Shown here: positions 1 to 64,000 of the stretch, one piece after another
How the letters are laid out: the number at the start of each line of letters is the position of its first letter
Numbering within the stretch: position 1 is the stretch's first letter
DNA from: Hymenobacter cellulosivorans
Lineage (GTDB): Bacteria > Bacteroidota > Bacteroidia > Cytophagales > Hymenobacteraceae
DNA: 64,000 nt
Assembly (NCBI RefSeq): GCF_022919135.1
Contig: NZ_CP095049.1
Location: forward strand, 1,178,001-1,242,000
Direction of reading: 5' to 3'
The notes under the pieces: model-generated
What the model saw: the letters and a program-made list of their open reading frames with translations, nothing else
Databases searched by the model: none
What the model was told of the DNA's origin: nothing
Made by a program: the position numbers and the translations under genes

Positions 1-2892
1 CCGGCCGGCATCATGCTGCTGTTGCTGCTGGTGTACCCGGCCCTCTTCGTGCAGGGCACCGACCGTATTTTCCACTTCGACCGCGCCTACTCCCCACCCG
101 CGCCGTTCACGTTTATTGTCGAAAACAAGGACCTGAAGGCTTTCAAGGGTGAAAACTATGAGTTGGCCGTGACGGTGGAAGGCGAGGCCCTGCCCAACGA
201 AATCAACATCGTGTACGGGGGCCGGGAGCGGCGCCTGACAAAGGCCATCGGCAACCGCTACACCTACGAGTTTAAGCAGCTGCAGCGCGACGTAGAGTTT
301 CAGCTTTCGGCCGCCGGCTTCACCTCCGACGATTACGATCTGCTGGTGCGGGAGCGGCCCAACCTGCGCGACTTTGCCGTGCACGTCACCTACCCGACCT
401 ATATTGGCAAGCCCGCCGAAACCATCCGTAACACCGGCAACCTGACCGTGCCCGAGGGCAGCACCGTGCGCTGGGAGTTCAGCACCGCCGCCACCGACGA
501 ACTACAACTGCTTTTCACCAACCCCCAGGAAACGGTAACAGCTACCGAGTCGGGCGAGGGGTTTGAAACCTCGCGCCGCATCCTGAAAAGCCAGGAATAC
601 GCCGTGCGCCTGCGCAACGCGGCCAGCCTGAACCGGGACCCAATTCAGTACCAGATTACCGCCATCCCCGACCTGGTGCCCGAAATTACGAGTGAGAGCT
701 TTGCCGACACGACGTCCCTGCGCTATCTGGCCCTGGGCGGCGCAGTGCGCGACGACTACGGCCTGAGCCGCCTGCAACTTCACTACCGCGTGACTTCCAA
801 AGCCCGGCCCAACGGCGAGTACAAGGCCCGCGCTATTGCTTTGCAAAGCGGCCCGAGCCAGAGCTACGCCTACCAGTGGGACTTGGCTCCGCTCAACCTC
901 AAGCCCGGCGACCGGGTGGAATACTTCCTGCAGGTTTGGGACAACGATGGCGTACACGGCCCCAAGTCGGCCCGGACGCGGGCGGCCGAGTTTAAGCTGC
1001 CTTCTACTAAAGAGCTGCGGGAGCAGATGAACGCCCAGTCGCAGTCGGTGCAGAACCAGCTGAGCCAGGCCGCCGAGAAATCTAAGAAGCTGGAGCGGGA
1101 AATGGCCAAGACCGAGGACAAGCTCAAGACCAAGCGCAACCTCAACTTCCAGGACAAAAAGCAGCTCCAGGACATGCTCCAGCAGAAAGAGCAGATGGAC
1201 CAGCAGCTGGCCGACATGAAGAAGATGTTCGAGGAGCTGACACAGAAGCAGGACCAGATGGACCCCAAGAGCGAGGAGCTGCGCGAGAAAGCCGAGGAGC
1301 TTAAGAAGCTGATGGACTCCTTGCTCGACCCCGAAACCAAGAAGCTCTACGACCAGCTCAAGAAGCTGCTGGAAGAGCAAAAGACGCCCGACGCCCAGCT
1401 GCAAAAGATGTTGCAGCAGCTCGAAAACAAAGAAAACACCCTGCAGAAAGAGCTGGAGCGGGCCCTGGAAATGTTCAAGCAGCTGCAGTTTGAGCAGAAG
1501 ATGGAGCAGGCCACCGAGAAGTTGGAAGAACTAGCTAAAGAACAGGAAAAGCTGGCCGAGCAAACCGAGAAAAACGATAAAGACAACCAGCAGAAGGGCG
1601 ACTCCAAGCAGGACCAGCAGCAGAAACAGGAGCAGCTCAAGAAAGAGCAGGCCGAGAAGCAGCAGGAGTTTCAGGATGTGAAAAAGGAGCTGGACGAGCT
1701 CAAGAAGATGGACGAGCAGCTCGACAACCAGAACGGCGCCGACGACATGAAGCAGGACCAGCAGGACGTAGACCAGCAGCAGCAGGACAGCCAGGAGCAG
1801 CTCAGCAAAAACCAGAACAAGAAAGCCAGCCAGAGCCAGAAGCAAGCCGCTCAGAAGATGCAGCAGATGGCTCAGAAGATGAAGCAGCAGATGGAAGAAG
1901 AGGAAGGCGAGCAGCAACAGCAGAATATCGACGACCTGCGCGACATCCTCGACAACCTCATCACGCTCAGCTTCGACCAGGAAAATCTGATGAAGCAGTT
2001 CCGCTCGGTCGACCAGACTGACCCGCGCTTCGTGCAGCTGGGCCAGAACCAGCGCAAGCTCAAGGACGACGCGGCCATCATCCAGGACTCCCTATATGCC
2101 TTGGCCAAGAAGGTATTCCAGATCAAGTCGTTTGTGACCCGGGAAGTAGGGGAGATGAATGGACAGATGGACGAGTCGTTAAACCAGATCCGGCAGCGCA
2201 ACGTGGGCCGGGCTACCAACAGCCAGCAGCTGGCCATGACCAGCATGAACAACCTGGCGTTGATGCTCAACGACGCCCTGCAGCAGATGCAGCAGGAGCA
2301 GCGCGAAGGCCAGCAAAGCCAGCAGAGCGGGGGCAAACCCGGCGGCAAAAAGAAGAAAAAAGGCAGCTCGGCTGGCGAGGGTCAGCTGGGCAAGATGCAG
2401 CAGCAGCTCAATCAGCAGATTCAGCAGTTGCAGCAAAGTGGCAAAACTGGTCGGGCGTTGTCAGAAGATTTAGCTAAACTCGCCGCTCAACAGCAAATGC
2501 TCCGTCAGGCCTTGAAAGAACTCGATAAGCTCCAGCAAGGCAGCAAGGAAGGCAAAGGCCAGAACGGCGCCGGCGGCACCGGCGACGTGAAGAAATTAAT
2601 GGAACAAACCGAAACCGACCTCGTAAACAAGCGGCTAACGGAGCAAACCATTTTGCGTCAGCGCCAAATCATGACCCGATTGCTGGAAGTCGAGAAATCG
2701 GCCCGGGAACGGGACCAGGATGACAAGCGGGAAGCGCAGACTGCGCAGAACCGACCACCGGTGTTTCCACCTGCTTTTGAGAAATATAAGCAGCAGAAAA
2801 ACCGCCAAACGGAGCTGTTGCGGACCGTTCCGCCGGCCCTCACGCCATACTACCAGCGGGAGGTGAGTGAATATTTTCAGAAAATGAAATAG
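1..2892 (+). CDS. DUF4175-like large coiled-coil membrane protein (5' truncated by window edge)
   Basis: The reading frame is open from base 1 and the first ATG is at 13, so the true start probably lies upstream; 959 residues follow that ATG. It opens with a hydrophobic stretch (MLLLLLVYPALFV), the end of an N-terminal membrane region. Residues of about 30-330 look like beta-rich, Ig-like segments. From about 335 to 720 it is an almost uninterrupted charged, Gln-rich coiled coil (runs of KKLMDSLL and EQLKKEQAEKQQ type), followed by a Gln/Gly/Lys-rich linker and a C-terminal helical part. This layout matches the DUF4175 proteins of Bacteroidetes, whose function is unknown. It lies 41 bp before an ATP-binding protein gene and ybeY, probably as one operon. 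The family call is by recognition; a role in envelope organisation would be only a guess. Confidence 0.8.
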   Translation, partial: PAGIMLLLLLVYPALFVQGTDRIFHFDRAYSPPAPFTFIVENKDLKAFKGENYELAVTVEGEALPNEINIVYGGRERRLTKAIGNRYTYEFKQLQRDVEFQLSAAGFTSDDYDLLVRERPNLRDFAVHVTYPTYIGKPAETIRNTGNLTVPEGSTVRWEFSTAATDELQLLFTNPQETVTATESGEGFETSRRILKSQEYAVRLRNAASLNRDPIQYQITAIPDLVPEITSESFADTTSLRYLALGGAVRDDYGLSRLQLHYRVTSKARPNGEYKARAIALQSGPSQSYAYQWDLAPLNLKPGDRVEYFLQVWDNDGVHGPKSARTRAAEFKLPSTKELREQMNAQSQSVQNQLSQAAEKSKKLEREMAKTEDKLKTKRNLNFQDKKQLQDMLQQKEQMDQQLADMKKMFEELTQKQDQMDPKSEELREKAEELKKLMDSLLDPETKKLYDQLKKLLEEQKTPDAQLQKMLQQLENKENTLQKELERALEMFKQLQFEQKMEQATEKLEELAKEQEKLAEQTEKNDKDNQQKGDSKQDQQQKQEQLKKEQAEKQQEFQDVKKELDELKKMDEQLDNQNGADDMKQDQQDVDQQQQDSQEQLSKNQNKKASQSQKQAAQKMQQMAQKMKQQMEEEEGEQQQQNIDDLRDILDNLITLSFDQENLMKQFRSVDQTDPRFVQLGQNQRKLKDDAAIIQDSLYALAKKVFQIKSFVTREVGEMNGQMDESLNQIRQRNVGRATNSQQLAMTSMNNLALMLNDALQQMQQEQREGQQSQQSGGKPGGKKKKKGSSAGEGQLGKMQQQLNQQIQQLQQSGKTGRALSEDLAKLAAQQQMLRQALKELDKLQQGSKEGKGQNGAGGTGDVKKLMEQTETDLVNKRLTEQTILRQRQIMTRLLEVEKSARERDQDDKREAQTAQNRPPVFPPAFEKYKQQKNRQTELLRTVPPALTPYYQREVSEYFQKMK

Positions 2893-2933
2893 TGTTCCGC
2901 TAATTTTACCGCCCTGCTCCCTTTTACATACCT

Positions 2934-3392
2934 ATGAAACAGGTTAAAATTCAGATTCCTTCGCTCGTTGAGAATATCCGTGTCGTAGAGAGCTTTATCG
3001 ACAACTCCAAGGATACATTTCACATCGAGGATGACATCTATGGCAACATCATGGTCGCCGTTACGGAAGCCGTGAACAATGCCATTCGCCACGGCAACAA
3101 GTTCGACAAGGACCGCAACGTCTATCTGTCGCTCTATGTAGATAAGGACCGGGTGAAGTTTGAGGTAGAGGACGAGGGAGAAGGCTTCGACTACACCGAC
3201 CTGCTGGACCCCACCGCGCCCGAAAACCTGGAAAACCCCGGGGGCCGCGGCATCTTCCTCATTCGCCACCTGGCCGATGAGGTAGAGTTCACCAAGGACG
3301 GCCGCAATGTGCAGCTGACCTTCCTGCTCGCCCCCGCCGAAACCGACGAGTCATCGGCTACCGACACCGTTTCCAGCGAAAACGCGGCATGA
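2934..3392 (+). CDS. Anti-sigma-factor-type ATP-binding protein (HATPase_c_2, RsbW/SpoIIAB-like)
   Basis: A 152-residue protein made of a single GHKL ATPase fold. The N box is EAVNNAIRHGN (E45, N48, N49), the G1 box is DEGEGFD near residue 80, and the G2 box is GGRGIFLIR near 103-111. These are the ATP- and Mg-binding elements of serine-kinase anti-sigma factors and histidine-kinase-like proteins. There is no sensor or dimerisation domain, so it resembles RsbW-type switch kinases that phosphorylate an anti-anti-sigma partner; no such partner or sigma factor is encoded next to it. Its stop overlaps the start of ybeY by four bases (ATGA), which indicates translational coupling. The fold is secure; the partner is unknown. 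Confidence 0.9.
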   Translation: MKQVKIQIPSLVENIRVVESFIDNSKDTFHIEDDIYGNIMVAVTEAVNNAIRHGNKFDKDRNVYLSLYVDKDRVKFEVEDEGEGFDYTDLLDPTAPENLENPGGRGIFLIRHLADEVEFTKDGRNVQLTFLLAPAETDESSATDTVSSENAA

Positions 3393-3880
3393 ATCAGCAC
3401 CCCCCCGGAACAGAAAGTGAAATGAATGCGGGCCTACCCGAGGAGTCGCACGAGTCGCACGGTATCGAGTTTCTGGTCGAAGATGTCGACTTTGAGCTGG
3501 CCGAGGCCGAGGCGCTGACTTCCTGGGTGGAGAAGATTGCCCAGGTGCACGAACACAAGATTGTGCAGCTGACTTATATCTTCTGCTCCGACGAATACCT
3601 GCACCGGGTCAACGTCGAGTACCTCGACCATGACACCTACACCGACGTCATCACCTTCGATAACGCCGACGATGCGGATATTATCGAAGGCGACATCTTC
3701 ATCAGCGTCGACCGGGTGCGGGAGAATGCCCAACAGCTGGGCGTCACCTTCCACGATGAGCTGCACCGCGTAATGATTCACGGCGTGCTTCACCTGCTAG
3801 GCTACGCCGACAAGGACTTGCTGAGCCAGACGGCCATGCGTAAGAAAGAGGACTACTGCCTTTCGCTGCGCGCTTTCTAG
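3389..3880 (+). CDS. ybeY: Endoribonuclease YbeY, rRNA maturation factor
   Basis: A 163-residue metalloprotein of the UPF0054 family, which takes part in 16S rRNA 3'-end maturation and ribosome quality control. The signature is HGVLHLLGY with H131 and H135. At the place of the third zinc-binding histidine of E. coli YbeY (H124) the sequence has D141 (GYADKD), as I recall for other Bacteroidetes YbeY proteins. The start at 3389 overlaps the upstream stop; an internal ATG at 3422 is a possible alternative and would remove a poorly conserved 11-residue leader. A strong terminator follows at 3903, so this gene probably closes the operon. Family assignment is firm. Confidence 0.92.
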   Translation: MNQHPPGTESEMNAGLPEESHESHGIEFLVEDVDFELAEAEALTSWVEKIAQVHEHKIVQLTYIFCSDEYLHRVNVEYLDHDTYTDVITFDNADDADIIEGDIFISVDRVRENAQQLGVTFHDELHRVMIHGVLHLLGYADKDLLSQTAMRKKEDYCLSLRAF

Positions 3881-3902
3881 GGCTGCCAGCCACTATTTTA
3901 TC

Positions 3903-3930
3903 AAAACGCCCGCACGACTGCGGGCGTTTT
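3903..3930 (+). terminator. Rho-independent terminator after ybeY
   Basis: Perfect 12-bp inverted repeat, arms 3903-3914 and 3919-3930, with a 4-base loop. A GC core is flanked by AAAA and TTTT, so it can work in both directions. It closes the DUF4175-ATPase-ybeY operon. Confidence 0.85.
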
Positions 3931-3989
3931 CTGTTTATTGGCAGTACCAGAAGAGCGCTGTTGCTGCCCGTTATTCCCATCTTTACTTT

Positions 3990-4718
3990 ATGTCCGCTTC
4001 CTCTTCCCATAACTTAATTATACCCGGCGAGGCGCTGGATTTTTACCTGAGCCAGGGCTATTACCGGATGCACCAGGACCTGTTTACCTGCCGTTTCCTG
4101 CCCATCGACGGCGGTTTCTACACAGTGCACTGGCTACGCCTGGTGCTGGGCGAGGTGGCGTACGGACCCGAGCAGCGCCGGCTGCTGCGACTCAATGAGC
4201 GGTTTTCGGTCACGCTGCGGCGCTTCCAGCTGACCGATGAGCTGGAGGAATTGTACGCTGCCTACCGGGCCTCCATCAACTTTGACGCCCCGCCCACGGT
4301 GGAGTCGTTTCTGCTGGCCGGGGCCACCCACAATGTATTCACGACCGGGGTAGTGGAAGTGCGCGACGGAGCCCGGCTTGTTGCCGCCGGCATCTTCGAC
4401 AGCGGGGCTCGCAGCCTGGCCGGTATCATGAACTTCTATCACCCTGACTACCGCAAGCACAGCCTGGGCAAGTACCTGATGCTACTCAAAATAGAGCACG
4501 CCCGGCGCCAGCAGCATCTGTACTACTACCCGGGCTACATTGCCTACGACTTTCCTAAGTTCGACTACAAGCTGTTTCCCTGCCTGGCTGCTACGCAGGT
4601 ATTCGACGCCTGCCGCAACCGGTGGGAGTACTATTCCCGGGAAGTGGTAATCCGACAATCTTCTGAGTTGCTGGCTGATTGGCAGGACGAGGACTTCGCC
4701 GGCCCCGACCAGAGCTAA
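3990..4718 (+). CDS. ATE/Bpt-like aminoacyl-tRNA-protein transferase (C-terminal domain)
   Basis: A 242-residue protein. Residues of about 145-200 carry the hallmark of the arginyl/leucyl-tRNA-protein transferase C-terminal domain (GNAT-like fold): a HPDYRKHSLGKYLMLLKIEH block followed by YYYPGYIAYDFPKFDYK. These enzymes move an amino acid from tRNA to the N-terminus of proteins and mark them for degradation by the N-end rule. The N-terminal half lacks the clustered cysteines and the C-x-YLP element typical of the ATE N-terminal domain; only C34 (FTCRFLP) is present. Activity or substrate may therefore differ from E. coli Aat or Vibrio Bpt. It stands alone, between a terminator and the gap before mnmG. 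Confidence 0.75.
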   Translation: MSASSSHNLIIPGEALDFYLSQGYYRMHQDLFTCRFLPIDGGFYTVHWLRLVLGEVAYGPEQRRLLRLNERFSVTLRRFQLTDELEELYAAYRASINFDAPPTVESFLLAGATHNVFTTGVVEVRDGARLVAAGIFDSGARSLAGIMNFYHPDYRKHSLGKYLMLLKIEHARRQQHLYYYPGYIAYDFPKFDYKLFPCLAATQVFDACRNRWEYYSREVVIRQSSELLADWQDEDFAGPDQS

Positions 4719-4752
4719 GGAAGCTTGCCGCGCAGAAAAGCGGCTGAGTGCG

Positions 4753-4760
4753 TATCTTTG
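4753..4760 (+). promoter_or_regulatory. Bacteroidetes-type -7 box (TATCTTTG)
   Basis: TATCTTTG matches TAnnTTTG exactly in the 267-bp gap before mnmG. No good -33 TTTG lies at 19-20 bp, and the box is 226 bp from the mnmG start, so it is only a candidate. A short inverted repeat (AAGCACC 4812-4818, GGTGCTT 4830-4836) lies between the box and the gene. Confidence 0.35.
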
Positions 4761-4944
4761 CGCACGTTTTGAGCGTGTTGCCCCGGCTTCCCGCAGTTGA
4801 TTCCCCAAAAAAAGCACCGGCCCGTGGCGGGTGCTTGCTGGTTGGGCGAAGGGCGAACTTTCCCTTGAGTGGTTACTGTTTGCCTCCAACGGCCAGCGCA
4901 ATGGGCTAGAGCCAGACCGCCCGGTTTGGCCTACAGTCGCCTGC

Positions 4945-4981
4945 AATCCGCGTCATCCGTCGAATCCGTCTAAAATCCGCG
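4945..4981 (+). repeat. Degenerate tandem ATCCG repeat just before mnmG
   Basis: Four copies of (A)ATCCG begin at 4945, 4955, 4963 and 4974, about 8-11 bases apart, and stop five bases before the mnmG ATG. The tract would be transcribed as the immediate 5' leader of mnmG. No function is known; it could be a small dispersed repeat or a leader element. Confidence 0.5.
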
Positions 4982-4985
4982 GTCC

Positions 4986-6854
4986 ATGTTTCAGCAAGAA
5001 GAGTACGATGTTATTGTAGTAGGTGCCGGCCATGCTGGTTGTGAAGCGGCTGCGGCCGCGGCCAACCTGGGCTCCAAGGTCCTGCTAGTCACGATGAACA
5101 TGAACACCATCGCCCAGATGTCGTGCAATCCGGCGATGGGCGGGGTGGCCAAGGGCCAGATCGTGCGCGAAGTGGATGCGCTGGGTGGGCAGTCAGGTAT
5201 CATCACCGACAAGACCATGATTCAGTTCCGGATGCTGAACCGCTCGAAAGGCCCCGCCATGTGGAGCCCCCGGGCGCAGAGTGACCGGATGCGCTTTGCC
5301 GAAGAGTGGCGCAATACGCTGGAGCAAACCCCGAACGTAGACTTCTGGCAGGAATCGGTGACGGGCATCGTGGTGGAAAACGACACAGTAGTCGGCGTCA
5401 AAACCCAGCTCGGCATCGAGTTCCGGGGCAAGTCGGTGGTGCTCACCAACGGCACGTTCCTCAACGGCCTGATCCACATCGGCGAGAAAAACTTCGGGGG
5501 TGGCCGCGCCGCCGAGAAGAAAAGCACCGGCATCACCGAGCAGCTCCTAGAGCTGGGCTTCGAAACGGGCCGCATGAAAACTGGCACCCCGCCCCGCGTG
5601 GACGGCCGCAGCCTGGACTACTCCAAAATGGAAGAGCAGGCCGGCGACGAGATGCCCAGCAAATTCAGCTACCTCGACACGCCCGCCCTGGTCAAGCAGC
5701 GCCCGTGCTACATCACCTACACCAACCAGGAAGTGCACGACATCCTGCGCGAGGGATTCGAGAAGTCGCCGATGTTTCAGGGCCGCATTAAGGGTCTGGG
5801 GCCGCGCTATTGCCCGAGCGTAGAGGACAAAATCAACCGCTTTGCTGACAAGGACCGGCACCAGATCTTTGTGGAGCCCGAAGGCAGCAGCACCGTGGAA
5901 ATGTACATCAACGGCTTCAGCAGCTCGTTGCCCGAAGACGTGCAGTACCGGGCCCTGCGCAAGATTGCCGGCTTCGAGAATGCCAAGATGTTCCGCCCCG
6001 GCTACGCTATTGAGTACGACTTCTTCCCGCCGACCCAGCTCAACCTGACCCTGGAAACCAAGCGCGTGAAAAACCTCTATTTCGCCGGCCAGATCAACGG
6101 CACGACGGGCTACGAGGAAGCCGCCTGCCAGGGTTTGATGGCCGGTATCAACGCCCACAACCGGGTGCACGGCAAGGAGCCTTTCATCCTGAAGCGGAGC
6201 GAGGCCTACATCGGTGTGCTCATCGACGACCTCGTCAACAAAGGCACCGACGAACCCTACCGCATGTTCACGAGCCGGGCCGAGTACCGCATTCTGCTGC
6301 GCCAGGACAACGCCGACCTGCGCCTCACGCCGCTGGGCCACGCCCTGGGTTTGGCCTCGGAGGAGCGCATGGAGCGGGTGCAGCGCAAGCAGCAGGAAAC
6401 GGCTGAAGTGGTGAAGCTGCTCAAGAACTTTGCCATCGAGCCGGCCGAAATTAACGGCTTGCTGGAGGAACTCAGCTCAGCCACGCTGCACGAGCGGACC
6501 CGGGCCGTAAACCTGCTCCGCCGGCCCAACATCGAGCTGGAGCACCTGACCCGCACCTTGCCGGCACTGACGCTGGCTTTGGGCCAGTACCAGCCCGACA
6601 GCCTAGAGCAGGCCGTTATTGCCATCAAGTACGAGTCCTATATCGAAAAGGAAAACCAGCAGGCGGCCCGCGTAGCCGAGCTGGAAAACTTTGTCATTCA
6701 GGGCCGCCTCGACTACAAGCAGATGCCGGCTCTTTCGCACGAGGCCCGGGAGAAGCTACTCAAGGTACAGCCCGAAACCCTGGGCCAGGCCGCCCGCATC
6801 AGCGGCGTGTCGCCGGCCGACGTTTCAGTGCTGATGGTGTACCTTGGCCGATAA
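4986..6854 (+). CDS. mnmG: tRNA uridine-5-carboxymethylaminomethyl modification enzyme MnmG (GidA)
   Basis: A 622-residue FAD-dependent enzyme that, with MnmE, makes the (c)mnm5 modification of wobble uridine 34 in several tRNAs. The N-terminus has the FAD-binding [12 protein letters not shown] motif (residues 11-22), followed by the family blocks [11 protein letters not shown] and [23 protein letters not shown] and [15 protein letters not shown] follow further on, and a helical C-terminal domain binds tRNA/MnmE. Length is normal. mnmE is not in the window. In E. coli and several other bacteria gidA sits beside oriC; here the DnaA-box-rich gap begins about 3.1 kb downstream, which fits that pattern. 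Confidence 0.97.
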
Positions 6855-6861
6855 TCGAGAA

Positions 6862-6938
6862 CTCAGAGCTCAGAACTCAGAACTTAGATCCGGAAAACCA
6901 CTTGTGTGCCGGCTAGCTTCTGCGTTCTGAGCTCTAAG
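6862..6938. repeat. Imperfect inverted repeat between mnmG and the methyltransferase
   Basis: Arms 6862-6879 and 6921-6938 pair at 16 of 18 positions around a 41-base spacer. Each arm also contains shorter tandem AACTCAG/GAGCTCAG-like units. There is no T run after it, so it does not look like a classical terminator; it resembles a dispersed intergenic palindrome. Confidence 0.6.
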
Positions 6939-6964
6939 CTCTTACTTCTAAATCCCTAAAAAGA

Positions 6965-7858
6965 GTGTCGTACGAACGTCTGGAAAATTGCCCGGTTTGT
7001 GGCAAAAGCGAATTTCGCAACAAGCTGGTAGTTGAGGATAAGTCGGTGAGCAAGGAGAGCTTTGCCATTGTGCAGTGCCAGAATTGCACCTTCCAGTTTA
7101 CCAACCCGCGGCCCGGCATTGAGGCCATTGGGCGCTACTACGAGTCGGACGACTACGTTTCGCACAACAGCACCGCCACCGGCGTCATTAATCAGGCGTA
7201 TAAAGTCGCGCGCTTTTTCACGATGCGGCGCAAGGTGGCCTTGGTCAATAAGCTCGCGCCCCGCAAGGGCAAGCTTCTGGATTACGGCTGCGGCACGGGG
7301 CACTTTCTGGCCGCGGCCCGCTCCGGCGGCTGGCAGGTGGCCGGCGTGGAGCCCAACGCCCGGGCCCAGCAGGAAGCTTCCCAGCGGGTGGGCCAGCCCA
7401 TCGGCAACGAAAACCTGGTCACGTTCGAGTCGGCTTCGTTTGATGCCATTACCCTTTGGCACGTATTGGAACACGTGCACAACCTGAACGAAACGCTGCA
7501 GCAGCTCGTGCGTCTGCTCAAGCCCGACGGCGTGCTCGTCATTGCCGTGCCCAATGTGGAAAGCCTCGACGCCCAGCATTACCGCCAGGACTGGGCCGCT
7601 TACGACGTACCCCGGCACCTCTACCATTTCAGCCCCAAAACCATGAAGCAGCTGCTCAAAAAGCACAAGCTCACGGTGCCCGAAACCCTACCCATGCCCC
7701 TGGATGCTTACTACGTGAGCATGCTCAGCGAGAAGCACCGGGCCGAGCGGGGCGGCGGGCTGATGAACGTGCTCAAGGCCGGCTACAAATCCAATAAGTA
7801 CGCCGAGGAACACGAAGGCCTGTACTCAAGCGTTATCTACGTAGCCCATAAGCGCTGA
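6965..7858 (+). CDS. Class I SAM-dependent methyltransferase with N-terminal zinc-ribbon motif
   Basis: A 297-residue protein with a GTG start. Cysteines C9-x2-C12 and C38-x2-C41 form a probable zinc ribbon, common in Methyltransf_11/23 proteins of cell-surface or polyketide gene sets. The SAM-binding motif I is LLDYGCGTGHFLAAA (about 104-118), and the acidic/post-I part follows as GVEPN. A DAITLWHVLEHVHN block (motif II region) and LLKPDGVLVIAVPN complete the Rossmann methyltransferase. The substrate cannot be told from sequence. It is separated from mnmG by an inverted repeat and runs directly into a 99-residue small gene three bases downstream. Confidence 0.85.
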   Translation: MSYERLENCPVCGKSEFRNKLVVEDKSVSKESFAIVQCQNCTFQFTNPRPGIEAIGRYYESDDYVSHNSTATGVINQAYKVARFFTMRRKVALVNKLAPRKGKLLDYGCGTGHFLAAARSGGWQVAGVEPNARAQQEASQRVGQPIGNENLVTFESASFDAITLWHVLEHVHNLNETLQQLVRLLKPDGVLVIAVPNVESLDAQHYRQDWAAYDVPRHLYHFSPKTMKQLLKKHKLTVPETLPMPLDAYYVSMLSEKHRAERGGGLMNVLKAGYKSNKYAEEHEGLYSSVIYVAHKR

Positions 7859-7861
7859 GCC

Positions 7862-8161
7862 ATGCGGGCACGGCGGCTGTTACTGGTCTTGGGTTGGCTG
7901 CTAATCAGCCGCGGGGCTGCAGCCGGTAGGGTAGGGGAGGGGCTAAGCCCTTTGCCACCAGCCACTTCAGTTTCAATCCAATTTACCTTGCCGCCCGACA
8001 CCGTGCGGAAGGCCCTGCGGCCCGACTCGGTGACTACCGCGCCGGCGCTGCTGTTGCCGCCCACCGACAAGCCCACGCGGGCCGTTAGTTTGCGCATTCT
8101 CGGGGCCATTGCTTTCCTTACCGTTACCACCCTTTTGCTCTATAATGTCCGTTCGCGCTAA
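7862..8161 (+). CDS. Small secreted or membrane protein of unknown function
   Basis: A 99-residue protein that I do not recognise. It has a cleavable-looking signal segment (RRLLLVLGWLLISRGAAA) and a Pro-rich middle. A second hydrophobic segment near the C-terminus (ILGAIAFLTVTTLLLYNV) is followed by RSR, so it is probably anchored with its middle outside the cytoplasm. It starts three bases after the methyltransferase stop and overlaps the following lipoprotein gene by 17 bases, which supports a real gene translated as part of a three-gene operon. No function can be proposed. Confidence 0.6.
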   Translation: MRARRLLLVLGWLLISRGAAAGRVGEGLSPLPPATSVSIQFTLPPDTVRKALRPDSVTTAPALLLPPTDKPTRAVSLRILGAIAFLTVTTLLLYNVRSR

Positions 8162-9782
8162 CCTGCTTGTTCTGCTTTCCGCCAGTGCCATCGTGAGCGG
8201 CTGTGCGGCCGTAAGCTCGCCGCAGGGCGGCCCCAAGGACGTGACGCCGCCCAAACTCATCGGTACTTCGCCGGCCAACGGCGCGCTCAACGTGCGCGAG
8301 CAAACCATCCGCCTGGATTTCTCGGAGTCGATTCAACTGAAGGACCTGACCAAAAACCTGATTGTAGCCCCCGTACTCGGCGACGATAACAAGTACCGGG
8401 TCAAGGAGGAGCGCACCTCTATTTCCCTGGTTTTCGACAAGCCCCTGCAGGCCAATACCACTTACACGTTCAACTTCGGGGCGGCCATTACCGACATCAC
8501 CGAAAACCTGCCGGCCCAGAATGTGCTGGTCACGTTCAGCACCGGTGCCCGTCTCGACTCGGGCTCGGTGCGCGGCTCCGTGACCCAGCTGCTGAGCGGA
8601 GCGGCGGGAGCCGAAGTGCCCGTGATGCTGTATCCTGAATCCGATACGATGACCATCCGGCGCGGCAAGCCCTACTACATGGTGCGTACCGATAAGGCCG
8701 GCGCGTTTGCACTGAATAATCTCAAGACGGGCCGCTACCGCCTCTACGCCCTGGCCGATAAAAACAACACGGGCCGCTACGAGGAGGGAGAGCAGATTGC
8801 CTACCTGCCCGAGCCGATTACGGTGCGCCCCGGCCTCGATTCGCTGCGGCTGGTGCTGGTGCGCCCCGATGCCCGCCGCCCCATCATATCTAGCCAGCAG
8901 GGCACGCCCAATCAGTTCAGAATTACCTTTAACGAAGGCCTGACCCAGGCCCGGCTGCTGCCGCTGGGCGCCGCCGCTACAGCCCCGGCTCCGGCCCCGC
9001 TAAATGAGGCGCTGCTGGTCGGAGAGAAGGGCCGGAGCGTGACGTTGTTCCGGACGGCAGCCCTGGCAGAAGGCCGCTACCTGCTGGCCACCGCCGACAG
9101 CGTGGGCAACACTGGGCAGGATACCATCAACGTCAAGTTTCCGGGTACTATTACGGGCACGGCCCGGCGGGCAGCCCAATACAACGTGGTGGGTACGCCT
9201 CGCGACGTGTACCGGCAGGGTCAGGTCAAGTTTCAGTTTGCGGAACCCCTGCGGCCGTTTACTAAGCAGCCCATCGGCACGCTGCTCGAAGACTCCACAG
9301 CCCGCAAACCCATTCGGGTGCCCCAGGAAGCCACGCTCAGCCCCGACCGTACCCAGCTCACGGTAAACCTTAATACCAAGGCCAAGAAGAGCATCAGCAT
9401 TATCCTGGACTCGACGGCCGTCACCACCATCACCGACCAGCGCCTGGGCCTGAAACCCGTGCGCCTGCTGGTTACGGATCAGTCGCCGGTGGGCAGCGTG
9501 GCGGGCACTATCCAAACCAAGTACCAACGCTTTCAGCTGCAATTGCTGGATAATACCAACCAGGTAGCCGCTGTGCTGGAGAGTCCCAAAAAGACCTTCC
9601 GCTTCGACAACCTGGCGCCCGGCAACTACCGCCTGCGCGTGCTCATCGACGCCGACAACAACGGCACCTGGCGCGGCGGCGACCCTAAGTTCATCGTGCC
9701 CGCCGAACCCGTATACTTAGCGCCTCAGCCGGTTCAGGTGCGGGCCAACTGGGAAGTAGAGGACCTCAAGCTGGCTTTCTGA
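8145..9782 (+). CDS. Ig-like (Big_5-type) domain lipoprotein
   Basis: I place the start at the ATG at 8145, because it gives a textbook lipoprotein signal: MSVRANLLVLLSASAIVSGC with C20 as the acylated cysteine. A TTG 36 bases upstream would add an unneeded leader. After the signal comes GGPKDVTPPKLIGTSPANG, the start of a bacterial Ig-like Big_5 domain that is very common in Bacteroidetes surface lipoproteins. Further repeats of beta-sandwich character follow, with phrases such as GRYRLYALADKNNTGRYEEG and GNYRLRVLIDADNNGTWRGG that resemble carboxypeptidase-regulatory or SdrD-like folds. The 545-residue protein is probably anchored in the outer membrane. Its role is unknown. Confidence 0.8.
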   Translation: MSVRANLLVLLSASAIVSGCAAVSSPQGGPKDVTPPKLIGTSPANGALNVREQTIRLDFSESIQLKDLTKNLIVAPVLGDDNKYRVKEERTSISLVFDKPLQANTTYTFNFGAAITDITENLPAQNVLVTFSTGARLDSGSVRGSVTQLLSGAAGAEVPVMLYPESDTMTIRRGKPYYMVRTDKAGAFALNNLKTGRYRLYALADKNNTGRYEEGEQIAYLPEPITVRPGLDSLRLVLVRPDARRPIISSQQGTPNQFRITFNEGLTQARLLPLGAAATAPAPAPLNEALLVGEKGRSVTLFRTAALAEGRYLLATADSVGNTGQDTINVKFPGTITGTARRAAQYNVVGTPRDVYRQGQVKFQFAEPLRPFTKQPIGTLLEDSTARKPIRVPQEATLSPDRTQLTVNLNTKAKKSISIILDSTAVTTITDQRLGLKPVRLLVTDQSPVGSVAGTIQTKYQRFQLQLLDNTNQVAAVLESPKKTFRFDNLAPGNYRLRVLIDADNNGTWRGGDPKFIVPAEPVYLAPQPVQVRANWEVEDLKLAF

Positions 9783-9812
9783 TTTCTCCCTGGTTGCGCT
9801 ACACCTTGTAAT

Positions 9813-9844
9813 GCCCCGGTTGCTTCGGCCGCCGGGGCTTTTTT
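9813..9844 (+). terminator. Rho-independent terminator after the Ig-like lipoprotein gene
   Basis: Arms GCCCCGG (9813-9819) and CCGGGGC (9832-9838) are followed by six T residues. This terminator isolates the following gene-free region from upstream transcription. Confidence 0.85.
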
Positions 9845-10009
9845 GTGCCCGCACCCCAGCCGGTACGCCTGGGCTGAGCAGGCGGGAGGCAGCACCCAGA
9901 TCTACCTCATCGTGTAGCTTCCTAGCACGCGCACGCCCGGCGCAGTGCAGGAGGCCAGCGGTTAGCAGCTTTTGCTATATAGTATTCGCCAAAAACCCTT
10001 CGGTTTGAG

Positions 10010-10514
10010 CTATCCACATTAGGGCCTTTCAGAATCAGGAAACTACGTGGTTTCCACATTTTTTTCCACAGCCCGGAAGCAGCTTTCCAGCCTAAGTGGG
10101 TTAATCTGTGGATAATGGTGGGGAAACATGGGGATAACCCGTGGAGAAGTTGCGGAAAAGTTTTTTTGCCCGTGCACAATGCAGCACAGAGGCCGATTTC
10201 CACATTGCCAACGTGGATAAGGGTGGATAACTATCCCCGGAAAATACCCGAATCCACACTGGGTAAAACCTGTGAATTGTGGATTCGTGGATAACGCTGT
10301 GAATTGTGAATAATATTTGCAAGTATCTTACATACTGACATTTACTATCCACAACCCCTGTTGATAGTTGGTGTATAAACCCAATCTTGTACACAAGTTA
10401 TCAGCTCTGTGTATAACTATATTTTCTTATCCACTTATGAACACCCCCAACGAGTGGAAACAAAAAGAAATCTTTTAAAAAATTTAATTCAAAAGTTATT
10501 AACCCTGTGGATAA
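10010..10514. other. Candidate chromosomal replication origin (DnaA-box cluster plus AT-rich segment)
   Basis: The 1.14-kb stretch 9783-10922 has no convincing gene but is full of DnaA-box-like 9-mers. Exact TTATNCACA/TGTGNATAA matches lie at 10107-10115, 10305-10313, 10408-10416 and 10506-10514. One-mismatch boxes start at 10010, 10062, 10129, 10212, 10222, 10286, 10345, 10370 and 10427. Most are in the TGTGGATAA orientation. The segment 10461-10502 is almost pure A/T and would serve as a DNA-unwinding element. A terminator at 9813 shields it on the left, and mnmG lies about 3 kb upstream. dnaA is not nearby, and genes on the left read towards the region, so the call rests on box density and context. 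10515-10922 shows nothing recognisable. Confidence 0.7.
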
Positions 10515-10922
10515 GCTTGGGACGCTTTCAAAAAATGAAAAGCCTGGGTTTAGGTCTGATTGGAAAAGCCAAGCCTAGACGAGCAGACGGTTCGAACAAG
10601 CGGTAAGGCAACTGAGGGTAAGCAAACCTACCGCGACCCGACGGGGCCTACCAATAAATTACACCAACCCGGCTTTGCGGCGGACCACTCCCCTCCTGCC
10701 GCTCCCCGCGTTGATTTTGCCACTCCTCCGGTTTGTTAGCGGCGCAGATTCTATTGCTAGGCGTGTAGTCCGGCGAAAACCGTTGATAAGTGATTGATGC
10801 TGATTGGGTAAGCTGGCAGAGTTATGCACTTTTCCACCCGTTTGGGTGTGGAAAACCACCGAAGCTGGTCCCGGGCACTGCTTTGCCCGTATACAGGCTC
10901 CCACCCGCCCCGCTCCTGCCCT

Positions 10923-11414
10923 ATGCCTTTCGATTATACGCTCGACTTTAAAGCCATCGACTTTCGCCGCCACCCCGAGCTGTACCGCGTGGGTAAGGGG
11001 GAGCAAGGCGTGTTGCTGGTTGAGCCCTATAAGTCGGAGATTCTGCCCTACTGGCGCTTTAAAAGCCCGGAGGTGGCCCGAGAGTCGTCGGAGCAGATCT
11101 ACCAGCTGTTTCTGGACTATCTGAAAGCCGACGACTTCGTGGGGGCCGATATGGCCCGTAAGTTTATTCAGATGGGCTTTACCCGGGCTCGGCGTTACGC
11201 CAACCACCGCGGCGGCAAGAAGTACGACGGCCCCGTGCCCGACGATAAGAAGGGGCAAAGTGGGGCCCACGGCCGCGCCGAGCTACCCCGCTCGCCTGAG
11301 GACCCTGAAAAGGCTGCCGCTGCCGCCATTTTCAAGGCCAAATGGGACCAAGCTAAGCTTCACCCCGACTACGTGCGGCAGAAGGCCGAATTTGAGGCCC
11401 GCTACGGCAAGTGA
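10923..11414 (+). CDS. DUF4385 family protein
   Basis: A 163-residue protein starting at the ATG at 10923 (MPFDYTLDFKAIDFR); an in-frame extension to 10824 is not conserved-looking. The blocks YRVGKGEQGVLLVEPYKSEI, LPYWRFKSPE, DDFVGADMARKFIQMG and RRYANHRGGKKYD are those of DUF4385, a small soluble family of unknown function found in bacteria and some phages and eukaryotes. It has no signal peptide or membrane segment. It sits between the two DnaA-box clusters, which says nothing certain about its role. Confidence 0.8.
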   Translation: MPFDYTLDFKAIDFRRHPELYRVGKGEQGVLLVEPYKSEILPYWRFKSPEVARESSEQIYQLFLDYLKADDFVGADMARKFIQMGFTRARRYANHRGGKKYDGPVPDDKKGQSGAHGRAELPRSPEDPEKAAAAAIFKAKWDQAKLHPDYVRQKAEFEARYGK

Positions 11415-11492
11415 AGCCCGAATACCTACCTTTAAATCCGAATTCGGAAACGCACCAGAATTCATCCAGCCAACCACCGAAACCCATTCGTT

Positions 11493-11978
11493 ATGCAGAC
11501 CATCCAACCCCAACCCAACAGCACCGAAGAAAACGAAATCGTTCTGGGCACCGGCATGGGCCCGCTGAAGTTCGGCGCCACCCAGGACCAGGTCCGGGCC
11601 CTGATGGGCGAGCCGGAGGAAATCGAAGAGTCGGAGGAAGACGACGAGTTTGAGCACCAGGCTTGGAACTACCTGGAGGAAGGCTACTCCCTATACTTTG
11701 ACCGGGAAGATGATTACCGCCTAAGCTGCATCGAAACCGACCACCCGGGCCTGCGCATTTTCGGCCAACCGATTCATGGCAAGTCCGTAGAGGAAATCCA
11801 GGAGCTCATGCGCCAGAACGGCCTCGAGTCGACGGAGGTGGAGCGCATGGATACCGGCGAAACCCGCCTGTCCTACGAAAAGGAAATGATTGACCTTTAC
11901 TTTGATGAGGACCAGCTGCAGTTCGTCAACTTCGGCGTCTTTATCAGCGACGACCTAGAGGTGCAATGGCCCAGCTAG
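11493..11978 (+). CDS. Acidic cytoplasmic protein of unknown function
   Basis: A 161-residue protein that I do not recognise. It is strongly acidic (for example EEIEESEEDDEFEHQ near 43-57), with no signal peptide, membrane segment or cysteine cluster. The opening GMGPLKFGATQDQVRALMGEP is reminiscent of the KFGATREEV...LG-P motif of small domains found in SMI1/KNR4-associated or immunity-like proteins, but this is only a resemblance. It lies 78 bp after the DUF4385 gene and ends eight bases before an exact DnaA box. Codon use and composition look like the neighbours. Confidence 0.65.
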   Translation: MQTIQPQPNSTEENEIVLGTGMGPLKFGATQDQVRALMGEPEEIEESEEDDEFEHQAWNYLEEGYSLYFDREDDYRLSCIETDHPGLRIFGQPIHGKSVEEIQELMRQNGLESTEVERMDTGETRLSYEKEMIDLYFDEDQLQFVNFGVFISDDLEVQWPS

Positions 11979-11986
11979 AGCCAGAG

Positions 11987-12060
11987 TTATCCACAAAATT
12001 CGGGCTTTTTGGTGTTGATAAGTTGATAAGTGCTTAATAACCCGCCGTTTTAGTGGATAA
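11987..12060. other. Second small DnaA-box cluster
   Basis: An exact TTATCCACA at 11987-11995, a one-mismatch AGTGGATAA at 12052-12060, and several GTTGATAAG repeats lie in between. The spacer is visibly AT-richer than the surrounding genes. It may be a second half of a bipartite origin about 1.5 kb from the main cluster. Confidence 0.5.
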
Positions 12061-12120
12061 AGTTGGAAAGTTTGGCTAATTTCAATAGCTGGCACGACCC
12101 TTACAAAAACTTCCGGCAAT

Positions 12121-12154
12121 AAAAAAGCCGACCCATTGCGGGTCGGCTTTTTTT
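12121..12154. terminator. Bidirectional terminator
   Basis: An AAAAAAGCCGACCC arm and its complement GGGTCGGCTTTTTTT enclose a short loop. It has T runs in both directions and serves the phosphate transporter gene (minus strand) and the acidic-protein gene (plus strand). Confidence 0.85.
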
Positions 12155-12177
12155 GTGTAATTCAGGGAAAGAGCAAC

Positions 12178-13578
12178 TTACATGATAGCGCGGAACAAGA
12201 GGAACAGGCCACCCGAGAGGAACATGGTCACGGGTAGGGTCAGTACCCAAGCCAAGGCAATGTTGCGCACCATCTGCGGGTTCAGGTTCTTGATGCCGCG
12301 GTTGGCCACCATGGAGCCGGCAATGGCCGACGATAAGACGTGGGTGGTTGAAACCGGCAGACCGAACTGCGTATTGACGCCAATCATGGCGGCGGCTACC
12401 AGCTCGGAGGAAGCACCCTGCGCGTAGGTCAGGTGCTCTTTGCCAATCCGCTCCCCGATGGTTTTCACGATGCGCTTCCAGCCGATCATCGTGCCGATGC
12501 CCAGCGACAGGGCCACCATCAAGGACACTTCCCAGGGGGCGTAGTCGGTGAAGGTGCGCATCTGGGCTACACTCGTGTCGAAGGTTTTGCGGTCGGCGGT
12601 GCTCAGCGGCAGCTTCTCGCTAGCCACGAGTTTCTTCGATTTGTTGTGGATCAGCAGGATGGCCTTGCGAATATCGAAGCGGGCCTGCTCGGGCAGTTGC
12701 TTCACGTCGGTTTTGCCGGCGAAGATCTGGTCCAGGGTGTTGGTCTGGGTGCGGATATCGGTCAGCAACTGACGGTCGGCCTGGCTCATGGTTTCGGCGT
12801 TGAGCTTGCCCATCACCAACTCCACGTTGCTCAACGACTCGCGCATGTCAAGCGGGTTGAGCTTCTGGTTCAAGGCAAAGTGCGTGGGCACGATGCCAAT
12901 CAGGATGAGCATAATCAGGCCCACGCCTTTCTGCCCGTCGTTGGAGCCGTGGAAGTAGCTCACCAGGGTGCAGGTCGCAATCAGGATCAGGCGAATCCAG
13001 ATGGGTGGGGGCTTGCGCTTGTGCGGCTCCCGGAAGATGGATTTGGTGCGCACGAAGCGCTTCAGCAAAAACATCATGATGATGGTCAGCGAAAAGCCGA
13101 AGATGGGGCTAATCAGCAGCGAGGCACCGGTTTCGAGAGCCTTGCTCCAGTTTACGGCCGAGCCGTTGGAGTCGGGCAGCAGGGAGAAGGCAATACCTAC
13201 CCCGAGGATGGAGCCGATCAGAGCGTGCGAGGACGAGGACGGCAGGCCGTAGTACCAGGTTCCCAGGTTCCAGATGATGGCCGCCACAATCAGGGCGCCT
13301 ACCATGGCGATGCTGTGGTACACGTTCTGGTCGACGAGGCTTTCCACGGGCAGCAGGTACACGATGCCCATGGCCACGGCAATACCACCGGTAAGTACCC
13401 CGATGAAGTTCCAGAAGCCCGACCACACTACCGCCACCCAGGGCCGCAGGGCGTTGGTGTAAATCACGGTGGCCACGGCGTTGGCCGTGTCGTGAAAGCC
13501 ATTGACAAATTCGAAGGCGCAAGCTGCTACCAGACAGGTGATTAGCAGCAGAAGCACATGAGGCTCTAAGCCAAACAT
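12178..13578 (-). CDS. Low-affinity inorganic phosphate transporter, PitA family
   Basis: A 466-residue polytopic membrane protein. Both Pit signature repeats are present: FVNGFHDTANAVATVIYTNA near residues 24-43, and YFHGSNDGQKGVGLIM in the second part. Between the N- and C-terminal membrane halves is a hydrophilic segment of about 110 residues (LNPLDMRESLSNVELVMGKL onward, rich in helices), a layout seen in Bacteroidetes Pit proteins. These carriers import phosphate, usually as a metal-phosphate complex, driven by the proton gradient. No PhoU-like protein is beside it, although the Pit partner is often such a gene. It is transcribed away from glyS. Confidence 0.92.
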   Translation of the reverse strand: MFGLEPHVLLLLITCLVAACAFEFVNGFHDTANAVATVIYTNALRPWVAVVWSGFWNFIGVLTGGIAVAMGIVYLLPVESLVDQNVYHSIAMVGALIVAAIIWNLGTWYYGLPSSSSHALIGSILGVGIAFSLLPDSNGSAVNWSKALETGASLLISPIFGFSLTIIMMFLLKRFVRTKSIFREPHKRKPPPIWIRLILIATCTLVSYFHGSNDGQKGVGLIMLILIGIVPTHFALNQKLNPLDMRESLSNVELVMGKLNAETMSQADRQLLTDIRTQTNTLDQIFAGKTDVKQLPEQARFDIRKAILLIHNKSKKLVASEKLPLSTADRKTFDTSVAQMRTFTDYAPWEVSLMVALSLGIGTMIGWKRIVKTIGERIGKEHLTYAQGASSELVAAAMIGVNTQFGLPVSTTHVLSSAIAGSMVANRGIKNLNPQMVRNIALAWVLTLPVTMFLSGGLFLLFRAIM

Positions 13579-13825
13579 AAAAGGGGAATTAATGGGAAAT
13601 CGGTTTTCATCGTTCCAAAGGTAGAGGGACCTTTAGGCGGGGCAAGATTATGAAATTGTTACGCCAAAATGGTACAACGCCCGTTTGCATGCGCTTAACG
13701 CAGGAACCGTTTCGGGGTTGGGCACCGGGGTAATCGGTTGAGGTAGAAGCTAGCAGAGGGGGCAAAGAGTAGAAAATACTGGCTTTTCCCAAGGTGGATT
13801 CTGCCGCGGCTCCGGTGGTTTCTGC

Positions 13826-13833
13826 TACTTTTG
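13826..13833 (+). promoter_or_regulatory. -7 promoter box of glyS (TACTTTTG)
   Basis: TACTTTTG matches TAnnTTTG exactly, 30 bases before the chosen glyS ATG. It supports a start at 13864, since a start at 13831 would fall inside the promoter. Confidence 0.6.
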
Positions 13834-13863
13834 CCCACTTCTACTGTATCAGAGTACCTGAAT

Positions 13864-15387
13864 ATGAGCAACGCCCCGCAGAAACCGGCCGCCAATACCG
13901 CTGAAGGCACTTTGGCCGAAATCGTGTCGCACGCCAAGGAATATGGCTTCGTGTTTCCTTCCTCCGAAATCTACGACGGCCTGGCCGCCGTGTACGACTA
14001 CGGCCCCAACGGTGTGGAGCTGAAGAACAACCTGAAGCAGCTGTGGTGGAAAGCCATGACCCAGCTCAACCAAAACGTGGTGGGCATCGACGCGGCCATC
14101 TTTATGCACCCCACCACCTGGAAAGCCTCCGGCCACGTCGACGGCTTTTCGGACCCCATGATTGACAACCTCGACAGCAAAAAGCGCTACCGCGCCGACG
14201 TGCTGCTCGAAGAAAAAGCCGCCGAGTACGAGAAGAACGGCGAAATAGCCCGGGCCGAAACCCTGCTGGCCGAAATGGGCCGCCTGCTCACGGCCGAGGA
14301 CTTGGCCGGCGTCAAGCAGCTCATCATCGACGAGAAAATCCTGTGCCCGATCAGCAAGACCGGCAACTGGACCGACGTGCGCCAGTTCAACCTGATGTTC
14401 TCGACCCAGATGGGCGCCGTGGCCGAAGGTTCGAGCGAAATCTACCTGCGCCCCGAAACGGCCCAGGGCATCTTCGTCAACTTTTTGAACGTGCAGAAGT
14501 CGGCCCGCCAGAAGGTGCCGTTCGGTATTGCCCAGATCGGCAAGGCCTTCCGCAACGAAATCGTGGCCCGGCAGTTCATCTTCCGCATGCGGGAGTTTGA
14601 ACAGATGGAAATGCAGTTCTTCGTGCGCCCTGGCACCGAGGAGGAGTGGTACCAGCACTGGAAAGCCGCCCGCCGCCGCTGGCACGAAGTAATGGGCCTG
14701 CCCGCCGACAAGCTCCGCTTCCACGACCACGAGAAGCTGGCCCACTACGCCAAAGCTGCCGTCGATATTGAGTACGAGTTTCCCTTCGGCTTCAAGGAAA
14801 TCGAGGGCATCCATTCCCGCTCCGACTTCGATTTGACCCAGCACCAGCAGTACAGCCGTAAAAAGCAGAACTACTTCGACAACGACATCAACCCCGAAAC
14901 CGGCAAGCCCTACGGTAACTACGTGCCCTACGTGGTAGAGACGTCCGTAGGCGCCGACCGGCTGTTCCTGGCCACGCTTTGCCAAGCGTTCCAGGAAGAA
15001 ACTATTACCGAGGGCGAAGGGGAGGAGCAGAAGACCAAGACCCGTAAGCTGCTGCGCCTGCACCCCGCTGTGGCCCCGGTGAAAGCCGCCATTTTCCCGC
15101 TGGTGAAAAAGGACGGTCTGCCCGAGAAAGCCAATGAAATCTACAACAGCCTGCGCCACGACTTCCGCCTGGTCGTCGAGGAGAAGGACTCTATCGGCAC
15201 GCGCTATACCCGCCAGGACCTCATCGGTACGCCCTTCTGCATTGCCGTCGACCACCAGACCCTGGAGGATGAAACCGTAACCGTGCGTCACCGCGACTCC
15301 CGCGAGCAGACCCGCATGCCCATTTCGGAGCTGCGTGCCTACATCGGCGAGGCCGTGAGTTTGTCGCGAATTTTCGAGAACCTCTAG
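13864..15387 (+). CDS. glyS: Glycine--tRNA ligase (dimeric class II type)
   Basis: A 507-residue class II synthetase of the single-chain alpha2 type. It opens with LAEIVSHAKEYGFVFPSSEIYDG and YDYGPNGVELKNNLK, the family's N-terminal motifs. Motif 2 is IGKAFRNEI with FIFRMREFEQMEMQFF, and motif 3 is VVETSVGADRLFLA. The C-terminal anticodon-binding domain holds LGHD-like HDFRLVVEEKDSIGTRYTRQD. Within the catalytic half, residues of about 95-160 form an insertion (LLEEKAAEYEKNGEIARAE region), as in Bacteroidetes GlyRS. I chose the ATG at 13864 rather than the upstream TTG, because a -7 promoter box lies at 13826. A terminator follows at 15419. Confidence 0.96.
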   Translation: MSNAPQKPAANTAEGTLAEIVSHAKEYGFVFPSSEIYDGLAAVYDYGPNGVELKNNLKQLWWKAMTQLNQNVVGIDAAIFMHPTTWKASGHVDGFSDPMIDNLDSKKRYRADVLLEEKAAEYEKNGEIARAETLLAEMGRLLTAEDLAGVKQLIIDEKILCPISKTGNWTDVRQFNLMFSTQMGAVAEGSSEIYLRPETAQGIFVNFLNVQKSARQKVPFGIAQIGKAFRNEIVARQFIFRMREFEQMEMQFFVRPGTEEEWYQHWKAARRRWHEVMGLPADKLRFHDHEKLAHYAKAAVDIEYEFPFGFKEIEGIHSRSDFDLTQHQQYSRKKQNYFDNDINPETGKPYGNYVPYVVETSVGADRLFLATLCQAFQEETITEGEGEEQKTKTRKLLRLHPAVAPVKAAIFPLVKKDGLPEKANEIYNSLRHDFRLVVEEKDSIGTRYTRQDLIGTPFCIAVDHQTLEDETVTVRHRDSREQTRMPISELRAYIGEAVSLSRIFENL

Positions 15388-15418
15388 GAAGTTCAGCAGC
15401 TGCCAAGCGCGAAAAGCC

Positions 15419-15452
15419 GGGGCCGTCATGCTGAGCATGGCGGCCCCGTTTT
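15419..15452 (+). terminator. Terminator after glyS
   Basis: A near-perfect hairpin with arms 15419-15432 and 15434-15447 (one G-T pair), followed by GTTTTCG. The tip reads CATGCTGAGCATG, which shares the GTCATGCTGAGC word with the palindromic repeat at 18066. Confidence 0.7.
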
Positions 15453-15584
15453 CGTTTCTGGTCGGCTGAAGCGGGCCGGGCGTCGAGTAGGGGCGGGCCG
15501 TGGCACCAGCACCCGCTAGGTTTGCCGCTTGGCTGCGGGCGTGTGGCCCCGGCTGACTCATCCTTTTACCAGCAAGTCATTGCG

Positions 15585-15592
15585 TACCTTTG
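15585..15592 (+). promoter_or_regulatory. -7 promoter box (TACCTTTG) of the MMPL gene
   Basis: An exact TAnnTTTG match 18 bases before the start codon. A TTTT lies 18 bp upstream (about 15563) in place of the -33 TTTG. The leader would be very short. Confidence 0.55.
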
Positions 15593-15609
15593 CTAAATTT
15601 TAGCGGCCT

Positions 15610-18039
15610 ATGTGGAGTAAACTCACCTTATTCAATATCAAGCACCGGCGGGTTCTGATTCTGCTGCTGGCCGCTATTACCGTGTTCATGGGCTGGCAGG
15701 CTCGCAAGGTGGAAATGACCTACGACTTTGCCCAAGTTGTCAGCCCCGACGACCCGGACATGGTCTATTTCCAGCAGTTCAAGCGCACCTTCGGCGAAGA
15801 TGGCAACGTGTTCGTGCTCGGTTTGCAGGACAGCAGCGTGTATGAGCTCGGCAACTTCAACGAACTGCGTAACCTGACCGAAACCCTGGGCAAAGTGCAG
15901 GGCGTGAGTGGCGTTTTGTCGGTGACCAAGCTCATCAAGCTCGAAAAGGACACCAGTAACCAAAGCTTCCGGGCCAGCCCCATCTTCAAGCAGGCTCCGC
16001 AAAGCCAGGCCGAGCTGGACTCCCTGATGCGCGTCGTGAACCGGCAGGAGTTCTACAAAGGCCAGCTGATTTCGCCCACCACGGGCGCTACCCTCATGGC
16101 CCTGACCATGGACCCTAAGTTCCTGAATTCCAGTAAGCGCGAAGGCGTGATGAAGGAAATTCTGGGCCATGCCGAGCGGTTCCAGCAAAAAACCGGCATC
16201 CGGATGCACTACGCCGGTCTGCCCTACGTGCGGGCCACGATGACGACCAAAGTAGCCGGCGAAATGAAGCTGTTCGTGGCCCTGACGGTGGTCATGATGG
16301 CCATCACCTTGTTCCTGTTCTTCCGGACCTGGGCCGCGGTGGTTTTCCCCATCCTGATTGTGCTCATCGTGGTGGTGTGGTGCATTGGCTCGATGGTGCT
16401 GATGGGCTACAAAATCAACCTGCTCACGGGCCTAATACCGAGTATTATCATCGTTATCGGCATCCCGAACTGCACGTATTTGCTCAGCCGCTACCACTAC
16501 GACTACCGCAAATCCGGCAACCAGGTGCTGGCCATGACCCGCGTGGTGAGCAAAATCGGGCTGGTGACCTTGATGAACAACACCACCACGGCTATTGGCT
16601 TCGTGGTGTTCTGCTTCACCAACATTGCCATTCTGTTTCAGTTTGGGGCCGTGGCCACCATCAATATTTTCGTGGCCTTCCTGGTCTCGTTTATCCTGAT
16701 TCCGATTGTCTTCACCATCCTGCCCCCGCCCACGCCCAAGCAGCTGGAGCACCTCGATGCCACCCCACTGACCAAGCTGCTGGAATTTTTCGAGCACCTG
16801 GTGCTGGAGCGCCGCGGCATGGTCTACCTGGCCGCGGCCGTCATGGTCGCCCTGTCGGTTGGCGGCATTATGAAGGTGAAGTCGGTGTCGTATATGGTGG
16901 ATGATCTGCCCAAGGACAGCTCGGTAAACTCCGATTTGAAGTTCTTCGAGCAGCATTTCAACGGCGTAATGCCCCTGGAAATCGTGGTCAATACCGGCTC
17001 GAAGCGGGGCATTATGAAGCTCAAGAACCTGGAAAAAATTGACCGGTTCGAGAAGTTTCTGCGCACCCAGCCCGTGCTGACTACCCCAGTGAGTATCGTG
17101 ACCTTTCTCAAGGCCTCGACCCAGGCCTTCTACAACGACAACCCCGACTATTACCGCCTGCCCGACAACTCCGAGAAGAACTTTATTCTGAGCTACCTGG
17201 CCCACTCGCAGGGTAAAGCCGGCGGCGGCCTGGATAGCAAGCTGATCCGCTCCTTCACCGACTCGACCGGTCAGAGTGCCCGGATTTCTCTGAAGATTGC
17301 CGACATCGGCTCCCGCAACCTCGACACGCTGCTCTCGAACCAGATTCGGCCCCAGATGGAGGAAATCTTCAAGGACACGGGCATGAAAGTGAGCCTCACC
17401 GGCACTACGATTCTGTTCACCAAAGGCAACGAATACCTCATCGGCAGCCTCAAGGAAAGCCTCATCATTGCCTTCGTGCTGGTGGGGCTGGTGGTGCTCA
17501 TCCTGTTTCGCAGCATCCGGGCCGTGTTCTTTACCCTGCTGCCCAACTTCGTGACGCTGCTGCTGACCGGCGGCATTATGGGCTACTTCGGCATTCCGCT
17601 CAAGCCCAGCACGGCGCTTATTTTCAGCATTGCCCTGGGCATCGACGGCGACAACAGCATCCACCTGCTGGCCAAGTTCCGGCAGGAGCTGGCCGCCAAC
17701 GGGCACCGGGTAAAGGCCGCCATCAGCACCACGCTGAGCGAGGCCGGCACCAGCATGATTTACACCAGCATCGTGCTGTTTCTAGGCTTTTCGGTGTTTG
17801 CCTTTTCCGAGTTTGGCGGCACCAAGGCCCTTGGCTTGCTCATGTCGGCCTCGTTGCTGATTACCAACTTCTCCAACCTGATTCTGCTGCCTTCCCTGCT
17901 CGTTACCTTCGAGCACGGCAAGGATGAAAACATCAACGAATCCTTCATTCAGCACTTCGACCACACCTACCACGCCGAGGACGACGATGCGGAAATCAAC
18001 TTGCGCCGCATCCCTTTGCAGAAGAAGCTGGATTCGTAG
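15610..18039 (+). CDS. MMPL/RND-family transporter (SSD-like exporter)
   Basis: An 809-residue membrane protein with the MMPL/RND two-repeat plan. One N-terminal transmembrane helix (about 13-28) is followed by an extracytoplasmic domain of about 180 residues. A bundle of five helices (about 220-370) contains LLTGLIPSIIIVIGIPNCTY. Another long periplasmic domain and a second helix bundle with FSIALGIDGDNSIHLLAKF (the conserved charged motif of TM 10) follow. It is related to hopanoid/lipid exporters and to sterol-sensing Patched-like proteins, so a lipid substrate is plausible but not shown. It stands alone between glyS and ileS with its own promoter, and a palindromic repeat follows its stop. 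Confidence 0.85.
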   Translation: MWSKLTLFNIKHRRVLILLLAAITVFMGWQARKVEMTYDFAQVVSPDDPDMVYFQQFKRTFGEDGNVFVLGLQDSSVYELGNFNELRNLTETLGKVQGVSGVLSVTKLIKLEKDTSNQSFRASPIFKQAPQSQAELDSLMRVVNRQEFYKGQLISPTTGATLMALTMDPKFLNSSKREGVMKEILGHAERFQQKTGIRMHYAGLPYVRATMTTKVAGEMKLFVALTVVMMAITLFLFFRTWAAVVFPILIVLIVVVWCIGSMVLMGYKINLLTGLIPSIIIVIGIPNCTYLLSRYHYDYRKSGNQVLAMTRVVSKIGLVTLMNNTTTAIGFVVFCFTNIAILFQFGAVATINIFVAFLVSFILIPIVFTILPPPTPKQLEHLDATPLTKLLEFFEHLVLERRGMVYLAAAVMVALSVGGIMKVKSVSYMVDDLPKDSSVNSDLKFFEQHFNGVMPLEIVVNTGSKRGIMKLKNLEKIDRFEKFLRTQPVLTTPVSIVTFLKASTQAFYNDNPDYYRLPDNSEKNFILSYLAHSQGKAGGGLDSKLIRSFTDSTGQSARISLKIADIGSRNLDTLLSNQIRPQMEEIFKDTGMKVSLTGTTILFTKGNEYLIGSLKESLIIAFVLVGLVVLILFRSIRAVFFTLLPNFVTLLLTGGIMGYFGIPLKPSTALIFSIALGIDGDNSIHLLAKFRQELAANGHRVKAAISTTLSEAGTSMIYTSIVLFLGFSVFAFSEFGGTKALGLLMSASLLITNFSNLILLPSLLVTFEHGKDENINESFIQHFDHTYHAEDDDAEINLRRIPLQKKLDS

Positions 18040-18065
18040 TTTTCAAAAATCAATACCAACACCCC

Positions 18066-18152
18066 CGTCATGCTGAGCGCAGCCGAAGCATCTCTACCGC
18101 AATGGTAACCCAGAGAAGCAGTAGAGATGCTTCGACTTCGCTCAGCATGACG
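18066..18152. repeat. Large intergenic palindromic repeat (GTCATGCTGAGC family)
   Basis: Arms 18066-18097 and 18121-18152 (32 bases each) pair at 30 of 32 positions around a 23-base loop. The ends read CGTCATGCTGAGCG and CGCTCAGCATGACG. It contains no ORF, and the word ATGACGTTCTG at its right end recurs in the repeat at 49339. Probably a non-coding dispersed palindrome of the REP or MITE kind. Confidence 0.8.
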
Positions 18153-18175
18153 TTCTGATACAACGTACCCCACAA

Positions 18176-21100
18176 ATGAACTACCCCGAATACAAGCAGC
18201 CGCTCAACTACGGCCAGGTCGGCACCGATATCCTGGCGTGGTGGAAGCAGAACGGCATCTTTGAGAAAAGCGTGAGCACCCGTGAAGGGCAGCCCACCTT
18301 CGTGTTCTATGAAGGTCCGCCTTCGGCCAACGGCGCCCCCGGCATTCACCACGTGATGGCCCGCACCGTGAAGGACATCTTCTGCCGCTACCAGACCCTG
18401 CTGGGCAAGCAGGTGTCGCGGAAAGGCGGCTGGGACACCCACGGCCTGCCTATTGAGCTGCAGGTGGAAAAGGAGCTGGGTATCACCAAGGAGGATATCG
18501 GCAAGAAAATCAGCATCGAGGACTACAACCAGCGCTGCCGTGAAACCGTGATGCGCTTCAAGGCCCAGTGGGACGACCTCACCGAGAAAATGGGCTACTG
18601 GGTGGACCTCGACGACCCCTACATCACCTTCGAGCCCGAGTACATCGAAAGCTGCTGGGCCCTGCTCAAAAAGCTCTACGACAAGGGCCTGCTCTACAAA
18701 GGCTACACCATCCAGCCCTACTCGCCGGCCGCCGGCACAGGCCTCAGCTCCCACGAACTGAACCAGCCCGGCACCTACCGCGACGTGAAGGACACGACCA
18801 TCGTGGCCCAGTTCAAGGTGAAGCAGGATGAGAAATCAGCCCAGCTGCTTGCCGGCGCCGAGAACGTGCCAACCTACATCCTGGCCTGGACGACCACGCC
18901 CTGGACCTTGCCGGCTAACACCGGTCTGGCCGTGGGCAAAAACATCAGCTACGTGCTGGTACGCACCTTCAACCCCTACACCTACGCGCCCATCCGGGTA
19001 GTACTGGCCGAGGCGTTGGTAGGTCGTCACTTCTCCGAGAAAGGCAAGGATACTTCCTTGGAAGACTACAAAGCCGGCGACAAAGTGCTGCCCTGGCGCA
19101 TCGAAGCCACCTTCAAAGGCTCCGACCTGGTTGGTGTGAATTACGAGCGGCTGTTCGGCCACGACAAAGGCTTTCCGGCCTTTGAAGGGGAGGAGCGCGC
19201 CTTCCGCGTCATCAACGGCGACTTCGTAACCACCGAAGACGGTACCGGCATTGTTCACATCTCGCCCACCTTCGGCGCCGACGACTTCCGCGCCGCGGCC
19301 CTGGCTGACGTGCCCGCCCTGCTCGTAGCTGATGATGAAGGCAAGCTGGGTCCCATCGTGGACCGCACCGGCCGCTACGTAGCCCAAATGGGCGAATTCG
19401 GCGGCCGCTGGGTGAAAAACTACGACGGCCACGACCAGAGCGGCGCCGACTACAAAACCCTCGACGAAAGCATTGCCATCCGCATGAAAGGCGACGGCAC
19501 GGCCTTCAAAGTGGAGAAGTACGAGCACACCTACCCCCACTGCTGGCGCACCGACAAGCCCGTGCTTTACTACCCGCTCGACTCCTGGTTTATCAAGACC
19601 ACGGCGGTGAAAGACCGGCTCATCGAGCTGAATAAAACCATCAACTGGAAGCCCGAAAGCACCGGCACCGGCCGCTTCGGCAACTGGCTGGAAAACCTGG
19701 TCGACTGGAACCTGAGCCGCTCCCGCTACTGGGGCACGCCGTTGCCCATCTGGCGCAGCCAGGACGGCTCCGAGGAAATCTGCATCGGCTCTATCGAGCA
19801 GCTTAGCGCCGAAATCGACAAGGCTGTAGCCGCCGAAATCATGACCCATAACCCCTACCGCAAGGTGGATGGCAACTGGGTGATGGCTGACGGCAACGAA
19901 GCTGAGTCGACCAAGAAAATCGACCTGCACCGCCCCTACGTGGACGATATTTTCCTGGTGAGTGCCACCGGCCAGGCCATGTACCGCGAAACCGACCTCA
20001 TTGATGTGTGGTTCGACAGCGGCGCCATGCCCTACGCCCAGTGGCATTACCCGCTGGAAAACAAGGACGTGTTTGAGAAGAACTTCCCCGCCGACTTCAT
20101 TGCCGAAGGCGTAGACCAGACCCGCGGCTGGTTCTTTACCCTGCACGCCCTGGGCGTAATGCTGGAGGATTCCGTGGCCTTCAAGAACGTTATGGCCAAC
20201 GGCCTGGTGCTGGATAAAAACGGCAACAAGATGAGCAAGCGCCTCGGCAACGCCGTAGACCCGTTTGCCACCATCAGCCAGTACGGCCCCGACGCGACGC
20301 GCTGGTACATGATTGCCAACGCCCAGCCCTGGGACAACCTCAAGTTTGACCTGGCCGGCATCACCGAGGTGCAGCGCCGCTTCTTCGGCACGCTCTTCAA
20401 CACCTACTCCTTCTACTCGCTCTACGCCAACCTCGACGGCTTCCAGGCCACCGAAACCGGCCGTGTGCCCCACGCCGAGCTCAGCGAGCTGGACCGCTGG
20501 ATCCTGTCGAAGCTCCAGTCCCTCATCCTCGAAGTGCGGGGCTACTACGACGGCTACGACCCCACCAAGGCCGCCCGCGCCATCCAGGATTTCGTCACCG
20601 ATCAGCTCTCCAACTGGCACGTGCGCCTCTCGCGCCGCCGTTTCTGGAAGGGCGAGCTGACCACTGATAAGCGTGCTGCCTACGAAACCCTGCAGGAATG
20701 CCTCGTGACCGTGGCCCAGCTCATGGCTCCCATTGCGCCCTTCTTCGCCGAATGGCTCTACAAGAACATGACCGACGGCCTGCGTCAGGAAGGCAACGCC
20801 CAGCGCTGGACCGCCGAATCGGTGCACCTGACGCTGCTCGTGGACGCCGACGAAGCCCGTATCGACAAGGCCCTGGAGGAACGGATGGAGCTGGCCCAGC
20901 GCATTTCTTCGCTCACGCACTCGTTGCGCAAGAAGTCGGTGCTGAAAGTGCGCCAGCCCTTGCAGCGCATCCTGGTGCCCGTGCTGAACGACACCACGCG
21001 GGAACAGGTTGGCAAGGTGGAAGATTTGATCTGCGCCGAGGTGAACGTGAAGCACGTGGAGTTTCTCGACGATACCAGCGGCGTGCTGGTGAAGTCGGTG

Positions 21101-21616
21101 AAGCCCAACTTCAAGCGTTTGGGTCAGCAATATGGTCCGAAACTGAAGGTAGTAGGGGCCCGGATTCAGCAGATGACGGCCGAGGAAATCAGCACCCTTG
21201 AGAAAACCGGACAGCTGGCCGTGGAAATCGAGGGTGAAACCTACACCCTGGCCCCCGACGACGTGGAAATCCGCACCGACGACTTGCCCGGCTGGCTCGT
21301 GGCTACCGACGGCCCGCTCACCGTGGCCCTCGACGTGACCCTAACCGAGGAGCTGCGTCAGGAAGGCGTGGCCCGCGAGCTGGTGAATCGTTTGCAGAAC
21401 CTGCGCAAGGACAGCGGCCTGGAAGTGCAGGACAAAATCCGCGTGACGCTAGGTCAGCAGCCCGAGCTGGAAGCCGCCGTGCAGTCGTTCGGCGACTATA
21501 TCCGGGAGGAAGTGCAGGCCCTGGCCCTGGATTTCGCGCCCGAAATCAGCGGCGGCTCGGTGCTCGAATTCGACGAGTATAACGTGCCCGTGCAGCTGGA
21601 AGTCGCAAACGGCTGA
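18176..21616 (+). CDS. ileS: Isoleucine--tRNA ligase
   Basis: A 1146-residue class I synthetase. The ATP-binding HIGH motif appears as GIHH inside PSANGAPGIHHVMART (about residues 50-65), and the second motif KMSKR is at 685-689 (KNGNKMSKRLGN). Between them is the CP1 editing domain, including TTTPWTLPANTGLAVG and GTGIVHISPTFGADD, which clears mischarged Val-tRNA. The long C-terminal part without a cysteine-rich zinc site, ending in DLPGWLVATDGPLTVALD and similar beta segments, marks the eukaryote-like (type 2) form. That form is common in Bacteroidetes and is associated with low sensitivity to mupirocin; that is family knowledge, not seen here. Length is normal for the type. Confidence 0.97.
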   Translation: MNYPEYKQPLNYGQVGTDILAWWKQNGIFEKSVSTREGQPTFVFYEGPPSANGAPGIHHVMARTVKDIFCRYQTLLGKQVSRKGGWDTHGLPIELQVEKELGITKEDIGKKISIEDYNQRCRETVMRFKAQWDDLTEKMGYWVDLDDPYITFEPEYIESCWALLKKLYDKGLLYKGYTIQPYSPAAGTGLSSHELNQPGTYRDVKDTTIVAQFKVKQDEKSAQLLAGAENVPTYILAWTTTPWTLPANTGLAVGKNISYVLVRTFNPYTYAPIRVVLAEALVGRHFSEKGKDTSLEDYKAGDKVLPWRIEATFKGSDLVGVNYERLFGHDKGFPAFEGEERAFRVINGDFVTTEDGTGIVHISPTFGADDFRAAALADVPALLVADDEGKLGPIVDRTGRYVAQMGEFGGRWVKNYDGHDQSGADYKTLDESIAIRMKGDGTAFKVEKYEHTYPHCWRTDKPVLYYPLDSWFIKTTAVKDRLIELNKTINWKPESTGTGRFGNWLENLVDWNLSRSRYWGTPLPIWRSQDGSEEICIGSIEQLSAEIDKAVAAEIMTHNPYRKVDGNWVMADGNEAESTKKIDLHRPYVDDIFLVSATGQAMYRETDLIDVWFDSGAMPYAQWHYPLENKDVFEKNFPADFIAEGVDQTRGWFFTLHALGVMLEDSVAFKNVMANGLVLDKNGNKMSKRLGNAVDPFATISQYGPDATRWYMIANAQPWDNLKFDLAGITEVQRRFFGTLFNTYSFYSLYANLDGFQATETGRVPHAELSELDRWILSKLQSLILEVRGYYDGYDPTKAARAIQDFVTDQLSNWHVRLSRRRFWKGELTTDKRAAYETLQECLVTVAQLMAPIAPFFAEWLYKNMTDGLRQEGNAQRWTAESVHLTLLVDADEARIDKALEERMELAQRISSLTHSLRKKSVLKVRQPLQRILVPVLNDTTREQVGKVEDLICAEVNVKHVEFLDDTSGVLVKSVKPNFKRLGQQYGPKLKVVGARIQQMTAEEISTLEKTGQLAVEIEGETYTLAPDDVEIRTDDLPGWLVATDGPLTVALDVTLTEELRQEGVARELVNRLQNLRKDSGLEVQDKIRVTLGQQPELEAAVQSFGDYIREEVQALALDFAPEISGGSVLEFDEYNVPVQLEVANG

Positions 21617-21623
21617 GCCTAAG

Positions 21624-21658
21624 GTGCCAACCGACTTTATGAAAAGGTCGGTTGGCAC
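21624..21658 (+). terminator. Perfect 12-bp hairpin after ileS
   Basis: Arms GTGCCAACCGAC (21624-21635) and GTCGGTTGGCAC (21647-21658) with an 11-base loop, eight bases after the ileS stop. No T run follows, so it may stabilise the 3' end or pause polymerase rather than act as a classical terminator. Confidence 0.55.
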
Positions 21659-21878
21659 ACCGGCGCACAAAGCATTTTCGGAAGTCGCTAAATCGGTTCA
21701 AAAGGGCACAAAACGCCCGAAAAATATATACCAGAGGGCTGAGGAAGGCCGAGCCGTTTCTCACAGGAAAGTCTAAAATTCTTCGTCACTTTGTACCCGG
21801 AGAGGGAAGAGGTTCTGAAGCTGACACTACGTCAGCCCGAAGTCTCACTTCTCACTTCCTACCTCTCACTATCTGCTT

Positions 21879-22526
21879 ATGAAGTACTGGAAATACTACC
21901 TGCTGGCGCTGCTGGTCATCGTCATCGACCAACTCTCAAAGTGGGCCGTGCATACCTACATGGAACCCGGCATGGCAGGCGAAATTTCTCTGTTCGGCGA
22001 CTGGGGCAAGCTGCATTACACCCTAAACCCCGGCATGGCCTTCGGCGTGGAACTGCCGCCACCTTACGGCAAAATCCTGCTGACCAGCTTCCGTCTGGTG
22101 GCTATGGTGGGCATCAGCTATTACATCTATAAGCTCTGGCAACGGCGGGCTTTCCCCGGCTTCATTGCCTGCGTAGCCCTTATTCTGGGCGGGGCTGTCG
22201 GCAACCTGATTGACTCCATTTTCTACGGTATCATCTACGACAACGCCCCATTTGGCGTGCCCACGCCCTGGTTTCACGGTCAGGTTATCGACATGCTGTT
22301 TGTCGACTTCCCCGACGGCTTTTTCCCCATTTCCTGGCCGCTGATAGGAGGGAAGGTCATTCCGGACTTCCCCATCTTCAACATCGCCGACTCCTGCATC
22401 TTCATCGGCGTGGTACTGATTCTACTCAACCAGAACAAGTTTTTCGCCGAGGAGCAAGCCGCAAACCACGTTGCCCAGGACGCCGAAGTGCCCCGCCGCG
22501 ACGCGGAAACCTCGGAAGTAGTGTAA
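21879..22526 (+). CDS. lspA: Lipoprotein signal peptidase (signal peptidase II)
   Basis: A 215-residue inner-membrane aspartyl protease that removes signal peptides from prolipoproteins after lipid attachment. The family blocks are VIDQLSKWAV near residue 16, LNPGMAFG, GGAVGNLIDSIFYG and NIADSCIFIG. The catalytic aspartates are probably those in GQVIDML and NIADS, which here are separated by a longer loop (VDFPDGFFPISWPL) than in E. coli, as in other Bacteroidetes. A hydrophilic tail of about 30 residues ends the protein. Several lipoproteins in the window are likely substrates. A TCACTTTG element at 21786 is a weak promoter candidate. Confidence 0.95.
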   Translation: MKYWKYYLLALLVIVIDQLSKWAVHTYMEPGMAGEISLFGDWGKLHYTLNPGMAFGVELPPPYGKILLTSFRLVAMVGISYYIYKLWQRRAFPGFIACVALILGGAVGNLIDSIFYGIIYDNAPFGVPTPWFHGQVIDMLFVDFPDGFFPISWPLIGGKVIPDFPIFNIADSCIFIGVVLILLNQNKFFAEEQAANHVAQDAEVPRRDAETSEVV

Positions 22527-22544
22527 ACAGGCCTGTTAAAAGCC

Positions 22545-22580
22545 AAAAAAGCCCGCCGGAGCAATCCAGCGGGCTTTTTT
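22545..22580 (+). terminator. Terminator after lspA
   Basis: Perfect 12-bp arms, AAAAAAGCCCGC (22545-22556) and GCGGGCTTTTTT (22569-22580), with T runs in both directions. Confidence 0.9.
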
Positions 22581-22597
22581 ATTGATTTTTAAGAACA

Positions 22598-22692
22598 GTC
22601 ATGTCGAACGAAGAGAGACATCTCGCGTGCTGATGTTTGACTATCAACCCGACGACGCCACGCAAGATGTCTCCCGCTAGTCGATAGGACCT
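22598..22692. repeat. Palindromic intergenic repeat (GTCATGTCGA family)
   Basis: Inner arms 22614-22629 and 22659-22674 pair at 14 of 16 positions. The element shares its left end (GTCATGTCGA), the GAGACATCT word and the AACCCGA-GACG-CACGC centre with the repeat at 49339, in the same order. Non-coding, between convergent lspA and the aldo/keto reductase gene. Confidence 0.75.
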
Positions 22693-22706
22693 TCTAAAAG
22701 CTCATT

Positions 22707-23693
22707 TTACCACGTATAATGCACCAGCGGCCGGATCCGCTCGTCGTAGATGGCGCGTACCTGCTGCATTTGCTCCTCGGTAATGGTGGGCAACTCGGCG
22801 GCTCGCAGGTTCGACTCCAATTGGCTGGGCTTGGAGGCACCGGGAATTACGCAGCTCACTTCGTCAAACATCAGGACCCAGCGCAGGGCTACGGGCGCCA
22901 GGTTAGGTTGGTCAGGAAATACCTTTTTAAGCGCTTCTACGGCCTCCAGACCCACTTCGTAGTCGACGCCCGAGAAGGTTTCGCCCTTGTCGAAGGCGGC
23001 CCCTTCCCGGTTGAATTGGCGGTGGTCGTCGGCTGAGAAGGTGGTGTCGCGGGAAAACTTGCCGGTGAGCAGGCCGCTGGCCAGGGGCACCCGCACAATC
23101 AGGCCCACGTTGTGGCGCTTGGCCTCAGCAAAGAGCAGCTCCTGAGGCCGCTGCCGAAACATGTTGAAGATAAGCTGGATGGAGCACACGTTGGGGAAGG
23201 TCAGCGCCTTGAGTCCTTCTTCCACCTTTTCCACGCTCACGCCCAGGTGCCGGATCTTGCCTTCCTCCTTGAGCCGGTCAAAAACCTCGAAGATTTCGGG
23301 GCGGTAATAGACCTCAGTAGGAGGGCAGTGGAGCTGAATCAGGTCAATGGTGTCGAGCTGCATATTGCGCAGGCTCTGCTCCACGAACTTGCGCAGCACT
23401 TCGGGCTGATAGGCTTCGTTGGTGTGGGGCTGCAGCTGCCGGCCGCACTTAGTAGCCACGTAAATTTGCTCAGAGCGGCTGCGCACGAGTCGGCCTACAG
23501 CTTTTTCGCTTTCCCCGTCGCCGTACACATCGGCCGTGTCAATGAAGTTGATGCCGCTATCCACGGCGGCGTTCAGGATCTGGTCGGCGTTTTCGTGGCT
23601 GAACGGGTCCCCCCATTTGCCCCCGACCTGCCAGGTGCCCAGGCTGATTTCGGAAACGGAAAAATCGGTTTTGCCTAGTTTGCGGTACTGCAT
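22707..23693 (-). CDS. Aldo/keto reductase
   Basis: A 328-residue (alpha/beta)8-barrel NADPH-dependent oxidoreductase. It shows FIDTADVYGDGESE, which holds the catalytic Asp and Tyr, then VATKCG with the catalytic Lys and LIQLHCP with the catalytic His. The C-terminal NADP-binding region reads CVIPGASKPSQLESNLRAAE. It is of the YhdN/general stress type rather than the shorter AKR5 kind. The natural substrate is unknown. It is a single gene on the minus strand, divergent from the ABC transporter gene with 124 bp between starts. Confidence 0.93.
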   Translation of the reverse strand: MQYRKLGKTDFSVSEISLGTWQVGGKWGDPFSHENADQILNAAVDSGINFIDTADVYGDGESEKAVGRLVRSRSEQIYVATKCGRQLQPHTNEAYQPEVLRKFVEQSLRNMQLDTIDLIQLHCPPTEVYYRPEIFEVFDRLKEEGKIRHLGVSVEKVEEGLKALTFPNVCSIQLIFNMFRQRPQELLFAEAKRHNVGLIVRVPLASGLLTGKFSRDTTFSADDHRQFNREGAAFDKGETFSGVDYEVGLEAVEALKKVFPDQPNLAPVALRWVLMFDEVSCVIPGASKPSQLESNLRAAELPTITEEQMQQVRAIYDERIRPLVHYTW

Positions 23694-23817
23694 GAGTGCG
23701 TAGAATACGGGTTTACGAGTGTGTCAAAGCTGAATAGGGCATACGCAAGCCCCGACCGGCAAGCTACGTCCCGCCTGCCTATCTTTACCAATTATCGCCT
23801 CTGACTTCCTGTTTGCC

Positions 23818-25719
23818 GTGCCTGAACCCATTTTATCCGTCCGCAACCTGACTATCGACTTCCGTTCCCACCGCGGCGACGTGCGGGCCGTGCAGGACGT
23901 GTCCTTCGACCTGCACCGGGGCGAAACCGTGGCCATTGTGGGCGAATCCGGCTCGGGCAAGTCGGTAACCTCTCTGGCTTTGATGGGACTGATTCCAATG
24001 CCGCCCGGCCGCATTGCCTCCGGCACGGCGCAGTTTCACTCCGAAGCTTTGGGTGAAGTTGATTTGCTGCAGCTCTCGGATCAGCAACTACAGAAAGTAC
24101 GGGGCAACGACATCAGCATGATTTTCCAGGAGCCGATGACGTCCCTAAACCCGGTTTACACTTGTGGGAGCCAGGTGGTGGAGGCTCTGCGCCTGCATAC
24201 CACGCTCAGCCAAAAAGAAGCCGAGGCCCGCACCGTGGAGCTGTTCACCATGGCCCAGCTGCCGCGACCCGAGAAAATCTTCAGCAGCTACCCCCACGAA
24301 ATCAGCGGGGGCCAGAAGCAGCGCGTGATGATAGCCATGGCCATGGCCTGCAACCCCGCCATCCTCATTGCCGACGAACCCACCACCGCCCTCGACGTGA
24401 CCGTGCAGGCCCGCATGCTGCAGCTCATCGACGAGCTGCGGCGGCTGCACAACACGGCCGTGCTCTTCATCACCCACGACCTGGGCGTAGTAGCCGAAAT
24501 TGCCGACCGGATTCTGGTCATGTACCGCGGCCGGGTAGTGGAGCAGGGCTCGGTGCTCGACATCTTCACCAACCCCCAGCACCCCTACACCAAGGGCCTG
24601 CTGGCTTGCCGGCCCAAGCTGTCGGTAGGGAAGGAGCGTCTGCCCGTCGTGGCCGATTTCATGACCGAGGACGCCGAGGGCAACCTCGTGGAAAAACTCA
24701 CGCGTTCCACGCCCGAAAGCTCCACAATTGCCGTAACTGCTACCTCTGATAACATTTCTCTTGAAACCGCCAAAACGTTCCCCGTGGAACAAAATGAGGC
24801 GGTTTTAGCTGCCGAAACAAAAGGAGAGGTGCTCGATAAAGAGCTGGCCGCTCAGGCTTCAAACTCAGCTTCAGCTATCAGTTTCGACCCGCTCTTACGC
24901 GTTGAAAACCTGAACGTCCACTTTCCCATCCGCAAGGGCTTCTTCAACCGCAAGCCGGAGTTCGTGCGGGCCGTGGATGGGGTAAGCTTCGACATCTTCC
25001 GGGGCGAAACCGTAGGCCTGGTAGGCGAGTCGGGCTGCGGCAAGACCACGCTGGGTCGGGCCCTGTTGCGGCTGGTGGAACCAACGGCGGGCCGCATCCT
25101 GTTTGAAGAGACGGATCTGGCCAAACTGCCCACCGGCGAGCTGCGCAAACGGCGCAAGGAGTTTCAGATGGTGTTTCAGGATCCTTACGCCGCCCTGAAC
25201 CCCATGCTGACCGTAGGCGAGGCCATCCTGGAGCCGATGCGGGTACACAACGTGGGCGGCACCAGGCAGCAGCAAAAGGACCGGGTGCTAGAGTTGCTGC
25301 GCACCGTGGGCCTGAAGGACGAGCACTACTTGCGTTACCCACACGAATTCTCGGGCGGCCAACGCCAGCGGATTTGCATTGCCCGGGCTCTGGCTCTACA
25401 ACCTAAGTGCATCGTCTGCGACGAGTCGGTTTCGGCCCTCGACGTGTCGGTGCAGGCCCAGGTGCTGAACTTGCTCAACCAGCTCAAGCGCGACTTCGGT
25501 ATCACCTACCTTTTCATCACCCACGACCTGTCGGTGGCCCGCTTCATGTCCGACCGGCTGCTGGTCATGAGCCAGGGCCGGATTGTGGAAAGCGGCCCGG
25601 CCGCCGACGTCTACGCCAACCCCCAGCACGACTATACCAAGCAGCTGTTGGCCGCCATTCCCAAAGACGAGCCCAGCGACATTCGCGCTGCCGTAGCCCG
25701 CCGGGCTGTGGCAGTGTAG
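23818..25719 (+). CDS. Double-ATPase ABC transporter protein (DppD-DppF/GsiA/YejF type)
   Basis: A 633-residue protein with two complete ABC ATPase domains in one chain and a GTG start. Domain 1 has Walker A GESGSGKS (residues 42-49), signature ISGGQKQRV and Walker B ILIADEPTTALD. Domain 2 (from about 360) has GESGCGKT, FSGGQRQRI and IVCDESVSALD. Each ends with the HPYTKGLL/HDYTKQLL element of oligopeptide transporters. The domains are joined by a linker of about 75 residues of low conservation (TPESSTIAVTA region). It would energise peptide or nickel uptake or export, but no permease or binding-protein gene is nearby, so its membrane partners are encoded elsewhere. A TATCTTTA element at 23780 may be the promoter. 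Confidence 0.92.
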   Translation: MPEPILSVRNLTIDFRSHRGDVRAVQDVSFDLHRGETVAIVGESGSGKSVTSLALMGLIPMPPGRIASGTAQFHSEALGEVDLLQLSDQQLQKVRGNDISMIFQEPMTSLNPVYTCGSQVVEALRLHTTLSQKEAEARTVELFTMAQLPRPEKIFSSYPHEISGGQKQRVMIAMAMACNPAILIADEPTTALDVTVQARMLQLIDELRRLHNTAVLFITHDLGVVAEIADRILVMYRGRVVEQGSVLDIFTNPQHPYTKGLLACRPKLSVGKERLPVVADFMTEDAEGNLVEKLTRSTPESSTIAVTATSDNISLETAKTFPVEQNEAVLAAETKGEVLDKELAAQASNSASAISFDPLLRVENLNVHFPIRKGFFNRKPEFVRAVDGVSFDIFRGETVGLVGESGCGKTTLGRALLRLVEPTAGRILFEETDLAKLPTGELRKRRKEFQMVFQDPYAALNPMLTVGEAILEPMRVHNVGGTRQQQKDRVLELLRTVGLKDEHYLRYPHEFSGGQRQRICIARALALQPKCIVCDESVSALDVSVQAQVLNLLNQLKRDFGITYLFITHDLSVARFMSDRLLVMSQGRIVESGPAADVYANPQHDYTKQLLAAIPKDEPSDIRAAVARRAVAV

Positions 25720-25730
25720 CCAAGCCTTTA

Positions 25731-26471
25731 ATGCAAATTATTTACCCCTCCTTACCCTATCAGCCGGCTACCGTAGACCCACTGTGGGTGCCCGAGTATG
25801 CCTGGGCCCGTGCCCATGGTTTTGACGTAGCCTTGTTCGATATCGAAACCGATAAGCTCCTGCCGCGCCTTTCCGGTGCTGCCCCGGCTCTGTATCGGGG
25901 GTGGATGTTGTCGGCAGCCGAGTATGAGCAACTGGCTCACCGCACGCCGCTCTTAGTAAGCCCAGCCGAATACCTGGCGTCCCACCAGGCCTCGGGCTGG
26001 TACGAAGCCATTCGCGACTTCACCTTTACCAGCTCCTTCCAACCCGCCGCGCAAATGCCGGCCTTCTCCGCTGGGCAGCGCTACTTCGTGAAAGGCCTGG
26101 TGAAATCCTTCGGACCCGATTCGGTTGTCGCTACTGCCGAGCAGTGGCATGCGTTGGCTAAAAAGCACGAATTATCCTCCACCGATGTTCTGTTCGTGCG
26201 GAAGTTCACCGAGGTGCTGACGGACTCTGAGCGGCGGTTCTTTGTGGTGGACGGTAAGGCCTACGGCGCGCTGGGTACTAAACTGCCGGTCGAGCTGAAG
26301 CCGGTCTTGCCATTGCTGGCTCCGCGAAAATTTTACAGCTTGGATATAGCACAAACTGCGGCTGGTAGGAACGTAGTGGTAGAAGTAGGCGACGGGCAAG
26401 TGTCTGACCTCAAGGAATGGAGCCTGGCTGATTTTGGCCCGACCGTTCTGCGGGCTTTATCGGCGGTGTAG
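25731..26471 (+). CDS. ATP-grasp (R2K/DUF4343-type) domain protein
   Basis: A 246-residue protein starting at the ATG at 25731, 11 bases after the ABC gene; a longer frame running back into the ABC gene is not real. It resembles the R2K class of ATP-grasp proteins. These have a short N-terminal Rossmann-like part (YPSLPYQPATVDPLWVPEY), a central YFVKGLVKSFGPDSVV block holding a nucleotide-binding lysine, VLFVRKFTEVL, then FFVVDGKAYG and VVVEVGDGQVSDLKEW with the Mg-binding acidic residues. R2K proteins are predicted peptide- or RNA-ligating enzymes. The substrate is unknown; co-transcription with the ABC gene is likely from the short spacing. Confidence 0.75.
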   Translation: MQIIYPSLPYQPATVDPLWVPEYAWARAHGFDVALFDIETDKLLPRLSGAAPALYRGWMLSAAEYEQLAHRTPLLVSPAEYLASHQASGWYEAIRDFTFTSSFQPAAQMPAFSAGQRYFVKGLVKSFGPDSVVATAEQWHALAKKHELSSTDVLFVRKFTEVLTDSERRFFVVDGKAYGALGTKLPVELKPVLPLLAPRKFYSLDIAQTAAGRNVVVEVGDGQVSDLKEWSLADFGPTVLRALSAV

Positions 26472-26689
26472 CAACCACAGCGTCGCATATAGTTCTTCTC
26501 GAATTTATTCCGTATTATCTCTTAACTCTGCTGTGCCGGAGCTTTTCCAGCGCAACCATAACCCGGCCGCCTGAGCCGCGTTCAACTCACCGTTCAACCC
26601 CCGCGCCTGACCAACCGCGTCACGCGTAATTTCCATTTACCTGCGCCGCCTGCGAAACCGAAAACAACTGGCGGTACCCTTATTTTCTA

Positions 26690-29239
26690 ATGAAGAAAAA
26701 AGAAGAAACCGAGGCTCCCCGCGCTTCCGCGAAAGCCTCCCGCGCGCCCAAAGCCGCGCCTGCCCCAGTAACGAAAAGCCTGGTGTACCGCATTTTTGCT
26801 GATAACCCCGGCAAAGTATTTTCCTACCGCCAACTCTCCCGCCGCCTTGGCGTGACCACTAAGGAGCAGCGCGAAGACGTGTTTATTCACCTCAAAACCC
26901 TGCGCAACTCCGGCCAGCTGACCCACCTCCAAAACGACGACTACCGCCTCTCCGATCCCGAAGCCCAGAAGGTCCAGCCCCTGGCTGCTGACCGGCCGGA
27001 CCATGGGAAAAACTTCGTGAAGGGCGGCCGCCCCGTGGAAACTGAATTCGGCAACGACCCCATCGTGCGCCGCCGCCGCACCCAGGGCTTCGACGAGCCC
27101 GGCGACGGTCAAACGACCGCCAAACCCCAGTACCGTGACCGGGGCTACGAAGGCACTGACACCATTACGGGTACCGTGGCGCTGGCCACGAGCCAGTACG
27201 CTTTCATCATCAGTGAGGAGAGTGAAACCGACGTGCGCGTGTTCACCGACAAGCTCAAGTTTGCCATGCAGGGCGACACCGTTCGCATCCGCCTGCGCGG
27301 GCAGCGCGATGGCCGTCCTGTGGGCGACGTGGTAGAAGTGGTGAACCGGGTGAAAACCGAAATCGTGGGCCAGCTCAAAGTGCAGGGCGGCTTCGGCTTC
27401 GTCTCGCCCGACCACCGCAAGCTCTACTTCGACGTGTTCGTGCCCTTCGAGGCTTTGCACGGTGCCAACGACGGCGAGAAGGTGCTGGTTCGCATCACCG
27501 AATGGCCCGAGGACAGCACCCGTCAGCCCGTGGGCGAAATCGTGCGTAGCTTCGGTCCGGCCGGCCAGAACGAGGCGGAGATAAACGCCATCATGGCCGA
27601 GTTTGGCCTGCCCTTCGAATTTCCCGCCGACGTGGAGGAAGAGTCTGAAGCTATTCCCGACGTGATACCGCAGGAGGAAATTGCTAAGCGCCGCGACTTC
27701 CGCCCCATCCTTACTTTCACCATTGACCCCGCCGATGCCAAGGACTTTGACGACGCGCTGAGCCTACAGAAGCTGGAGAACGGGCACTGGGAAGTAGGCG
27801 TCCACATTGCCGACGTGACCCACTACGTGACGCCCGGCACCATGCTGGAAAAGGAAGCCAAGCACCGCGCCACCTCGGTCTACCTCGTCGACCGGGTGAT
27901 TCCGATGCTGCCCGAGCGGCTGTCGAACGGCGTCTGCTCCCTGCGGCCCCACGAAGACAAGCTGACGTTCTCGGCCGTGTTTGAGTTCGACGAAAAAGGC
28001 AAGCTCTACGACTCCTGGTTTGGCAAAACCATCATTCACTCTGACCGCCGCTTCTCGTATGAGGAGGCCCAAGAGCGAATCGAGACGAAGGAAGGCGACT
28101 ACGCTGAGGAGATAAATCTGCTCAACGACATGGCCAAGAAGATCTGCGCCGAGCGGTTCCGCAAGGGCGCCATCAGCTTCGAAACCCAGGAAGTGAAGTT
28201 CCGCCTCGACGGGAACGGCAAGCCGCTGGGCGTGTATGTGAAGGAGCGCAAGGATGCCCACAAGCTGATTGAGGAGTTCATGCTCATGGCCAACCGCAAG
28301 GTGGCTGAGTTCGTATATAAGCTCAAGAAGACCAAGCCGCGCTTCACGATGGTGTACCGCACCCACGACGCGCCCGACGCCGACCGCCTCCAGAACTTCG
28401 CTCTCTTCGCCCAGAAGTTTGGCCACACCCTGGATTTGACCAACCCGAAAAAGCTCAGCACCGAGCTCAACGATTTGTCGACCGAAGTCATTGGTCGGCC
28501 CGAGCAGAACGTCATCCAGACCCTGGCCGTGCGCACCATGTCTAAGGCTAAGTATACCACCGAGCCCATGGGCCACTTTGGTCTGGCCTTCGAGCACTAT
28601 TCGCACTTCACTTCACCCATCCGTCGCTACCCCGACATGATGGCCCACCGCTTGCTGGAGCACTACCTGCAGGGTGGTAAAAACGTGAAGGTGGAGCCCG
28701 TGGAAGAAGAGTGCAAGCACTCCTCGGAGCGGGAGAAGCTGGCCGCCAATGCCGAGCGCGCCAGCATCAAGTACAAGCAGGTCGAGTTCATGGCTGACGT
28801 GATTGGCGAGCAGTTCAAGGGCGTCGTCTCGGGCCTGACCGAGTGGGGGCTCTATGTCGAAATCGAAGAGAACAAGTGCGAAGGCATGATCCGCCTGAGC
28901 GACCTGCCCGGCGACTTCTACGAGCTCGACAAGGACAACTACCGTCTCATCGGGCAGCGCAACAAGAAGATCATCCAGTTCGGCGACGAGATTCAGGTAG
29001 TGGTGAAAGCCGCCAACTTGCTCGACCGCACCATCGACTTCGAAGTGGTAGACAACCGCCCCGACTACGTCAAAGACCGGGAGCAGGAAGAGCGCCGCAA
29101 CAGCCGTAGCAGCCGCGGCGGTGACCGTTCCGACCGGGGCCCGCGGGGCGAAAAACCCGGTGGAGGCCGCGGTGGCAAAGGAGGTGGCCGGCCCGGTGGC
29201 AGCAGCCGCAGCGGCGGGGGCGACAAGCGCCGGCGCTAG
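26690..29239 (+). CDS. rnr: Ribonuclease R
   Basis: An 849-residue 3'-to-5' exoribonuclease that degrades structured RNA. Domains in order: an N-terminal winged-helix-like segment (LVYRIFADNPGKVFSYRQLS, about 25-75), cold-shock domains (ITGTVALATSQYAFIISEE), and the RNB catalytic domain with FTIDPADAKDFDDALS carrying the Mg-binding aspartates. The S1 domain is GVVSGLTEWGLYVEIEENKC. The last 45 or so residues are a basic Arg/Gly/Ser-rich tail (SRSSRGGDRSDRG region, ending GGGDKRRR) that probably binds RNA non-specifically. The 218-bp gap upstream contains no recognised element. A terminator follows at 29329. Confidence 0.95.
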   Translation: MKKKEETEAPRASAKASRAPKAAPAPVTKSLVYRIFADNPGKVFSYRQLSRRLGVTTKEQREDVFIHLKTLRNSGQLTHLQNDDYRLSDPEAQKVQPLAADRPDHGKNFVKGGRPVETEFGNDPIVRRRRTQGFDEPGDGQTTAKPQYRDRGYEGTDTITGTVALATSQYAFIISEESETDVRVFTDKLKFAMQGDTVRIRLRGQRDGRPVGDVVEVVNRVKTEIVGQLKVQGGFGFVSPDHRKLYFDVFVPFEALHGANDGEKVLVRITEWPEDSTRQPVGEIVRSFGPAGQNEAEINAIMAEFGLPFEFPADVEEESEAIPDVIPQEEIAKRRDFRPILTFTIDPADAKDFDDALSLQKLENGHWEVGVHIADVTHYVTPGTMLEKEAKHRATSVYLVDRVIPMLPERLSNGVCSLRPHEDKLTFSAVFEFDEKGKLYDSWFGKTIIHSDRRFSYEEAQERIETKEGDYAEEINLLNDMAKKICAERFRKGAISFETQEVKFRLDGNGKPLGVYVKERKDAHKLIEEFMLMANRKVAEFVYKLKKTKPRFTMVYRTHDAPDADRLQNFALFAQKFGHTLDLTNPKKLSTELNDLSTEVIGRPEQNVIQTLAVRTMSKAKYTTEPMGHFGLAFEHYSHFTSPIRRYPDMMAHRLLEHYLQGGKNVKVEPVEEECKHSSEREKLAANAERASIKYKQVEFMADVIGEQFKGVVSGLTEWGLYVEIEENKCEGMIRLSDLPGDFYELDKDNYRLIGQRNKKIIQFGDEIQVVVKAANLLDRTIDFEVVDNRPDYVKDREQEERRNSRSSRGGDRSDRGPRGEKPGGGRGGKGGGRPGGSSRSGGGDKRRR

Positions 29240-29328
29240 GCTCTTCCCGCAGTAGGGCCCGTGTCATTGCAAAGCCAACGGCTGAAGCAATCCGTCCTCT
29301 GTGAAGGTAGTTCCGCCCTTTACCCACA

Positions 29329-29360
29329 AAGCCCTTTCTCGTTGCGACGGGAAAGGGCTT
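29329..29360 (+). terminator. Terminator after rnr
   Basis: Arms AAGCCCTTTC (29329-29338) and GAAAGGGCTT (29351-29360), followed by TTCGTTTTT. Confidence 0.8.
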
Positions 29361-29491
29361 TTCGTTTTTAGAAGCTTTGGCTTCGTCCCTACAAACCCCG
29401 CGTTGGTATCGACCTATTCATAACAGCCAGTCTCCTGCTTCCCCAACTCATCCGTTCCCCGTACCTTTCCGCCGCACCCTTTTGACTGCCT

Positions 29492-30463
29492 GTGGACCTT
29501 TCTTATTTCTCCAATAAAATCACCGCCGCCCTGGCGCAGCAGCGTTACGGCGAAGCCCCCGAAACCCTCTACGAGCCCATCCGCTACATCATGGCCCTGG
29601 GCGGCAAACGCATCCGGCCCTTGCTCACGCTGCTGGGCGCCCACCTCTTCACCGACGACCTCGACCCCATTATCAAGCCGGCCCTGGGCACCGAGGTCTT
29701 TCACAACTTCACCCTGCTCCACGACGACATCATGGACCAGGCCCCGCTGCGCCGCGGCCAGCCCACGGTGCACGAGAAGTGGAATTCGACGGTAGCCATC
29801 CTTAGCGGCGACGTGATGCTGGTGCGGGCCTACGAGCTATTCCTGGACGTGCAGCCCGAGCTGCTGGCCCCCGTGCTGCGCCGCTTTAGCCAGACGGCTG
29901 CCGAGGTCTGCGAAGGCCAGCAGTGGGACATGAACTTCGAGACGGAAGGGCAGGTGACCATTGCGCAGTACCTGGATATGATCCGGCTCAAGACGGCCGT
30001 GCTACTGGGCTTCTGCCTGGAGCTGGGCGCCCTGCTGGCCGGCGCTTCGGCCGAAGCTGCCGACCACCTGCGCCAGTTCGGCACCGACATCGGCCTGGCC
30101 TTCCAGCTCCGCGACGACCTGCTCGACGTCTACGGCGACGCCGCCACCTTTGGCAAGCGCGTCGGTGGCGACATTGTCTCGGACAAGAAAACTTTCCTGC
30201 TGCTTACCGCTCAGGCCCAGGCCAACCCCGAGCAAAGCGCCCTGCTGGCCCAGCACATCGGCCAACCCGTAACCGATGCCGAAGCCAAAGTGCAGGCCGT
30301 GCGGTCTGTGTACGACGAGCTCAATATCCGGCCCCAAACCGAAGCCCTGATTAACCAGTACTTCCAGGATGCCTTGCAACACCTCGACCGGGTGCAGGTA
30401 CCAGCCGAACGCAAAGCGCCCTTGCGTGGCCTTGCGCTGCAGCTTCTGGAGCGGGAAAGCTAA
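29492..30463 (+). CDS. Polyprenyl diphosphate synthase (trans-isoprenyl type)
   Basis: A 323-residue soluble enzyme that condenses isopentenyl diphosphate with an allylic primer. The first aspartate-rich motif is HDDIMDQAPLRRG and the second is FQLRDDLLDVYGD, both complete. GGKRIRPLLTLLG near residue 31 binds the diphosphate. The residues before the first motif are not bulky enough to decide chain length; the size fits octaprenyl/solanesyl-type synthases that make the menaquinone side chain. The start is GTG at 29492. A TACCTTTC element at 29462 is a possible -7 box. The gene is free-standing between terminator-bounded neighbours. Confidence 0.92.
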   Translation: MDLSYFSNKITAALAQQRYGEAPETLYEPIRYIMALGGKRIRPLLTLLGAHLFTDDLDPIIKPALGTEVFHNFTLLHDDIMDQAPLRRGQPTVHEKWNSTVAILSGDVMLVRAYELFLDVQPELLAPVLRRFSQTAAEVCEGQQWDMNFETEGQVTIAQYLDMIRLKTAVLLGFCLELGALLAGASAEAADHLRQFGTDIGLAFQLRDDLLDVYGDAATFGKRVGGDIVSDKKTFLLLTAQAQANPEQSALLAQHIGQPVTDAEAKVQAVRSVYDELNIRPQTEALINQYFQDALQHLDRVQVPAERKAPLRGLALQLLERES

Positions 30464-30603
30464 GCTCCTCGAAATAGCCTGTTTTTATGCCCTTCACGAA
30501 GACTTGGCCCCATAAGCTGAGTCTTCGTTCGTTCTAAGGTCTGGCAAGCGGCCAGATAGCCTTAAAATCTGTTTTACTCTTTTCCACTTCCGACTTTCTG
30601 CTC

Positions 30604-31248
30604 ATGTTCACTCTCGAAGCCCCCATTGTGCTGCTTCTGCTCACGGCTGGTATCTCCATCTACGCTTGGTCTAATCAGGATTTCATGGACAGCTGGATTC
30701 TAAACCCGGTGCAGATGAACCGGCGTGGCGAATGGTACCGCCTACTCACCTCCGGCTTCCTGCACGCCGACTGGATGCACCTTATCTTCAACATGCTGGC
30801 CTTTTACTCCTTTGGTCAGATGGTGCAGGATATTCTGATTGCCAACAGCGGCTCCACGGTGGGCCTGTTGCAGTTCCTGGGGCTCTACCTCGGCGGCATC
30901 ATCATCTCCGACTTGCCCACCTACTTCCGCCACCGCACCGACCCTGACTACCGCAGCCTCGGGGCTTCCGGGGGAGTAGCTGCCGTCATCTTTGCCAGTA
31001 TCCTGTTCAACCCCGTTGGCGCTGAAGGCGAGGGTATCACCATCTTTCCGATTCCTATTCCCATCAAGCCTTTCATATTTGGCTTCCTCTATCTGGGCTA
31101 TTCCTACTATATGGGCCGCCGCCGCGGCGACAACATCAACCACGACGCCCACTTTTACGGCGCTCTTTATGGTATCATCCTGACGCTCATATACATACCC
31201 GAAGTAGCCATTCATTTCTGGAGCGAAATTCAGCGGTTTGTATTTTAA
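30604..31248 (+). CDS. Rhomboid-family intramembrane serine protease
   Basis: A 214-residue protein with six predicted membrane helices. Rhomboid marks in order: NRRGEWYRLLTSGFLHADWM followed by HLIFNMLAFYSFG (the HxxxN loop-helix region), then RSLGASGGVAAVIFA with the catalytic serine in GASG. The catalytic-histidine helix follows as NHDAHFYGALYG. These proteases cut membrane proteins within or near the bilayer; the substrate is unknown. It is a single gene, preceded by a hairpin of moderate quality (arms 30497-30504 and 30520-30527). Confidence 0.92.
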   Translation: MFTLEAPIVLLLLTAGISIYAWSNQDFMDSWILNPVQMNRRGEWYRLLTSGFLHADWMHLIFNMLAFYSFGQMVQDILIANSGSTVGLLQFLGLYLGGIIISDLPTYFRHRTDPDYRSLGASGGVAAVIFASILFNPVGAEGEGITIFPIPIPIKPFIFGFLYLGYSYYMGRRRGDNINHDAHFYGALYGIILTLIYIPEVAIHFWSEIQRFVF

Positions 31249-31363
31249 GTACCTGATTAACAGTGATTTGTTTGTATAGGGCCTAGCCGGTTATATCCAT
31301 TCCAAAAGTCATGCGTAAAGAGCGGCATATTCTCGTTCTTCCTCCACCAACACCTGACTTCTC

Positions 31364-31648
31364 ATGAATAAGATTGCTGCCCTCGCTAACCGTGTGCCGG
31401 TTACGGCCCTGCTACTTACCCTTACGCTGACCACCACTGCCTGCAGCCGCTTCAACAGCAACGGCGGCCTGTCGCTCTGGGGTATCGCGATTCTGGTTCT
31501 CGACGTACTGGCCCTGATTGATGTGTTCCGTCAGCCTTGGTCTTTGGGTAAGAAGATTCTCTGGGTAGCTATCATCTGGTTCCTGCCCGTTCTGGGCCTG
31601 ATCCTGTACTACCTGATGGCTGGCCGCGGCAAATCGAACCTGACCTAG
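31364..31648 (+). CDS. Small PLDc_N-domain membrane protein
   Basis: A 94-residue protein. After an N-terminal hydrophobic segment ending TTTACSRF, which could be a lipoprotein signal with C26 as anchor, comes the PLDc_N-type pair of membrane helices: LWGIAILVLDVLALIDVFR and WVAIIWFLPVLGLILYYLMAG with a short basic turn. This domain precedes the catalytic part of cardiolipin synthases but also occurs alone, as here, where the role is unknown. A bidirectional terminator separates it from the convergent gene. Confidence 0.75.
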   Translation: MNKIAALANRVPVTALLLTLTLTTTACSRFNSNGGLSLWGIAILVLDVLALIDVFRQPWSLGKKILWVAIIWFLPVLGLILYYLMAGRGKSNLT

Positions 31649-31666
31649 TCACCAACTGTATCCAAT

Positions 31667-31707
31667 AAAAAGCCCCGCCACAATACTGTGGCGGGGCTTT
31701 CTTTTTT
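31667..31707. terminator. Bidirectional terminator
   Basis: Perfect 14-bp arms 31669-31682 and 31687-31700 with a 4-base loop, A-rich before and CTTTTTT after. It serves both the PLDc_N gene and the convergent DUF2939-type gene. Confidence 0.9.
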
Positions 31708-31743
31708 AGGCCAGTGTAGCGGTCTAAATAGGGCCGGGCGTTC

Positions 31744-32367
31744 TTAGTCGCGCTTCAGCAGTCGGTCTTTTTCCAGGCGCGCTACGTGCTTGAGCAACTC
31801 CCCGGTGTTGGTGATTTCCTTTACCTGCCAGTAGTCGCCCTTGTCCTGCATCTTTACCTCGATGACCATCGTGGTGTCATATTTTGGCTGAGTAATCTCG
31901 ATGCCGACCAAAGCCTGCTCGCCCTGCTCATTCACGTATTTAATGGTCTTGAACTTGCTGTCGGTGCTGACCACTTTGCTGGCCAGCCCGGCCAGCGAAA
32001 CCTTCACAGCGCGGTCGGGCTGTGCAGCGGCCGCGGCTTCCAGCGAACCCGACTCCACGTAGTTCTGTATCTCCTTATGAGCCGCTTTCGAAAGCTGGGG
32101 CTTCAGCAGGCGCAGCGCTCCTTTAAAGGCAAAAGAGCCAGGATTCAGCAAACCCAGCGCTGAGCTTTGGTTGGTTACCTGATCTACCAGGCTGCCCGTA
32201 ACGCTATTCACATCAACGTAGCGCTCAAAGGCGGCCATGTCGTGGTCTTGGGTGGCTTTGGCAGCCTGCATTAGCGAGTACTCAGGGCCCGTCGTCAGGC
32301 TACGATAGTAGAGATAGCCGCCGACCCCCAACGCTGCTAGTACGAGCAACAGAACAATCTTTTTCAT
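31744..32367 (-). CDS. DUF2939-like membrane-anchored protein
   Basis: A 207-residue protein beginning at the ATG at 32367 (MKKIVLLLVLAALGVGGYLYY); a TTG three codons upstream is less likely. One N-terminal membrane anchor is followed by GPEYSLMQAAKATQDHDMAAFERYVDVNSVTGSLVDQ, which has the look of DUF2939. This is a domain of unknown function in envelope proteins, where a Y-S-L...A...D-x-x-x-F pattern is typical. The remainder is soluble and would lie in the periplasm. An exact TAnnTTTG -7 box lies upstream on its strand (32400-32407). Confidence 0.65.
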   Translation of the reverse strand: MKKIVLLLVLAALGVGGYLYYRSLTTGPEYSLMQAAKATQDHDMAAFERYVDVNSVTGSLVDQVTNQSSALGLLNPGSFAFKGALRLLKPQLSKAAHKEIQNYVESGSLEAAAAAQPDRAVKVSLAGLASKVVSTDSKFKTIKYVNEQGEQALVGIEITQPKYDTTMVIEVKMQDKGDYWQVKEITNTGELLKHVARLEKDRLLKRD

Positions 32368-32399
32368 AAAGCGCAAAGAAGAGATACAAGGTTAGACCG

Positions 32400-32407
32400 C
32401 AAAAATA
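32400..32407 (-). promoter_or_regulatory. -7 promoter box of the DUF2939-like gene (TATTTTTG on minus strand)
   Basis: CAAAAATA on the plus strand reads TATTTTTG on the minus strand, 33 bases before the start codon. No clear -33 element is seen. Confidence 0.45.
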
Positions 32408-32587
32408 TTGGTTTTGCTACCTAATCTATTGCCGTGGGCGCAGTACCTGCTACTTGGAGTTGCTAGTATTGCCGATACCGGTAACAACAGCTATAAGAGT
32501 TGCTCTTGGCTTGCTGAAGCAACCGTGAAAAATCAATCGAGTTCTTGGTAGACCGGCCTTAAGCTATGCAGCCGCGTAAGAGGCCGT

Positions 32588-33457
32588 ATGAACCTTTCTG
32601 CACCTTATCCTGGGTGGTCCCGACCCGAAGTTCACGGGCACCGGGGCTGTCGTGGGCTATTGCCGGAGAATACGCTACCCGCTTTTGCCCGCGCTGTAGC
32701 GCTGGGCGTGGACGTATTGGAGCTGGACGTGGTAATTTCTGCCGACCAGCAGGTAGTTGTGTCGCATGAGCCCTGGTTTTCGGCCCCTATCTGCCGTTTG
32801 CCCACTGGGGAGCCAATCGAGCCAGCTCACGAGTTGCAGCACAACCTATACCAGCTTTCCTACGCCCAAATTCGGCAGTACGACTGTGGCCTAACTCAGC
32901 ACCCACGCTTCCCTAAGCAGCAACCCTTGCCCGTATACAAGCCTCTGCTGCGCGAGGTAATCCGGCAGACAGAAGCCCAGGTTGCTCAGCTAGGCAGATC
33001 AGCGGTGCGCTACAGTATCGAGGTAAAAACGGAGCCGGGTGGCGACGATATTTTTCATCCTGGGCCTGCCGAATTTGTAGCGTTGGTACTGGCCGTGCTA
33101 GGGGAGGAGCAGGGAGTTCTGGAGCGCACTACGCTGCTCTCCTTCGACGAGCGTATTCTGCAATGGACCCGCCGGCTGGCCCCCAACTTGCCGCTGTGTT
33201 TACTGGTCGAAGACGGGCGGCCACTGGCCGAGCATCTGGCCGTGCTGGGCTTCGTGCCCCCAGTCTTTGGCCCCAATTACACCTTGCTTACCCCCGAGCT
33301 ACTACGCGAAGTGCAGGCTCTCGGCATGCGTCTCGTGCCCTGGACAGTAAACGATGAAGCTAGCATGCGTCGCCTCATTCAACTCGACGTTCACGGCATC
33401 ACCACCGATTACCCTGATCAGCTCCTTACAATACTGGCTGGTCAGCGCCAAGGATGA
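32588..33457 (+). CDS. Glycerophosphodiester phosphodiesterase
   Basis: A 289-residue TIM-barrel enzyme that hydrolyses glycerophosphodiesters to glycerol-3-phosphate and an alcohol. The catalytic start is HGHRGCRGLLPENT, with the HRG histidine and the EN glutamate. ELDVVISADQQVVVSHE follows with further metal ligands and the second histidine. RYSIEVKTEPGGDD and the C-terminal LVPWTVNDEASMRRLIQLDV and HGITTDYPD complete the family pattern. No signal peptide is seen, so a cytoplasmic form is likely. The ATG at 32588 is chosen. Downstream, composition turns AT-rich. Confidence 0.92.
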   Translation: MNLSAPYPGWSRPEVHGHRGCRGLLPENTLPAFARAVALGVDVLELDVVISADQQVVVSHEPWFSAPICRLPTGEPIEPAHELQHNLYQLSYAQIRQYDCGLTQHPRFPKQQPLPVYKPLLREVIRQTEAQVAQLGRSAVRYSIEVKTEPGGDDIFHPGPAEFVALVLAVLGEEQGVLERTTLLSFDERILQWTRRLAPNLPLCLLVEDGRPLAEHLAVLGFVPPVFGPNYTLLTPELLREVQALGMRLVPWTVNDEASMRRLIQLDVHGITTDYPDQLLTILAGQRQG

Positions 33458-33606
33458 TTCTTCCATACTGTGTCCGACGTGTTCCAAGCAATTGTACTAC
33501 GGGTGGAACACGGTGGTAAGCTCCGTTCTCCTCAATCAGGAAGCGGAGCTGTCAGCCATGGCCAAAGCAACCCATATTAGAGCTTATTTGTAATGTGTTC
33601 AGCTGC

Positions 33607-33723
33607 GTTACAAGCAGTCAGATACACAATATGTCAAAATGTAAAACAATTTTAGTGTAACAATAGAATGTAACGTGTAACTGTTGTATTGTTACATGAT
33701 GTTTGTTGTAACGATGTTACACG
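33607..33723. promoter_or_regulatory. Cluster of TGTAAC/GTTACA boxes upstream of the HTH gene
   Basis: Seven exact TGTAAC or GTTACA hexamers start at 33607, 33656, 33669, 33676, 33691, 33707 and 33716. They include inverted pairs with 9-bp (33676/33691) and 3-bp (33707/33716) spacers and outer CGTGTAAC/GTTACACG arms at 33674 and 33716. Four more lie inside the following gene (34006, 34042, 34066, 34087). About 0.3 would be expected by chance in this length. This looks like an operator array for a DNA-binding protein, possibly the one encoded just downstream. The 33458-33606 part of the gap shows nothing else. Confidence 0.7.
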
Positions 33724-33814
33724 TACAATCGATGTATGTTTTTACACGTTCTGTTTGTTGCATTAGAACACTTTTGACATCTTTACACCCTGTCCTTATT
33801 ACAACCCGCCCTCC

Positions 33815-34201
33815 ATGCCACACCAAGGTGAAATCCTTCAAGAAGCTATTAAAAACAGCGGTATTTCCATTACCCGCATCGTGGAGGAACTTGGTATCAC
33901 TCGTCCAACTATCTACCGTAAATTCAAAGAAGATAGTTTGGATTACGCATTTGTAAAGCGAGTAGGCGAAATAATCGGACACGATTTCTCAAATGATTTT
34001 ACCTCGTTACAACAGACTGTATTGCCATTTGTTGCTCCTTCTGTAACAATACAACCTAGTGTAAATGTAACGCAACGTACAAGTTCGTTACAATCTTCTG
34101 ATTCCGATCCTGTAAAGCAACTTATGGCTTTACAAACGAAGTACATAGCGCTCCTTGAAGCCTATAATGAGCTGCTTATGAAGGTGTACGGTCCTAAATG
34201 A
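33815..34201 (+). CDS. Small HTH DNA-binding protein of unknown role, adjacent to parS
   Basis: A 128-residue protein. Residues of about 5-50 form a helix-turn-helix (ILQEAIKNSGISITRIVEEL then GITRPTIYRKFKE), similar to small XRE- or Fis-type DNA-binding domains. Residues of about 64-95 are Thr/Ser/Gln-rich. The last 30 residues (DPVKQLMALQTKYIALLEAY) look like a helical or coiled-coil oligomerisation tail. The gene is visibly AT-richer than its neighbours, and four TGTAAC/GTTACA boxes run through its coding sequence in different codon frames. Its stop codon lies inside the palindrome that carries parS. Autoregulation and nucleoid binding are inference; acquisition by transfer is another explanation of the base composition. 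Confidence 0.75.
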   Translation: MPHQGEILQEAIKNSGISITRIVEELGITRPTIYRKFKEDSLDYAFVKRVGEIIGHDFSNDFTSLQQTVLPFVAPSVTIQPSVNVTQRTSSLQSSDSDPVKQLMALQTKYIALLEAYNELLMKVYGPK

Positions 34202-34238
34202 CAAATATGTTCCACGTGAAACATATTTGTCATTTAGG
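34193..34238. other. parS centromere site inside a 46-bp palindrome
   Basis: TGTTCCACGTGAAACA at 34208-34223 fits the ParB-binding parS consensus TGTTNCACGTGAAACA exactly. It is embedded in a longer palindrome: 34193-34211 and 34220-34238 are perfectly complementary (19 bases each), and only one of the four central pairs is mismatched. The flanking arms are AT-rich. Known parS sites bind Spo0J/ParB near chromosome origins. parA and parB are not in the window. The palindrome could also work as a terminator stem for the HTH gene. Confidence 0.9.
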
Positions 34239-34315
34239 GCGTAGAGAAGGCCTGTATCAGTAGCCGAGTGTTTGGTAACAATAGTGGAGTAGAGTAAGCC
34301 TACCTATCGAGAAAG

Positions 34316-34879
34316 CTAATACACAATTTTGCAGCGTTCCTGCTGCAGTAGATACATCTCCTGGGGTACAGCCAGTGCGGACAGAGCGTTATCAAACTCG
34401 GCTTTGTTTCGGTCTCGGAACTCTCTTCTTTTAATGGCTTCGAGAAAACGCCGGCTGTCTTCAGGACTTTCCAAGCTGAGGCCTGGTACCGTAGTCGGTC
34501 GTCCCGCCTCGTCCTTCGCTACCATCGTAAAATAGGAAGTGTTAGTGTGCTTGACCGAGCCACTGCGCACATCTTCGGCAATGACCTTGATGCCGACTAG
34601 TAGAGAAGTGCGCCCAACATAATTGACCGAAGCCAGCAAGGATACTAACTCTCCAACCTCAACTGGCTGCAGGAAATTGACGCCATCCACGCTGACCGTG
34701 ACGCAGTAGTTTCCGGCATGTTTGGAAGCAGCGGCATAGGCCACTTTGTCCATCAACGACAACAGAATTCCCCCGTGAATCTTGCCACCAAAATTGGCAT
34801 AGGAAGGAATCATCAATTCGGTGAGCGTAACCCGCGAGTAAGACACGGGCCGGAAGTTAGGTAAGGTGATTTCAGACAT
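34316..34879 (-). CDS. Acyl-CoA thioesterase, hotdog fold
   Basis: A 187-residue protein starting at the ATG at 34879 (MSEITLPNF); the frame extends 33 codons further upstream, but that part looks like a chance hydrophobic leader. The hotdog core shows YANFGGKIHGGILLSLMDKVAYAAASKHAG (HGG...D pattern of acyl-CoA hydrolases), VDGVNFLQPVEVGELVSLLASV and NTSYFTMVAKDEAGRPTTVP. Such enzymes hydrolyse medium- or long-chain acyl-CoA in the cytoplasm. A C-terminal helical extension of about 40 residues follows. It is separated from the upstream DciA-like gene by a hairpin. Confidence 0.88.
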   Translation of the reverse strand: MSEITLPNFRPVSYSRVTLTELMIPSYANFGGKIHGGILLSLMDKVAYAAASKHAGNYCVTVSVDGVNFLQPVEVGELVSLLASVNYVGRTSLLVGIKVIAEDVRSGSVKHTNTSYFTMVAKDEAGRPTTVPGLSLESPEDSRRFLEAIKRREFRDRNKAEFDNALSALAVPQEMYLLQQERCKIVY

Positions 34880-34963
34880 GGGGTAGGGGAGGTGCAGTAA
34901 AAAGAAGAGAAGTAAAAAGGGTGCTCTTAAGTAGTCGAGCCAATTCCTTAAATGGGTGACAAA

Positions 34964-34994
34964 ATAAAAGCTCCACAATTGACTGTGGAGCTTT
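34964..34994 (-). terminator. Terminator of the recF-dciA-like operon
   Basis: Arms AAAGCTCCACA (34968-34978) and TGTGGAGCTTT (34984-34994). On the minus strand the stem is followed by TATTTTG. It lies after the DciA-like gene and before the thioesterase. Confidence 0.75.
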
Positions 34995-35107
34995 GGCTGA
35001 ATACGGTGGCCGACTAAAGAGTGCTGCGCTAGCTCATAATAACCCGGAGAGCTGAGCCGCCGGCTGTTCAGGTTGGGTTAAGGCCGGTTGGGACTTAAAA
35101 AGTCATT

Positions 35108-35431
35108 CTAAAGGAAAACCACTTCCTTGATGACCTGCTCACCAACCTCTGCGTTGATTAGGTCGAGCACCCGGGTCTTGGCCATCACCAGCTCATGTTT
35201 GAGCGGAGCAGAGCTAAGACGCACAAACAGCTTGCCCTGGCTGATGTATACCTCCTGGGTTTTGAGAGCTACAGCCTTGCCCATGATCCGCTCCCAACTC
35301 GAAACGACCAGTGTCTCGTTGAGTTTGCCTTGCAGACGGTAGGCCTTAAGCAGCGCCGTTATGCCCTCCTTTAGGGTGAGGACATCGGCCTTACGGGAAT
35401 TTTCGGGCGAGTTATATTTTTTCAAAATCAC
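35108..35431 (-). CDS. DUF721/DciA-like protein
   Basis: A 107-residue basic protein of the DUF721 family (LKEGITALLKAYRLQGKLNE, VVSSWERIMGKAVALKTQEVYI, LFVRLSSAPLKHELVMAK). DUF721 members include DciA, the replicative helicase loader/interactor of many bacteria. In Bacteroidetes the gene commonly lies beside recF, as here (85 bp downstream, same strand). The start is GTG at 35431 with TTG at 35425 as alternative. DNA-binding and helicase-loading functions are inferred from the family, not shown. Confidence 0.82.
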   Translation of the reverse strand: MILKKYNSPENSRKADVLTLKEGITALLKAYRLQGKLNETLVVSSWERIMGKAVALKTQEVYISQGKLFVRLSSAPLKHELVMAKTRVLDLINAEVGEQVIKEVVFL

Positions 35432-35516
35432 TGGATATACTACGCGCGAACTGATGAGCTGTGATAGTCATACTGACCTTGCTGACAGCTTCTGCAAAGA
35501 TAAAGTAGATGGCCGA

Positions 35517-36626
35517 CTAAAGGGCCGTTACGTGGCCACTTTCAACCCGAAATCGGCTGATCTGTTCCGAAAGGTTCGCCAAGGCGCGGTCAGTACGCTC
35601 CAGATGAGTATCGGTCAAAAAAACCTGACCGAAGGTCTGATCGGCGACGAGTTGCAGCAAGCGAGTAATGCGCTTCTCGTCCAGGCGGTCGAAGATGTCG
35701 TCAAGGAGTAGAATGGGCTTGTGCTGCTTACGGGTGGCAGCTATTTCAAACTGTGCCAGCTTGAGGGCAATAGCATACGATTTCTGCTGGCCCTGGGAGC
35801 CATAGTTCTTTACTGATACCCCATCCATCAAAAACACGAAGTCGTCTTTGTGTGGGCCTACCGTGGTGCGTTGCAACGCTAAATCTTTACGCTCGAAGGT
35901 GCGCAGTAAGTGTAGGAAGTCGGCATCGGGTAACTGGCTCTTGTACTCCAGTGTGACTTCCTCCCGGCTGTCGGCGAGCTGCTGGTAGTGGCGCTGAAAG
36001 ATAGGAGTGAAGTCGGCTAGGAACTGCTGGCGCAGCTGCACCAATTGGGTGCCTACAGGCGCTAGCTGTTCATCTAATACTAGTAGGTAGTCGCGGTCGT
36101 AGCCCTGGCGGTCGGCGGCTTGCTTAAGCACGGCATTGCGTTGGCGCAGGAGGTGATTATACTGAATGAGCAACTCCAGGTACTCGTGGTTGAGCTGGGA
36201 AATCAGGCTGTCGAAATAACGGCGGCGCTCCTCACTGCCCTGCCGAATCAGGTCAGTATCGTAGGGCGAGATAAGCACCACTGGGAAGCGGCCGATGTGG
36301 TCGGAGATGCGCTCGTAGGCCTGCTTGTTGTGGGTCACGGCTTTCTTCTGCCCGGCTCGCAGACTACACTGAATGGTTTCGCGCACGTCGTCGGGCGGGG
36401 TGCAGAACCGGCCTTTCACCACGAAGAACTCCTCGCCTTGTTTTATGCTCTGGGCATCCGAACTGGTGAAGGCGCTTTTAGTCAACGCCAAATAGTGGAT
36501 GGCATCGAGCAGGTTGGTCTTCCCACTGCCGTTATCTCCTATAAAACAGTTGATATGGGGCGAGAGCTGAAGCGTCGCCTCATCGTAGTTTTTGAAGAAC
36601 AGCAGATGTAGAGTTTCAAGAATCAT
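35517..36626 (-). CDS. recF: DNA replication/repair protein RecF
   Basis: A 369-residue SMC-like ATPase of recombinational repair at gaps and stalled forks. Walker A is FIGDNGSGKTNLLDAIHYL (residues 28-46). The family block SPYDTDLIRQGSEERRRYFD follows, then an ABC-type signature in NYGSQGQQKSYAIALKLAQ, and Walker B reads ILLLDDIFDRLDEKR. Length is normal. It heads a minus-strand operon with the DciA-like gene and is divergent from pdhA, with only 65 bp between the two starts. In many bacteria recF lies near the chromosome origin. Confidence 0.96.
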   Translation of the reverse strand: MILETLHLLFFKNYDEATLQLSPHINCFIGDNGSGKTNLLDAIHYLALTKSAFTSSDAQSIKQGEEFFVVKGRFCTPPDDVRETIQCSLRAGQKKAVTHNKQAYERISDHIGRFPVVLISPYDTDLIRQGSEERRRYFDSLISQLNHEYLELLIQYNHLLRQRNAVLKQAADRQGYDRDYLLVLDEQLAPVGTQLVQLRQQFLADFTPIFQRHYQQLADSREEVTLEYKSQLPDADFLHLLRTFERKDLALQRTTVGPHKDDFVFLMDGVSVKNYGSQGQQKSYAIALKLAQFEIAATRKQHKPILLLDDIFDRLDEKRITRLLQLVADQTFGQVFLTDTHLERTDRALANLSEQISRFRVESGHVTAL

Positions 36627-36691
36627 TCAGGTTCGGAATTGCAATCCTTTTACGTACTTTCGCATCCCAAACGCGAACAACCGAGAGTACG

Positions 36692-37864
36692 ATGGCGGAG
36701 ACGAAAGTAAAGGCTACCCCAAGCGCATCCAATTCGGCGAAAAAATCGTCGAATAAGAAGGCTACCCCTAAAGCAGACGGTGCCACCGAAACGGTGAAGC
36801 AACCGGATCCGGTATTGCCCCCGACCGACGAGCAGCAGCCCGAGCAGAATGCTCCGCGTGCTACGTCGCCGGCCGAGCCCCAATTCTCTAAGGAGACCTA
36901 CCTGACTTGGTACGAGCAGATGCAGCTCATGCGCAAGTTTGAGGAGAAGGCTGGTCAGCTCTACGGTCAACAGAAGATTAAGGGTTTCTGCCACCTCTAT
37001 ATTGGCCAGGAAGCCTGCGTGGCTGGTGCCGTGTCGGCCCTGCAAAAAGGCGACAAGTGGATTACTGCTTACCGCGACCATGCCCACCCTCTAGCCCTGG
37101 GCACTTCGCCCAACGCCATCATGGCGGAGCTGTATGCCAAAGCTACTGGTTGCTCGAAAGGCAAAGGCGGCTCGATGCACATGTTCGACAAAGAGGTAAA
37201 CTTCGTTGGCGGCCACGGCATCGTAGGCGGTCAGGTGCCGATGGGTGCTGGCCTGGCCTTCGCCGAGAAGTACAACAAGACTGGCAACCTCTGCATTTGC
37301 TACATGGGTGATGGTGCCGTGCGCCAGGGTGCCCTGCACGAGGCTTTCAACATGGCTATGCTGTGGAAGCTGCCCGTCATCTTCGTTGTAGAGAATAACG
37401 GTTATGCCATGGGTACGTCGGTACAGCGCACCTCGAACGTGACTGAACTCTACCACATCGGTCGTGGTTACGACATGCCCTCCGAGCCAGTGAACGGCAT
37501 GAACGTGGAAGACATTCACGAGGCCGTAGCTCGCGCCGCTGAGCGCGCCCGGGCCGGTGAAGGCCCCACATTCCTGGAGTTCAAAACCTACCGCTACAAA
37601 GGTCACTCGATGAGCGACCCGGCAAAATACCGGACCAAGGAGGAACTAGAAGACTACCGTTCGCGTGATGCTATCGAGTCGGTACGCCACACCATCCTGA
37701 CCCACAATATGGCAACGGAAGAGCAGCTGACGGCCATCGACGAGAAGATCAAAGCGCAGGTGCAGGAGTCGGTAGAGTTTGCTGAGAACTCGCCTTTCCC
37801 TACTGCCGACGAGCTGTACAAAGACGTCTACGTGCAGCAGGACTATCCTTACATCCGCGACTAA
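36692..37864 (+). CDS. pdhA: Pyruvate dehydrogenase E1 component, alpha subunit
   Basis: A 390-residue thiamine-diphosphate enzyme subunit of the alpha2beta2 E1, which decarboxylates pyruvate for acetyl-CoA formation. The TPP-binding motif is GDGAVRQGALHEAFNMAM followed by VIFVVENN. YIGQEACVAGAVSALQKGD and the phosphorylation-loop-like YRYKGHSMSDPAKYR are also typical. The first 65 or so residues are an Ala/Ser/Lys/Pro-rich disordered extension (ATPSASNSAKKSSNKKATP region) not needed for the fold; its role is unknown. pdhB is not adjacent. A TACTTTCG element near 36655 may be the promoter, sharing the short gap with recF. Confidence 0.95.
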   Translation: MAETKVKATPSASNSAKKSSNKKATPKADGATETVKQPDPVLPPTDEQQPEQNAPRATSPAEPQFSKETYLTWYEQMQLMRKFEEKAGQLYGQQKIKGFCHLYIGQEACVAGAVSALQKGDKWITAYRDHAHPLALGTSPNAIMAELYAKATGCSKGKGGSMHMFDKEVNFVGGHGIVGGQVPMGAGLAFAEKYNKTGNLCICYMGDGAVRQGALHEAFNMAMLWKLPVIFVVENNGYAMGTSVQRTSNVTELYHIGRGYDMPSEPVNGMNVEDIHEAVARAAERARAGEGPTFLEFKTYRYKGHSMSDPAKYRTKEELEDYRSRDAIESVRHTILTHNMATEEQLTAIDEKIKAQVQESVEFAENSPFPTADELYKDVYVQQDYPYIRD

Positions 37865-37918
37865 CTTCCCCGCGGAGTTTTACCCGGCTGCCCGGCCGCC
37901 CTTTTTGAAAGCCTAGTA

Positions 37919-38695
37919 ATGTCTAAGATTCCCTACACGCGCAATAGCCCGCAGAACCGTCCGCAGCAGACCCAGGTCCCGGCGGACCCTAATCAGCCCA
38001 TCGAAGGTGACTTGGTACCCGAGCATCCCTTGCTCGAAGACCCGGATGCCTTGGCTGAGCGGCTGGCTAACTCGGAGGACTTCCTGCGTCGCAACAAGAA
38101 TGTACTGCTCGGCCTGCTGGCTGTAGTGGTGCTGGCCGTGGTAGGAGCTTTCGGGTATTACACTTGGCGCTCATCGCAGGATACCAAGGCTCAAGCGGCC
38201 ATGTTTCAGGCAGTGAACTACTGGGAAGCTGACTCACTGAACAAGGCAATGAAGGGTGATGGTCAATACGACGGCCTGGAAGCCATTGCCTCGGAGTACA
38301 GCGGTACCAAAGCTGGCAATCTGGCTAACTTCTACGCCGGTGCTGCCGCGCTGAAGCAAGGCAAGTTCCAGGCGGCCATCGACTACCTGGAAGATTTCAG
38401 CTCGGACGACCTGTTGGTACAGGCCCGCGCTTATGCCCTGCTCGGCGACGCCAACCTGGAGCTCAACAAGTACAAGGAGGCGGCCGACTTATATAACAAG
38501 GCTGCCAACTACAACGCCAACGAATACTTCTCGCCCGGCTACCTGATGAAGGAAGCTACGGCTCGGGAGTTGGCCAAGGACAACGAAGGTGCCATCAAGG
38601 CATACGACAAAATTCTGACCGACTACCAGAACGCCCAGGAAGTAGGCGAAGCCAAGCAATTCAAGGCCCGCCTCGAAGGCTTGGCTGGCAAATAA
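37919..38695 (+). CDS. Membrane-anchored tetratricopeptide-repeat protein (YfgM-like)
   Basis: A 258-residue protein. A soluble N-terminal part (residues 1-59) precedes one membrane helix (61-83, NVLLGLLAVVVLAVVGAFGY). A C-terminal helical-repeat domain reads GLEAIASEYSGTKAGNLANF, AIDYLEDFSSDDLLVQARAY and AADLYNKAANYNANEYFSPG, which are TPR-like. This is the plan of YfgM, an ancillary subunit of the SecYEG translocon and chaperone network. The gene follows pdhA at 54 bp and precedes ribH after a terminator. Confidence 0.8.
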   Translation: MSKIPYTRNSPQNRPQQTQVPADPNQPIEGDLVPEHPLLEDPDALAERLANSEDFLRRNKNVLLGLLAVVVLAVVGAFGYYTWRSSQDTKAQAAMFQAVNYWEADSLNKAMKGDGQYDGLEAIASEYSGTKAGNLANFYAGAAALKQGKFQAAIDYLEDFSSDDLLVQARAYALLGDANLELNKYKEAADLYNKAANYNANEYFSPGYLMKEATARELAKDNEGAIKAYDKILTDYQNAQEVGEAKQFKARLEGLAGK

Positions 38696-38720
38696 GTCTG
38701 CCGATTAACCTCAATCACAC

Positions 38721-38758
38721 AAGCTGCGCTTTTCCGCAAGGAAGGCGCAGCTTTGTTT
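38721..38758 (+). terminator. Terminator after the TPR gene
   Basis: Arms AAGCTGCGC (38721-38729) and GCGCAGCTT (38745-38753), extended inside by TCC-gcaa-GGA pairing, followed by TGTTTT. Confidence 0.85.
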
Positions 38759-38792
38759 TATAAGTAAACTGACCACTGAACCGAAGACGGCT

Positions 38793-39269
38793 ATGGCTAC
38801 TTCCCTGAAAAACTTGAGTGACTACACCGCCAACAGCTTCGTCGATATCTCCGACAAACGCTTTGGGCTGGTAGTAGCCGAATGGAACCGCGAAATTACC
38901 GATGTGCTGGCCCAAGGCGCTTACGATACCCTAATCAAGCACGGAGCCAAGGAAGAGAACATCTACCGCAACAGCGTACCCGGCAGCTTTGAGCTGACGC
39001 TGGGTGCTCAGTTCCTGGCCCAGCACGAGGAAATTGATGCTGTCATCTGTCTGGGCGTCGTTATCAAAGGCGACACCAAGCATGACGACTACATCAACCA
39101 CGCCGTAGCTCACGGTCTGACTAACGTGGGACTGAAGTTTAATAAGCCCGTCATCTTCGGCTTGGTAACGACCAACAACCTGGAACAGGCCTTAGACCGG
39201 GCCGGGGGCAAGCACGGCAACAAGGGCGTGGAGGCTGCCGCTGCCGCTATTCACATGCTGGGCTTCTAA
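38793..39269 (+). CDS. ribH: 6,7-dimethyl-8-ribityllumazine synthase
   Basis: A 158-residue enzyme of the riboflavin pathway that joins 5-amino-6-ribitylaminouracil to 3,4-dihydroxybutanone 4-phosphate. The active-site elements are VVAEWNREIT, NSVPGSFELTLGA, GVVIKGDTKHDDYI (with the catalytic His and the phosphate-binding loop) and FGLVTTNN. Length is normal for the family, which forms pentamers or icosahedral shells. Other rib genes are not near. Confidence 0.97.
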   Translation: MATSLKNLSDYTANSFVDISDKRFGLVVAEWNREITDVLAQGAYDTLIKHGAKEENIYRNSVPGSFELTLGAQFLAQHEEIDAVICLGVVIKGDTKHDDYINHAVAHGLTNVGLKFNKPVIFGLVTTNNLEQALDRAGGKHGNKGVEAAAAAIHMLGF

Positions 39270-39335
39270 GCCAAAGGGTAATGCGCAGCTGCGGGCAAAG
39301 AAAAATCGTAGCTGGCTGATTATCGGACAAAACCG

Positions 39336-39343
39336 TAGCTTTG
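39336..39343 (+). promoter_or_regulatory. -7 promoter box (TAGCTTTG) upstream of dksA
   Basis: An exact TAnnTTTG match in the 247-bp gap between ribH and dksA. It would give a long leader of about 170 bases, with a very AT-rich end (39477-39500). No clear -33 element is seen. Confidence 0.45.
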
Positions 39344-39516
39344 CGGCCAAATAGCGCGGGAATACGCCAAAACCGGAAACCCACTGTTTACGGGAAAGCT
39401 TCGCAGCAACTTATTTGGTAGGCTTGCTGTTTAAAAGCTAAATATGCCGGGATTTTGCTAAGACCTTGCTTGGTAAAAATTTAATATTCAATTAATTAAC
39501 CTCTCCCTGAACCCCC

Positions 39517-39900
39517 ATGAGTGAAGAAAACCTACGCTATTCCAGGGAAGAACTGGCTGAGTTTGCGGAAATCATCCAAGACAAACTCAACGCAGCCCGC
39601 AAGGAAGTAGCATTCATCAAAGAAACTCTGAGCCGCAAAAACGACTCGGGCACCGACAACACCGCTTCCTCGGCTAAGGTGCTGGAAGACGGCGCTGACA
39701 CGGCCGAAAAGGAAAGCATGAACCAGTTGGCCTCGCGCCAGATGAAGTTCATCCAGCAGCTTGAAAACGCCCTGGTACGTATCAAGAACGGTACCTATGG
39801 CGTGTGCATCGGCACCGGCAAGCTGATTCCCAAGGAGCGTCTGCGCGCTGTACCCCACACCCAGCACTCCATCGAAGCCAAAATGGCGCGTCGCGACTAG
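39517..39900 (+). CDS. TraR/DksA family transcription factor with degenerate zinc finger
   Basis: A 127-residue protein of the DksA/TraR group, which binds in the RNA polymerase secondary channel and modifies initiation, often with ppGpp. The coiled-coil part (residues of about 10-85, ELAEFAEIIQDKLNAARKEV) is intact, with the EDGADTAEKES turn at its tip. The C-terminal zinc-finger block reads YGVCIGTGKLIPKERLRAVP and holds only one of the four cysteines of the canonical C4 finger. This is the usual Bacteroidetes form, so zinc binding is unlikely. It is a single gene with a terminator at 39924. Confidence 0.9.
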   Translation: MSEENLRYSREELAEFAEIIQDKLNAARKEVAFIKETLSRKNDSGTDNTASSAKVLEDGADTAEKESMNQLASRQMKFIQQLENALVRIKNGTYGVCIGTGKLIPKERLRAVPHTQHSIEAKMARRD

Positions 39901-39923
39901 TCGCGCTGCCCAGCTTCCATCTT

Positions 39924-39981
39924 TGCCCGGACTAGCGGCAGGCGGCCTTCAGCGCCCGCGCCGTTGGTCCGGGCACTGTTT
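39924..39981 (+). terminator. Terminator after dksA
   Basis: Arms TGCCCGGAC (39924-39932) and GTCCGGGCA (39967-39975) around a GC-rich inner stem, followed by TGTTTTC. Confidence 0.65.
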
Positions 39982-40068
39982 TCAGGGCTACCGCGTTAGC
40001 CCGCCGGATTTTCCTCTGATTCATTTTTACCTTGTACCGTAGCGATACGGCACTCATTCCTTGCAACC

Positions 40069-41895
40069 ATGGGCAAGAAACACAACGATGACAACTCCGC
40101 CCGGCGGGGGCGCCCCAGCGGCGACCGGCCTTCCGGCAACTTTGGCAACAGCGGTGGGCCGCGCAAATTCTCTTCCCGTCCCGGCGAAGGTGGTTTCGGC
40201 GGCAACCGTTCCGGCAATGACGGTGCCGGCCGCGACTTTTCCTCGCGCCCATCTTTTGGCCGTTCGGAAGGCCGCCCCAGCTCTGGCGGGGGCAAGCGCT
40301 TCGGCGGCAGCGAAGGCGGGCCGCGTAAGTTTGGCAACTCAGGTGGCCCCGGCAGCTTCGGCCGTAGTGAAGGTTCCGGCAACCGCGGCGGCTTCGGCGG
40401 CCCGCGCCGCGATGGAGGCGACGACCGCCGCTCGTTCGGCCGCGACAATGACCGGAGTTCGTCCCGCCGCTTCGAAGGCCGGGAAGACCGCCGCGACGAG
40501 CGCCCAGCGCAGCCTTATAATCCCAAGGCGAACTGGCCCGGCCAGCCTTATCAGCAGGAAGGCAAACCCGCTGTACCCCGCGGCAATTCCGGGGAACGTA
40601 ACCGCAAATTCAACAAAGTAAACCCTCACGCCCAGCCCAAGCCGAGCATGCCCGAGCCGCCGGTGGATTTCCGCCGCGAAGAGCGCGACGGTGACACGGG
40701 GCCCAACCGGGCTATCCGGCCGGCGCGTCCATTCGATTTCCGGGGCGTGCCTGAAGGTTTCAACCGTGAGGAGAAACCGCGCCCCGACCGTCGGGATGAT
40801 AACGTCGGATCGGAGCGCCGCGGCGAGAGTGGCTTTGGTCGTGAGGAGCGCCGTGGGGCACCTGACCGCCGCGAAAGTGGCTTCGGCAACCGCAGCTTTG
40901 GCGAACGGCCCAGCTTTGGCAGCAAGCCTTACGGCGACAAAGGTGGAGCACGCGGTGATAAGCCCCGGGCTTTTGGCGATAAGCCAGCCTACGGCGATAA
41001 GCGCGAAGCGCGGCCTTTTGGCGAGCGGACCGAGCGTCCGGTTCGCCCAACTTATGAGAACCGGGCTGATAAGCCCAAGCGGGGAGAGGTAGCCGGCGAA
41101 GCACCCGAGTACAAAAATCTGCGTCACTACGAGGAAGACAAGACGCGCGGCAACAAGCGCCGCCGCGACGAAGACGACTCCCACGCTGACACGACCCGCC
41201 TGAACCGCTACATCGCAAACGCAGGTATCTGCTCCCGCCGCGAAGCCGACTCCCTTATTGCCGCCGGCGAAATCCGGGTGAATGGGGAAGTGGTGACGGA
41301 AATGGGCTACCAAGTGCAGCCTACCGACACGGTGCAATACGGCAAGACTAACCTGAAGCGCGAGAAGCACGTGTACGTGCTGCTCAATAAGCCCAAGGAT
41401 TACTTGACGACCACCGACGACCCGGAAGGCCGTCGTACGGTGATGGAGTTGGTCGCTTCGGCCTCGAAGGAGCGTATCTTCCCCGTAGGCCGCCTCGACC
41501 GGAACACGACGGGCCTGCTGCTCTTCACCAACGATGGGGAAGTAGCCCAGAAACTCTCGCACCCTTCGCACAAGAACAAGAAGATCTACCAAGTTGAGCT
41601 GAACAACCCCCTGACGGAGGAGCACCTCAAGCAGATTGCCGCCGGCCTGGAGCTGGAGGATGGCAAAGCAGAAGTGGATGACGTGGCCGTGGTAGCCGGT
41701 AACCCGCACTTCGTGGGCATCGAGCTGCACCTGGGTCGCAACCGGATTGTGCGCCGCATCTTCGAGCACTTAGGCTACGAAGTCGTAACCCTGGACCGGG
41801 TGCAGTACGCGGGTCTGACCAAAAAGGACCTGCCCCGTGGCAAATGGCGCTTCTTGAGCGAAAAGGAAGTCATTCGCTTGAAGTATTTCCTGTAA
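40069..41895 (+). CDS. RsuA/RluB-type pseudouridine synthase with long disordered Arg/Gly-rich N-terminus
   Basis: A 608-residue protein. The first 370 or so residues are low complexity, rich in Gly, Arg, Ser, Asp and Phe, with many RGG, FGG, GGF and FGD units (for example SFGERPSFGSKPYGDKGGAR). An S4 RNA-binding domain follows (TTRLNRYIANAGICSRREAD), then the catalytic domain with FPVGRLDRNTTGLLLFTNDG, whose Asp is the nucleophile, and RRIFEHLGYEVVTLDRVQYA. It probably modifies 23S or 16S rRNA uridine. The tail is far longer than in E. coli RluB (about 290 residues in all) and may hold the enzyme on ribosomal RNA or form condensates; that is inference. Confidence 0.9.
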   Translation: MGKKHNDDNSARRGRPSGDRPSGNFGNSGGPRKFSSRPGEGGFGGNRSGNDGAGRDFSSRPSFGRSEGRPSSGGGKRFGGSEGGPRKFGNSGGPGSFGRSEGSGNRGGFGGPRRDGGDDRRSFGRDNDRSSSRRFEGREDRRDERPAQPYNPKANWPGQPYQQEGKPAVPRGNSGERNRKFNKVNPHAQPKPSMPEPPVDFRREERDGDTGPNRAIRPARPFDFRGVPEGFNREEKPRPDRRDDNVGSERRGESGFGREERRGAPDRRESGFGNRSFGERPSFGSKPYGDKGGARGDKPRAFGDKPAYGDKREARPFGERTERPVRPTYENRADKPKRGEVAGEAPEYKNLRHYEEDKTRGNKRRRDEDDSHADTTRLNRYIANAGICSRREADSLIAAGEIRVNGEVVTEMGYQVQPTDTVQYGKTNLKREKHVYVLLNKPKDYLTTTDDPEGRRTVMELVASASKERIFPVGRLDRNTTGLLLFTNDGEVAQKLSHPSHKNKKIYQVELNNPLTEEHLKQIAAGLELEDGKAEVDDVAVVAGNPHFVGIELHLGRNRIVRRIFEHLGYEVVTLDRVQYAGLTKKDLPRGKWRFLSEKEVIRLKYFL

Positions 41896-41907
41896 CCAAG
41901 CAACCTG

Positions 41908-41947
41908 CAGGCTGGCTGTTGACTCATACAGCCAGCCTGTTTGGTTT
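41908..41947 (+). terminator. Terminator after the pseudouridine synthase gene
   Basis: Perfect 12-bp arms 41908-41919 and 41928-41939 with an 8-base loop, followed by TTTGGTTT. Confidence 0.85.
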
Positions 41948-42021
41948 AAGGCCGCGCCCTGCGGTAGCTGAAGCCAGCTGGTTGTACTTCCAGTAAGCTG
42001 AATTTCCTCTGTTATCCCCGA

Positions 42022-42765
42022 ATGCGTACCCTGGCCCTCGATATTGGCAACACCGCCGTAAAGTACGGCTGCTTTGCCGGCAACGACCTGCTCGAAACGG
42101 GCGTGGTGGAGTCGGTGGCGGCCGTGAGCGGGATGCTGGCGCGGCTGCAGCCGCGCCACGTCATCAGCAGCTCAGTGGCCGAGGATACGGCCCATTGGGT
42201 ACCGCAGTGGCAGCAGCAGATTTCGGGCCGGGTGCTGGAATTTCTGCCCGCCACGACACTGTTACCGATTCACAACGGATACGCTACGCCCCAGACCCTG
42301 GGAGCCGACCGACTCGCGGCGGCCGTGGGGGCCGCTTGGCTCTGGCCGACCCGCAGTACGCTTATCATCGACGCGGGCACAGCCATCAAGTGCGACTGGG
42401 TGGAAGGTGGCCATACGTTCCGGGGCGGGAGTATTGCCCCGGGGCTGCGGCTGCGGTTTCAGGCCCTGCACACGTTTACGAGCCGTTTGCCGTTGGTAAC
42501 CCCACCAGCCGATACTACGGCTTCCGTAGCCCTCACCGGCGACGATACCGAGTCAGCCATTCGAAGTGGGGTATTGAACGGAGCCGTAGCCGAAGTAAAT
42601 GGATTTATTGCTGCCTATCGGGCCCAGAATCCCGATCTGCAGATTGTGTTAGCCGGGGGCGACGCTGGCTTTTTTCAACCACGGCTGAAAGGCCGTATCT
42701 TTGTCATTCCGGAGCTCGTGCTCATTGGGCTTCACCGAATACTGGTGCATAATGTTGAAATCTAA
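42022..42765 (+). CDS. coaX: Type III pantothenate kinase
   Basis: A 247-residue ASKHA-fold kinase that phosphorylates pantothenate in the first step of coenzyme A synthesis. It shows LALDIGNTAVKYG (phosphate 1 loop), GADRLAAAVGAAW, the phosphate-2 motif IDAGTAIKCDWV and GGSIAPGLRLRFQALH. IVLAGGDAGFF completes the adenosine site. This type needs a monovalent cation and is not inhibited by CoA. It is the first gene of the coaX-OMP-lptC cluster; its end overlaps the next start by 14 bases. Confidence 0.95.
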   Translation: MRTLALDIGNTAVKYGCFAGNDLLETGVVESVAAVSGMLARLQPRHVISSSVAEDTAHWVPQWQQQISGRVLEFLPATTLLPIHNGYATPQTLGADRLAAAVGAAWLWPTRSTLIIDAGTAIKCDWVEGGHTFRGGSIAPGLRLRFQALHTFTSRLPLVTPPADTTASVALTGDDTESAIRSGVLNGAVAEVNGFIAAYRAQNPDLQIVLAGGDAGFFQPRLKGRIFVIPELVLIGLHRILVHNVEI

Positions 42766-44104
42766 ATCGGCTGGCTTTATAGGGCTGGTAGTACTAGGCC
42801 TGATGGCCGCCCCCAACGTCTATGGTCAAGGCCTGGGTAACTCTCCCTATTCGCGCTTAGGGTTGGGCGACTACAATCCCAACCTGGGCGGTGTACGGCA
42901 GCAGGGTATGGGCGGCGTAGGCTTGGCCGCTCCCAACAGCACCAACGTCAACGACATCAACCCGGCCATGCTGTACTACACAGGCCGCACGACGTACGAA
43001 GCTGGCTTCAACGGGCAGTACAAAACCCTGCGCAATGCTACGGGCACCAATAAAACCGGCAGCGGCACGCTGGGTTATCTAGCCCTGAGCTTCCCCATCT
43101 CCAAAAGCTGGGCAGCCTCGCTGGGCCTGCGTCCCTACAGTTCGGTCGATTATGAGTCGAACACCGTGGGAGCAGTAACCAACGACAACAGCGGAGCCCA
43201 GGTGCTCAAGCAGCAGAGAGGCGAGGGCGAAATTACCGAGGCCTATCTGGCCCAAGCCTTCCGCGTAGCTAAAGGGCTAACCGTAGGCGCATCGGCCTCC
43301 TACATTTTTGGCTCTATCGACGAGGTGGTGAGTACGACCGTCGTAACGCCTGATGCCGCAGCTGTTACGGACATCACCCGGTCGGCGGTGAGTGACCAGC
43401 TGCACTACTCTGACTTTGCTTTCCGCGGTGCTTTACACTACCGCAGCAAGTTCAACGACAAGCTGAACTACAATGTGGGCGGCGTATACACCTTCCAAAC
43501 CAACCTGAACGGTACGCGCAGCATTTCCTTGCGCCGCGAGGATGCCGAGGGCGTGGTCATTGAGGAGCAGGCGTTGGAAACCGAAAAGAAAGGTACCGCT
43601 ACTTTGCCGGCCCTGACCCAAATCGGCATCAGCCTCGATAACAACAAGACCTGGAGCGCCAGCCTGGATGTGGCCCACCAGCAATGGTCGAATTTCAGAG
43701 GTATCGGCGGCACGTCGGCAGCTACCCCCCTGAACAACACGTTGCGCGTGGGAGTAGGCGGAGAATTCACCCCGGACCCCACTTCGGTTGACAACTACTT
43801 CAAACGCATCAGCTACCGGGGTGGGCTGAGCGTCAGTCAGATGCCTTACCGTCCCGGCGGTGCAACGCTCTACGACCGGGCTGTCAGCTGGGGCTTTGCC
43901 TTCCCGATGCCTTCCGCTACCCCTCTCGACGCGACGGTCCTGAGTTTGGCCTTCACCTACGGGCAGCGGGGCAATACCAACTACAGCACACTGGTGGAAA
44001 ACGGCAGCAGCCGTCAGGTCAGCAACGTAAAGGAAGACTACATCCGGATGCAGCTGGGTGTGACGCTGAACAACCGCTGGTTTATCAAACGTCGGATTGA
44101 GTAA
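42752..44104 (+). CDS. Outer-membrane beta-barrel protein of the coaX-lptC cluster
   Basis: A 450-residue protein starting at the ATG at 42752 (MLKSKSAGFIGLVVLGLMAA); a frame extension to 42701 overlaps coaX further. It has a signal peptide cleaved near VYGQG. NSPYSRLGLGDYNPNLGGVR and a series of alternating amphipathic strands ending in an aromatic-containing C-terminus (NNRWFIKRRIE) suggest an outer-membrane beta-barrel. In Bacteroidetes such an OMP commonly sits between coaX and lptC. It resembles FadL-like/porin proteins only loosely, and the transported substrate is unknown. Confidence 0.75.
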   Translation: MLKSKSAGFIGLVVLGLMAAPNVYGQGLGNSPYSRLGLGDYNPNLGGVRQQGMGGVGLAAPNSTNVNDINPAMLYYTGRTTYEAGFNGQYKTLRNATGTNKTGSGTLGYLALSFPISKSWAASLGLRPYSSVDYESNTVGAVTNDNSGAQVLKQQRGEGEITEAYLAQAFRVAKGLTVGASASYIFGSIDEVVSTTVVTPDAAAVTDITRSAVSDQLHYSDFAFRGALHYRSKFNDKLNYNVGGVYTFQTNLNGTRSISLRREDAEGVVIEEQALETEKKGTATLPALTQIGISLDNNKTWSASLDVAHQQWSNFRGIGGTSAATPLNNTLRVGVGGEFTPDPTSVDNYFKRISYRGGLSVSQMPYRPGGATLYDRAVSWGFAFPMPSATPLDATVLSLAFTYGQRGNTNYSTLVENGSSRQVSNVKEDYIRMQLGVTLNNRWFIKRRIE

Positions 44105-44117
44105 GTACCCCGGAGCT

Positions 44118-44690
44118 ATGGCTGCACAACGCGTAAGCTGGTTGCTGGGCGTGGCCCTGCTAGCCGGGGGCACCTGGAGCTGCGAGAAAAAAGAAGCCCA
44201 GGTAACCAAGAAGGTCGTTTACAAAGGCCCGATCAGCGAAACAACCAACGTACTGACCCTGCTCAGCGACTCGGCCAAGCTGCAGATCCGGCTGACGGCC
44301 CCGGTGGAGGAAACCTTTGAATCCGGAGACCAGATTTACCCCAAAGGCGTCAAAGTGAGCTTCTACGGCGATGGTGGCAGCCGGGTCATCAACACCCTGG
44401 AAGGCAAGTACGCCAAGTACGACAAGGCCAAGAACCTTTACCTGGTGCGCGGCGATGTGCGGGTGGCCAACCAGGAAAAGCAGCAGAAGATGAACACCGA
44501 GGAGCTGTTCTACGACCGGGTGAAGGCCATTATCTATACCAAGCCCGAAACCGCCGTACGGGTCGAAACCCTGACCGAAGTATTGACGGGCAATGGCCTA
44601 ACGGCTAATCAGGATTTCTCGCTCTACAGTATTCTGAATCCTACCGGCGTCTTCACCCTGAGCGAAGCCCCACCGGTCAACGCCAAATAA
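44118..44690 (+). CDS. lptC: LPS export ABC transporter periplasmic protein LptC
   Basis: A 190-residue lipoprotein-like LptC. I chose the ATG at 44118 (MAAQRVSWLL) rather than the TTG at 44097, because it gives a clean signal with the lipobox-like TWSC at residues 19-22. The OstA-type beta-jellyroll follows (FESGDQIYPKGVKVSFYGDG, LYLVRGDVRVANQEKQQ, MNTEELFYDRVKAIIYT). LptC links the inner-membrane LptBFG ATPase to the periplasmic LptA bridge that carries lipopolysaccharide. lptB lies 10 kb downstream in this window. Confidence 0.88.
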   Translation: MAAQRVSWLLGVALLAGGTWSCEKKEAQVTKKVVYKGPISETTNVLTLLSDSAKLQIRLTAPVEETFESGDQIYPKGVKVSFYGDGGSRVINTLEGKYAKYDKAKNLYLVRGDVRVANQEKQQKMNTEELFYDRVKAIIYTKPETAVRVETLTEVLTGNGLTANQDFSLYSILNPTGVFTLSEAPPVNAK

Positions 44691-44699
44691 CTTCTTCGT

Positions 44700-44996
44700 A
44701 TGCGTATCGACCCGTCTATGTGGCGCACCATCCTGTTTTCACTGGGCGTGGTCACGTTCGTTATCGGCGTGTACCAGACCTTGGTAGAAAACAACCCCAA
44801 GGTGCCCGCTGAGAGCTTGCAGCGCAATTACTGGCTGTTCATGATTTCGCTGGGCTGCATCATGTACTACCGCTACCTGAAGCAGCGCGACAAGGAAGCC
44901 CGCTTTCTGGCCGACCCCAAAAATGCGCCTAAAGTTCCGGCCAAGTCGCCGGCAAAATCCGGCAAAGCCCAGCCGCGCAAGAAGTCCCGAAACTAG
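44700..44996 (+). CDS. Small membrane protein of unknown function downstream of lptC
   Basis: A 98-residue protein with two membrane helices (TILFSLGVVTFVIGVYQTLV and YWLFMISLGCIMYYRYLK) and a basic Pro/Lys-rich tail (PAKSPAKSGKAQPRKKSRN). I recognise no domain. It starts nine bases after lptC and is followed by a terminator, so it belongs to the coaX-OMP-lptC operon. In other Bacteroidetes a small membrane protein often occupies this place. Function is not known. Confidence 0.7.
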   Translation: MRIDPSMWRTILFSLGVVTFVIGVYQTLVENNPKVPAESLQRNYWLFMISLGCIMYYRYLKQRDKEARFLADPKNAPKVPAKSPAKSGKAQPRKKSRN

Positions 44997-45013
44997 CTTT
45001 ATACCTGAAACTT

Positions 45014-45041
45014 GCCCGCCCGGAGTCACCTTCGGGCGGGC
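45014..45041 (+). terminator. Terminator after the lptC operon
   Basis: Arms GCCCGCCCG (45014-45022) and CGGGCGGGC (45033-45041). The following bases (TTGCGTTCGG) hold only a weak T run. Confidence 0.55.
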
Positions 45042-45127
45042 TTGCGTTCGGTTAGCTTTGAATGTCCGGGGGATTCTGGTTATTTTGCGACTCTTTCTAC
45101 TTTTTTACCGCGCTTTTTTTCAAGTAA

Positions 45128-47254
45128 ATGGCATTAATTAACACGATCCGAGAAAAATCGAGCTGGGCTGTTGGCATCGTTGCCATCGGTTTGCTGCTCT
45201 TTATCGTCGGGGGAGACCTGATAGGCGGTAAAAACCGCCTGTTTAACCGCAATGAAAACACGGTAGGCGAAATAGCCGGCGAGAAAGTAGACTACGAAGC
45301 GTTTAACGCGGCGCTGGAACAGGCCAAGCAGAACTATATCCAGCAGCAAGGCCGTCAGCCCGACGAGCAGGCCATGGGTTACCTGCGCGACCAGGCCTGG
45401 AACCAGACCATCTACCGCATTGCCTTCGCCAAGGAGTTCGAAAAGCTGGGTATCGCCGTATCGGACGACGAACTGACTGACATGGTGCAGGGCAAAAACA
45501 TTCACCCCAGCATCCGCCAGGCCTTCACCGATCAGCAGACCGGCCAGTTTGACCGCGCCAAGGTGATTGAGTACCTCAAGAACCTCGACAAGCTGCCCCC
45601 CCAGTCGCAGCAGGCCTGGTACAACTTCGAAGCCAACCTGGCTCCGGAGCGCATGGGCAACAAGTACAACAACCTCATCAAGCTCTCGACCTACGTGACG
45701 AGCGCCGAGGCCAAGCTCTACAACGAAAACCAGAACACCCGCGCCAGCATCCGCTACCTGTTCGTGCCGTACTTCTCCATCTCTGATTCGGCCGTAAAGG
45801 TGAGCGACGACCAGCTGCAGGCCTACCTCGACAAGAACAAAGGTCGCTACAAAGTAGAAGCCGGCCGTAGCATCGAGTACGTGTCCATCCCCGTGGTAGC
45901 CTCGGTAGAAGACAGCGCCGCCGTGAAAAAGACGGTCGACGAGCTGGCTGCCCAGTTCCGCACCGCCCCAGTTGATTCGCTCTTCGTGAAGCTCAACTCT
46001 GACCAGCCCTACAACGGTGCCTTCGTTACGCCCGCCGATATGCCCGAGAAGCTGCGTCAGCAGCTGCCCCTCACGGTAGGTCAGGTGTATGGTCCCTACG
46101 CTGAAAACGGCGTGTACTCGCTCTTCAAAGTAACGGCTCAGAAAGCCGGTGCTCAGGCTGCCGCCCGCGCCAGCCACATTCTCATCAAGCCCGAAGGCAC
46201 CACGCCCGAGGCGAAAGCAGCAGCCCTGGCTAAAGCCAAGGACGTTCTGGCCAAAATCAAGGGAGGCGCCGACTTCGCCGCTATGGCTCGTCAGTATGGC
46301 ACCGACGGCACCACCGCCACCGGCGGCGACCTGGGCTGGTTCACGCAGGGCCGCATGGTGCCTGAGTTCGAGAAAGCCGTATTTGGTGCTACCTCGGCCG
46401 GCCTGCTGCCCAACCCGGTAGAAACCTCGTTCGGCTACCACATCATCAAGATTACAGCTCCCAAGACCTCGCAAACCTACCAGATTGCGGCGGTTCAGAA
46501 GACCATTACGCCTTCCGACGCTACCCGCGAGGCTGCTTACGCCCGCGCTCAGGAGCTGAAAGGCAAAGCCAATGACCTGGCTTCGTTCCGTGCCGCCGTA
46601 GCTGCCGACAAGAGCTTGCAGAAGCAGGAGGCCAAAGGTCTGGGCAGCGACGCCCGCAGCGTAAACAACCTGCAGAACGCCCGTGAACTGGTCCGCTGGG
46701 CCTACGGCGCCGGCAACGGCGGCAAGAAAACCGAAATCGGTGACGTATCGGAAGTGTATGAAATTGGTGACCAGTACGTTATCGGCGTCCTGACCGAGGA
46801 GCGCGCTAAAGGCACCGCTGATGTAGCCAGCCTGAAGCAAGAGTTGTCGGCTGCCGTGCGCAACGAGCTGAAAGCCAAGCAAATCATGGACAAGCTCAAC
46901 GGCAAGAAAGGCACCCTGGAGCAGATTGCCGCTGCCTATGGCCCCACAGCCCAGGTGAAAACGGCTGATAACGTAGTGCTCGGTACCGGCGTCGTTCAGG
47001 GTCTGGGCGGTGAGCCCCTGGCCGTGGGCAAAGCCTTCGGCCTGAAGCCCGGTCAGCAGTCGGCCCCCTTCCAGGGGGAGCAGGGCGTGCTGATTGTGGA
47101 GACCGTGAAAGTCGACAAGCCTACCGTACCAACCGACGTAGCAACGATTCGTCAGCAGCTGACGGCTCAGCGTACGGCCCGTGCCGATGGCGCCATCTAC
47201 GAAGCTGTGAAGACCAATGCCAACATCAAGGATGAGCGCACCAAGTTCTTCTAA
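45128..47254 (+). CDS. ppiD: Periplasmic folding chaperone PpiD (peptidyl-prolyl isomerase)
   Basis: A 708-residue protein anchored by one N-terminal helix (SSWAVGIVAIGLLLFIVGGD, residues 11-30). A SurA-N/PpiD-N helical domain follows (IAGEKVDYEAFNAALEQAKQ). A parvulin domain appears as ARASHILIKPEGTTPE, KGGADFAAMARQYGTDGT, GGDLGWFTQGRMVPEFEKAV and ETSFGYHIIKIT. A second, less conserved half follows. PpiD helps proteins leaving the SecYEG translocon. It lies at the end of the lptC region, as in related genomes, and a terminator follows at 47279. Confidence 0.93.
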   Translation: MALINTIREKSSWAVGIVAIGLLLFIVGGDLIGGKNRLFNRNENTVGEIAGEKVDYEAFNAALEQAKQNYIQQQGRQPDEQAMGYLRDQAWNQTIYRIAFAKEFEKLGIAVSDDELTDMVQGKNIHPSIRQAFTDQQTGQFDRAKVIEYLKNLDKLPPQSQQAWYNFEANLAPERMGNKYNNLIKLSTYVTSAEAKLYNENQNTRASIRYLFVPYFSISDSAVKVSDDQLQAYLDKNKGRYKVEAGRSIEYVSIPVVASVEDSAAVKKTVDELAAQFRTAPVDSLFVKLNSDQPYNGAFVTPADMPEKLRQQLPLTVGQVYGPYAENGVYSLFKVTAQKAGAQAAARASHILIKPEGTTPEAKAAALAKAKDVLAKIKGGADFAAMARQYGTDGTTATGGDLGWFTQGRMVPEFEKAVFGATSAGLLPNPVETSFGYHIIKITAPKTSQTYQIAAVQKTITPSDATREAAYARAQELKGKANDLASFRAAVAADKSLQKQEAKGLGSDARSVNNLQNARELVRWAYGAGNGGKKTEIGDVSEVYEIGDQYVIGVLTEERAKGTADVASLKQELSAAVRNELKAKQIMDKLNGKKGTLEQIAAAYGPTAQVKTADNVVLGTGVVQGLGGEPLAVGKAFGLKPGQQSAPFQGEQGVLIVETVKVDKPTVPTDVATIRQQLTAQRTARADGAIYEAVKTNANIKDERTKFF

Positions 47255-47278
47255 GCCGCGTACCTAGTAGAAGCATCA

Positions 47279-47312
47279 AAAGGGCTGTACCTTCGGGTAC
47301 GGCCCTTTTTGT
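47279..47312 (+). terminator. Terminator after ppiD
   Basis: AAAGGGCTGTAC (47279-47290) pairs with GTACGGCCCTTT (47298-47309) apart from one G-T pair, with a 7-base loop and a T run. Confidence 0.85.
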
Positions 47313-47477
47313 TTGGCGCCGGGTGCAGCCTGCGTGGCAACGGCTCACTCTTTTCCGCTACGAAAGAATCTTTGAGACGAAGGTTTTACGTTTACCTTCT
47401 GGTTTTCGGACCCAAATGAATGAAAGTAAGCCTCGTCCGGTTTACCTTCTCGGATTACTTGATTAGAACTCTGCGCT

Positions 47478-49313
47478 ATGCGTCTTTTTTCTTTGCGTCG
47501 TTTGATTCACGTTAGCTCGGCCGTAGTGCTAGGGCTGGGCCTCACCTTGCAGGTGGCCCAGGCCCAGGACGAAGGCGGCATTGCCTTGGCCCGGGAATAT
47601 GCCCGCAAAGGAGAGAATGAGAAGGCCGCCTTCCTGTTTGGCCGCCTGCGCAGCGAAGAGCAGGCCGCGCCCAACGTACTGCCCGAGTACCTGGCGGTGC
47701 TTCAAAACCTGAAGCGCTACAAGGACGCCGAAAAGCTGGTAAAAAAGGCTATCCGTCAGCGGCCCGAGGAGCCGTCCTACGGCGTGGCCCTGGGGGCTCT
47801 CTACACCGCCGCCGGCGACCCGGCCGCCGCCACCAAACAGTACGACCGGCTCGTGAGTCAGCTGACTGCTGCTCAGGTAGTACCCGTGGCTACTGAGTTT
47901 GTGCGGCTTAACCTGCCCGAATGGGCCGAAAAAACCTACCTGAAAGGCCGGACGCTAGCCAAAGACGACACCGAATACGCCCCCCAGCTGATTCAGCTCT
48001 ACACCCAGTCGGGCCAGACCGACAAGGTGATGACCGAAACCCTGCGCTTGGTGCAGGACGATGAGCAGCAGTTGCCCTTCGTGCGCAACATGCTTCAGAA
48101 CAGCCTGCGCGAAGACAAGGACTTCGACGCGCTGGAGAAAGTGCTGTTTGCCAACGTGCAGAAGTTTCCCGAGCGGGCCGTGTATAGTGAGCTACTGCTG
48201 TGGCTACAAATGCAGCGCCGCGACTTTACCGGTGCCCTGGTGCAGGCCAAGGCCCTCGACCGGCGCGGCCGTACCGAAGGGGCCCGGGTGATGGAACTGG
48301 CCAGCATTGCCCAGCGCAACAAGGACTACGAAAGCGCCATTGCCGGCTACGACTATGTGACCCGCGAGTACCGCAGCGGCATGTATTACCGCCTGGCCCG
48401 GCAGCGCCTGGTGCAGGCCCGCGAGGAGCAGGTCCGCTCCACGTACCCGGTGGACCCTGCCAAGATTCGCAGCCTGATTAGCGAGTATCAGAATGTGCTG
48501 ACGGATTTGGGCAAGACGCCCGAAACGGCCCCGGTGCTGCGCAACATGGCGGCTCTTTACGCCTTTCAGCTCGATGAGAAAGACAAGGCCATGGCTATGT
48601 TGCAGGAGGTAATCGACATGCCCCGGGCCAGCCTCGACGTGGTGGATGAAGCCAAGGTCAACTTGGCTGATATTTACCTGCTGCGCAGTGAGCCCTGGGA
48701 AGCTACGTTGCTGTATTCGCAGGTCGAGAAGTCGCACAAAGACTCGCCGGTGGGCTACGAGGCCAAGCTGCGCAATGCCCGCTTGAGCTACTACGCCGGC
48801 GACTTCAAACTGGCCAAAAGCCACCTGGACATTCTCAAAGAAGCTACCAGCCGCGAAATTGCCAACGATGCCATGCAGCTCAGCCTGCTCATCACCGACA
48901 ACACGGCCATGGACACCGCTGGCGTGGCCCTGCGCGACTACTCGGCCGTGGAGTTGCTTGTGTTCCAGAACAAGCTCGATGCGGCCCTCAAGGGCTTGGA
49001 TAACCTGCTCCAGAAGTACCCTGGCCATGCCCTCACCGACGACGCCTGGTATCTGAAAGCCCAGCTCCAGCGCCGCATGGGTGACTATCCGGCGGCCCTT
49101 ACTACGCTGGAAAAGATTACGGCCAACCCCAAGTACGACGTGCTCAGCGACGATGCGCTGTTCTTGACGGCCAGCATTGCTGAGGAAAACCTTCAGGACC
49201 GCGAAAAAGCCAAAACGCTCTACAACCAGCTGCTGGTCAAATATCCCGGCAGCATCTACACCGCTGAGGCCCGCAAACGCTTCCGCAAGCTGCGCGGCGA
49301 CGCCGTGAATTAG
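47478..49313 (+). CDS. Secreted tetratricopeptide-repeat protein
   Basis: A 611-residue protein with a signal peptide (LIHVSSAVVLGLGLTLQVAQAQ, cleavage after AQA). Many TPR units follow, for example LAREYARKGENEKAAFLFGR, EYLAVLQNLKRYKDAEKLVK, LGALYTAAGDPAAATKQYDR and ALTTLEKITANPKYDV. It ends with KTLYNQLLVKYPGSIYTAEA, the motif typical of BamD/YbgF-like TPR ends. It probably acts in the periplasm as a scaffold, but partners are unknown. The upstream 222-bp gap holds two copies of GTTTACCTTCT (47389 and 47440 area) of unknown meaning. Confidence 0.82.
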   Translation: MRLFSLRRLIHVSSAVVLGLGLTLQVAQAQDEGGIALAREYARKGENEKAAFLFGRLRSEEQAAPNVLPEYLAVLQNLKRYKDAEKLVKKAIRQRPEEPSYGVALGALYTAAGDPAAATKQYDRLVSQLTAAQVVPVATEFVRLNLPEWAEKTYLKGRTLAKDDTEYAPQLIQLYTQSGQTDKVMTETLRLVQDDEQQLPFVRNMLQNSLREDKDFDALEKVLFANVQKFPERAVYSELLLWLQMQRRDFTGALVQAKALDRRGRTEGARVMELASIAQRNKDYESAIAGYDYVTREYRSGMYYRLARQRLVQAREEQVRSTYPVDPAKIRSLISEYQNVLTDLGKTPETAPVLRNMAALYAFQLDEKDKAMAMLQEVIDMPRASLDVVDEAKVNLADIYLLRSEPWEATLLYSQVEKSHKDSPVGYEAKLRNARLSYYAGDFKLAKSHLDILKEATSREIANDAMQLSLLITDNTAMDTAGVALRDYSAVELLVFQNKLDAALKGLDNLLQKYPGHALTDDAWYLKAQLQRRMGDYPAALTTLEKITANPKYDVLSDDALFLTASIAEENLQDREKAKTLYNQLLVKYPGSIYTAEARKRFRKLRGDAVN

Positions 49314-49338
49314 AAGTTTATAGAATGGAATAAAAGCC

Positions 49339-49437
49339 CGTCATGTCGACCAGCGGGAGACATCTTGCTGGCTGGCATTTGCTTACTAACCCGATGACGT
49401 CACGCGAGTTTTCTCACTCTGCTCGGAATGACGTTCT
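49339..49437. repeat. Palindromic intergenic repeat (GTCATGTCGA family, second copy)
   Basis: Shares the ordered words GTCATGTCGA, GAGACATCT, AACCCGA-GACG-CACGC and TCTC with the copy at 22598, at about 65-70% identity by eye. Its right end ATGACGTTCTG is identical to that of the repeat at 18066. No ORF. Located between the TPR gene and the 37-residue protein gene. Confidence 0.7.
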
Positions 49438-49452
49438 GGGATAACACCTGCT

Positions 49453-49566
49453 CTAGCGGAAGAAGATAAACATGATGGCCAGGGCCAGCAGAAATATCAG
49501 GTACATGAGCCCGTCGGTCAGAATGTATTGTTTGTACTGCTTGTAAAAGGCAATCAGCTTCTTCAT
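49453..49566 (-). CDS. 37-residue membrane protein
   Basis: A short gene between the TPR gene and recJ. The start is MKKLIAFYKQYKQYILTDGL, and one hydrophobic segment follows (MYLIFLLALAIMFIFFR). An exact TAnnTTTG -7 box (TATTTTTG on the minus strand, 49594-49601) lies 28 bases before the start codon, and the reading frame has an ATG start and a clean stop. The first ten residues are basic and aromatic, so the N-terminus is probably cytoplasmic. I do not recognise a family. It would be missed by length filters. Confidence 0.7.
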   Translation of the reverse strand: MKKLIAFYKQYKQYILTDGLMYLIFLLALAIMFIFFR

Positions 49567-49593
49567 CGGGCACTAGCTCAGGCGGCGGAAACG

Positions 49594-49601
49594 CAAAAAT
49601 A
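49594..49601 (-). promoter_or_regulatory. -7 promoter box of the 37-residue gene (TATTTTTG, minus strand)
   Basis: CAAAAATA on the plus strand. A minus-strand TTTG (49629-49632) lies 27 bp upstream, too far for a standard -33 box. Confidence 0.5.
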
Positions 49602-49655
49602 CGAATTCGGGGCCGGCCCATTGGGGTACAAAGGGGAGGACCGCGGTTTTCTTCT

Positions 49656-49663
49656 TACTTTTG
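49656..49663 (+). promoter_or_regulatory. -7 promoter box of recJ (TACTTTTG)
   Basis: An exact TAnnTTTG match, 33 bases before the recJ ATG. A TTGGGG at 49621 is too distant for a -33 element. Confidence 0.5.
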
Positions 49664-49696
49664 AAGATAACGCCCGTGAGGGCCCGCCGCTGAATC

Positions 49697-51421
49697 ATGG
49701 AAAAACGATGGATCCGCAAGCCTGCGCCTGAACCCACCAAGGTTAGGCACCTGGCCGACGCCCTGCGCGTGAATGAGGCCATCATCGCGCTACTCTGCCA
49801 GCGCGGGGTGTGCTCGTACGACGAAGCCTACGAATATTTCCGCCCCAGCCTCGACCACCTGCCCGACCCGCTGCGGATGCGCGACATGGACCGGGCCGTC
49901 GACCGGCTGCTGACGGCCCTGCACGAAGGCCAGAAAGTGCTGGTCTTCGGCGACTACGACGTGGATGGTACCACCTCCGTGGCCCTGGTTTTTTCTCACC
50001 TGCGCACCTTGTTCGGTCCTGAGCGGGTCGACTACTACATTCCGGACCGCTACAAGGAAGGCTACGGCATCTCCGACGCTGGCATTGATTACGCCGTCGA
50101 CCACAACTTCAGCCTCATTATCGCCCTCGACTGCGGCGTTAAGGCCGTGGACCGCATTGATTACGCCAACGAACGGGGCATCGACTTCATCATTTGCGAC
50201 CACCACTTGCCCGGCACCGAACTGCCCAAGGCAGTGGCCGTGCTCGATCCCAAGCGTGCCGATTGCGAATACCCATTTAAGGAACTCTCTGGCTGCGGGG
50301 TGGGCTTTAAGCTGATGCAGGCCCTGACTCAGCACTTGGGCCAGGACCAGACGCCGCTTTACGAGCTGCTCGACATGCTGGCTATCAGCATCGCCGCCGA
50401 CATCGTGCCCATTACGGGTGAAAACCGCATTCTGGCCTACCATGGCCTGCGCCTGCTCAACGACCGGTACCGCGGGCAGCGCCCTGGCGTAGCGGCCCTG
50501 CGGGAGCTGGCTGGCCTGCGCGACGGGGAGCTGACCATCAGCAGCCTCGTGTTCGGCTTTGCGCCCCGCATCAACGCGGCCGGCCGCATGGGCGACGCCA
50601 AACGCTCGGTAGCTATGCTGCTGGCTGAAACCAAGGAGGAAGCCGTAGAGAAAACCGGCGTGGTCGACAAAACCAATATTGAGCGCCGCGGCTTCGATAC
50701 CAGCATTACAAAGGAAGCGCTGAGCATGATTGAGGACGATTTGTCCTTGCGTAATGCTCATTCCACGGTGCTCTACAAAGAAGACTGGCACAAGGGCGTC
50801 ATCGGCATCGTGGCCTCGCGCTGCCTCGACAAGTACTACCGCCCCACTATCATCCTGACTCAGAGCAACGGCAAAGCCACCGGCTCGGCCCGCTCGGTGG
50901 TGGGCTTCGATGTGCACCAGGCCATCAGTGAGTGCGCCGACCTCCTGGACCAATACGGTGGCCACATGTACGCCGCCGGCCTCACGCTGCCGGTCGAAAA
51001 CGTGCCTAAGTTCCGGGAGCGGTTTGAGCAAATCGTAGCGGGCCGAATTCTGCCCGAGCAAATGATTCCGCCGGTAGAAATAGACGGTGTGCTGCGCCTC
51101 GACGAAATAACGGACGGCTTCTACAAGCTCCTGCACCAGATGGAACCCTTTGGACCGGGCAACCCCAATCCAGTGTTTGAGTCGGAGTACGTGTACGCCA
51201 CTCCCGAATCGGCCCGTATTGTGGGCAACTCCCACCTGAAGCTGACCCTGACCCAGGACGGCCGCCACACCGTGGATGCCATTGGCTTCGGCCTGGGCGA
51301 ATACCACGAGCGAATTACGCAGGGTAGCCCCTTCAACGTGTGCTACACGGTGGAAATCAATGAGTACCGCGGGCAGCGTACGTTGCAGCTGCGCGTGAAG
51401 GATATCCGCTGGGTCGAGTAG
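49697..51421 (+). CDS. recJ: Single-stranded-DNA-specific exonuclease RecJ
   Basis: A 574-residue DHH-family nuclease that degrades single-stranded DNA 5' to 3' in recombination and mismatch repair. The DHH phosphoesterase motifs are VLVFGDYDVDGTTSVAL, IIALDCG and FIICDHHLPG, with the metal-binding aspartates and histidines. The DHHA1 domain includes GKATGSARSVVGFDVHQAI and YGGHMYAAGLT. The C-terminal OB-fold domain reads GNSHLKLTLTQDGRHTVDAI. Length is normal. It follows a TACTTTTG box at 49656. Confidence 0.96.
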   Translation: MEKRWIRKPAPEPTKVRHLADALRVNEAIIALLCQRGVCSYDEAYEYFRPSLDHLPDPLRMRDMDRAVDRLLTALHEGQKVLVFGDYDVDGTTSVALVFSHLRTLFGPERVDYYIPDRYKEGYGISDAGIDYAVDHNFSLIIALDCGVKAVDRIDYANERGIDFIICDHHLPGTELPKAVAVLDPKRADCEYPFKELSGCGVGFKLMQALTQHLGQDQTPLYELLDMLAISIAADIVPITGENRILAYHGLRLLNDRYRGQRPGVAALRELAGLRDGELTISSLVFGFAPRINAAGRMGDAKRSVAMLLAETKEEAVEKTGVVDKTNIERRGFDTSITKEALSMIEDDLSLRNAHSTVLYKEDWHKGVIGIVASRCLDKYYRPTIILTQSNGKATGSARSVVGFDVHQAISECADLLDQYGGHMYAAGLTLPVENVPKFRERFEQIVAGRILPEQMIPPVEIDGVLRLDEITDGFYKLLHQMEPFGPGNPNPVFESEYVYATPESARIVGNSHLKLTLTQDGRHTVDAIGFGLGEYHERITQGSPFNVCYTVEINEYRGQRTLQLRVKDIRWVE

Positions 51422-51448
51422 TTGCCGGCGGATATCCTTGGCGTGACG

Positions 51449-52063
51449 TTAGCTCTGGGGGCGGGGCGCTACAAAATACTCGGTAGTAGAGCGGTTGCGC
51501 TGCGGTAACCCTTTGCGCGTCGTTTTCTCCAGATAGTCGCCGCGCAGGAATTTTACCTGCTTTATCGGGTTGCGGCCAGCTCCTTTGCTCGTAATAGTCG
51601 TGTATTTACCCGATTCCGTTTTGACTACCTTCACTTGGTCCCGCGGGTCAATTTCGAAGTAGTCGGAGGCCGTAAGCCGCACGAGTTTGCCATCCTGGTA
51701 GTACTCCGACAGGGCTAAGTTGCCCTGGGCGGTGTAGTAATACACTTTTTCGACTACTGTACCCACTCGCTTAAATTTGACAACGTGTTTCTTGCGCAAG
51801 TATTTCGGCAGCTTGTCGGCCGAAACGGTTGTCGGTCCCGATAAGGTAGAGTAGCTTTTGGTGCAGCGCCGCGTACCCCGGACGGCCAGAAAAGAGGTCT
51901 TGAAAAAGCGAATCTGCTCGTCCGCCTGGCTCCGGATGGCCGCCGCGTGTTGGAACAAGGAGTCCCGCTCGGTAGCAAAGCGGGCGGGGTCGGTGGTTTG
52001 AGCTTGGGCAGTCAGGGCCGTAAGTAGCGCGAAGCCAGCGCTAAGCGTGCATTTAAAGGTCAT
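51449..52063 (-). CDS. Secreted protein of unknown function
   Basis: A 204-residue protein with a signal peptide (TFKCTLSAGFALLTALTAQAQ). The mature part is basic in the C-terminal half and rich in Lys, Tyr and Val. YYYTAQGNLALSEYYQDGKL resembles MORN/RHS-like short beta units that describe text such as YQDGKLV, common in Bacteroidetes secreted proteins. No domain is certain. It is convergent with recJ (27 bp between stops) and lies downstream of the DoxX gene on the same strand. Confidence 0.65.
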   Translation of the reverse strand: MTFKCTLSAGFALLTALTAQAQTTDPARFATERDSLFQHAAAIRSQADEQIRFFKTSFLAVRGTRRCTKSYSTLSGPTTVSADKLPKYLRKKHVVKFKRVGTVVEKVYYYTAQGNLALSEYYQDGKLVRLTASDYFEIDPRDQVKVVKTESGKYTTITSKGAGRNPIKQVKFLRGDYLEKTTRKGLPQRNRSTTEYFVAPRPQS

Positions 52064-52124
52064 ATAAGACGTAATGAAGACAAATAAGTACCGCTAATGT
52101 AGCGCTTTGCTATACCTGCCAGTA

Positions 52125-52496
52125 TTATTTTTTGCCTTGCGTATGAGTCCACACCCACCAGATTAGCAAGGCCTGCAGGGGCAGCCGGACCCAGACCAGC
52201 CAGGGCGCTACGCCCAATCCGGCGCCGCTGGTTTGGGCCATGTACACGTTGGCCGGAAATACGGCAATGAGTAGCGCAATCAGGCCCCAGGCTGCCCAGC
52301 GGCGAGTGGCACGGGGCAGCAGCAGAATCCCTAGCAGTATTTCTGCCGCTCCGCTAAGCAAGACCAGTCCCCGGTGCCAGGGCAGATACGGCGGCATGAT
52401 GCGCATGTACACCTCCGGCTTGACGAAATGCAGGACTCCGGCTCCGCTGAACAAGACGGCAAGAATGCAAAGGCTAATGGTGCGGGAACGAGGCAT
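52125..52496 (-). CDS. DoxX-family membrane protein
   Basis: A 123-residue protein with four membrane helices. It shows FSGAGVLHFVKPEVYMRIMP, LLSGAAEILLGILLL and WGLIALLIAVFPANVYMAQ, the DoxX/MauE-like pattern (a short quinone-linked or membrane redox family). The exact partner is unknown. It is a single gene with the 51449 gene downstream at 61 bp; the two may be co-transcribed. Confidence 0.85.
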   Translation of the reverse strand: MPRSRTISLCILAVLFSGAGVLHFVKPEVYMRIMPPYLPWHRGLVLLSGAAEILLGILLLPRATRRWAAWGLIALLIAVFPANVYMAQTSGAGLGVAPWLVWVRLPLQALLIWWVWTHTQGKK

Positions 52497-52584
52497 AGAG
52501 ACTACGCTACAGGAAGAGAAGGGCGGTTCGGGTGGGTTACCAGCGGCCAGGCCGGGGTCGGCAACATACGTTGGCTAGAAGCAA

Positions 52585-52616
52585 TTTGGGCTGCGACGGC
52601 GCACTGTTTACCTTGG
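52585..52616 (+). promoter_or_regulatory. Promoter of the M61 peptidase gene
   Basis: TTTG at 52585-52588, a 20-bp spacer and TACCTTGG at 52609-52616 approximate the Bacteroidetes TTTG/TAnnTTTG promoter with one mismatch. It lies 40 bp before the start codon. Confidence 0.55.
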
Positions 52617-52655
52617 GGTGCCGTTATAGGCTGACTTTCTTCCTGATTTTCCCGC

Positions 52656-54500
52656 ATGAAATTATTTTCCCTCGCCCTTGGGCTGGCTTTGGCTGCGGCC
52701 GCGCCGGCTGTAGCGCAGCAGCCCGCCGGCTACCAGATTGCCTTGGACCTCGAACATGCCACCAACGACCAGGTTCGGGTCGTGATTCAGACGCCACCGG
52801 TAAAAGAGGCCCAGGCCACGTACGTCATGCCTTCGGTGGTGCCCGGCTCATACTCGCGCAAAGACTACGGCCGCTTCGTGCAGAAATTCACTGCTTTCGA
52901 CCGCAAAGGCAAGCCGCTCAAGGTTCGGAAGGAGGGCAACAACCTGTTTATTATCGATAAAGCGCCGAGTCTGGCTCGGATTGAGTATTTGGTAGACGAC
53001 ACCTGGGACGCGAAGCAAGACGACAGTTTTATCTTTCAGCCGGGCGGCACCAACTTCGAAGCCGACCAGAATTTCGTGCTCAACCACTACGGCCTCTACG
53101 GCTACCTGGAAGGCTACAAGATGCAGCCCTACCAGGTCACGGTGGCCAAGCCCGCCGCGCTCTACGGCGCTACGTCGTTGCCTGCCCGCCGCGCTTCGCC
53201 TACCCAGGATGTATTCACGGCCGCCAGCTACGTGGAACTGGCCGACTCGCCCATTCTCTACAGCCGCCCTGATACGGCCAGCTTCAGTACCGGTGGTGCC
53301 CGGATTGCGGTGTCGGTGGTGTCGGAAACCGGGACGGTGAAAGCTGAGCAGGTGCGCGAGATTATGCGGCCCATGGCCGAAGCCCTGACCAAGTTTTTCG
53401 GCCAGATGCCCGTGCCGACCTACCACTTTCTGATGTACTTCCCGAGCTTCTCCTCGCCGCTGGCCAGCAAAAACGGCGGCTACGGCGCCATGGAGCACTC
53501 ATATTCGTCGGTGTATTTTCTGCCCGAGGTACCCGGTGAAGACCGGCTGCGTAGCATGGTGCAGGAAGTAGCTTCCCACGAGTTTTTGCACATGCTGGCC
53601 CCGCTCAACATCCATAGCCGCGAAATCGGGGAGTTTGACTTCCGCAGCCCCAAGATGTCGCAGCATTTGTGGCTCTACGAGGGCGTCACAGAGTACATTG
53701 CCCAGCTGGTGCAGGTGCGGGGTGGCCTGGCTACGCCCGCCGAGTTTCGGCAGCGCATGAAGGAGAAAATCGGCAAGGCGGAGAAGCACCCCAACGTGTC
53801 GTTTACCGAGATGAGCCGCAAGATTCTGGAGGCACCCTACAAGGACATGTACGACAACGTGTATGACAAGGGCGCCCTGATGGGCCTGTTGCTCGATATC
53901 CGCATTCAGGAGCTTAGTCAAGGCCGTCAGAGCCTGCGCGACGTGCTGCTGGCCTTGCGCCAGAAATACGGCCCGACCCGCTCCTTCGAGGACGCCGAGC
54001 TTATCCCTGAGTTTGTGGCGCTGACCAACCCGGCCCTGCAGCAGTTCTTCGACCAGTACGTCATCGGCAATCAGCCTTTGCCCTACGCCGAGTATTTCGA
54101 CAAAATCGGGTGGCGCTACCAGGCCAACGCTACTACCACGGTCAAGGCCTTTGGGCGGCTGGGCTTCAGCTACGACACCGAGAAAAAGCAGTTTATCGTG
54201 GCCAGCACCAAGCCCGACCAGAATGCCTTCGGCCTGAAGGAAGGCGACGTAATCTTGGCCGTGAACGGCACGGAGCTGGACATGGGCAACGCCGAAAAAC
54301 TACTGCGCCCTTTGGTAGAGCCCACTACCAGCGACGTGGTCAAGGTGCGGTTCCGCAGCGGGGCCGCGGGGGCGCCTCAGGAGCGCCAGGCTGCGCCCCG
54401 CGAGTTTGAGGCCCAGGTCAAAAATGTCCTGGAGGAAGTCGCTGCACCCACGCCCGCCCAGCTGCAGCTGCGCAACCAGGTGCTTAAGCCCTTGGGCTAA
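52656..54500 (+). CDS. M61-family metallopeptidase (glycyl aminopeptidase-like) with PDZ domain
   Basis: A 614-residue protein with a signal peptide (LFSLALGLALAAAAPAVAQ). The M61 N-terminal and catalytic domains follow. The zinc motif is HEFLH at residues 308-312 (SHEFLHMLAPLNIHS), and the downstream glutamate is in LWLYEGVTEY. The gluzincin fold is well matched by PSFSSPLASKNGGYGAMEHS. A C-terminal PDZ domain of about 90 residues begins near QFIVASTKPDQNAFGLKEGD. Such enzymes cleave small peptides, often glycine- or alanine-led, in the periplasm or outer membrane. It stands alone with a promoter at 52585. Confidence 0.93.
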   Translation: MKLFSLALGLALAAAAPAVAQQPAGYQIALDLEHATNDQVRVVIQTPPVKEAQATYVMPSVVPGSYSRKDYGRFVQKFTAFDRKGKPLKVRKEGNNLFIIDKAPSLARIEYLVDDTWDAKQDDSFIFQPGGTNFEADQNFVLNHYGLYGYLEGYKMQPYQVTVAKPAALYGATSLPARRASPTQDVFTAASYVELADSPILYSRPDTASFSTGGARIAVSVVSETGTVKAEQVREIMRPMAEALTKFFGQMPVPTYHFLMYFPSFSSPLASKNGGYGAMEHSYSSVYFLPEVPGEDRLRSMVQEVASHEFLHMLAPLNIHSREIGEFDFRSPKMSQHLWLYEGVTEYIAQLVQVRGGLATPAEFRQRMKEKIGKAEKHPNVSFTEMSRKILEAPYKDMYDNVYDKGALMGLLLDIRIQELSQGRQSLRDVLLALRQKYGPTRSFEDAELIPEFVALTNPALQQFFDQYVIGNQPLPYAEYFDKIGWRYQANATTTVKAFGRLGFSYDTEKKQFIVASTKPDQNAFGLKEGDVILAVNGTELDMGNAEKLLRPLVEPTTSDVVKVRFRSGAAGAPQERQAAPREFEAQVKNVLEEVAAPTPAQLQLRNQVLKPLG

Positions 54501-54532
54501 GGCTGCCGCCGGCGCTTCTGAGTTCTAACGCC

Positions 54533-54540
54533 TACCTTTG
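54533..54540 (+). promoter_or_regulatory. -7 box TACCTTTG directly before lptB
   Basis: An exact TAnnTTTG ending five bases before the lptB ATG. If used, transcription would begin at or next to the start codon, giving a leaderless mRNA. Confidence 0.5.
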
Positions 54541-54545
54541 CCCTA

Positions 54546-55277
54546 ATGATTCTGCGCGCCGAAAACCTCGTCAAAACCTATAAGTCCCGCACCGTCGTCA
54601 ACAACATGTCGTTGTCGGTGGAGCAGGGGGAAATCGTGGGGCTGCTCGGGCCCAACGGAGCCGGCAAAACCACCTGCTTTTACATGACGGTGGGCATGGT
54701 GAAGCCCAATAGCGGCAAGATTTTCCTTGACGACGAGGAAATTACCAAGCTGCCCATTTACCAGCGGGCCCGCCGCGGCGTGGGCTACCTGGCCCAGGAG
54801 GCCTCCGTTTTTCGCGACCTGACGGTGGAAGAAAACATCCTCTCAGTGCTGGAAATGACTAACATGCCCAAGCAGGCCCAGCGCGACAAGGTAGAAGAGC
54901 TCCTGAACGAGTTTAGCCTCAACCACGTGCGCAAAAACATGGGCCGGGTGCTCAGCGGCGGCGAGCGGCGGCGCACCGAAATTGCCCGGGCCCTAGCCGT
55001 CGACCCCAAGTTCGTGCTGCTCGATGAGCCCTTCGCCGGCGTCGACCCCATTGCCACCGAAGAAATTCAGGGCATCGTGGCCAAGCTCAAGAACAAGAAC
55101 ATCGGGATTCTTATCACCGACCACGACGTAAACTCAACCCTGAGCATCGTGGACCGGGCCTATCTTCTCTTCGAAGGCAAGCTGCTGAAGGCGGGCACGG
55201 CCGAAGAGCTGGCGGCCGATGAAACCGTTCGGCGCGTGTACCTGGGCAAAAACTTTGAGCTCAAGCGCAACATCTAA
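54546..55277 (+). CDS. lptB: LPS export ABC transporter ATP-binding protein LptB
   Basis: A 243-residue ABC ATPase that drives lipopolysaccharide extraction from the inner membrane with LptF, LptG and LptC. Walker A is GPNGAGKT (residues 37-44), with the family-typical VGLLGPNGAGKTTCFYM. The Q-loop region is YLAQEASVFRDLTVEENI, the signature is LSGGERRRTEIARA, and Walker B is FVLLDEPFAGVDPI. GILITDHDVNSTLSIVDRAY holds the H-loop. lptC is 9.9 kb upstream; lptF/G are not in the window. A -7 box abuts the start. Confidence 0.95.
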   Translation: MILRAENLVKTYKSRTVVNNMSLSVEQGEIVGLLGPNGAGKTTCFYMTVGMVKPNSGKIFLDDEEITKLPIYQRARRGVGYLAQEASVFRDLTVEENILSVLEMTNMPKQAQRDKVEELLNEFSLNHVRKNMGRVLSGGERRRTEIARALAVDPKFVLLDEPFAGVDPIATEEIQGIVAKLKNKNIGILITDHDVNSTLSIVDRAYLLFEGKLLKAGTAEELAADETVRRVYLGKNFELKRNI

Positions 55278-55422
55278 AGGACGTGGGTAGCTGTAGAACA
55301 GCAGGTAGAGGGCAGCTTTACCGGGAGAATTTGCGTACAGGTCCCACCTAGGCCCCGTGCTTGGGCAAAAAGGCCTTTATTTCGCCCGCTAACCTGCTTT
55401 CCCACCCGGCAACGAACCCTGA

Positions 55423-56939
55423 ATGATTGATTCTATTCTGAAGTGGACCATCCAGCGGCGCCTGACTAGTATCGAGCATTTCAGTCAGAACCCGCACGAG
55501 GTCCAGGCCCAGTTGCTGCAGGAATTACTGCTGAAGGCCCGCCCCACGGAATGGGGGCAGCGCTACGGATTTGCTGATGCACCCTCGGCCCGGGAGTTTG
55601 CCCAACGCCTGCCCGTGAGCAGCTACGAGGAGCTCTACCCAGCCATCGAGCGGGTGCTGCGCGGGGAGCCCGACGTGCTCTGGCCCGGTACCGTGCAGTG
55701 GTTTGCCAAGTCCAGCGGCACGACCAACGCCCGCAGCAAGTACATTCCCGTTACGCGCGAATCATTGCAGGAAGGCCACTACCGCGCTGGCCGCGACATG
55801 ACAGCCCTGGCAACGGCCCTGTACCCGGAAAACCGTGTGCTGGCCGGCAAAACCCTGTCGTTGGGCGGAACCCACGCCCCGAACCCGTTCCGTCCCGAGC
55901 AGGAAAGCTCCCGCGTCGGCGACGTGTCGGCCGTGATAATGCAGAACCTGCCGGCCTGGGCTGAGTTTTTGCGCACCCCACCCCTGGAACTGGCTTTGCT
56001 CGACGAGTGGGAAGAGAAAATAGACCGGATTGCCCGCCACGTACTCAGCGTCAATGTGGCGGCGCTTGCCGGCGTACCCACCTGGATGATAGTGATGTTG
56101 CGCCGTGTCACGGAGCTGGCCGGCGCCGATAATATCACCGAGGTGTGGCCCAATCTGAGCCTGTTTCTGCACGGCGCAGTGGCATTCGGGCCCTATCGGG
56201 AGTTGTTTCGTCAGCTGATTCCGGGTCCGCAGATGCGCTATCTGGAAATTTACAACGCCTCTGAGGGCTACATTGCCCTGCAGGACCAGCCTAATTCCGA
56301 AGATCTGCTGCTGCTGCTCAACCACGGCATCTACTACGAGTTCATTCCGCTAGAAGAGCTGGATGCCGAACACCCGCAAACCCTTACGCTGGAGCAGGTA
56401 GAGCTAGGCAAATCCTACGCGCTGGTGCTTTCGACCAATGCGGGGCTGTGGCGCTACAAAATCGGGGATACAGTGCGCTTCACGAGCCTGGCGCCCTACC
56501 GCATCCGCATTACGGGCCGGACCAAGCATTTCCTCAATGCTTTCGGTGAAGAAGTCGTCATCGAGAATGCCGATGCCGCCATTGCCGCCGCTTGCCGTGC
56601 CACCGGCACCACCGTGCGCGACTACACCGCCGCGCCTATCTACTTTGATGCTTCCAATACCTCGCGCGGGGGCACCAGTGGCTGATTGAGTTTAGCCAGC
56701 CACCCCACGACCCGGCGCAGTTCGTGGCCGTGCTCGACGATACGCTGCGGGAGTTGAACTCCGATTACGACGCCAAGCGCCACCGCGACCTAGCTCTCAC
56801 TGCTCCGGTTCTGACTATTGCCACAGCTGGGGCCTTTACTCGTTGGCTGGCCCGCAAAGGCAAGCTGGGCGGTCAGCATAAAGTACCACGCCTGAGTAAT
56901 TCGCGGGAAATTCTGGAAGCCGTATTGCAGGAGCTTTAG
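55423..56939 (+). pseudogene. GH3 auxin-responsive-promoter-like protein, frameshifted
   Basis: A GH3-family acyl-adenylate/amide synthetase-like gene (MIDSILKWTIQRRLTSIEHF, KSSGTTNARSKYIPVT, LEIYNASEGYIALQDQ, YKIGDTVRFTSLAPYRIRIT). In its first frame it stops at 56683-56685 after ASNTSRGGTSG. The expected C-terminal part continues in another frame: HQWLIEFSQPPHDPAQ, then LNSDYDAKRHRD and KGKLGGQHKVPRLSNSREI, to 56939. Restoring one G in the G5 run at 56668-56672 joins the two as ...SRGGHQWLIEF, giving a full-length protein of about 505 residues. It is either a sequencing error, a recent mutation or a slippage switch. The bacterial family's substrate is unknown. Confidence 0.85.
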
Positions 56940-57180
56940 CGCCGGACTGGCTTTATTAGGTCTTCTTACTAAAGTTATATTACGTCGGGATATGGTATTG
57001 TTCAATTAGCTTGTTAAAGCACAAAAGGAGTAACCTGCAATTGAGGATAGTAAGCAGTGAAAACAGTTATCTTTTGGCTGTATATAAGCTAATTAGGCTG
57101 ATTTTGATATTTTCTTAGTTTCTGGAAATAATTTTAATACAATTGTTTTAGGTCTAATAGATTTAGAACTATATTGGCGG
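56940..57180. other. AT-rich intergenic stretch
   Basis: About 240 bp, clearly AT-richer than the genome average by eye (for example 57108-57170), between the frameshifted GH3 gene and the small TM gene. No ORF, DnaA box or repeat was recognised. It may carry regulatory sites or be a remnant of foreign DNA; nothing in it identifies a function. Confidence 0.5.
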
Positions 57181-57181
57181 A

Positions 57182-57439
57182 TTGTTAACGTTCACGTCTA
57201 CACCCGTGCCCGCTATATCAACCTCCTCCTCCCGCCCCTACGTTTCTCGTCGCAAGCGTAGCCGCCCCTCGGAACCATCTGAGCTAAGTACCAAAGCCAC
57301 GCTAGGTATGCTCAGTCTGCTGGTTTTTGCGCTACTAGCTAGTCTGGCTGTCATTGCAGCATCTCTGACCAGCGACGAGCCCAGCGCGACCTCACCAACG
57401 GCCAGCCTTGTAGCTACCGGTTCACCCATGAACCAGTAG
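57182..57439 (+). CDS. Putative small single-span membrane protein
   Basis: An 85-residue frame from TTG at 57182 (GTG at 57206 would also serve). A basic segment RRKRSRPSEPSELSTK is followed by one hydrophobic helix (ATLGMLSLLVFALLASLAVIAA) and a Ser/Thr/Pro-rich end. The topology is that of a type II-like membrane anchor. No family is recognised, and composition returns to GC-rich. It is convergent with the AIM24 gene. Moderate confidence that it is expressed. Confidence 0.45.
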   Translation: MLTFTSTPVPAISTSSSRPYVSRRKRSRPSEPSELSTKATLGMLSLLVFALLASLAVIAASLTSDEPSATSPTASLVATGSPMNQ

Positions 57440-57462
57440 CTACAACACCAGCTTTGCGCCGA

Positions 57463-58245
57463 TTATTCGTCCAGCACACCGCCGACTAATCGGCCGAAGA
57501 CGCTACCACTCTCTTTCGATGCATTGCCGCCAGTTGGTGCTAGTGCCTGGATCAGCTTTTTAACCGGCATCGACTGCAGCCACACCCGGCCCGTGCCTTG
57601 CAGCGTAGCCAGCAATAATCCCTCGCCGCCAAAAATCATTGATTTTAGGCCGCCGGCGCGGGCGATGCTGAAATTGATGCTGGGCTCAAAGGCAACCACG
57701 CAGCCCGTATCCACGCGCAGCAGTTCGTTGTTGAGCTGTTTCTCAATGATAGTGCCGCCGGCGTGGATGAAGGCCTTGCCGTCGCCGGTAAGCTTCTCCA
57801 GAATGAAGCCTTCACCGCCAAAAAAGCCCGCTCCCAGGCGCTGATTGAAGTGGATACCGATTTTGGTGCCCCGGGCCGCGGCCAGGAAGCCGTCCTTCTG
57901 CACAATCAGGCCATTGGGCATTGTACCCAAATCCACCGGAATGATGGTGCCGGGGTAGGGGGCTGAAAAGGCCACGCGGCTTTTGCCATAGCCCCCGCGG
58001 TGAGTGAAGTGGGTCATAAACAGCGACTCGCCCGTAATCAGGCGGGTACCAGCCGAGAACAGCTTACCCAGAAGGCCTTGGTCGGGCTCTGAGCCGTCGC
58101 CCATCTTGGTCTCGAAGGCAATGGCTTCTTCCATGTACACCATGGCGCCGGCTTCGGCAATGACAGTTTCGTTGGGGTCCAGCTCTATTTCCAGAACCTG
58201 AATATCGGAACCCAGAATGCGGTAATCTACGTCGTGGGACTGCAT
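57463..58245 (-). CDS. AIM24 / TIGR00266 family protein
   Basis: A 260-residue soluble beta-rich protein of the AIM24 family (TIGR00266). It shows [85 protein letters not shown] and a C-terminal [10 protein letters not shown]. The eukaryotic homologue acts in mitochondrial inner-membrane organisation; bacterial function is unclear. It is a single gene on the minus strand, downstream of the 58381 gene after a terminator. Confidence 0.9.
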
Positions 58246-58319
58246 AGAAGAAAGGGTTAGGGGGATAACGGCTCCAAGTATAGTGAACTAACGATTATTG
58301 CGGGCGTAGGCCCGAAAGA

Positions 58320-58349
58320 AAAGGCCATTCTCTGCGGAGAATGGCCTTT
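58320..58349 (-). terminator. Terminator of the acidic-protein gene
   Basis: Perfect 13-bp arms 58320-58332 and 58337-58349. On the minus strand the stem is followed by TTCTTTCG. Confidence 0.85.
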
Positions 58350-58380
58350 AGAAATGTATTTCGGGTTGGGCGTCGGTGCC

Positions 58381-58761
58381 CTATTCGTCTTTGCTCAACT
58401 CCCCGCGCACGTCGGCTTCGGTATCAGCTTCCGGCTCGCCTTTCTTGCCCTTTTTCTTGGCTTCAGTGCTAGTACGGCGCATGAATTCCTCCTCCGTTTC
58501 CTCGGGTTCGGCTACACCGTTTTCCACTGGAAAGTCTTCGTCTTCATCCTCCACCTTCTCGCCAAACTGTCCGTCGCGGTTCACGAGCTTTTTGTCGCGC
58601 ACGTGCTGGTTGAGGAAGTGGTTGATTTCCTCAATGGAGTAGTTGGAGGTGATTTCGCCCAGCGGGTTGACCTTAATTTCAAAGCCTTCAAGGTCCTTAT
58701 GGACCCGCGCTTTCTTCTCGGGGTCGTTTTTCTTGCTCTTATTGACGGGTTTCTTAGCCAT
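58381..58761 (-). CDS. Acidic low-complexity protein of unknown function
   Basis: A 126-residue protein. The N-terminal part is basic (MAKKPVNKSKKNDPEKKARV) and the middle has a small conserved-looking core (GFEIKVNPLGEITSNYSIEE followed by INHFLNQHVRDKKL). The C-terminal half is very acidic and Glu-rich, with KKKGKKG in it, and is probably disordered. Similar short proteins with the NPLGEI/NxFLN core are, as I recall, found in other Cytophagales; function unknown. It is flanked by terminators on both sides and so has its own transcript. Confidence 0.65.
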   Translation of the reverse strand: MAKKPVNKSKKNDPEKKARVHKDLEGFEIKVNPLGEITSNYSIEEINHFLNQHVRDKKLVNRDGQFGEKVEDEDEDFPVENGVAEPEETEEEFMRRTSTEAKKKGKKGEPEADTEADVRGELSKDE

Positions 58762-58810
58762 GATATCGTCCGTAGGTGGGTTGCTACGCTAGTGGCCTTG
58801 CCCAAATACG

Positions 58811-58847
58811 AAGGCCGCTCCGTACCAGGGTAGTACGAAGCGGCCTT
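58811..58847 (-). terminator. Hairpin downstream of gltX
   Basis: Arms AAGGCCGCT (58811-58819) and AGCGGCCTT (58839-58847) with an inner GTAC/GTAC pair. It lies 33 bases after the gltX stop on the minus strand. Only a short T run follows (TTCGTATTTGGG). Confidence 0.65.
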
Positions 58848-58879
58848 GCTGCCGGATGCACGAATTTTAAAACGTCGCG

Positions 58880-60439
58880 CTAGGCGCTGATTTTGTCGGC
58901 TAGGCGGGTCACGGCGGCCTCAATGCGCTGCGCCGTTTCCTGGGTACCCAGAATGCTCATAATGGCCATCAGGTCGGGGCCGGCAGCTACGCCGGTCACT
59001 ATCACGCGCAGGGCCTGTAACACCTGGCCGATTTTGACGCCCTGGCGTTCCAAAACCTGGGTCAGCAGGGCCTTAATGCCCTCGGGTGTGGCGTCCTGGG
59101 CGGCAGGTAGCTCCTGGGCAAAGGCCTGGAGTGCGGTGGCCGTTGGGGCATTCCACTTCTTGCTGATTACCTGTTCGTCGTACGTTTCAGGAGCCAGGAA
59201 GAAGTACTGGGCTTCGCGCCAGAAATCCTGGGGAAAGGTCACGCGCTCCTTCATGGCGCCCACAATTTGCACGGCCTTTTCCTCGGAGCACTCAATGTTG
59301 TGCTCTTGCAAAGCCGTCAGTAGGAATTGAGCCAGCTCGGTATCGGGCTTAGCCCGCAGGTAGTGCTCGTTGTACCAGCGCACTTTGTTCTGGTCGAAGC
59401 GGGCCGGCGACTTGCTTACGCGCTCAATGCTGAAGGCCTCAATTAGCTCGGGCATCGAGAAAATCTCCTGCTGGGAGCCAGGGTTCCAACCCAAAAAGGC
59501 CAGGAAGTTGATAAAGGCATCGGGCAGGTAGCCACTTTCGCGGTAGCCGCTGCTTACGGTAGGCTGACCGGTTTCGGCGTCGGTGCCGTGCCATTCCAGC
59601 GGGAATACGGGGAAGCCGAGCCGGTCACCGTCGCGCTTGCTGAGCTTGCCGGTGCCGTCGGGTTTGAGCAGCAGGGGAAGGTGAGCAAACTGCGGCATGG
59701 TGTCTTCCCAGCCAAAATAGCGGTAAAGCAGCACGTGCAGCGGGGCGGAGGGCAACCATTCCTCACCCCGGATTACGTGGGTGATTTCCATCAGGTGGTC
59801 GTCCACGATGTTAGCCAGATGGTAGGTCGGCATGCCGTCCGACTTCATCAGCACCTTGTCGTCGATGCTGCTGGAGTGTACTACCACCCAGCCGCGAATC
59901 AGGTCGTTGAAGCGGACTTCCTCCTTGCGCGGCACTTTCAGGCGAATCACGTAGGGCGAGCCGCTATCCAGCAGCTGCTTTACTTCGTCTTCGGGCAGGG
60001 TCAGGGAGTTGCGCATCTGGGTGCGCGTGATGCTGTTGTACTGCGGGTTGGGCACCTTGGCGGCCGTCAGGCGGGCGCGCATAGCATCCAGCTCCTCGGG
60101 CGTATCGAAGGCGTAGTAGGCGTGGCCGCTGTTGATGAGCTGCATGGCATACTCCATGTACATCGGCTTCCGCTCGCTCTGCCGGTAGGGAGCGTGCGGA
60201 CCGGCCGGCTCACTCCAGGGGCTTTCGTCGAGCTCAATGCCGCACCACTTCAAGGACTCGGCAATGTACTGCTCGGCACCAGGCACAAAGCGGTTCTGGT
60301 CGGTATCTTCAATGCGCAGCAGCATCTTGCCGCCCATCTTACGCGCAAACAAATAGTTGTACAGCGCCGTGCGCACGCCGCCGATATGTAACGGTCCCGT
60401 AGGGCTGGGCGCAAAACGCACCCGTACTTCTCTCTCCAT
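58880..60439 (-). CDS. gltX: Glutamate--tRNA ligase
   Basis: A 519-residue class I synthetase starting at the ATG at 60439 (MEREVRVRFAPSPTG); a frame extension of 17 codons upstream is not conserved. The HIGH motif is in PTGPLHIGGVRTALYNYLFA and the KMSKS-type motif is KLSKRDGDR. The core includes GVRTALY, RIEDTDQNR and VIRGEEWLPSAPLHVLLYR. The anticodon-binding C-terminal domain ends GTQETAQRIEAAVTRLADKI. Length and motifs are normal. It charges tRNA-Glu, and perhaps tRNA-Gln if GlnRS is missing, which cannot be judged here. Confidence 0.97.
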   Translation of the reverse strand: MEREVRVRFAPSPTGPLHIGGVRTALYNYLFARKMGGKMLLRIEDTDQNRFVPGAEQYIAESLKWCGIELDESPWSEPAGPHAPYRQSERKPMYMEYAMQLINSGHAYYAFDTPEELDAMRARLTAAKVPNPQYNSITRTQMRNSLTLPEDEVKQLLDSGSPYVIRLKVPRKEEVRFNDLIRGWVVVHSSSIDDKVLMKSDGMPTYHLANIVDDHLMEITHVIRGEEWLPSAPLHVLLYRYFGWEDTMPQFAHLPLLLKPDGTGKLSKRDGDRLGFPVFPLEWHGTDAETGQPTVSSGYRESGYLPDAFINFLAFLGWNPGSQQEIFSMPELIEAFSIERVSKSPARFDQNKVRWYNEHYLRAKPDTELAQFLLTALQEHNIECSEEKAVQIVGAMKERVTFPQDFWREAQYFFLAPETYDEQVISKKWNAPTATALQAFAQELPAAQDATPEGIKALLTQVLERQGVKIGQVLQALRVIVTGVAAGPDLMAIMSILGTQETAQRIEAAVTRLADKISA

Positions 60440-60594
60440 ATAAACAAAAATTCGCGTCGTTTCTGACAGAAACGCGCCGCGAAGGTACAAAGATCAACCG
60501 GTGAAATAGTGAGATAGGAAAATGGTGAGTTTGCCGTTCAATTTGTGCTAACGGCATAGGCAGAACCCCAACTCACCATTTCCCCATCTCAGCG

Positions 60595-60779
60595 CTAGTC
60601 CCGATTCCGATACGTGAGGTAGAGCACCAGGCCCAAGGCGGTAATACCCCACGAATAGCCCAGGCAACGGTAGTGCCCCACTGGTCAATCCAGGTCAGGA
60701 GCATGGATTTCATACCCAGGAAAGGCAGAATCAGCGACAACAGGCCGAGCAGCAATAAGCCAAGTCCAAGTTCTTTCAT
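60595..60779 (-). pseudogene. Small membrane protein gene, apparently frameshifted in a C4/G4 run
   Basis: The start at 60779 gives MKELGLGLLLLGLLSLILPF and then GMKSMLLTWIDQWGTTVAWA. The frame then runs into an unlikely W/P/S-rich end. If one G is added to the run at 60647-60650 (C on the plus strand), the tail becomes IRGGITALGLVLYLTYRNRD, stopping at TAG (60595-60597). That restores a second membrane helix and a 61-residue protein. The interrupted stretch looks real because both halves are strongly hydrophobic and continue seamlessly. Either a homopolymer sequencing error or a true frameshift. No family is named. Confidence 0.6.
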
Positions 60780-60885
60780 ACAGTACGAGGTGAGATAAGA
60801 AGATAAAGAAACGGTGCCTTCAGCAGACAAGCCTGCTTGCGCAAGCACAACGAAAAACACACCATTTCCCTATACTGCCAACTCT

Positions 60886-61272
60886 CTATTTAACGGCTAT
60901 GCAGGAAATTTCTACCTGCACGTCTTTGGGCAGGCGACTCACTTCTACCGTTTCGCGGGCCGGGGCGTAGTCGGCCGTGAAGTAGCTGCCATAGATTTCG
61001 TTGATCAGACCGAAGTTGCCGAGGTCCTTGACGAAAATGCTGCACTTCACCACGTCGAGTAGGGTCATGCCGGCGGCGGCCAGTACGGCCTGCAGGTTGC
61101 GCATTACCTGGTGGGTTTCGGCGGCTACATCGCCGCCACCAATGAGCTGGCCCGAGGCGGTATCGAGAGCAATCTGCCCCGAAACGTAGACGGTATTGCC
61201 GGCCTGAATAGCCTGACTGTAAGGACCGATAGGAGCAGGAGCGTCGGGCGAGTAGATGATGGTGTTAGCCAT
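60886..61272 (-). CDS. ridA: RidA family protein (enamine/imine deaminase)
   Basis: A 128-residue protein starting at the ATG at 61272 (MANTIIYSPDAPAPIGPYSQ); a 39-codon extension upstream is not part of the family. RidA hydrolyses 2-aminoacrylate and related imines that form from PLP enzymes. Family marks are IGPYSQAIQAGNTVYVSGQI, the conserved Arg in APARETVEVSRLPKDVQVEI, and NLQAVLAAAGMTLLDVVKCS. Length is normal for the YjgF/UK114 trimer. It is downstream of glmS on the same strand but behind a strong terminator, so probably separately transcribed. Confidence 0.94.
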   Translation of the reverse strand: MANTIIYSPDAPAPIGPYSQAIQAGNTVYVSGQIALDTASGQLIGGGDVAAETHQVMRNLQAVLAAAGMTLLDVVKCSIFVKDLGNFGLINEIYGSYFTADYAPARETVEVSRLPKDVQVEISCIAVK

Positions 61273-61392
61273 GAGGAAAAGCAATACGAGTGGAAAATCA
61301 GTCTTGAACTCAAAAGTAAGCGGAAAAAATGCTCCAACGCTTGGCCTGCCCACTCTTGAGATACAGCAACTGCCGAAGCCCAACAGCAAAAA

Positions 61393-61418
61393 GCCCCACC
61401 GAATTGCTTCGGTGGGGC
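61393..61418 (-). terminator. Terminator after glmS
   Basis: Arms GCCCCACCGAA (61393-61403) and TTCGGTGGGGC (61408-61418) with a 4-base loop. On the minus strand it is followed by TTTTT. Confidence 0.9.
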
Positions 61419-61446
61419 GTGATAGAGCGTGCTAATTAAAGCTTGC

Positions 61447-63282
61447 TTACTCGACCGTTACGGACTTAGCCAGGTTGCGGGGCTGGTCCACGTTGCAGCC
61501 GCGCAGGACGGCAATGTGGTAGGAGAGCAGCTGCAGCGGAATTACCGATACCAGCGGCATCAGTACTTCGCTCGTCGCGGGCACCTCGATGGTAAACTCG
61601 GCCATAGCCGGAATCACCGTGTCGCCTTCGGTTACCACAGCAATGATGCGGCCTTTGCGGGCTTTCACTTCCTGGATGTTCGACACTACCTTCTCGTAGG
61701 AGCTGTCTTTGGTAGCAATAACCACGACCGGCATGTTCTCGTCGATCAGCGCAATCGGACCGTGCTTCATTTCGGCCGCAGGGTAACCCTCGGCGTGGAT
61801 GTAGCTGATTTCCTTGAGTTTCAAAGCGCCTTCCAGAGCTACGGGGAAGTTGTAGCCCCGGCCCAGGTAGAGGAAGTTTGGAACGTCGCGGAAAATTTCG
61901 GCAATGGCCTCAATCTCGTCGTTGAGCTTCAGCGCCGTTTCCACTTTCGCGGGGATGTTGCTTAGCTCCACCATCAGCTCACGCATCTTGGAGTCGGTGA
62001 GGGTGCCGCGCTTGTGGCCCACAATCATGGCCAGCAGCGTCAGAACCGTTACCTGAGCCGTGAAAGCCTTGGTCGAAGCTACCCCAATTTCGGGGCCAGC
62101 ATGGGTGTAGGCACCAGCGTCGGTAGCACGGGCAATGCTCGAGCCTACCACGTTGCAGATACCGAAGATGGTTGCGCCCTTGCTCTTGGCCAGCTCAATG
62201 GCAGCCAGCGTATCGGCCGTTTCGCCCGACTGGGAAATGGCAATAACGATGTCGCGTTCGGTGATGATAGGGTTGCGGTAGCGGAACTCCGACGCATACT
62301 CTACTTCCACCGGAATGCGGGCCAGGTCCTCAATTAGGTACTCAGCCACCAGGCCGGCGTGCCACGAGGTGCCGCAGGCTACGATGATGATACGGTCGGC
62401 GTTGACAAACTTGCGCTCATACGCCCGGATGCCACCCATGTTCAGGTGACCAGCCTCTAGCTCCAAACGACCCCGCATAGAGTCGAGAATCGAGCGGGGC
62501 TGCTCAAAAATCTCCTTTAGCATGAAGTGCTCGTAGCCGCCCTTCTCGATGCTGTCGAGCTCCATCTCCAGCTTCTGGATGTAGGGCGTCTGCTGCACGT
62601 CTTCCTTGGTCCGGATGTCAAGCTTCCCGTCGCGGATAACCGCAATTTCGTAGTCGTTGACGTATACTACCTCGTTGGTGTACTCAATGATAGGCGTGGC
62701 GTCGGAGGCCAGGAAGAATTCGTCCTTGCCCACACCAATTACCAGCGGGGAGCCTTTACGGGCAGCAATCAGCTGGTTAGGGTCATCCTTGCTGAGCACT
62801 ACAATTGCGTAAGCACCTACTACTTCGTGCAGGGCCAAGCGCACAGCTTCTTCCAGCGAGCAGCTGTTCTGCTTCTGGATTTCCTCAATCAGATTGACAA
62901 AAACCTCCGTATCGGTGTCGGAGTGGAACACGTGGCCTTGCTTCTGCAAGTGGGTCTTCAGGGCCGCGTAGTTTTCGATGATGCCATTGTGAATAATGGC
63001 AATCCGCTCGGAAGTCGAGTAGTGCGGATGAGCATTCGAGTCGTTCGGCTCGCCGTGGGTAGCCCAGCGCGTGTGGCCCATGCCAATATGCGCGTGAGTA
63101 TCCTTTTCAGCAATAAAGGCTTCCAGGTCATTTACCTTGCCTTTTTTCTTGTATACATTCAGTGCTCCGTTCAGCAGAGCCACGCCCGCTGAGTCGTAAC
63201 CCCGGTATTCCAGCCGGCGCAGACCTTTTAGAATAATGGGACAGGCTTCACGGTGCCCGATGTAAGCGACAATTCCGCACAT
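61447..63282 (-). CDS. glmS: Glutamine--fructose-6-phosphate aminotransferase (isomerizing)
   Basis: A 611-residue enzyme making glucosamine-6-phosphate for peptidoglycan and LPS. The N-terminal glutaminase domain begins MCGIVAYIGHREACPIILKG with the catalytic Cys2. RRLEYRGYDSAGVALLNG and GHTRWATHGEPNDSNAHPH are the amide-binding blocks. Two SIS sugar-isomerase domains follow (IIVACGTSWHAGLVAEYLIE; FLYLGRGYNFPVALEGALKL with KEISYIHAEGYPAAEMKHGP). Length is normal. No glmS ribozyme-like leader is recognised; the gap to the upstream DUF4270 gene holds a terminator hairpin. Confidence 0.97.
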   Translation of the reverse strand: MCGIVAYIGHREACPIILKGLRRLEYRGYDSAGVALLNGALNVYKKKGKVNDLEAFIAEKDTHAHIGMGHTRWATHGEPNDSNAHPHYSTSERIAIIHNGIIENYAALKTHLQKQGHVFHSDTDTEVFVNLIEEIQKQNSCSLEEAVRLALHEVVGAYAIVVLSKDDPNQLIAARKGSPLVIGVGKDEFFLASDATPIIEYTNEVVYVNDYEIAVIRDGKLDIRTKEDVQQTPYIQKLEMELDSIEKGGYEHFMLKEIFEQPRSILDSMRGRLELEAGHLNMGGIRAYERKFVNADRIIIVACGTSWHAGLVAEYLIEDLARIPVEVEYASEFRYRNPIITERDIVIAISQSGETADTLAAIELAKSKGATIFGICNVVGSSIARATDAGAYTHAGPEIGVASTKAFTAQVTVLTLLAMIVGHKRGTLTDSKMRELMVELSNIPAKVETALKLNDEIEAIAEIFRDVPNFLYLGRGYNFPVALEGALKLKEISYIHAEGYPAAEMKHGPIALIDENMPVVVIATKDSSYEKVVSNIQEVKARKGRIIAVVTEGDTVIPAMAEFTIEVPATSEVLMPLVSVIPLQLLSYHIAVLRGCNVDQPRNLAKSVTVE

Positions 63283-63313
63283 AGTGTGTCAGAGAAAGAG
63301 TTGTTGAGAGAAA

Positions 63314-63359
63314 AATCACTCCGGCCCGGCCCCTCAACAAAGGCCGTGCCGGAGTGATT
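63314..63359 (-). terminator. Terminator between the DUF4270 gene and glmS
   Basis: Arms AATCACTCCGGC (63314-63325) and GCCGGAGTGATT (63348-63359), perfectly complementary, with inner GGCC pairing. On the minus strand a run of TTTTT follows. It separates the upstream gene from glmS. Confidence 0.8.
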
Positions 63360-63379
63360 CGTGTGAAAGCAGCTGAGCC

Positions 63380-64000
63380 TTAGCGCAGCTTGGAAGAGTA
63401 TACGCGCAGCTTGATGTTCTGGGCATCAAGTACGCTACGGTTAAGTGACAGATCAAATGAGCGGCGCAGCACTGGGCTTAGCATCAACGCCGCAGCCTGC
63501 TCTCCGAGCTGGTTGGAGAGGTAGGCCTGCAAGTACGTGGTGATGACCACGCTGTAGTATTTCTTATTGCTGTCCACGTCGTACAGTGCCACCACGGCTT
63601 CGCGGCCCTGGCCTAGTTGGTTCTGCAAGTTGGCTTGTACAATTCGCTCGACCGGCGAAATGTTTACCGTCCGTTGCAGTACCCGGTTTCTGGCGTTTAT
63701 CTCGTAGAGAAAAGCTGAGGTGGGATTCGTTTGGAACAGCAGTGTACCCGACGATTTGATGGGAATAATCAGCTCTGCGCGGTTAATAGCCAGCCCAGGC
63801 TGGTTTGCCAGTTCTTTCAGGCCCGGAATGCTCAGCTTGGTAGCTAGGCCCAGCCCTTGCTGCATGTAAGTCACGCTGTCAGCGACGCGCAACGACTGCG
63901 TACCATCCAGCAGTTGGCTGAACGGAGCTTTGAAGTCGGTGGTAATCTGGGTGTAGTAGCGGGGCGTGTTGGCGTCGCCGCTCACGTAGGATGAGCCCAG
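63380..64000 (-). CDS. DUF4270 domain lipoprotein-type protein (5' part beyond window edge)
   Basis: The frame is open to the right edge, so the N-terminus is missing; the last 206 or so residues are present. It shows YTQITTDFKAPFSQLLDGTQ, INRAELIIPIKSSGTLLFQT and RSVLDAQNIKLRVYSSKLR. The DUF4270 family of Bacteroidetes is secreted and commonly encoded beside glmS. The function is unknown. The stop is at 63380, followed by a terminator before glmS. Confidence 0.82.
   Translation of the reverse strand: MGSSYVSGDANTPRYYTQITTDFKAPFSQLLDGTQSLRVADSVTYMQQGLGLATKLSIPGLKELANQPGLAINRAELIIPIKSSGTLLFQTNPTSAFLYEINARNRVLQRTVNISPVERIVQANLQNQLGQGREAVVALYDVDSNKKYYSVVITTYLQAYLSNQLGEQAAALMLSPVLRRSFDLSLNRSVLDAQNIKLRVYSSKLR

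Follow-up and report, generated by a model that had tools for sequence, protein, structure and literature searches.

A probable chromosomal replication origin in Hymenobacter, close to mnmG and parS and distant from dnaA

The locus, its DnaA boxes and its AT-rich segment

We analysed a window of 64,000 nucleotides, corresponding to positions 1,178,001 to 1,242,000 of the one-contig genome (6,101,666 bases) of Hymenobacter cellulosivorans; all coordinates without further qualification refer to this window. The element under study occupies 10010-10514 (no strand assigned), at approximately 1.188 Mb of the chromosome, and was characterised by box counts, BLAST, and an alignment of 30 sequences. 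To its left lies a gene for a protein with a Big_5 Ig-like domain (8109-9782, plus strand), and to its right a gene for a DUF4385 protein (10923-11414, plus strand), both assigned from their open reading frames and Pfam. The former reads towards the element, in agreement with the original prediction that the left-hand genes are directed at the region, and the latter reads away from it. The DUF4385 reading frame is open from 10824, but the ATG at 10923 is its likely start, with the Pfam run beginning at 10926. This places the box cluster between the end of the Ig-like gene at 9782 and the DUF4385 start near 10923. The mnmG (gidA) gene, a classic neighbour of oriC, was identified by its reading frame and domain match at 4986-6854 (plus strand), approximately 3.2 kb from the element and thus close to the 3 kb originally given.

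Within this gene-free DNA, the element contains 15 sites with at most one mismatch to the DnaA box TTATNCACA, distributed over both strands and across the 500 bp. Four of these are exact, at the positions first reported (10107, 10305, 10408, and 10506), and 11 carry one mismatch, so that the earlier figure of nine was an undercount. The density is well above chance: in 1,000 first-order Markov shuffles of the region, the mean number of sites with at most one mismatch is 0.77 (maximum 4), and that of exact sites is 0.03 (maximum 2). Outside the element, the highest count per 500 bp in the window is 3.

The exact boxes are all on the minus strand and comprise TTATCCACA at 10107-10115, with a conserved GTGGATAA core, TTATNCACA in the form TTATTCACA at 10305-10313, TTATNCACA in the form TTATACACA at 10408-10416, and a conserved TTATCCACA at 10506-10514. 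Boxes with one mismatch include a conserved pair starting at 10212 and 10222 (10212-10230, minus strand), a conserved box at 10286-10294 (minus strand), and CTATCCACA at 10345-10353 (plus strand). A further conserved box, TTATCCACT at 10427-10435 on the plus strand, faces the box at 10506. All were located by the box scan and, apart from those at 10305 and 10408, were also assessed in the alignment. Another exact TTATCCACA box is present at 11987-11995, 1.5 kb to the right of the element, between a small gene ending at 11978 and a gene for a PHO4 phosphate transporter.

The facing boxes at 10427 and 10506 lie to the left and right of an AT-rich segment (10461-10502, no strand assigned), which we propose as the DNA-unwinding element on the basis of its composition. 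The segment had been described as almost pure AT. It is indeed the site of the most AT-rich 42-mer of the window, which starts at 10462, but with 37 A+T out of 42 (88%) the wording was slightly strong. The same segment is 80% to 93% A+T in all 30 aligned genus sequences, the window included, and by composition it would qualify as an AT-rich unwinding element beside boxes. DnaA-trios consist of repeated [TA]A[GA] steps next to a box and are absent from some origins. Searching by this rule, we saw no clean trio adjoining any box of the window's element; the sole run of three such steps, at 10462, lacks a neighbouring box in the expected orientation. The apparent absence of a canonical trio next to a box is the one anatomical oddity of the element.

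Conservation in the genus and in the order

With window positions 9900-10920 as the BLAST query, 34 of the 36 other genomes of the genus gave a match to the element, whereas 22 genomes from other genera of the order gave none. The match spans approximately 10089-10107 to 10497-10558 in 23 of the 34 genomes. In 8 others (G005, G012, G019, G020, G022, G024, G025, and G036), the main match covers the right-hand part only, and in G019, G024, and G025 it comprises just 73 to 74 bases, from the box at 10427 into the AT-rich segment. The two genomes of the genus missed by BLAST are G011 and G029, the second of which has a diverged copy with 8 sites in 500 bp and a similar AT-rich tail, 23 to 24 kb from its parS. 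The alignment was built from the window and 29 of the 34 BLAST-positive genomes (G022, G024, G025, G028, and G036 were left out). Its well-conserved columns include the boxes at 10107, 10212, 10222, 10286, 10427, and 10506, much of the AT-rich segment, and a AAGTTTTTTTG block at approximately 10158-10168, which is a conserved T run within the left box array.

The DUF4385 gene starts approximately 400 bp to the right of the element and is directed away from it, which would be compatible with a DnaA-regulated promoter, or with a conserved cis-regulatory or RNA element of that gene. However, the boxes extend over 500 bp and both strands, and in the 34 genomes the main match found by BLAST stops at 10491-10558, well before the gene. 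Such a role would also leave the parS linkage and the skew described below unexplained, and we consider it extremely improbable.

Relatives of the left-neighbour protein in named genomes have up to 80% identity; eight of the nine loci are from Hymenobacter and the ninth is from Solirubrum, which by itself places the host in Hymenobacter or very near that genus. Directly after the Ig-like gene, a cluster of 4 to 15 sites per 500 bp is present in seven of the nine. The other two (L158 and L163) have zero sites within the fetched flank, and there the element seems to sit 100 to 200 bp beyond it, as far as can be inferred.

Beyond the genus, mnmG was located in 54 genomes from other genera of the order, and from these we examined 20 mnmG regions representing 17 families; two of these regions are shorter than the others, one because of a contig end. 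Eight regions (6 of the 17 families) have 5 to 20 sites in 500 bp, versus at most 3 in 20 shuffles of each. In seven of these eight, the cluster is located approximately 3 to 5 kb after the mnmG start, as in the window. These clusters indicate that a location near mnmG is probably an old feature within Cytophagales, though it is absent from part of the sample: in 12 of the 20 regions no cluster of at least 5 sites was found near mnmG, and here the boxes may have other sequences or the origins may have moved. Outside the order, 18 of 19 regions likewise have no cluster of at least 5 sites near mnmG. The only one reaching that number is G099, with 6 sites in 500 bp, while G109 has 4 compared to a shuffle maximum of 2. 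Given this single case among 19, we do not claim the mnmG linkage for the phylum.

Chromosomal context: parS, dnaA, gene direction, and skew

A parS site had been predicted 24 kb away, and a pattern search identified a perfect match, TGTTCCACGTGAAACA, at 34208-34223 (no strand assigned), 23.7 kb from the element and the only perfect match in the genome. A single perfect TGTTNCACGTGNAACA site is present in every one of the 12 genomes searched, four of which carry one further site with one mismatch; as a control, the pattern read backwards yields 0 to 3 hits per genome when up to one mismatch is allowed. In all 12 genomes the perfect parS is located 21 to 28 kb from the element, always on the right side in element orientation (for G029, the distance was taken from its diverged cluster). 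At 1.3 kb beyond parS, on the minus strand, 35517-36626 encodes an SMC_N/RecF-type ATPase according to Pfam, probably recF. The gene for ParB does not adjoin parS but is found at C1:5596446-5596964 (5.60 Mb). It is less than 0.2 Mb from dnaA (C1:5791689-5793143), so that parB and dnaA are near each other and far from parS and oriC, respectively.

The only TIGR00362 match of the genome is this dnaA gene, which confirms that dnaA is absent from the window; it is 1.5 Mb from the element. The original prediction had named the surroundings of dnaA as the place where a stronger box cluster would speak against the locus. We found none: in the 20 kb around dnaA, there is at most 1 site with up to one mismatch per 500 bp. 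The element itself has a single BLAST place in its own 6.10-Mb genome. Among 40 stretches of 20 kb sampled from the genome, no 500 bp holds more than 3 sites; this sampling covered approximately 14% of the genome, and the uniqueness of the cluster is to be read as sampled. A pair of exact boxes at 995,432-995,471 was considered as a rival cluster and rejected, having just 3 sites in 500 bp. Genome-wide, there are 15 exact copies of TTATCCACA and 24 of its letters in reverse order, which means that the box shows no overall enrichment. Two of the 15 copies are inside the element and one is the box 1.5 kb to its right. For one-mismatch sites, about 100 were listed among approximately 770 in the genome.

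A dense set of boxes, several of them weak, would by itself also fit a datA-like locus for DnaA titration or inactivation, which would bind DnaA and not fire, the true origin being elsewhere. This possibility is nevertheless improbable. The element has a conserved AT-rich segment framed by boxes, it is close to the single perfect parS and, in two of three genomes, to the skew switch (see below), and neither the surroundings of dnaA nor the sampled stretches (approximately 14% of the genome) contain a competing cluster.

We next consider the direction of genes around the element. In 10 genomes taken together, 21 of the 24 16S genes are directed away from it; the three that read towards it are found one each in G020, G005, and G032. 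When dnaA is taken as the origin, 16S genes read away in 17 of 27 cases (11 genomes), and in 15 of the same 24. The count for the element leaves aside G029 and G007, the latter having no 16S match, and uses rounded values for some chromosome lengths. In individual genomes, 15% to 50% of random origins match the element on 16S direction, so that only the sum is telling and no single genome is decisive. In the genome of the window we found one 16S gene (C1:1025493-1027007), while nine of 11 relatives have two or three (G003 has one and G007 none); the single copy in a genome of 6.1 Mb is possibly a collapsed assembly repeat.

By hand reading, dnaA itself is directed away from the element in all 12 genomes, although its position is almost opposite the element in G020 and G005 and the contig of G007 is not closed. 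In G010, dnaA (C1:2525358-2526812) is approximately 1 Mb to the right of the element; it is also on the right in G007 and on the left in the other ten. The switched side and opposite relative strand in G010 are what one would expect if an inversion had occurred symmetrically around the origin.

Cumulative GC skew had been suggested as a check. Uncorrected GC skew of the sampled stretches is uninformative because it follows the gene strand: for third-position GC skew in the genome of the window, the gene-strand term (-0.123) is approximately seven times the replication term (+0.018). The results of free two-breakpoint fits were scattered and gave no preference to the element; a gene-strand start of 0.8 to 0.85 Mb was among the best listed, and averaged GC3 gave a start of 2.65 to 2.75 Mb. 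Nor does gene-strand bias, taken by itself, point to the element in its own genome, where half of the trial origins equal it. In place of these fits we used a regression that includes gene strand as a term and sets the terminus opposite the origin, and then applied the same model to third-position keto skew. The tested position had been fixed beforehand by the finding of the element, while the model was chosen after the earlier fits had not favoured it; p values are from one-sided permutations of stretches for the position given beforehand.

With this correction, the keto skew of the window's own genome (43 stretches, approximately 14% of the genome) has its optimum at 1.25 Mb, compared to 1.19 Mb for the element (p = 0.0046). 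None of the outcomes that the original prediction had named as refuting it was observed. In G012 (20 stretches), the optimum is at 3.30 Mb, with a plateau that is equal at the element at 3.46 Mb (p = 0.0022). The signal in G032 (20 stretches) is weaker, with an optimum 0.6 Mb from the element (p = 0.068) and AT3 alone pointing approximately 1 Mb away. The fraction of trial origins scoring at least as well as the element is 9% in its own genome, 5% in G012, and 22% in G032. Two of the three genomes thus place the switch of strand asymmetry no more than 0.16 Mb from the element in these samples, and the signal of the third is weak.

These data also bear on an origin at dnaA, as in Bacillus. This is the commonest place: according to one survey, 342 of 568 chromosomes, and no more, have oriC next to dnaA and close to the skew switch, with gidA as another listed neighbour (PMC2275245). 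In addition, dnaA as the origin fits all three 16S genes of G032, and in G006 and G010 it fits the 16S genes as well as the element does. On the other hand, the 20 kb around dnaA contain no box cluster, the distance between dnaA and the conserved element varies from 0.9 to 2.1 Mb in 10 genomes, and in each of the three genomes the corrected keto coefficient at dnaA falls below that of the element. We therefore give an origin at dnaA almost no credence.

Function of the element and comparison with known origins

The box cluster, its conservation, the composition of the AT-rich segment, the parS linkage, the orientation of rRNA genes, and the corrected skew of the samples were all computed here. 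The conservation across the genus, the constant linkage to parS, the 16S genes that mostly read away, and the corrected skew support the reading of the locus put forward in the original prediction: 10010-10514 very probably constitutes oriC, the origin of chromosome replication in this Hymenobacter, and we infer that it fires in cells. The mechanism is most likely the standard one of DnaA filling, melting, and helicase loading. DnaA, whose gene is 1.5 Mb from the element, would occupy the strong and weak boxes of the array. The array, together with the boxes at 10427 (left) and 10506 (right) flanking the AT-rich segment, would then promote melting of 10461-10502, allowing the replicative helicase to be loaded for two forks. 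The parS site, 24 kb off, would be captured by ParB, leading to early segregation of the new origins.

A more far-reaching proposal, which we regard as rather unlikely, is that Cytophagales keep an ancestral mnmG-oriC-parS-(recF) neighbourhood from which dnaA and parB have moved by more than 1 Mb, at least in the genome of the window, and that the AT-rich segment of Hymenobacter, with its two inward-facing conserved boxes, may melt from both sides without a DnaA-trio, as a variant unwinding module.

Cytophaga hutchinsonii belongs to the same order as Hymenobacter, and Xu et al. (2012; cited in PMC5891637) reportedly obtained oriC plasmids that are replicative in that host. Elsewhere, oriC is located between gidA and mioC in Escherichia coli and Yersinia pestis and next to gidA in Bradyrhizobiaceae (PMC2275245, PMC10225481). 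Such gidA/mnmG-type origins, as described there, resemble the element in that their DnaA boxes cluster in the vicinity of mnmG and not of dnaA. In Hymenobacter, by contrast, mnmG is 3.2 kb off with genes in between, the flanking genes encode the Big_5 and DUF4385 proteins, and the box set and spacing are its own. In Elizabethkingia meningoseptica, also a member of the Bacteroidota, a predicted oriC of 649 bp with DnaA boxes and AT-rich segments is described at approximately 0.74 Mb and dnaA at 2.61 Mb, so that oriC is likewise far from dnaA (approximately 1.9 Mb; PMC8994065). It differs in that only three boxes are reported there and in belonging to another lineage of the phylum, and it is likewise a prediction only (PMC8994065).

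Among the papers listed in our literature searches, none deals with a Hymenobacter oriC; DoriC may contain Hymenobacter entries. Since origins away from dnaA are common and a precedent from the Bacteroidota has been published, the arrangement is of a known type, and the Hymenobacter element is a new, well-supported instance of a dnaA-distant oriC. For the genus, it provides a precise, conserved oriC together with parS where uncorrected GC skew is unreliable and can mislead. This may be of use for orienting genomes, interpreting growth-rate estimates based on coverage, and building Hymenobacter oriC plasmids.
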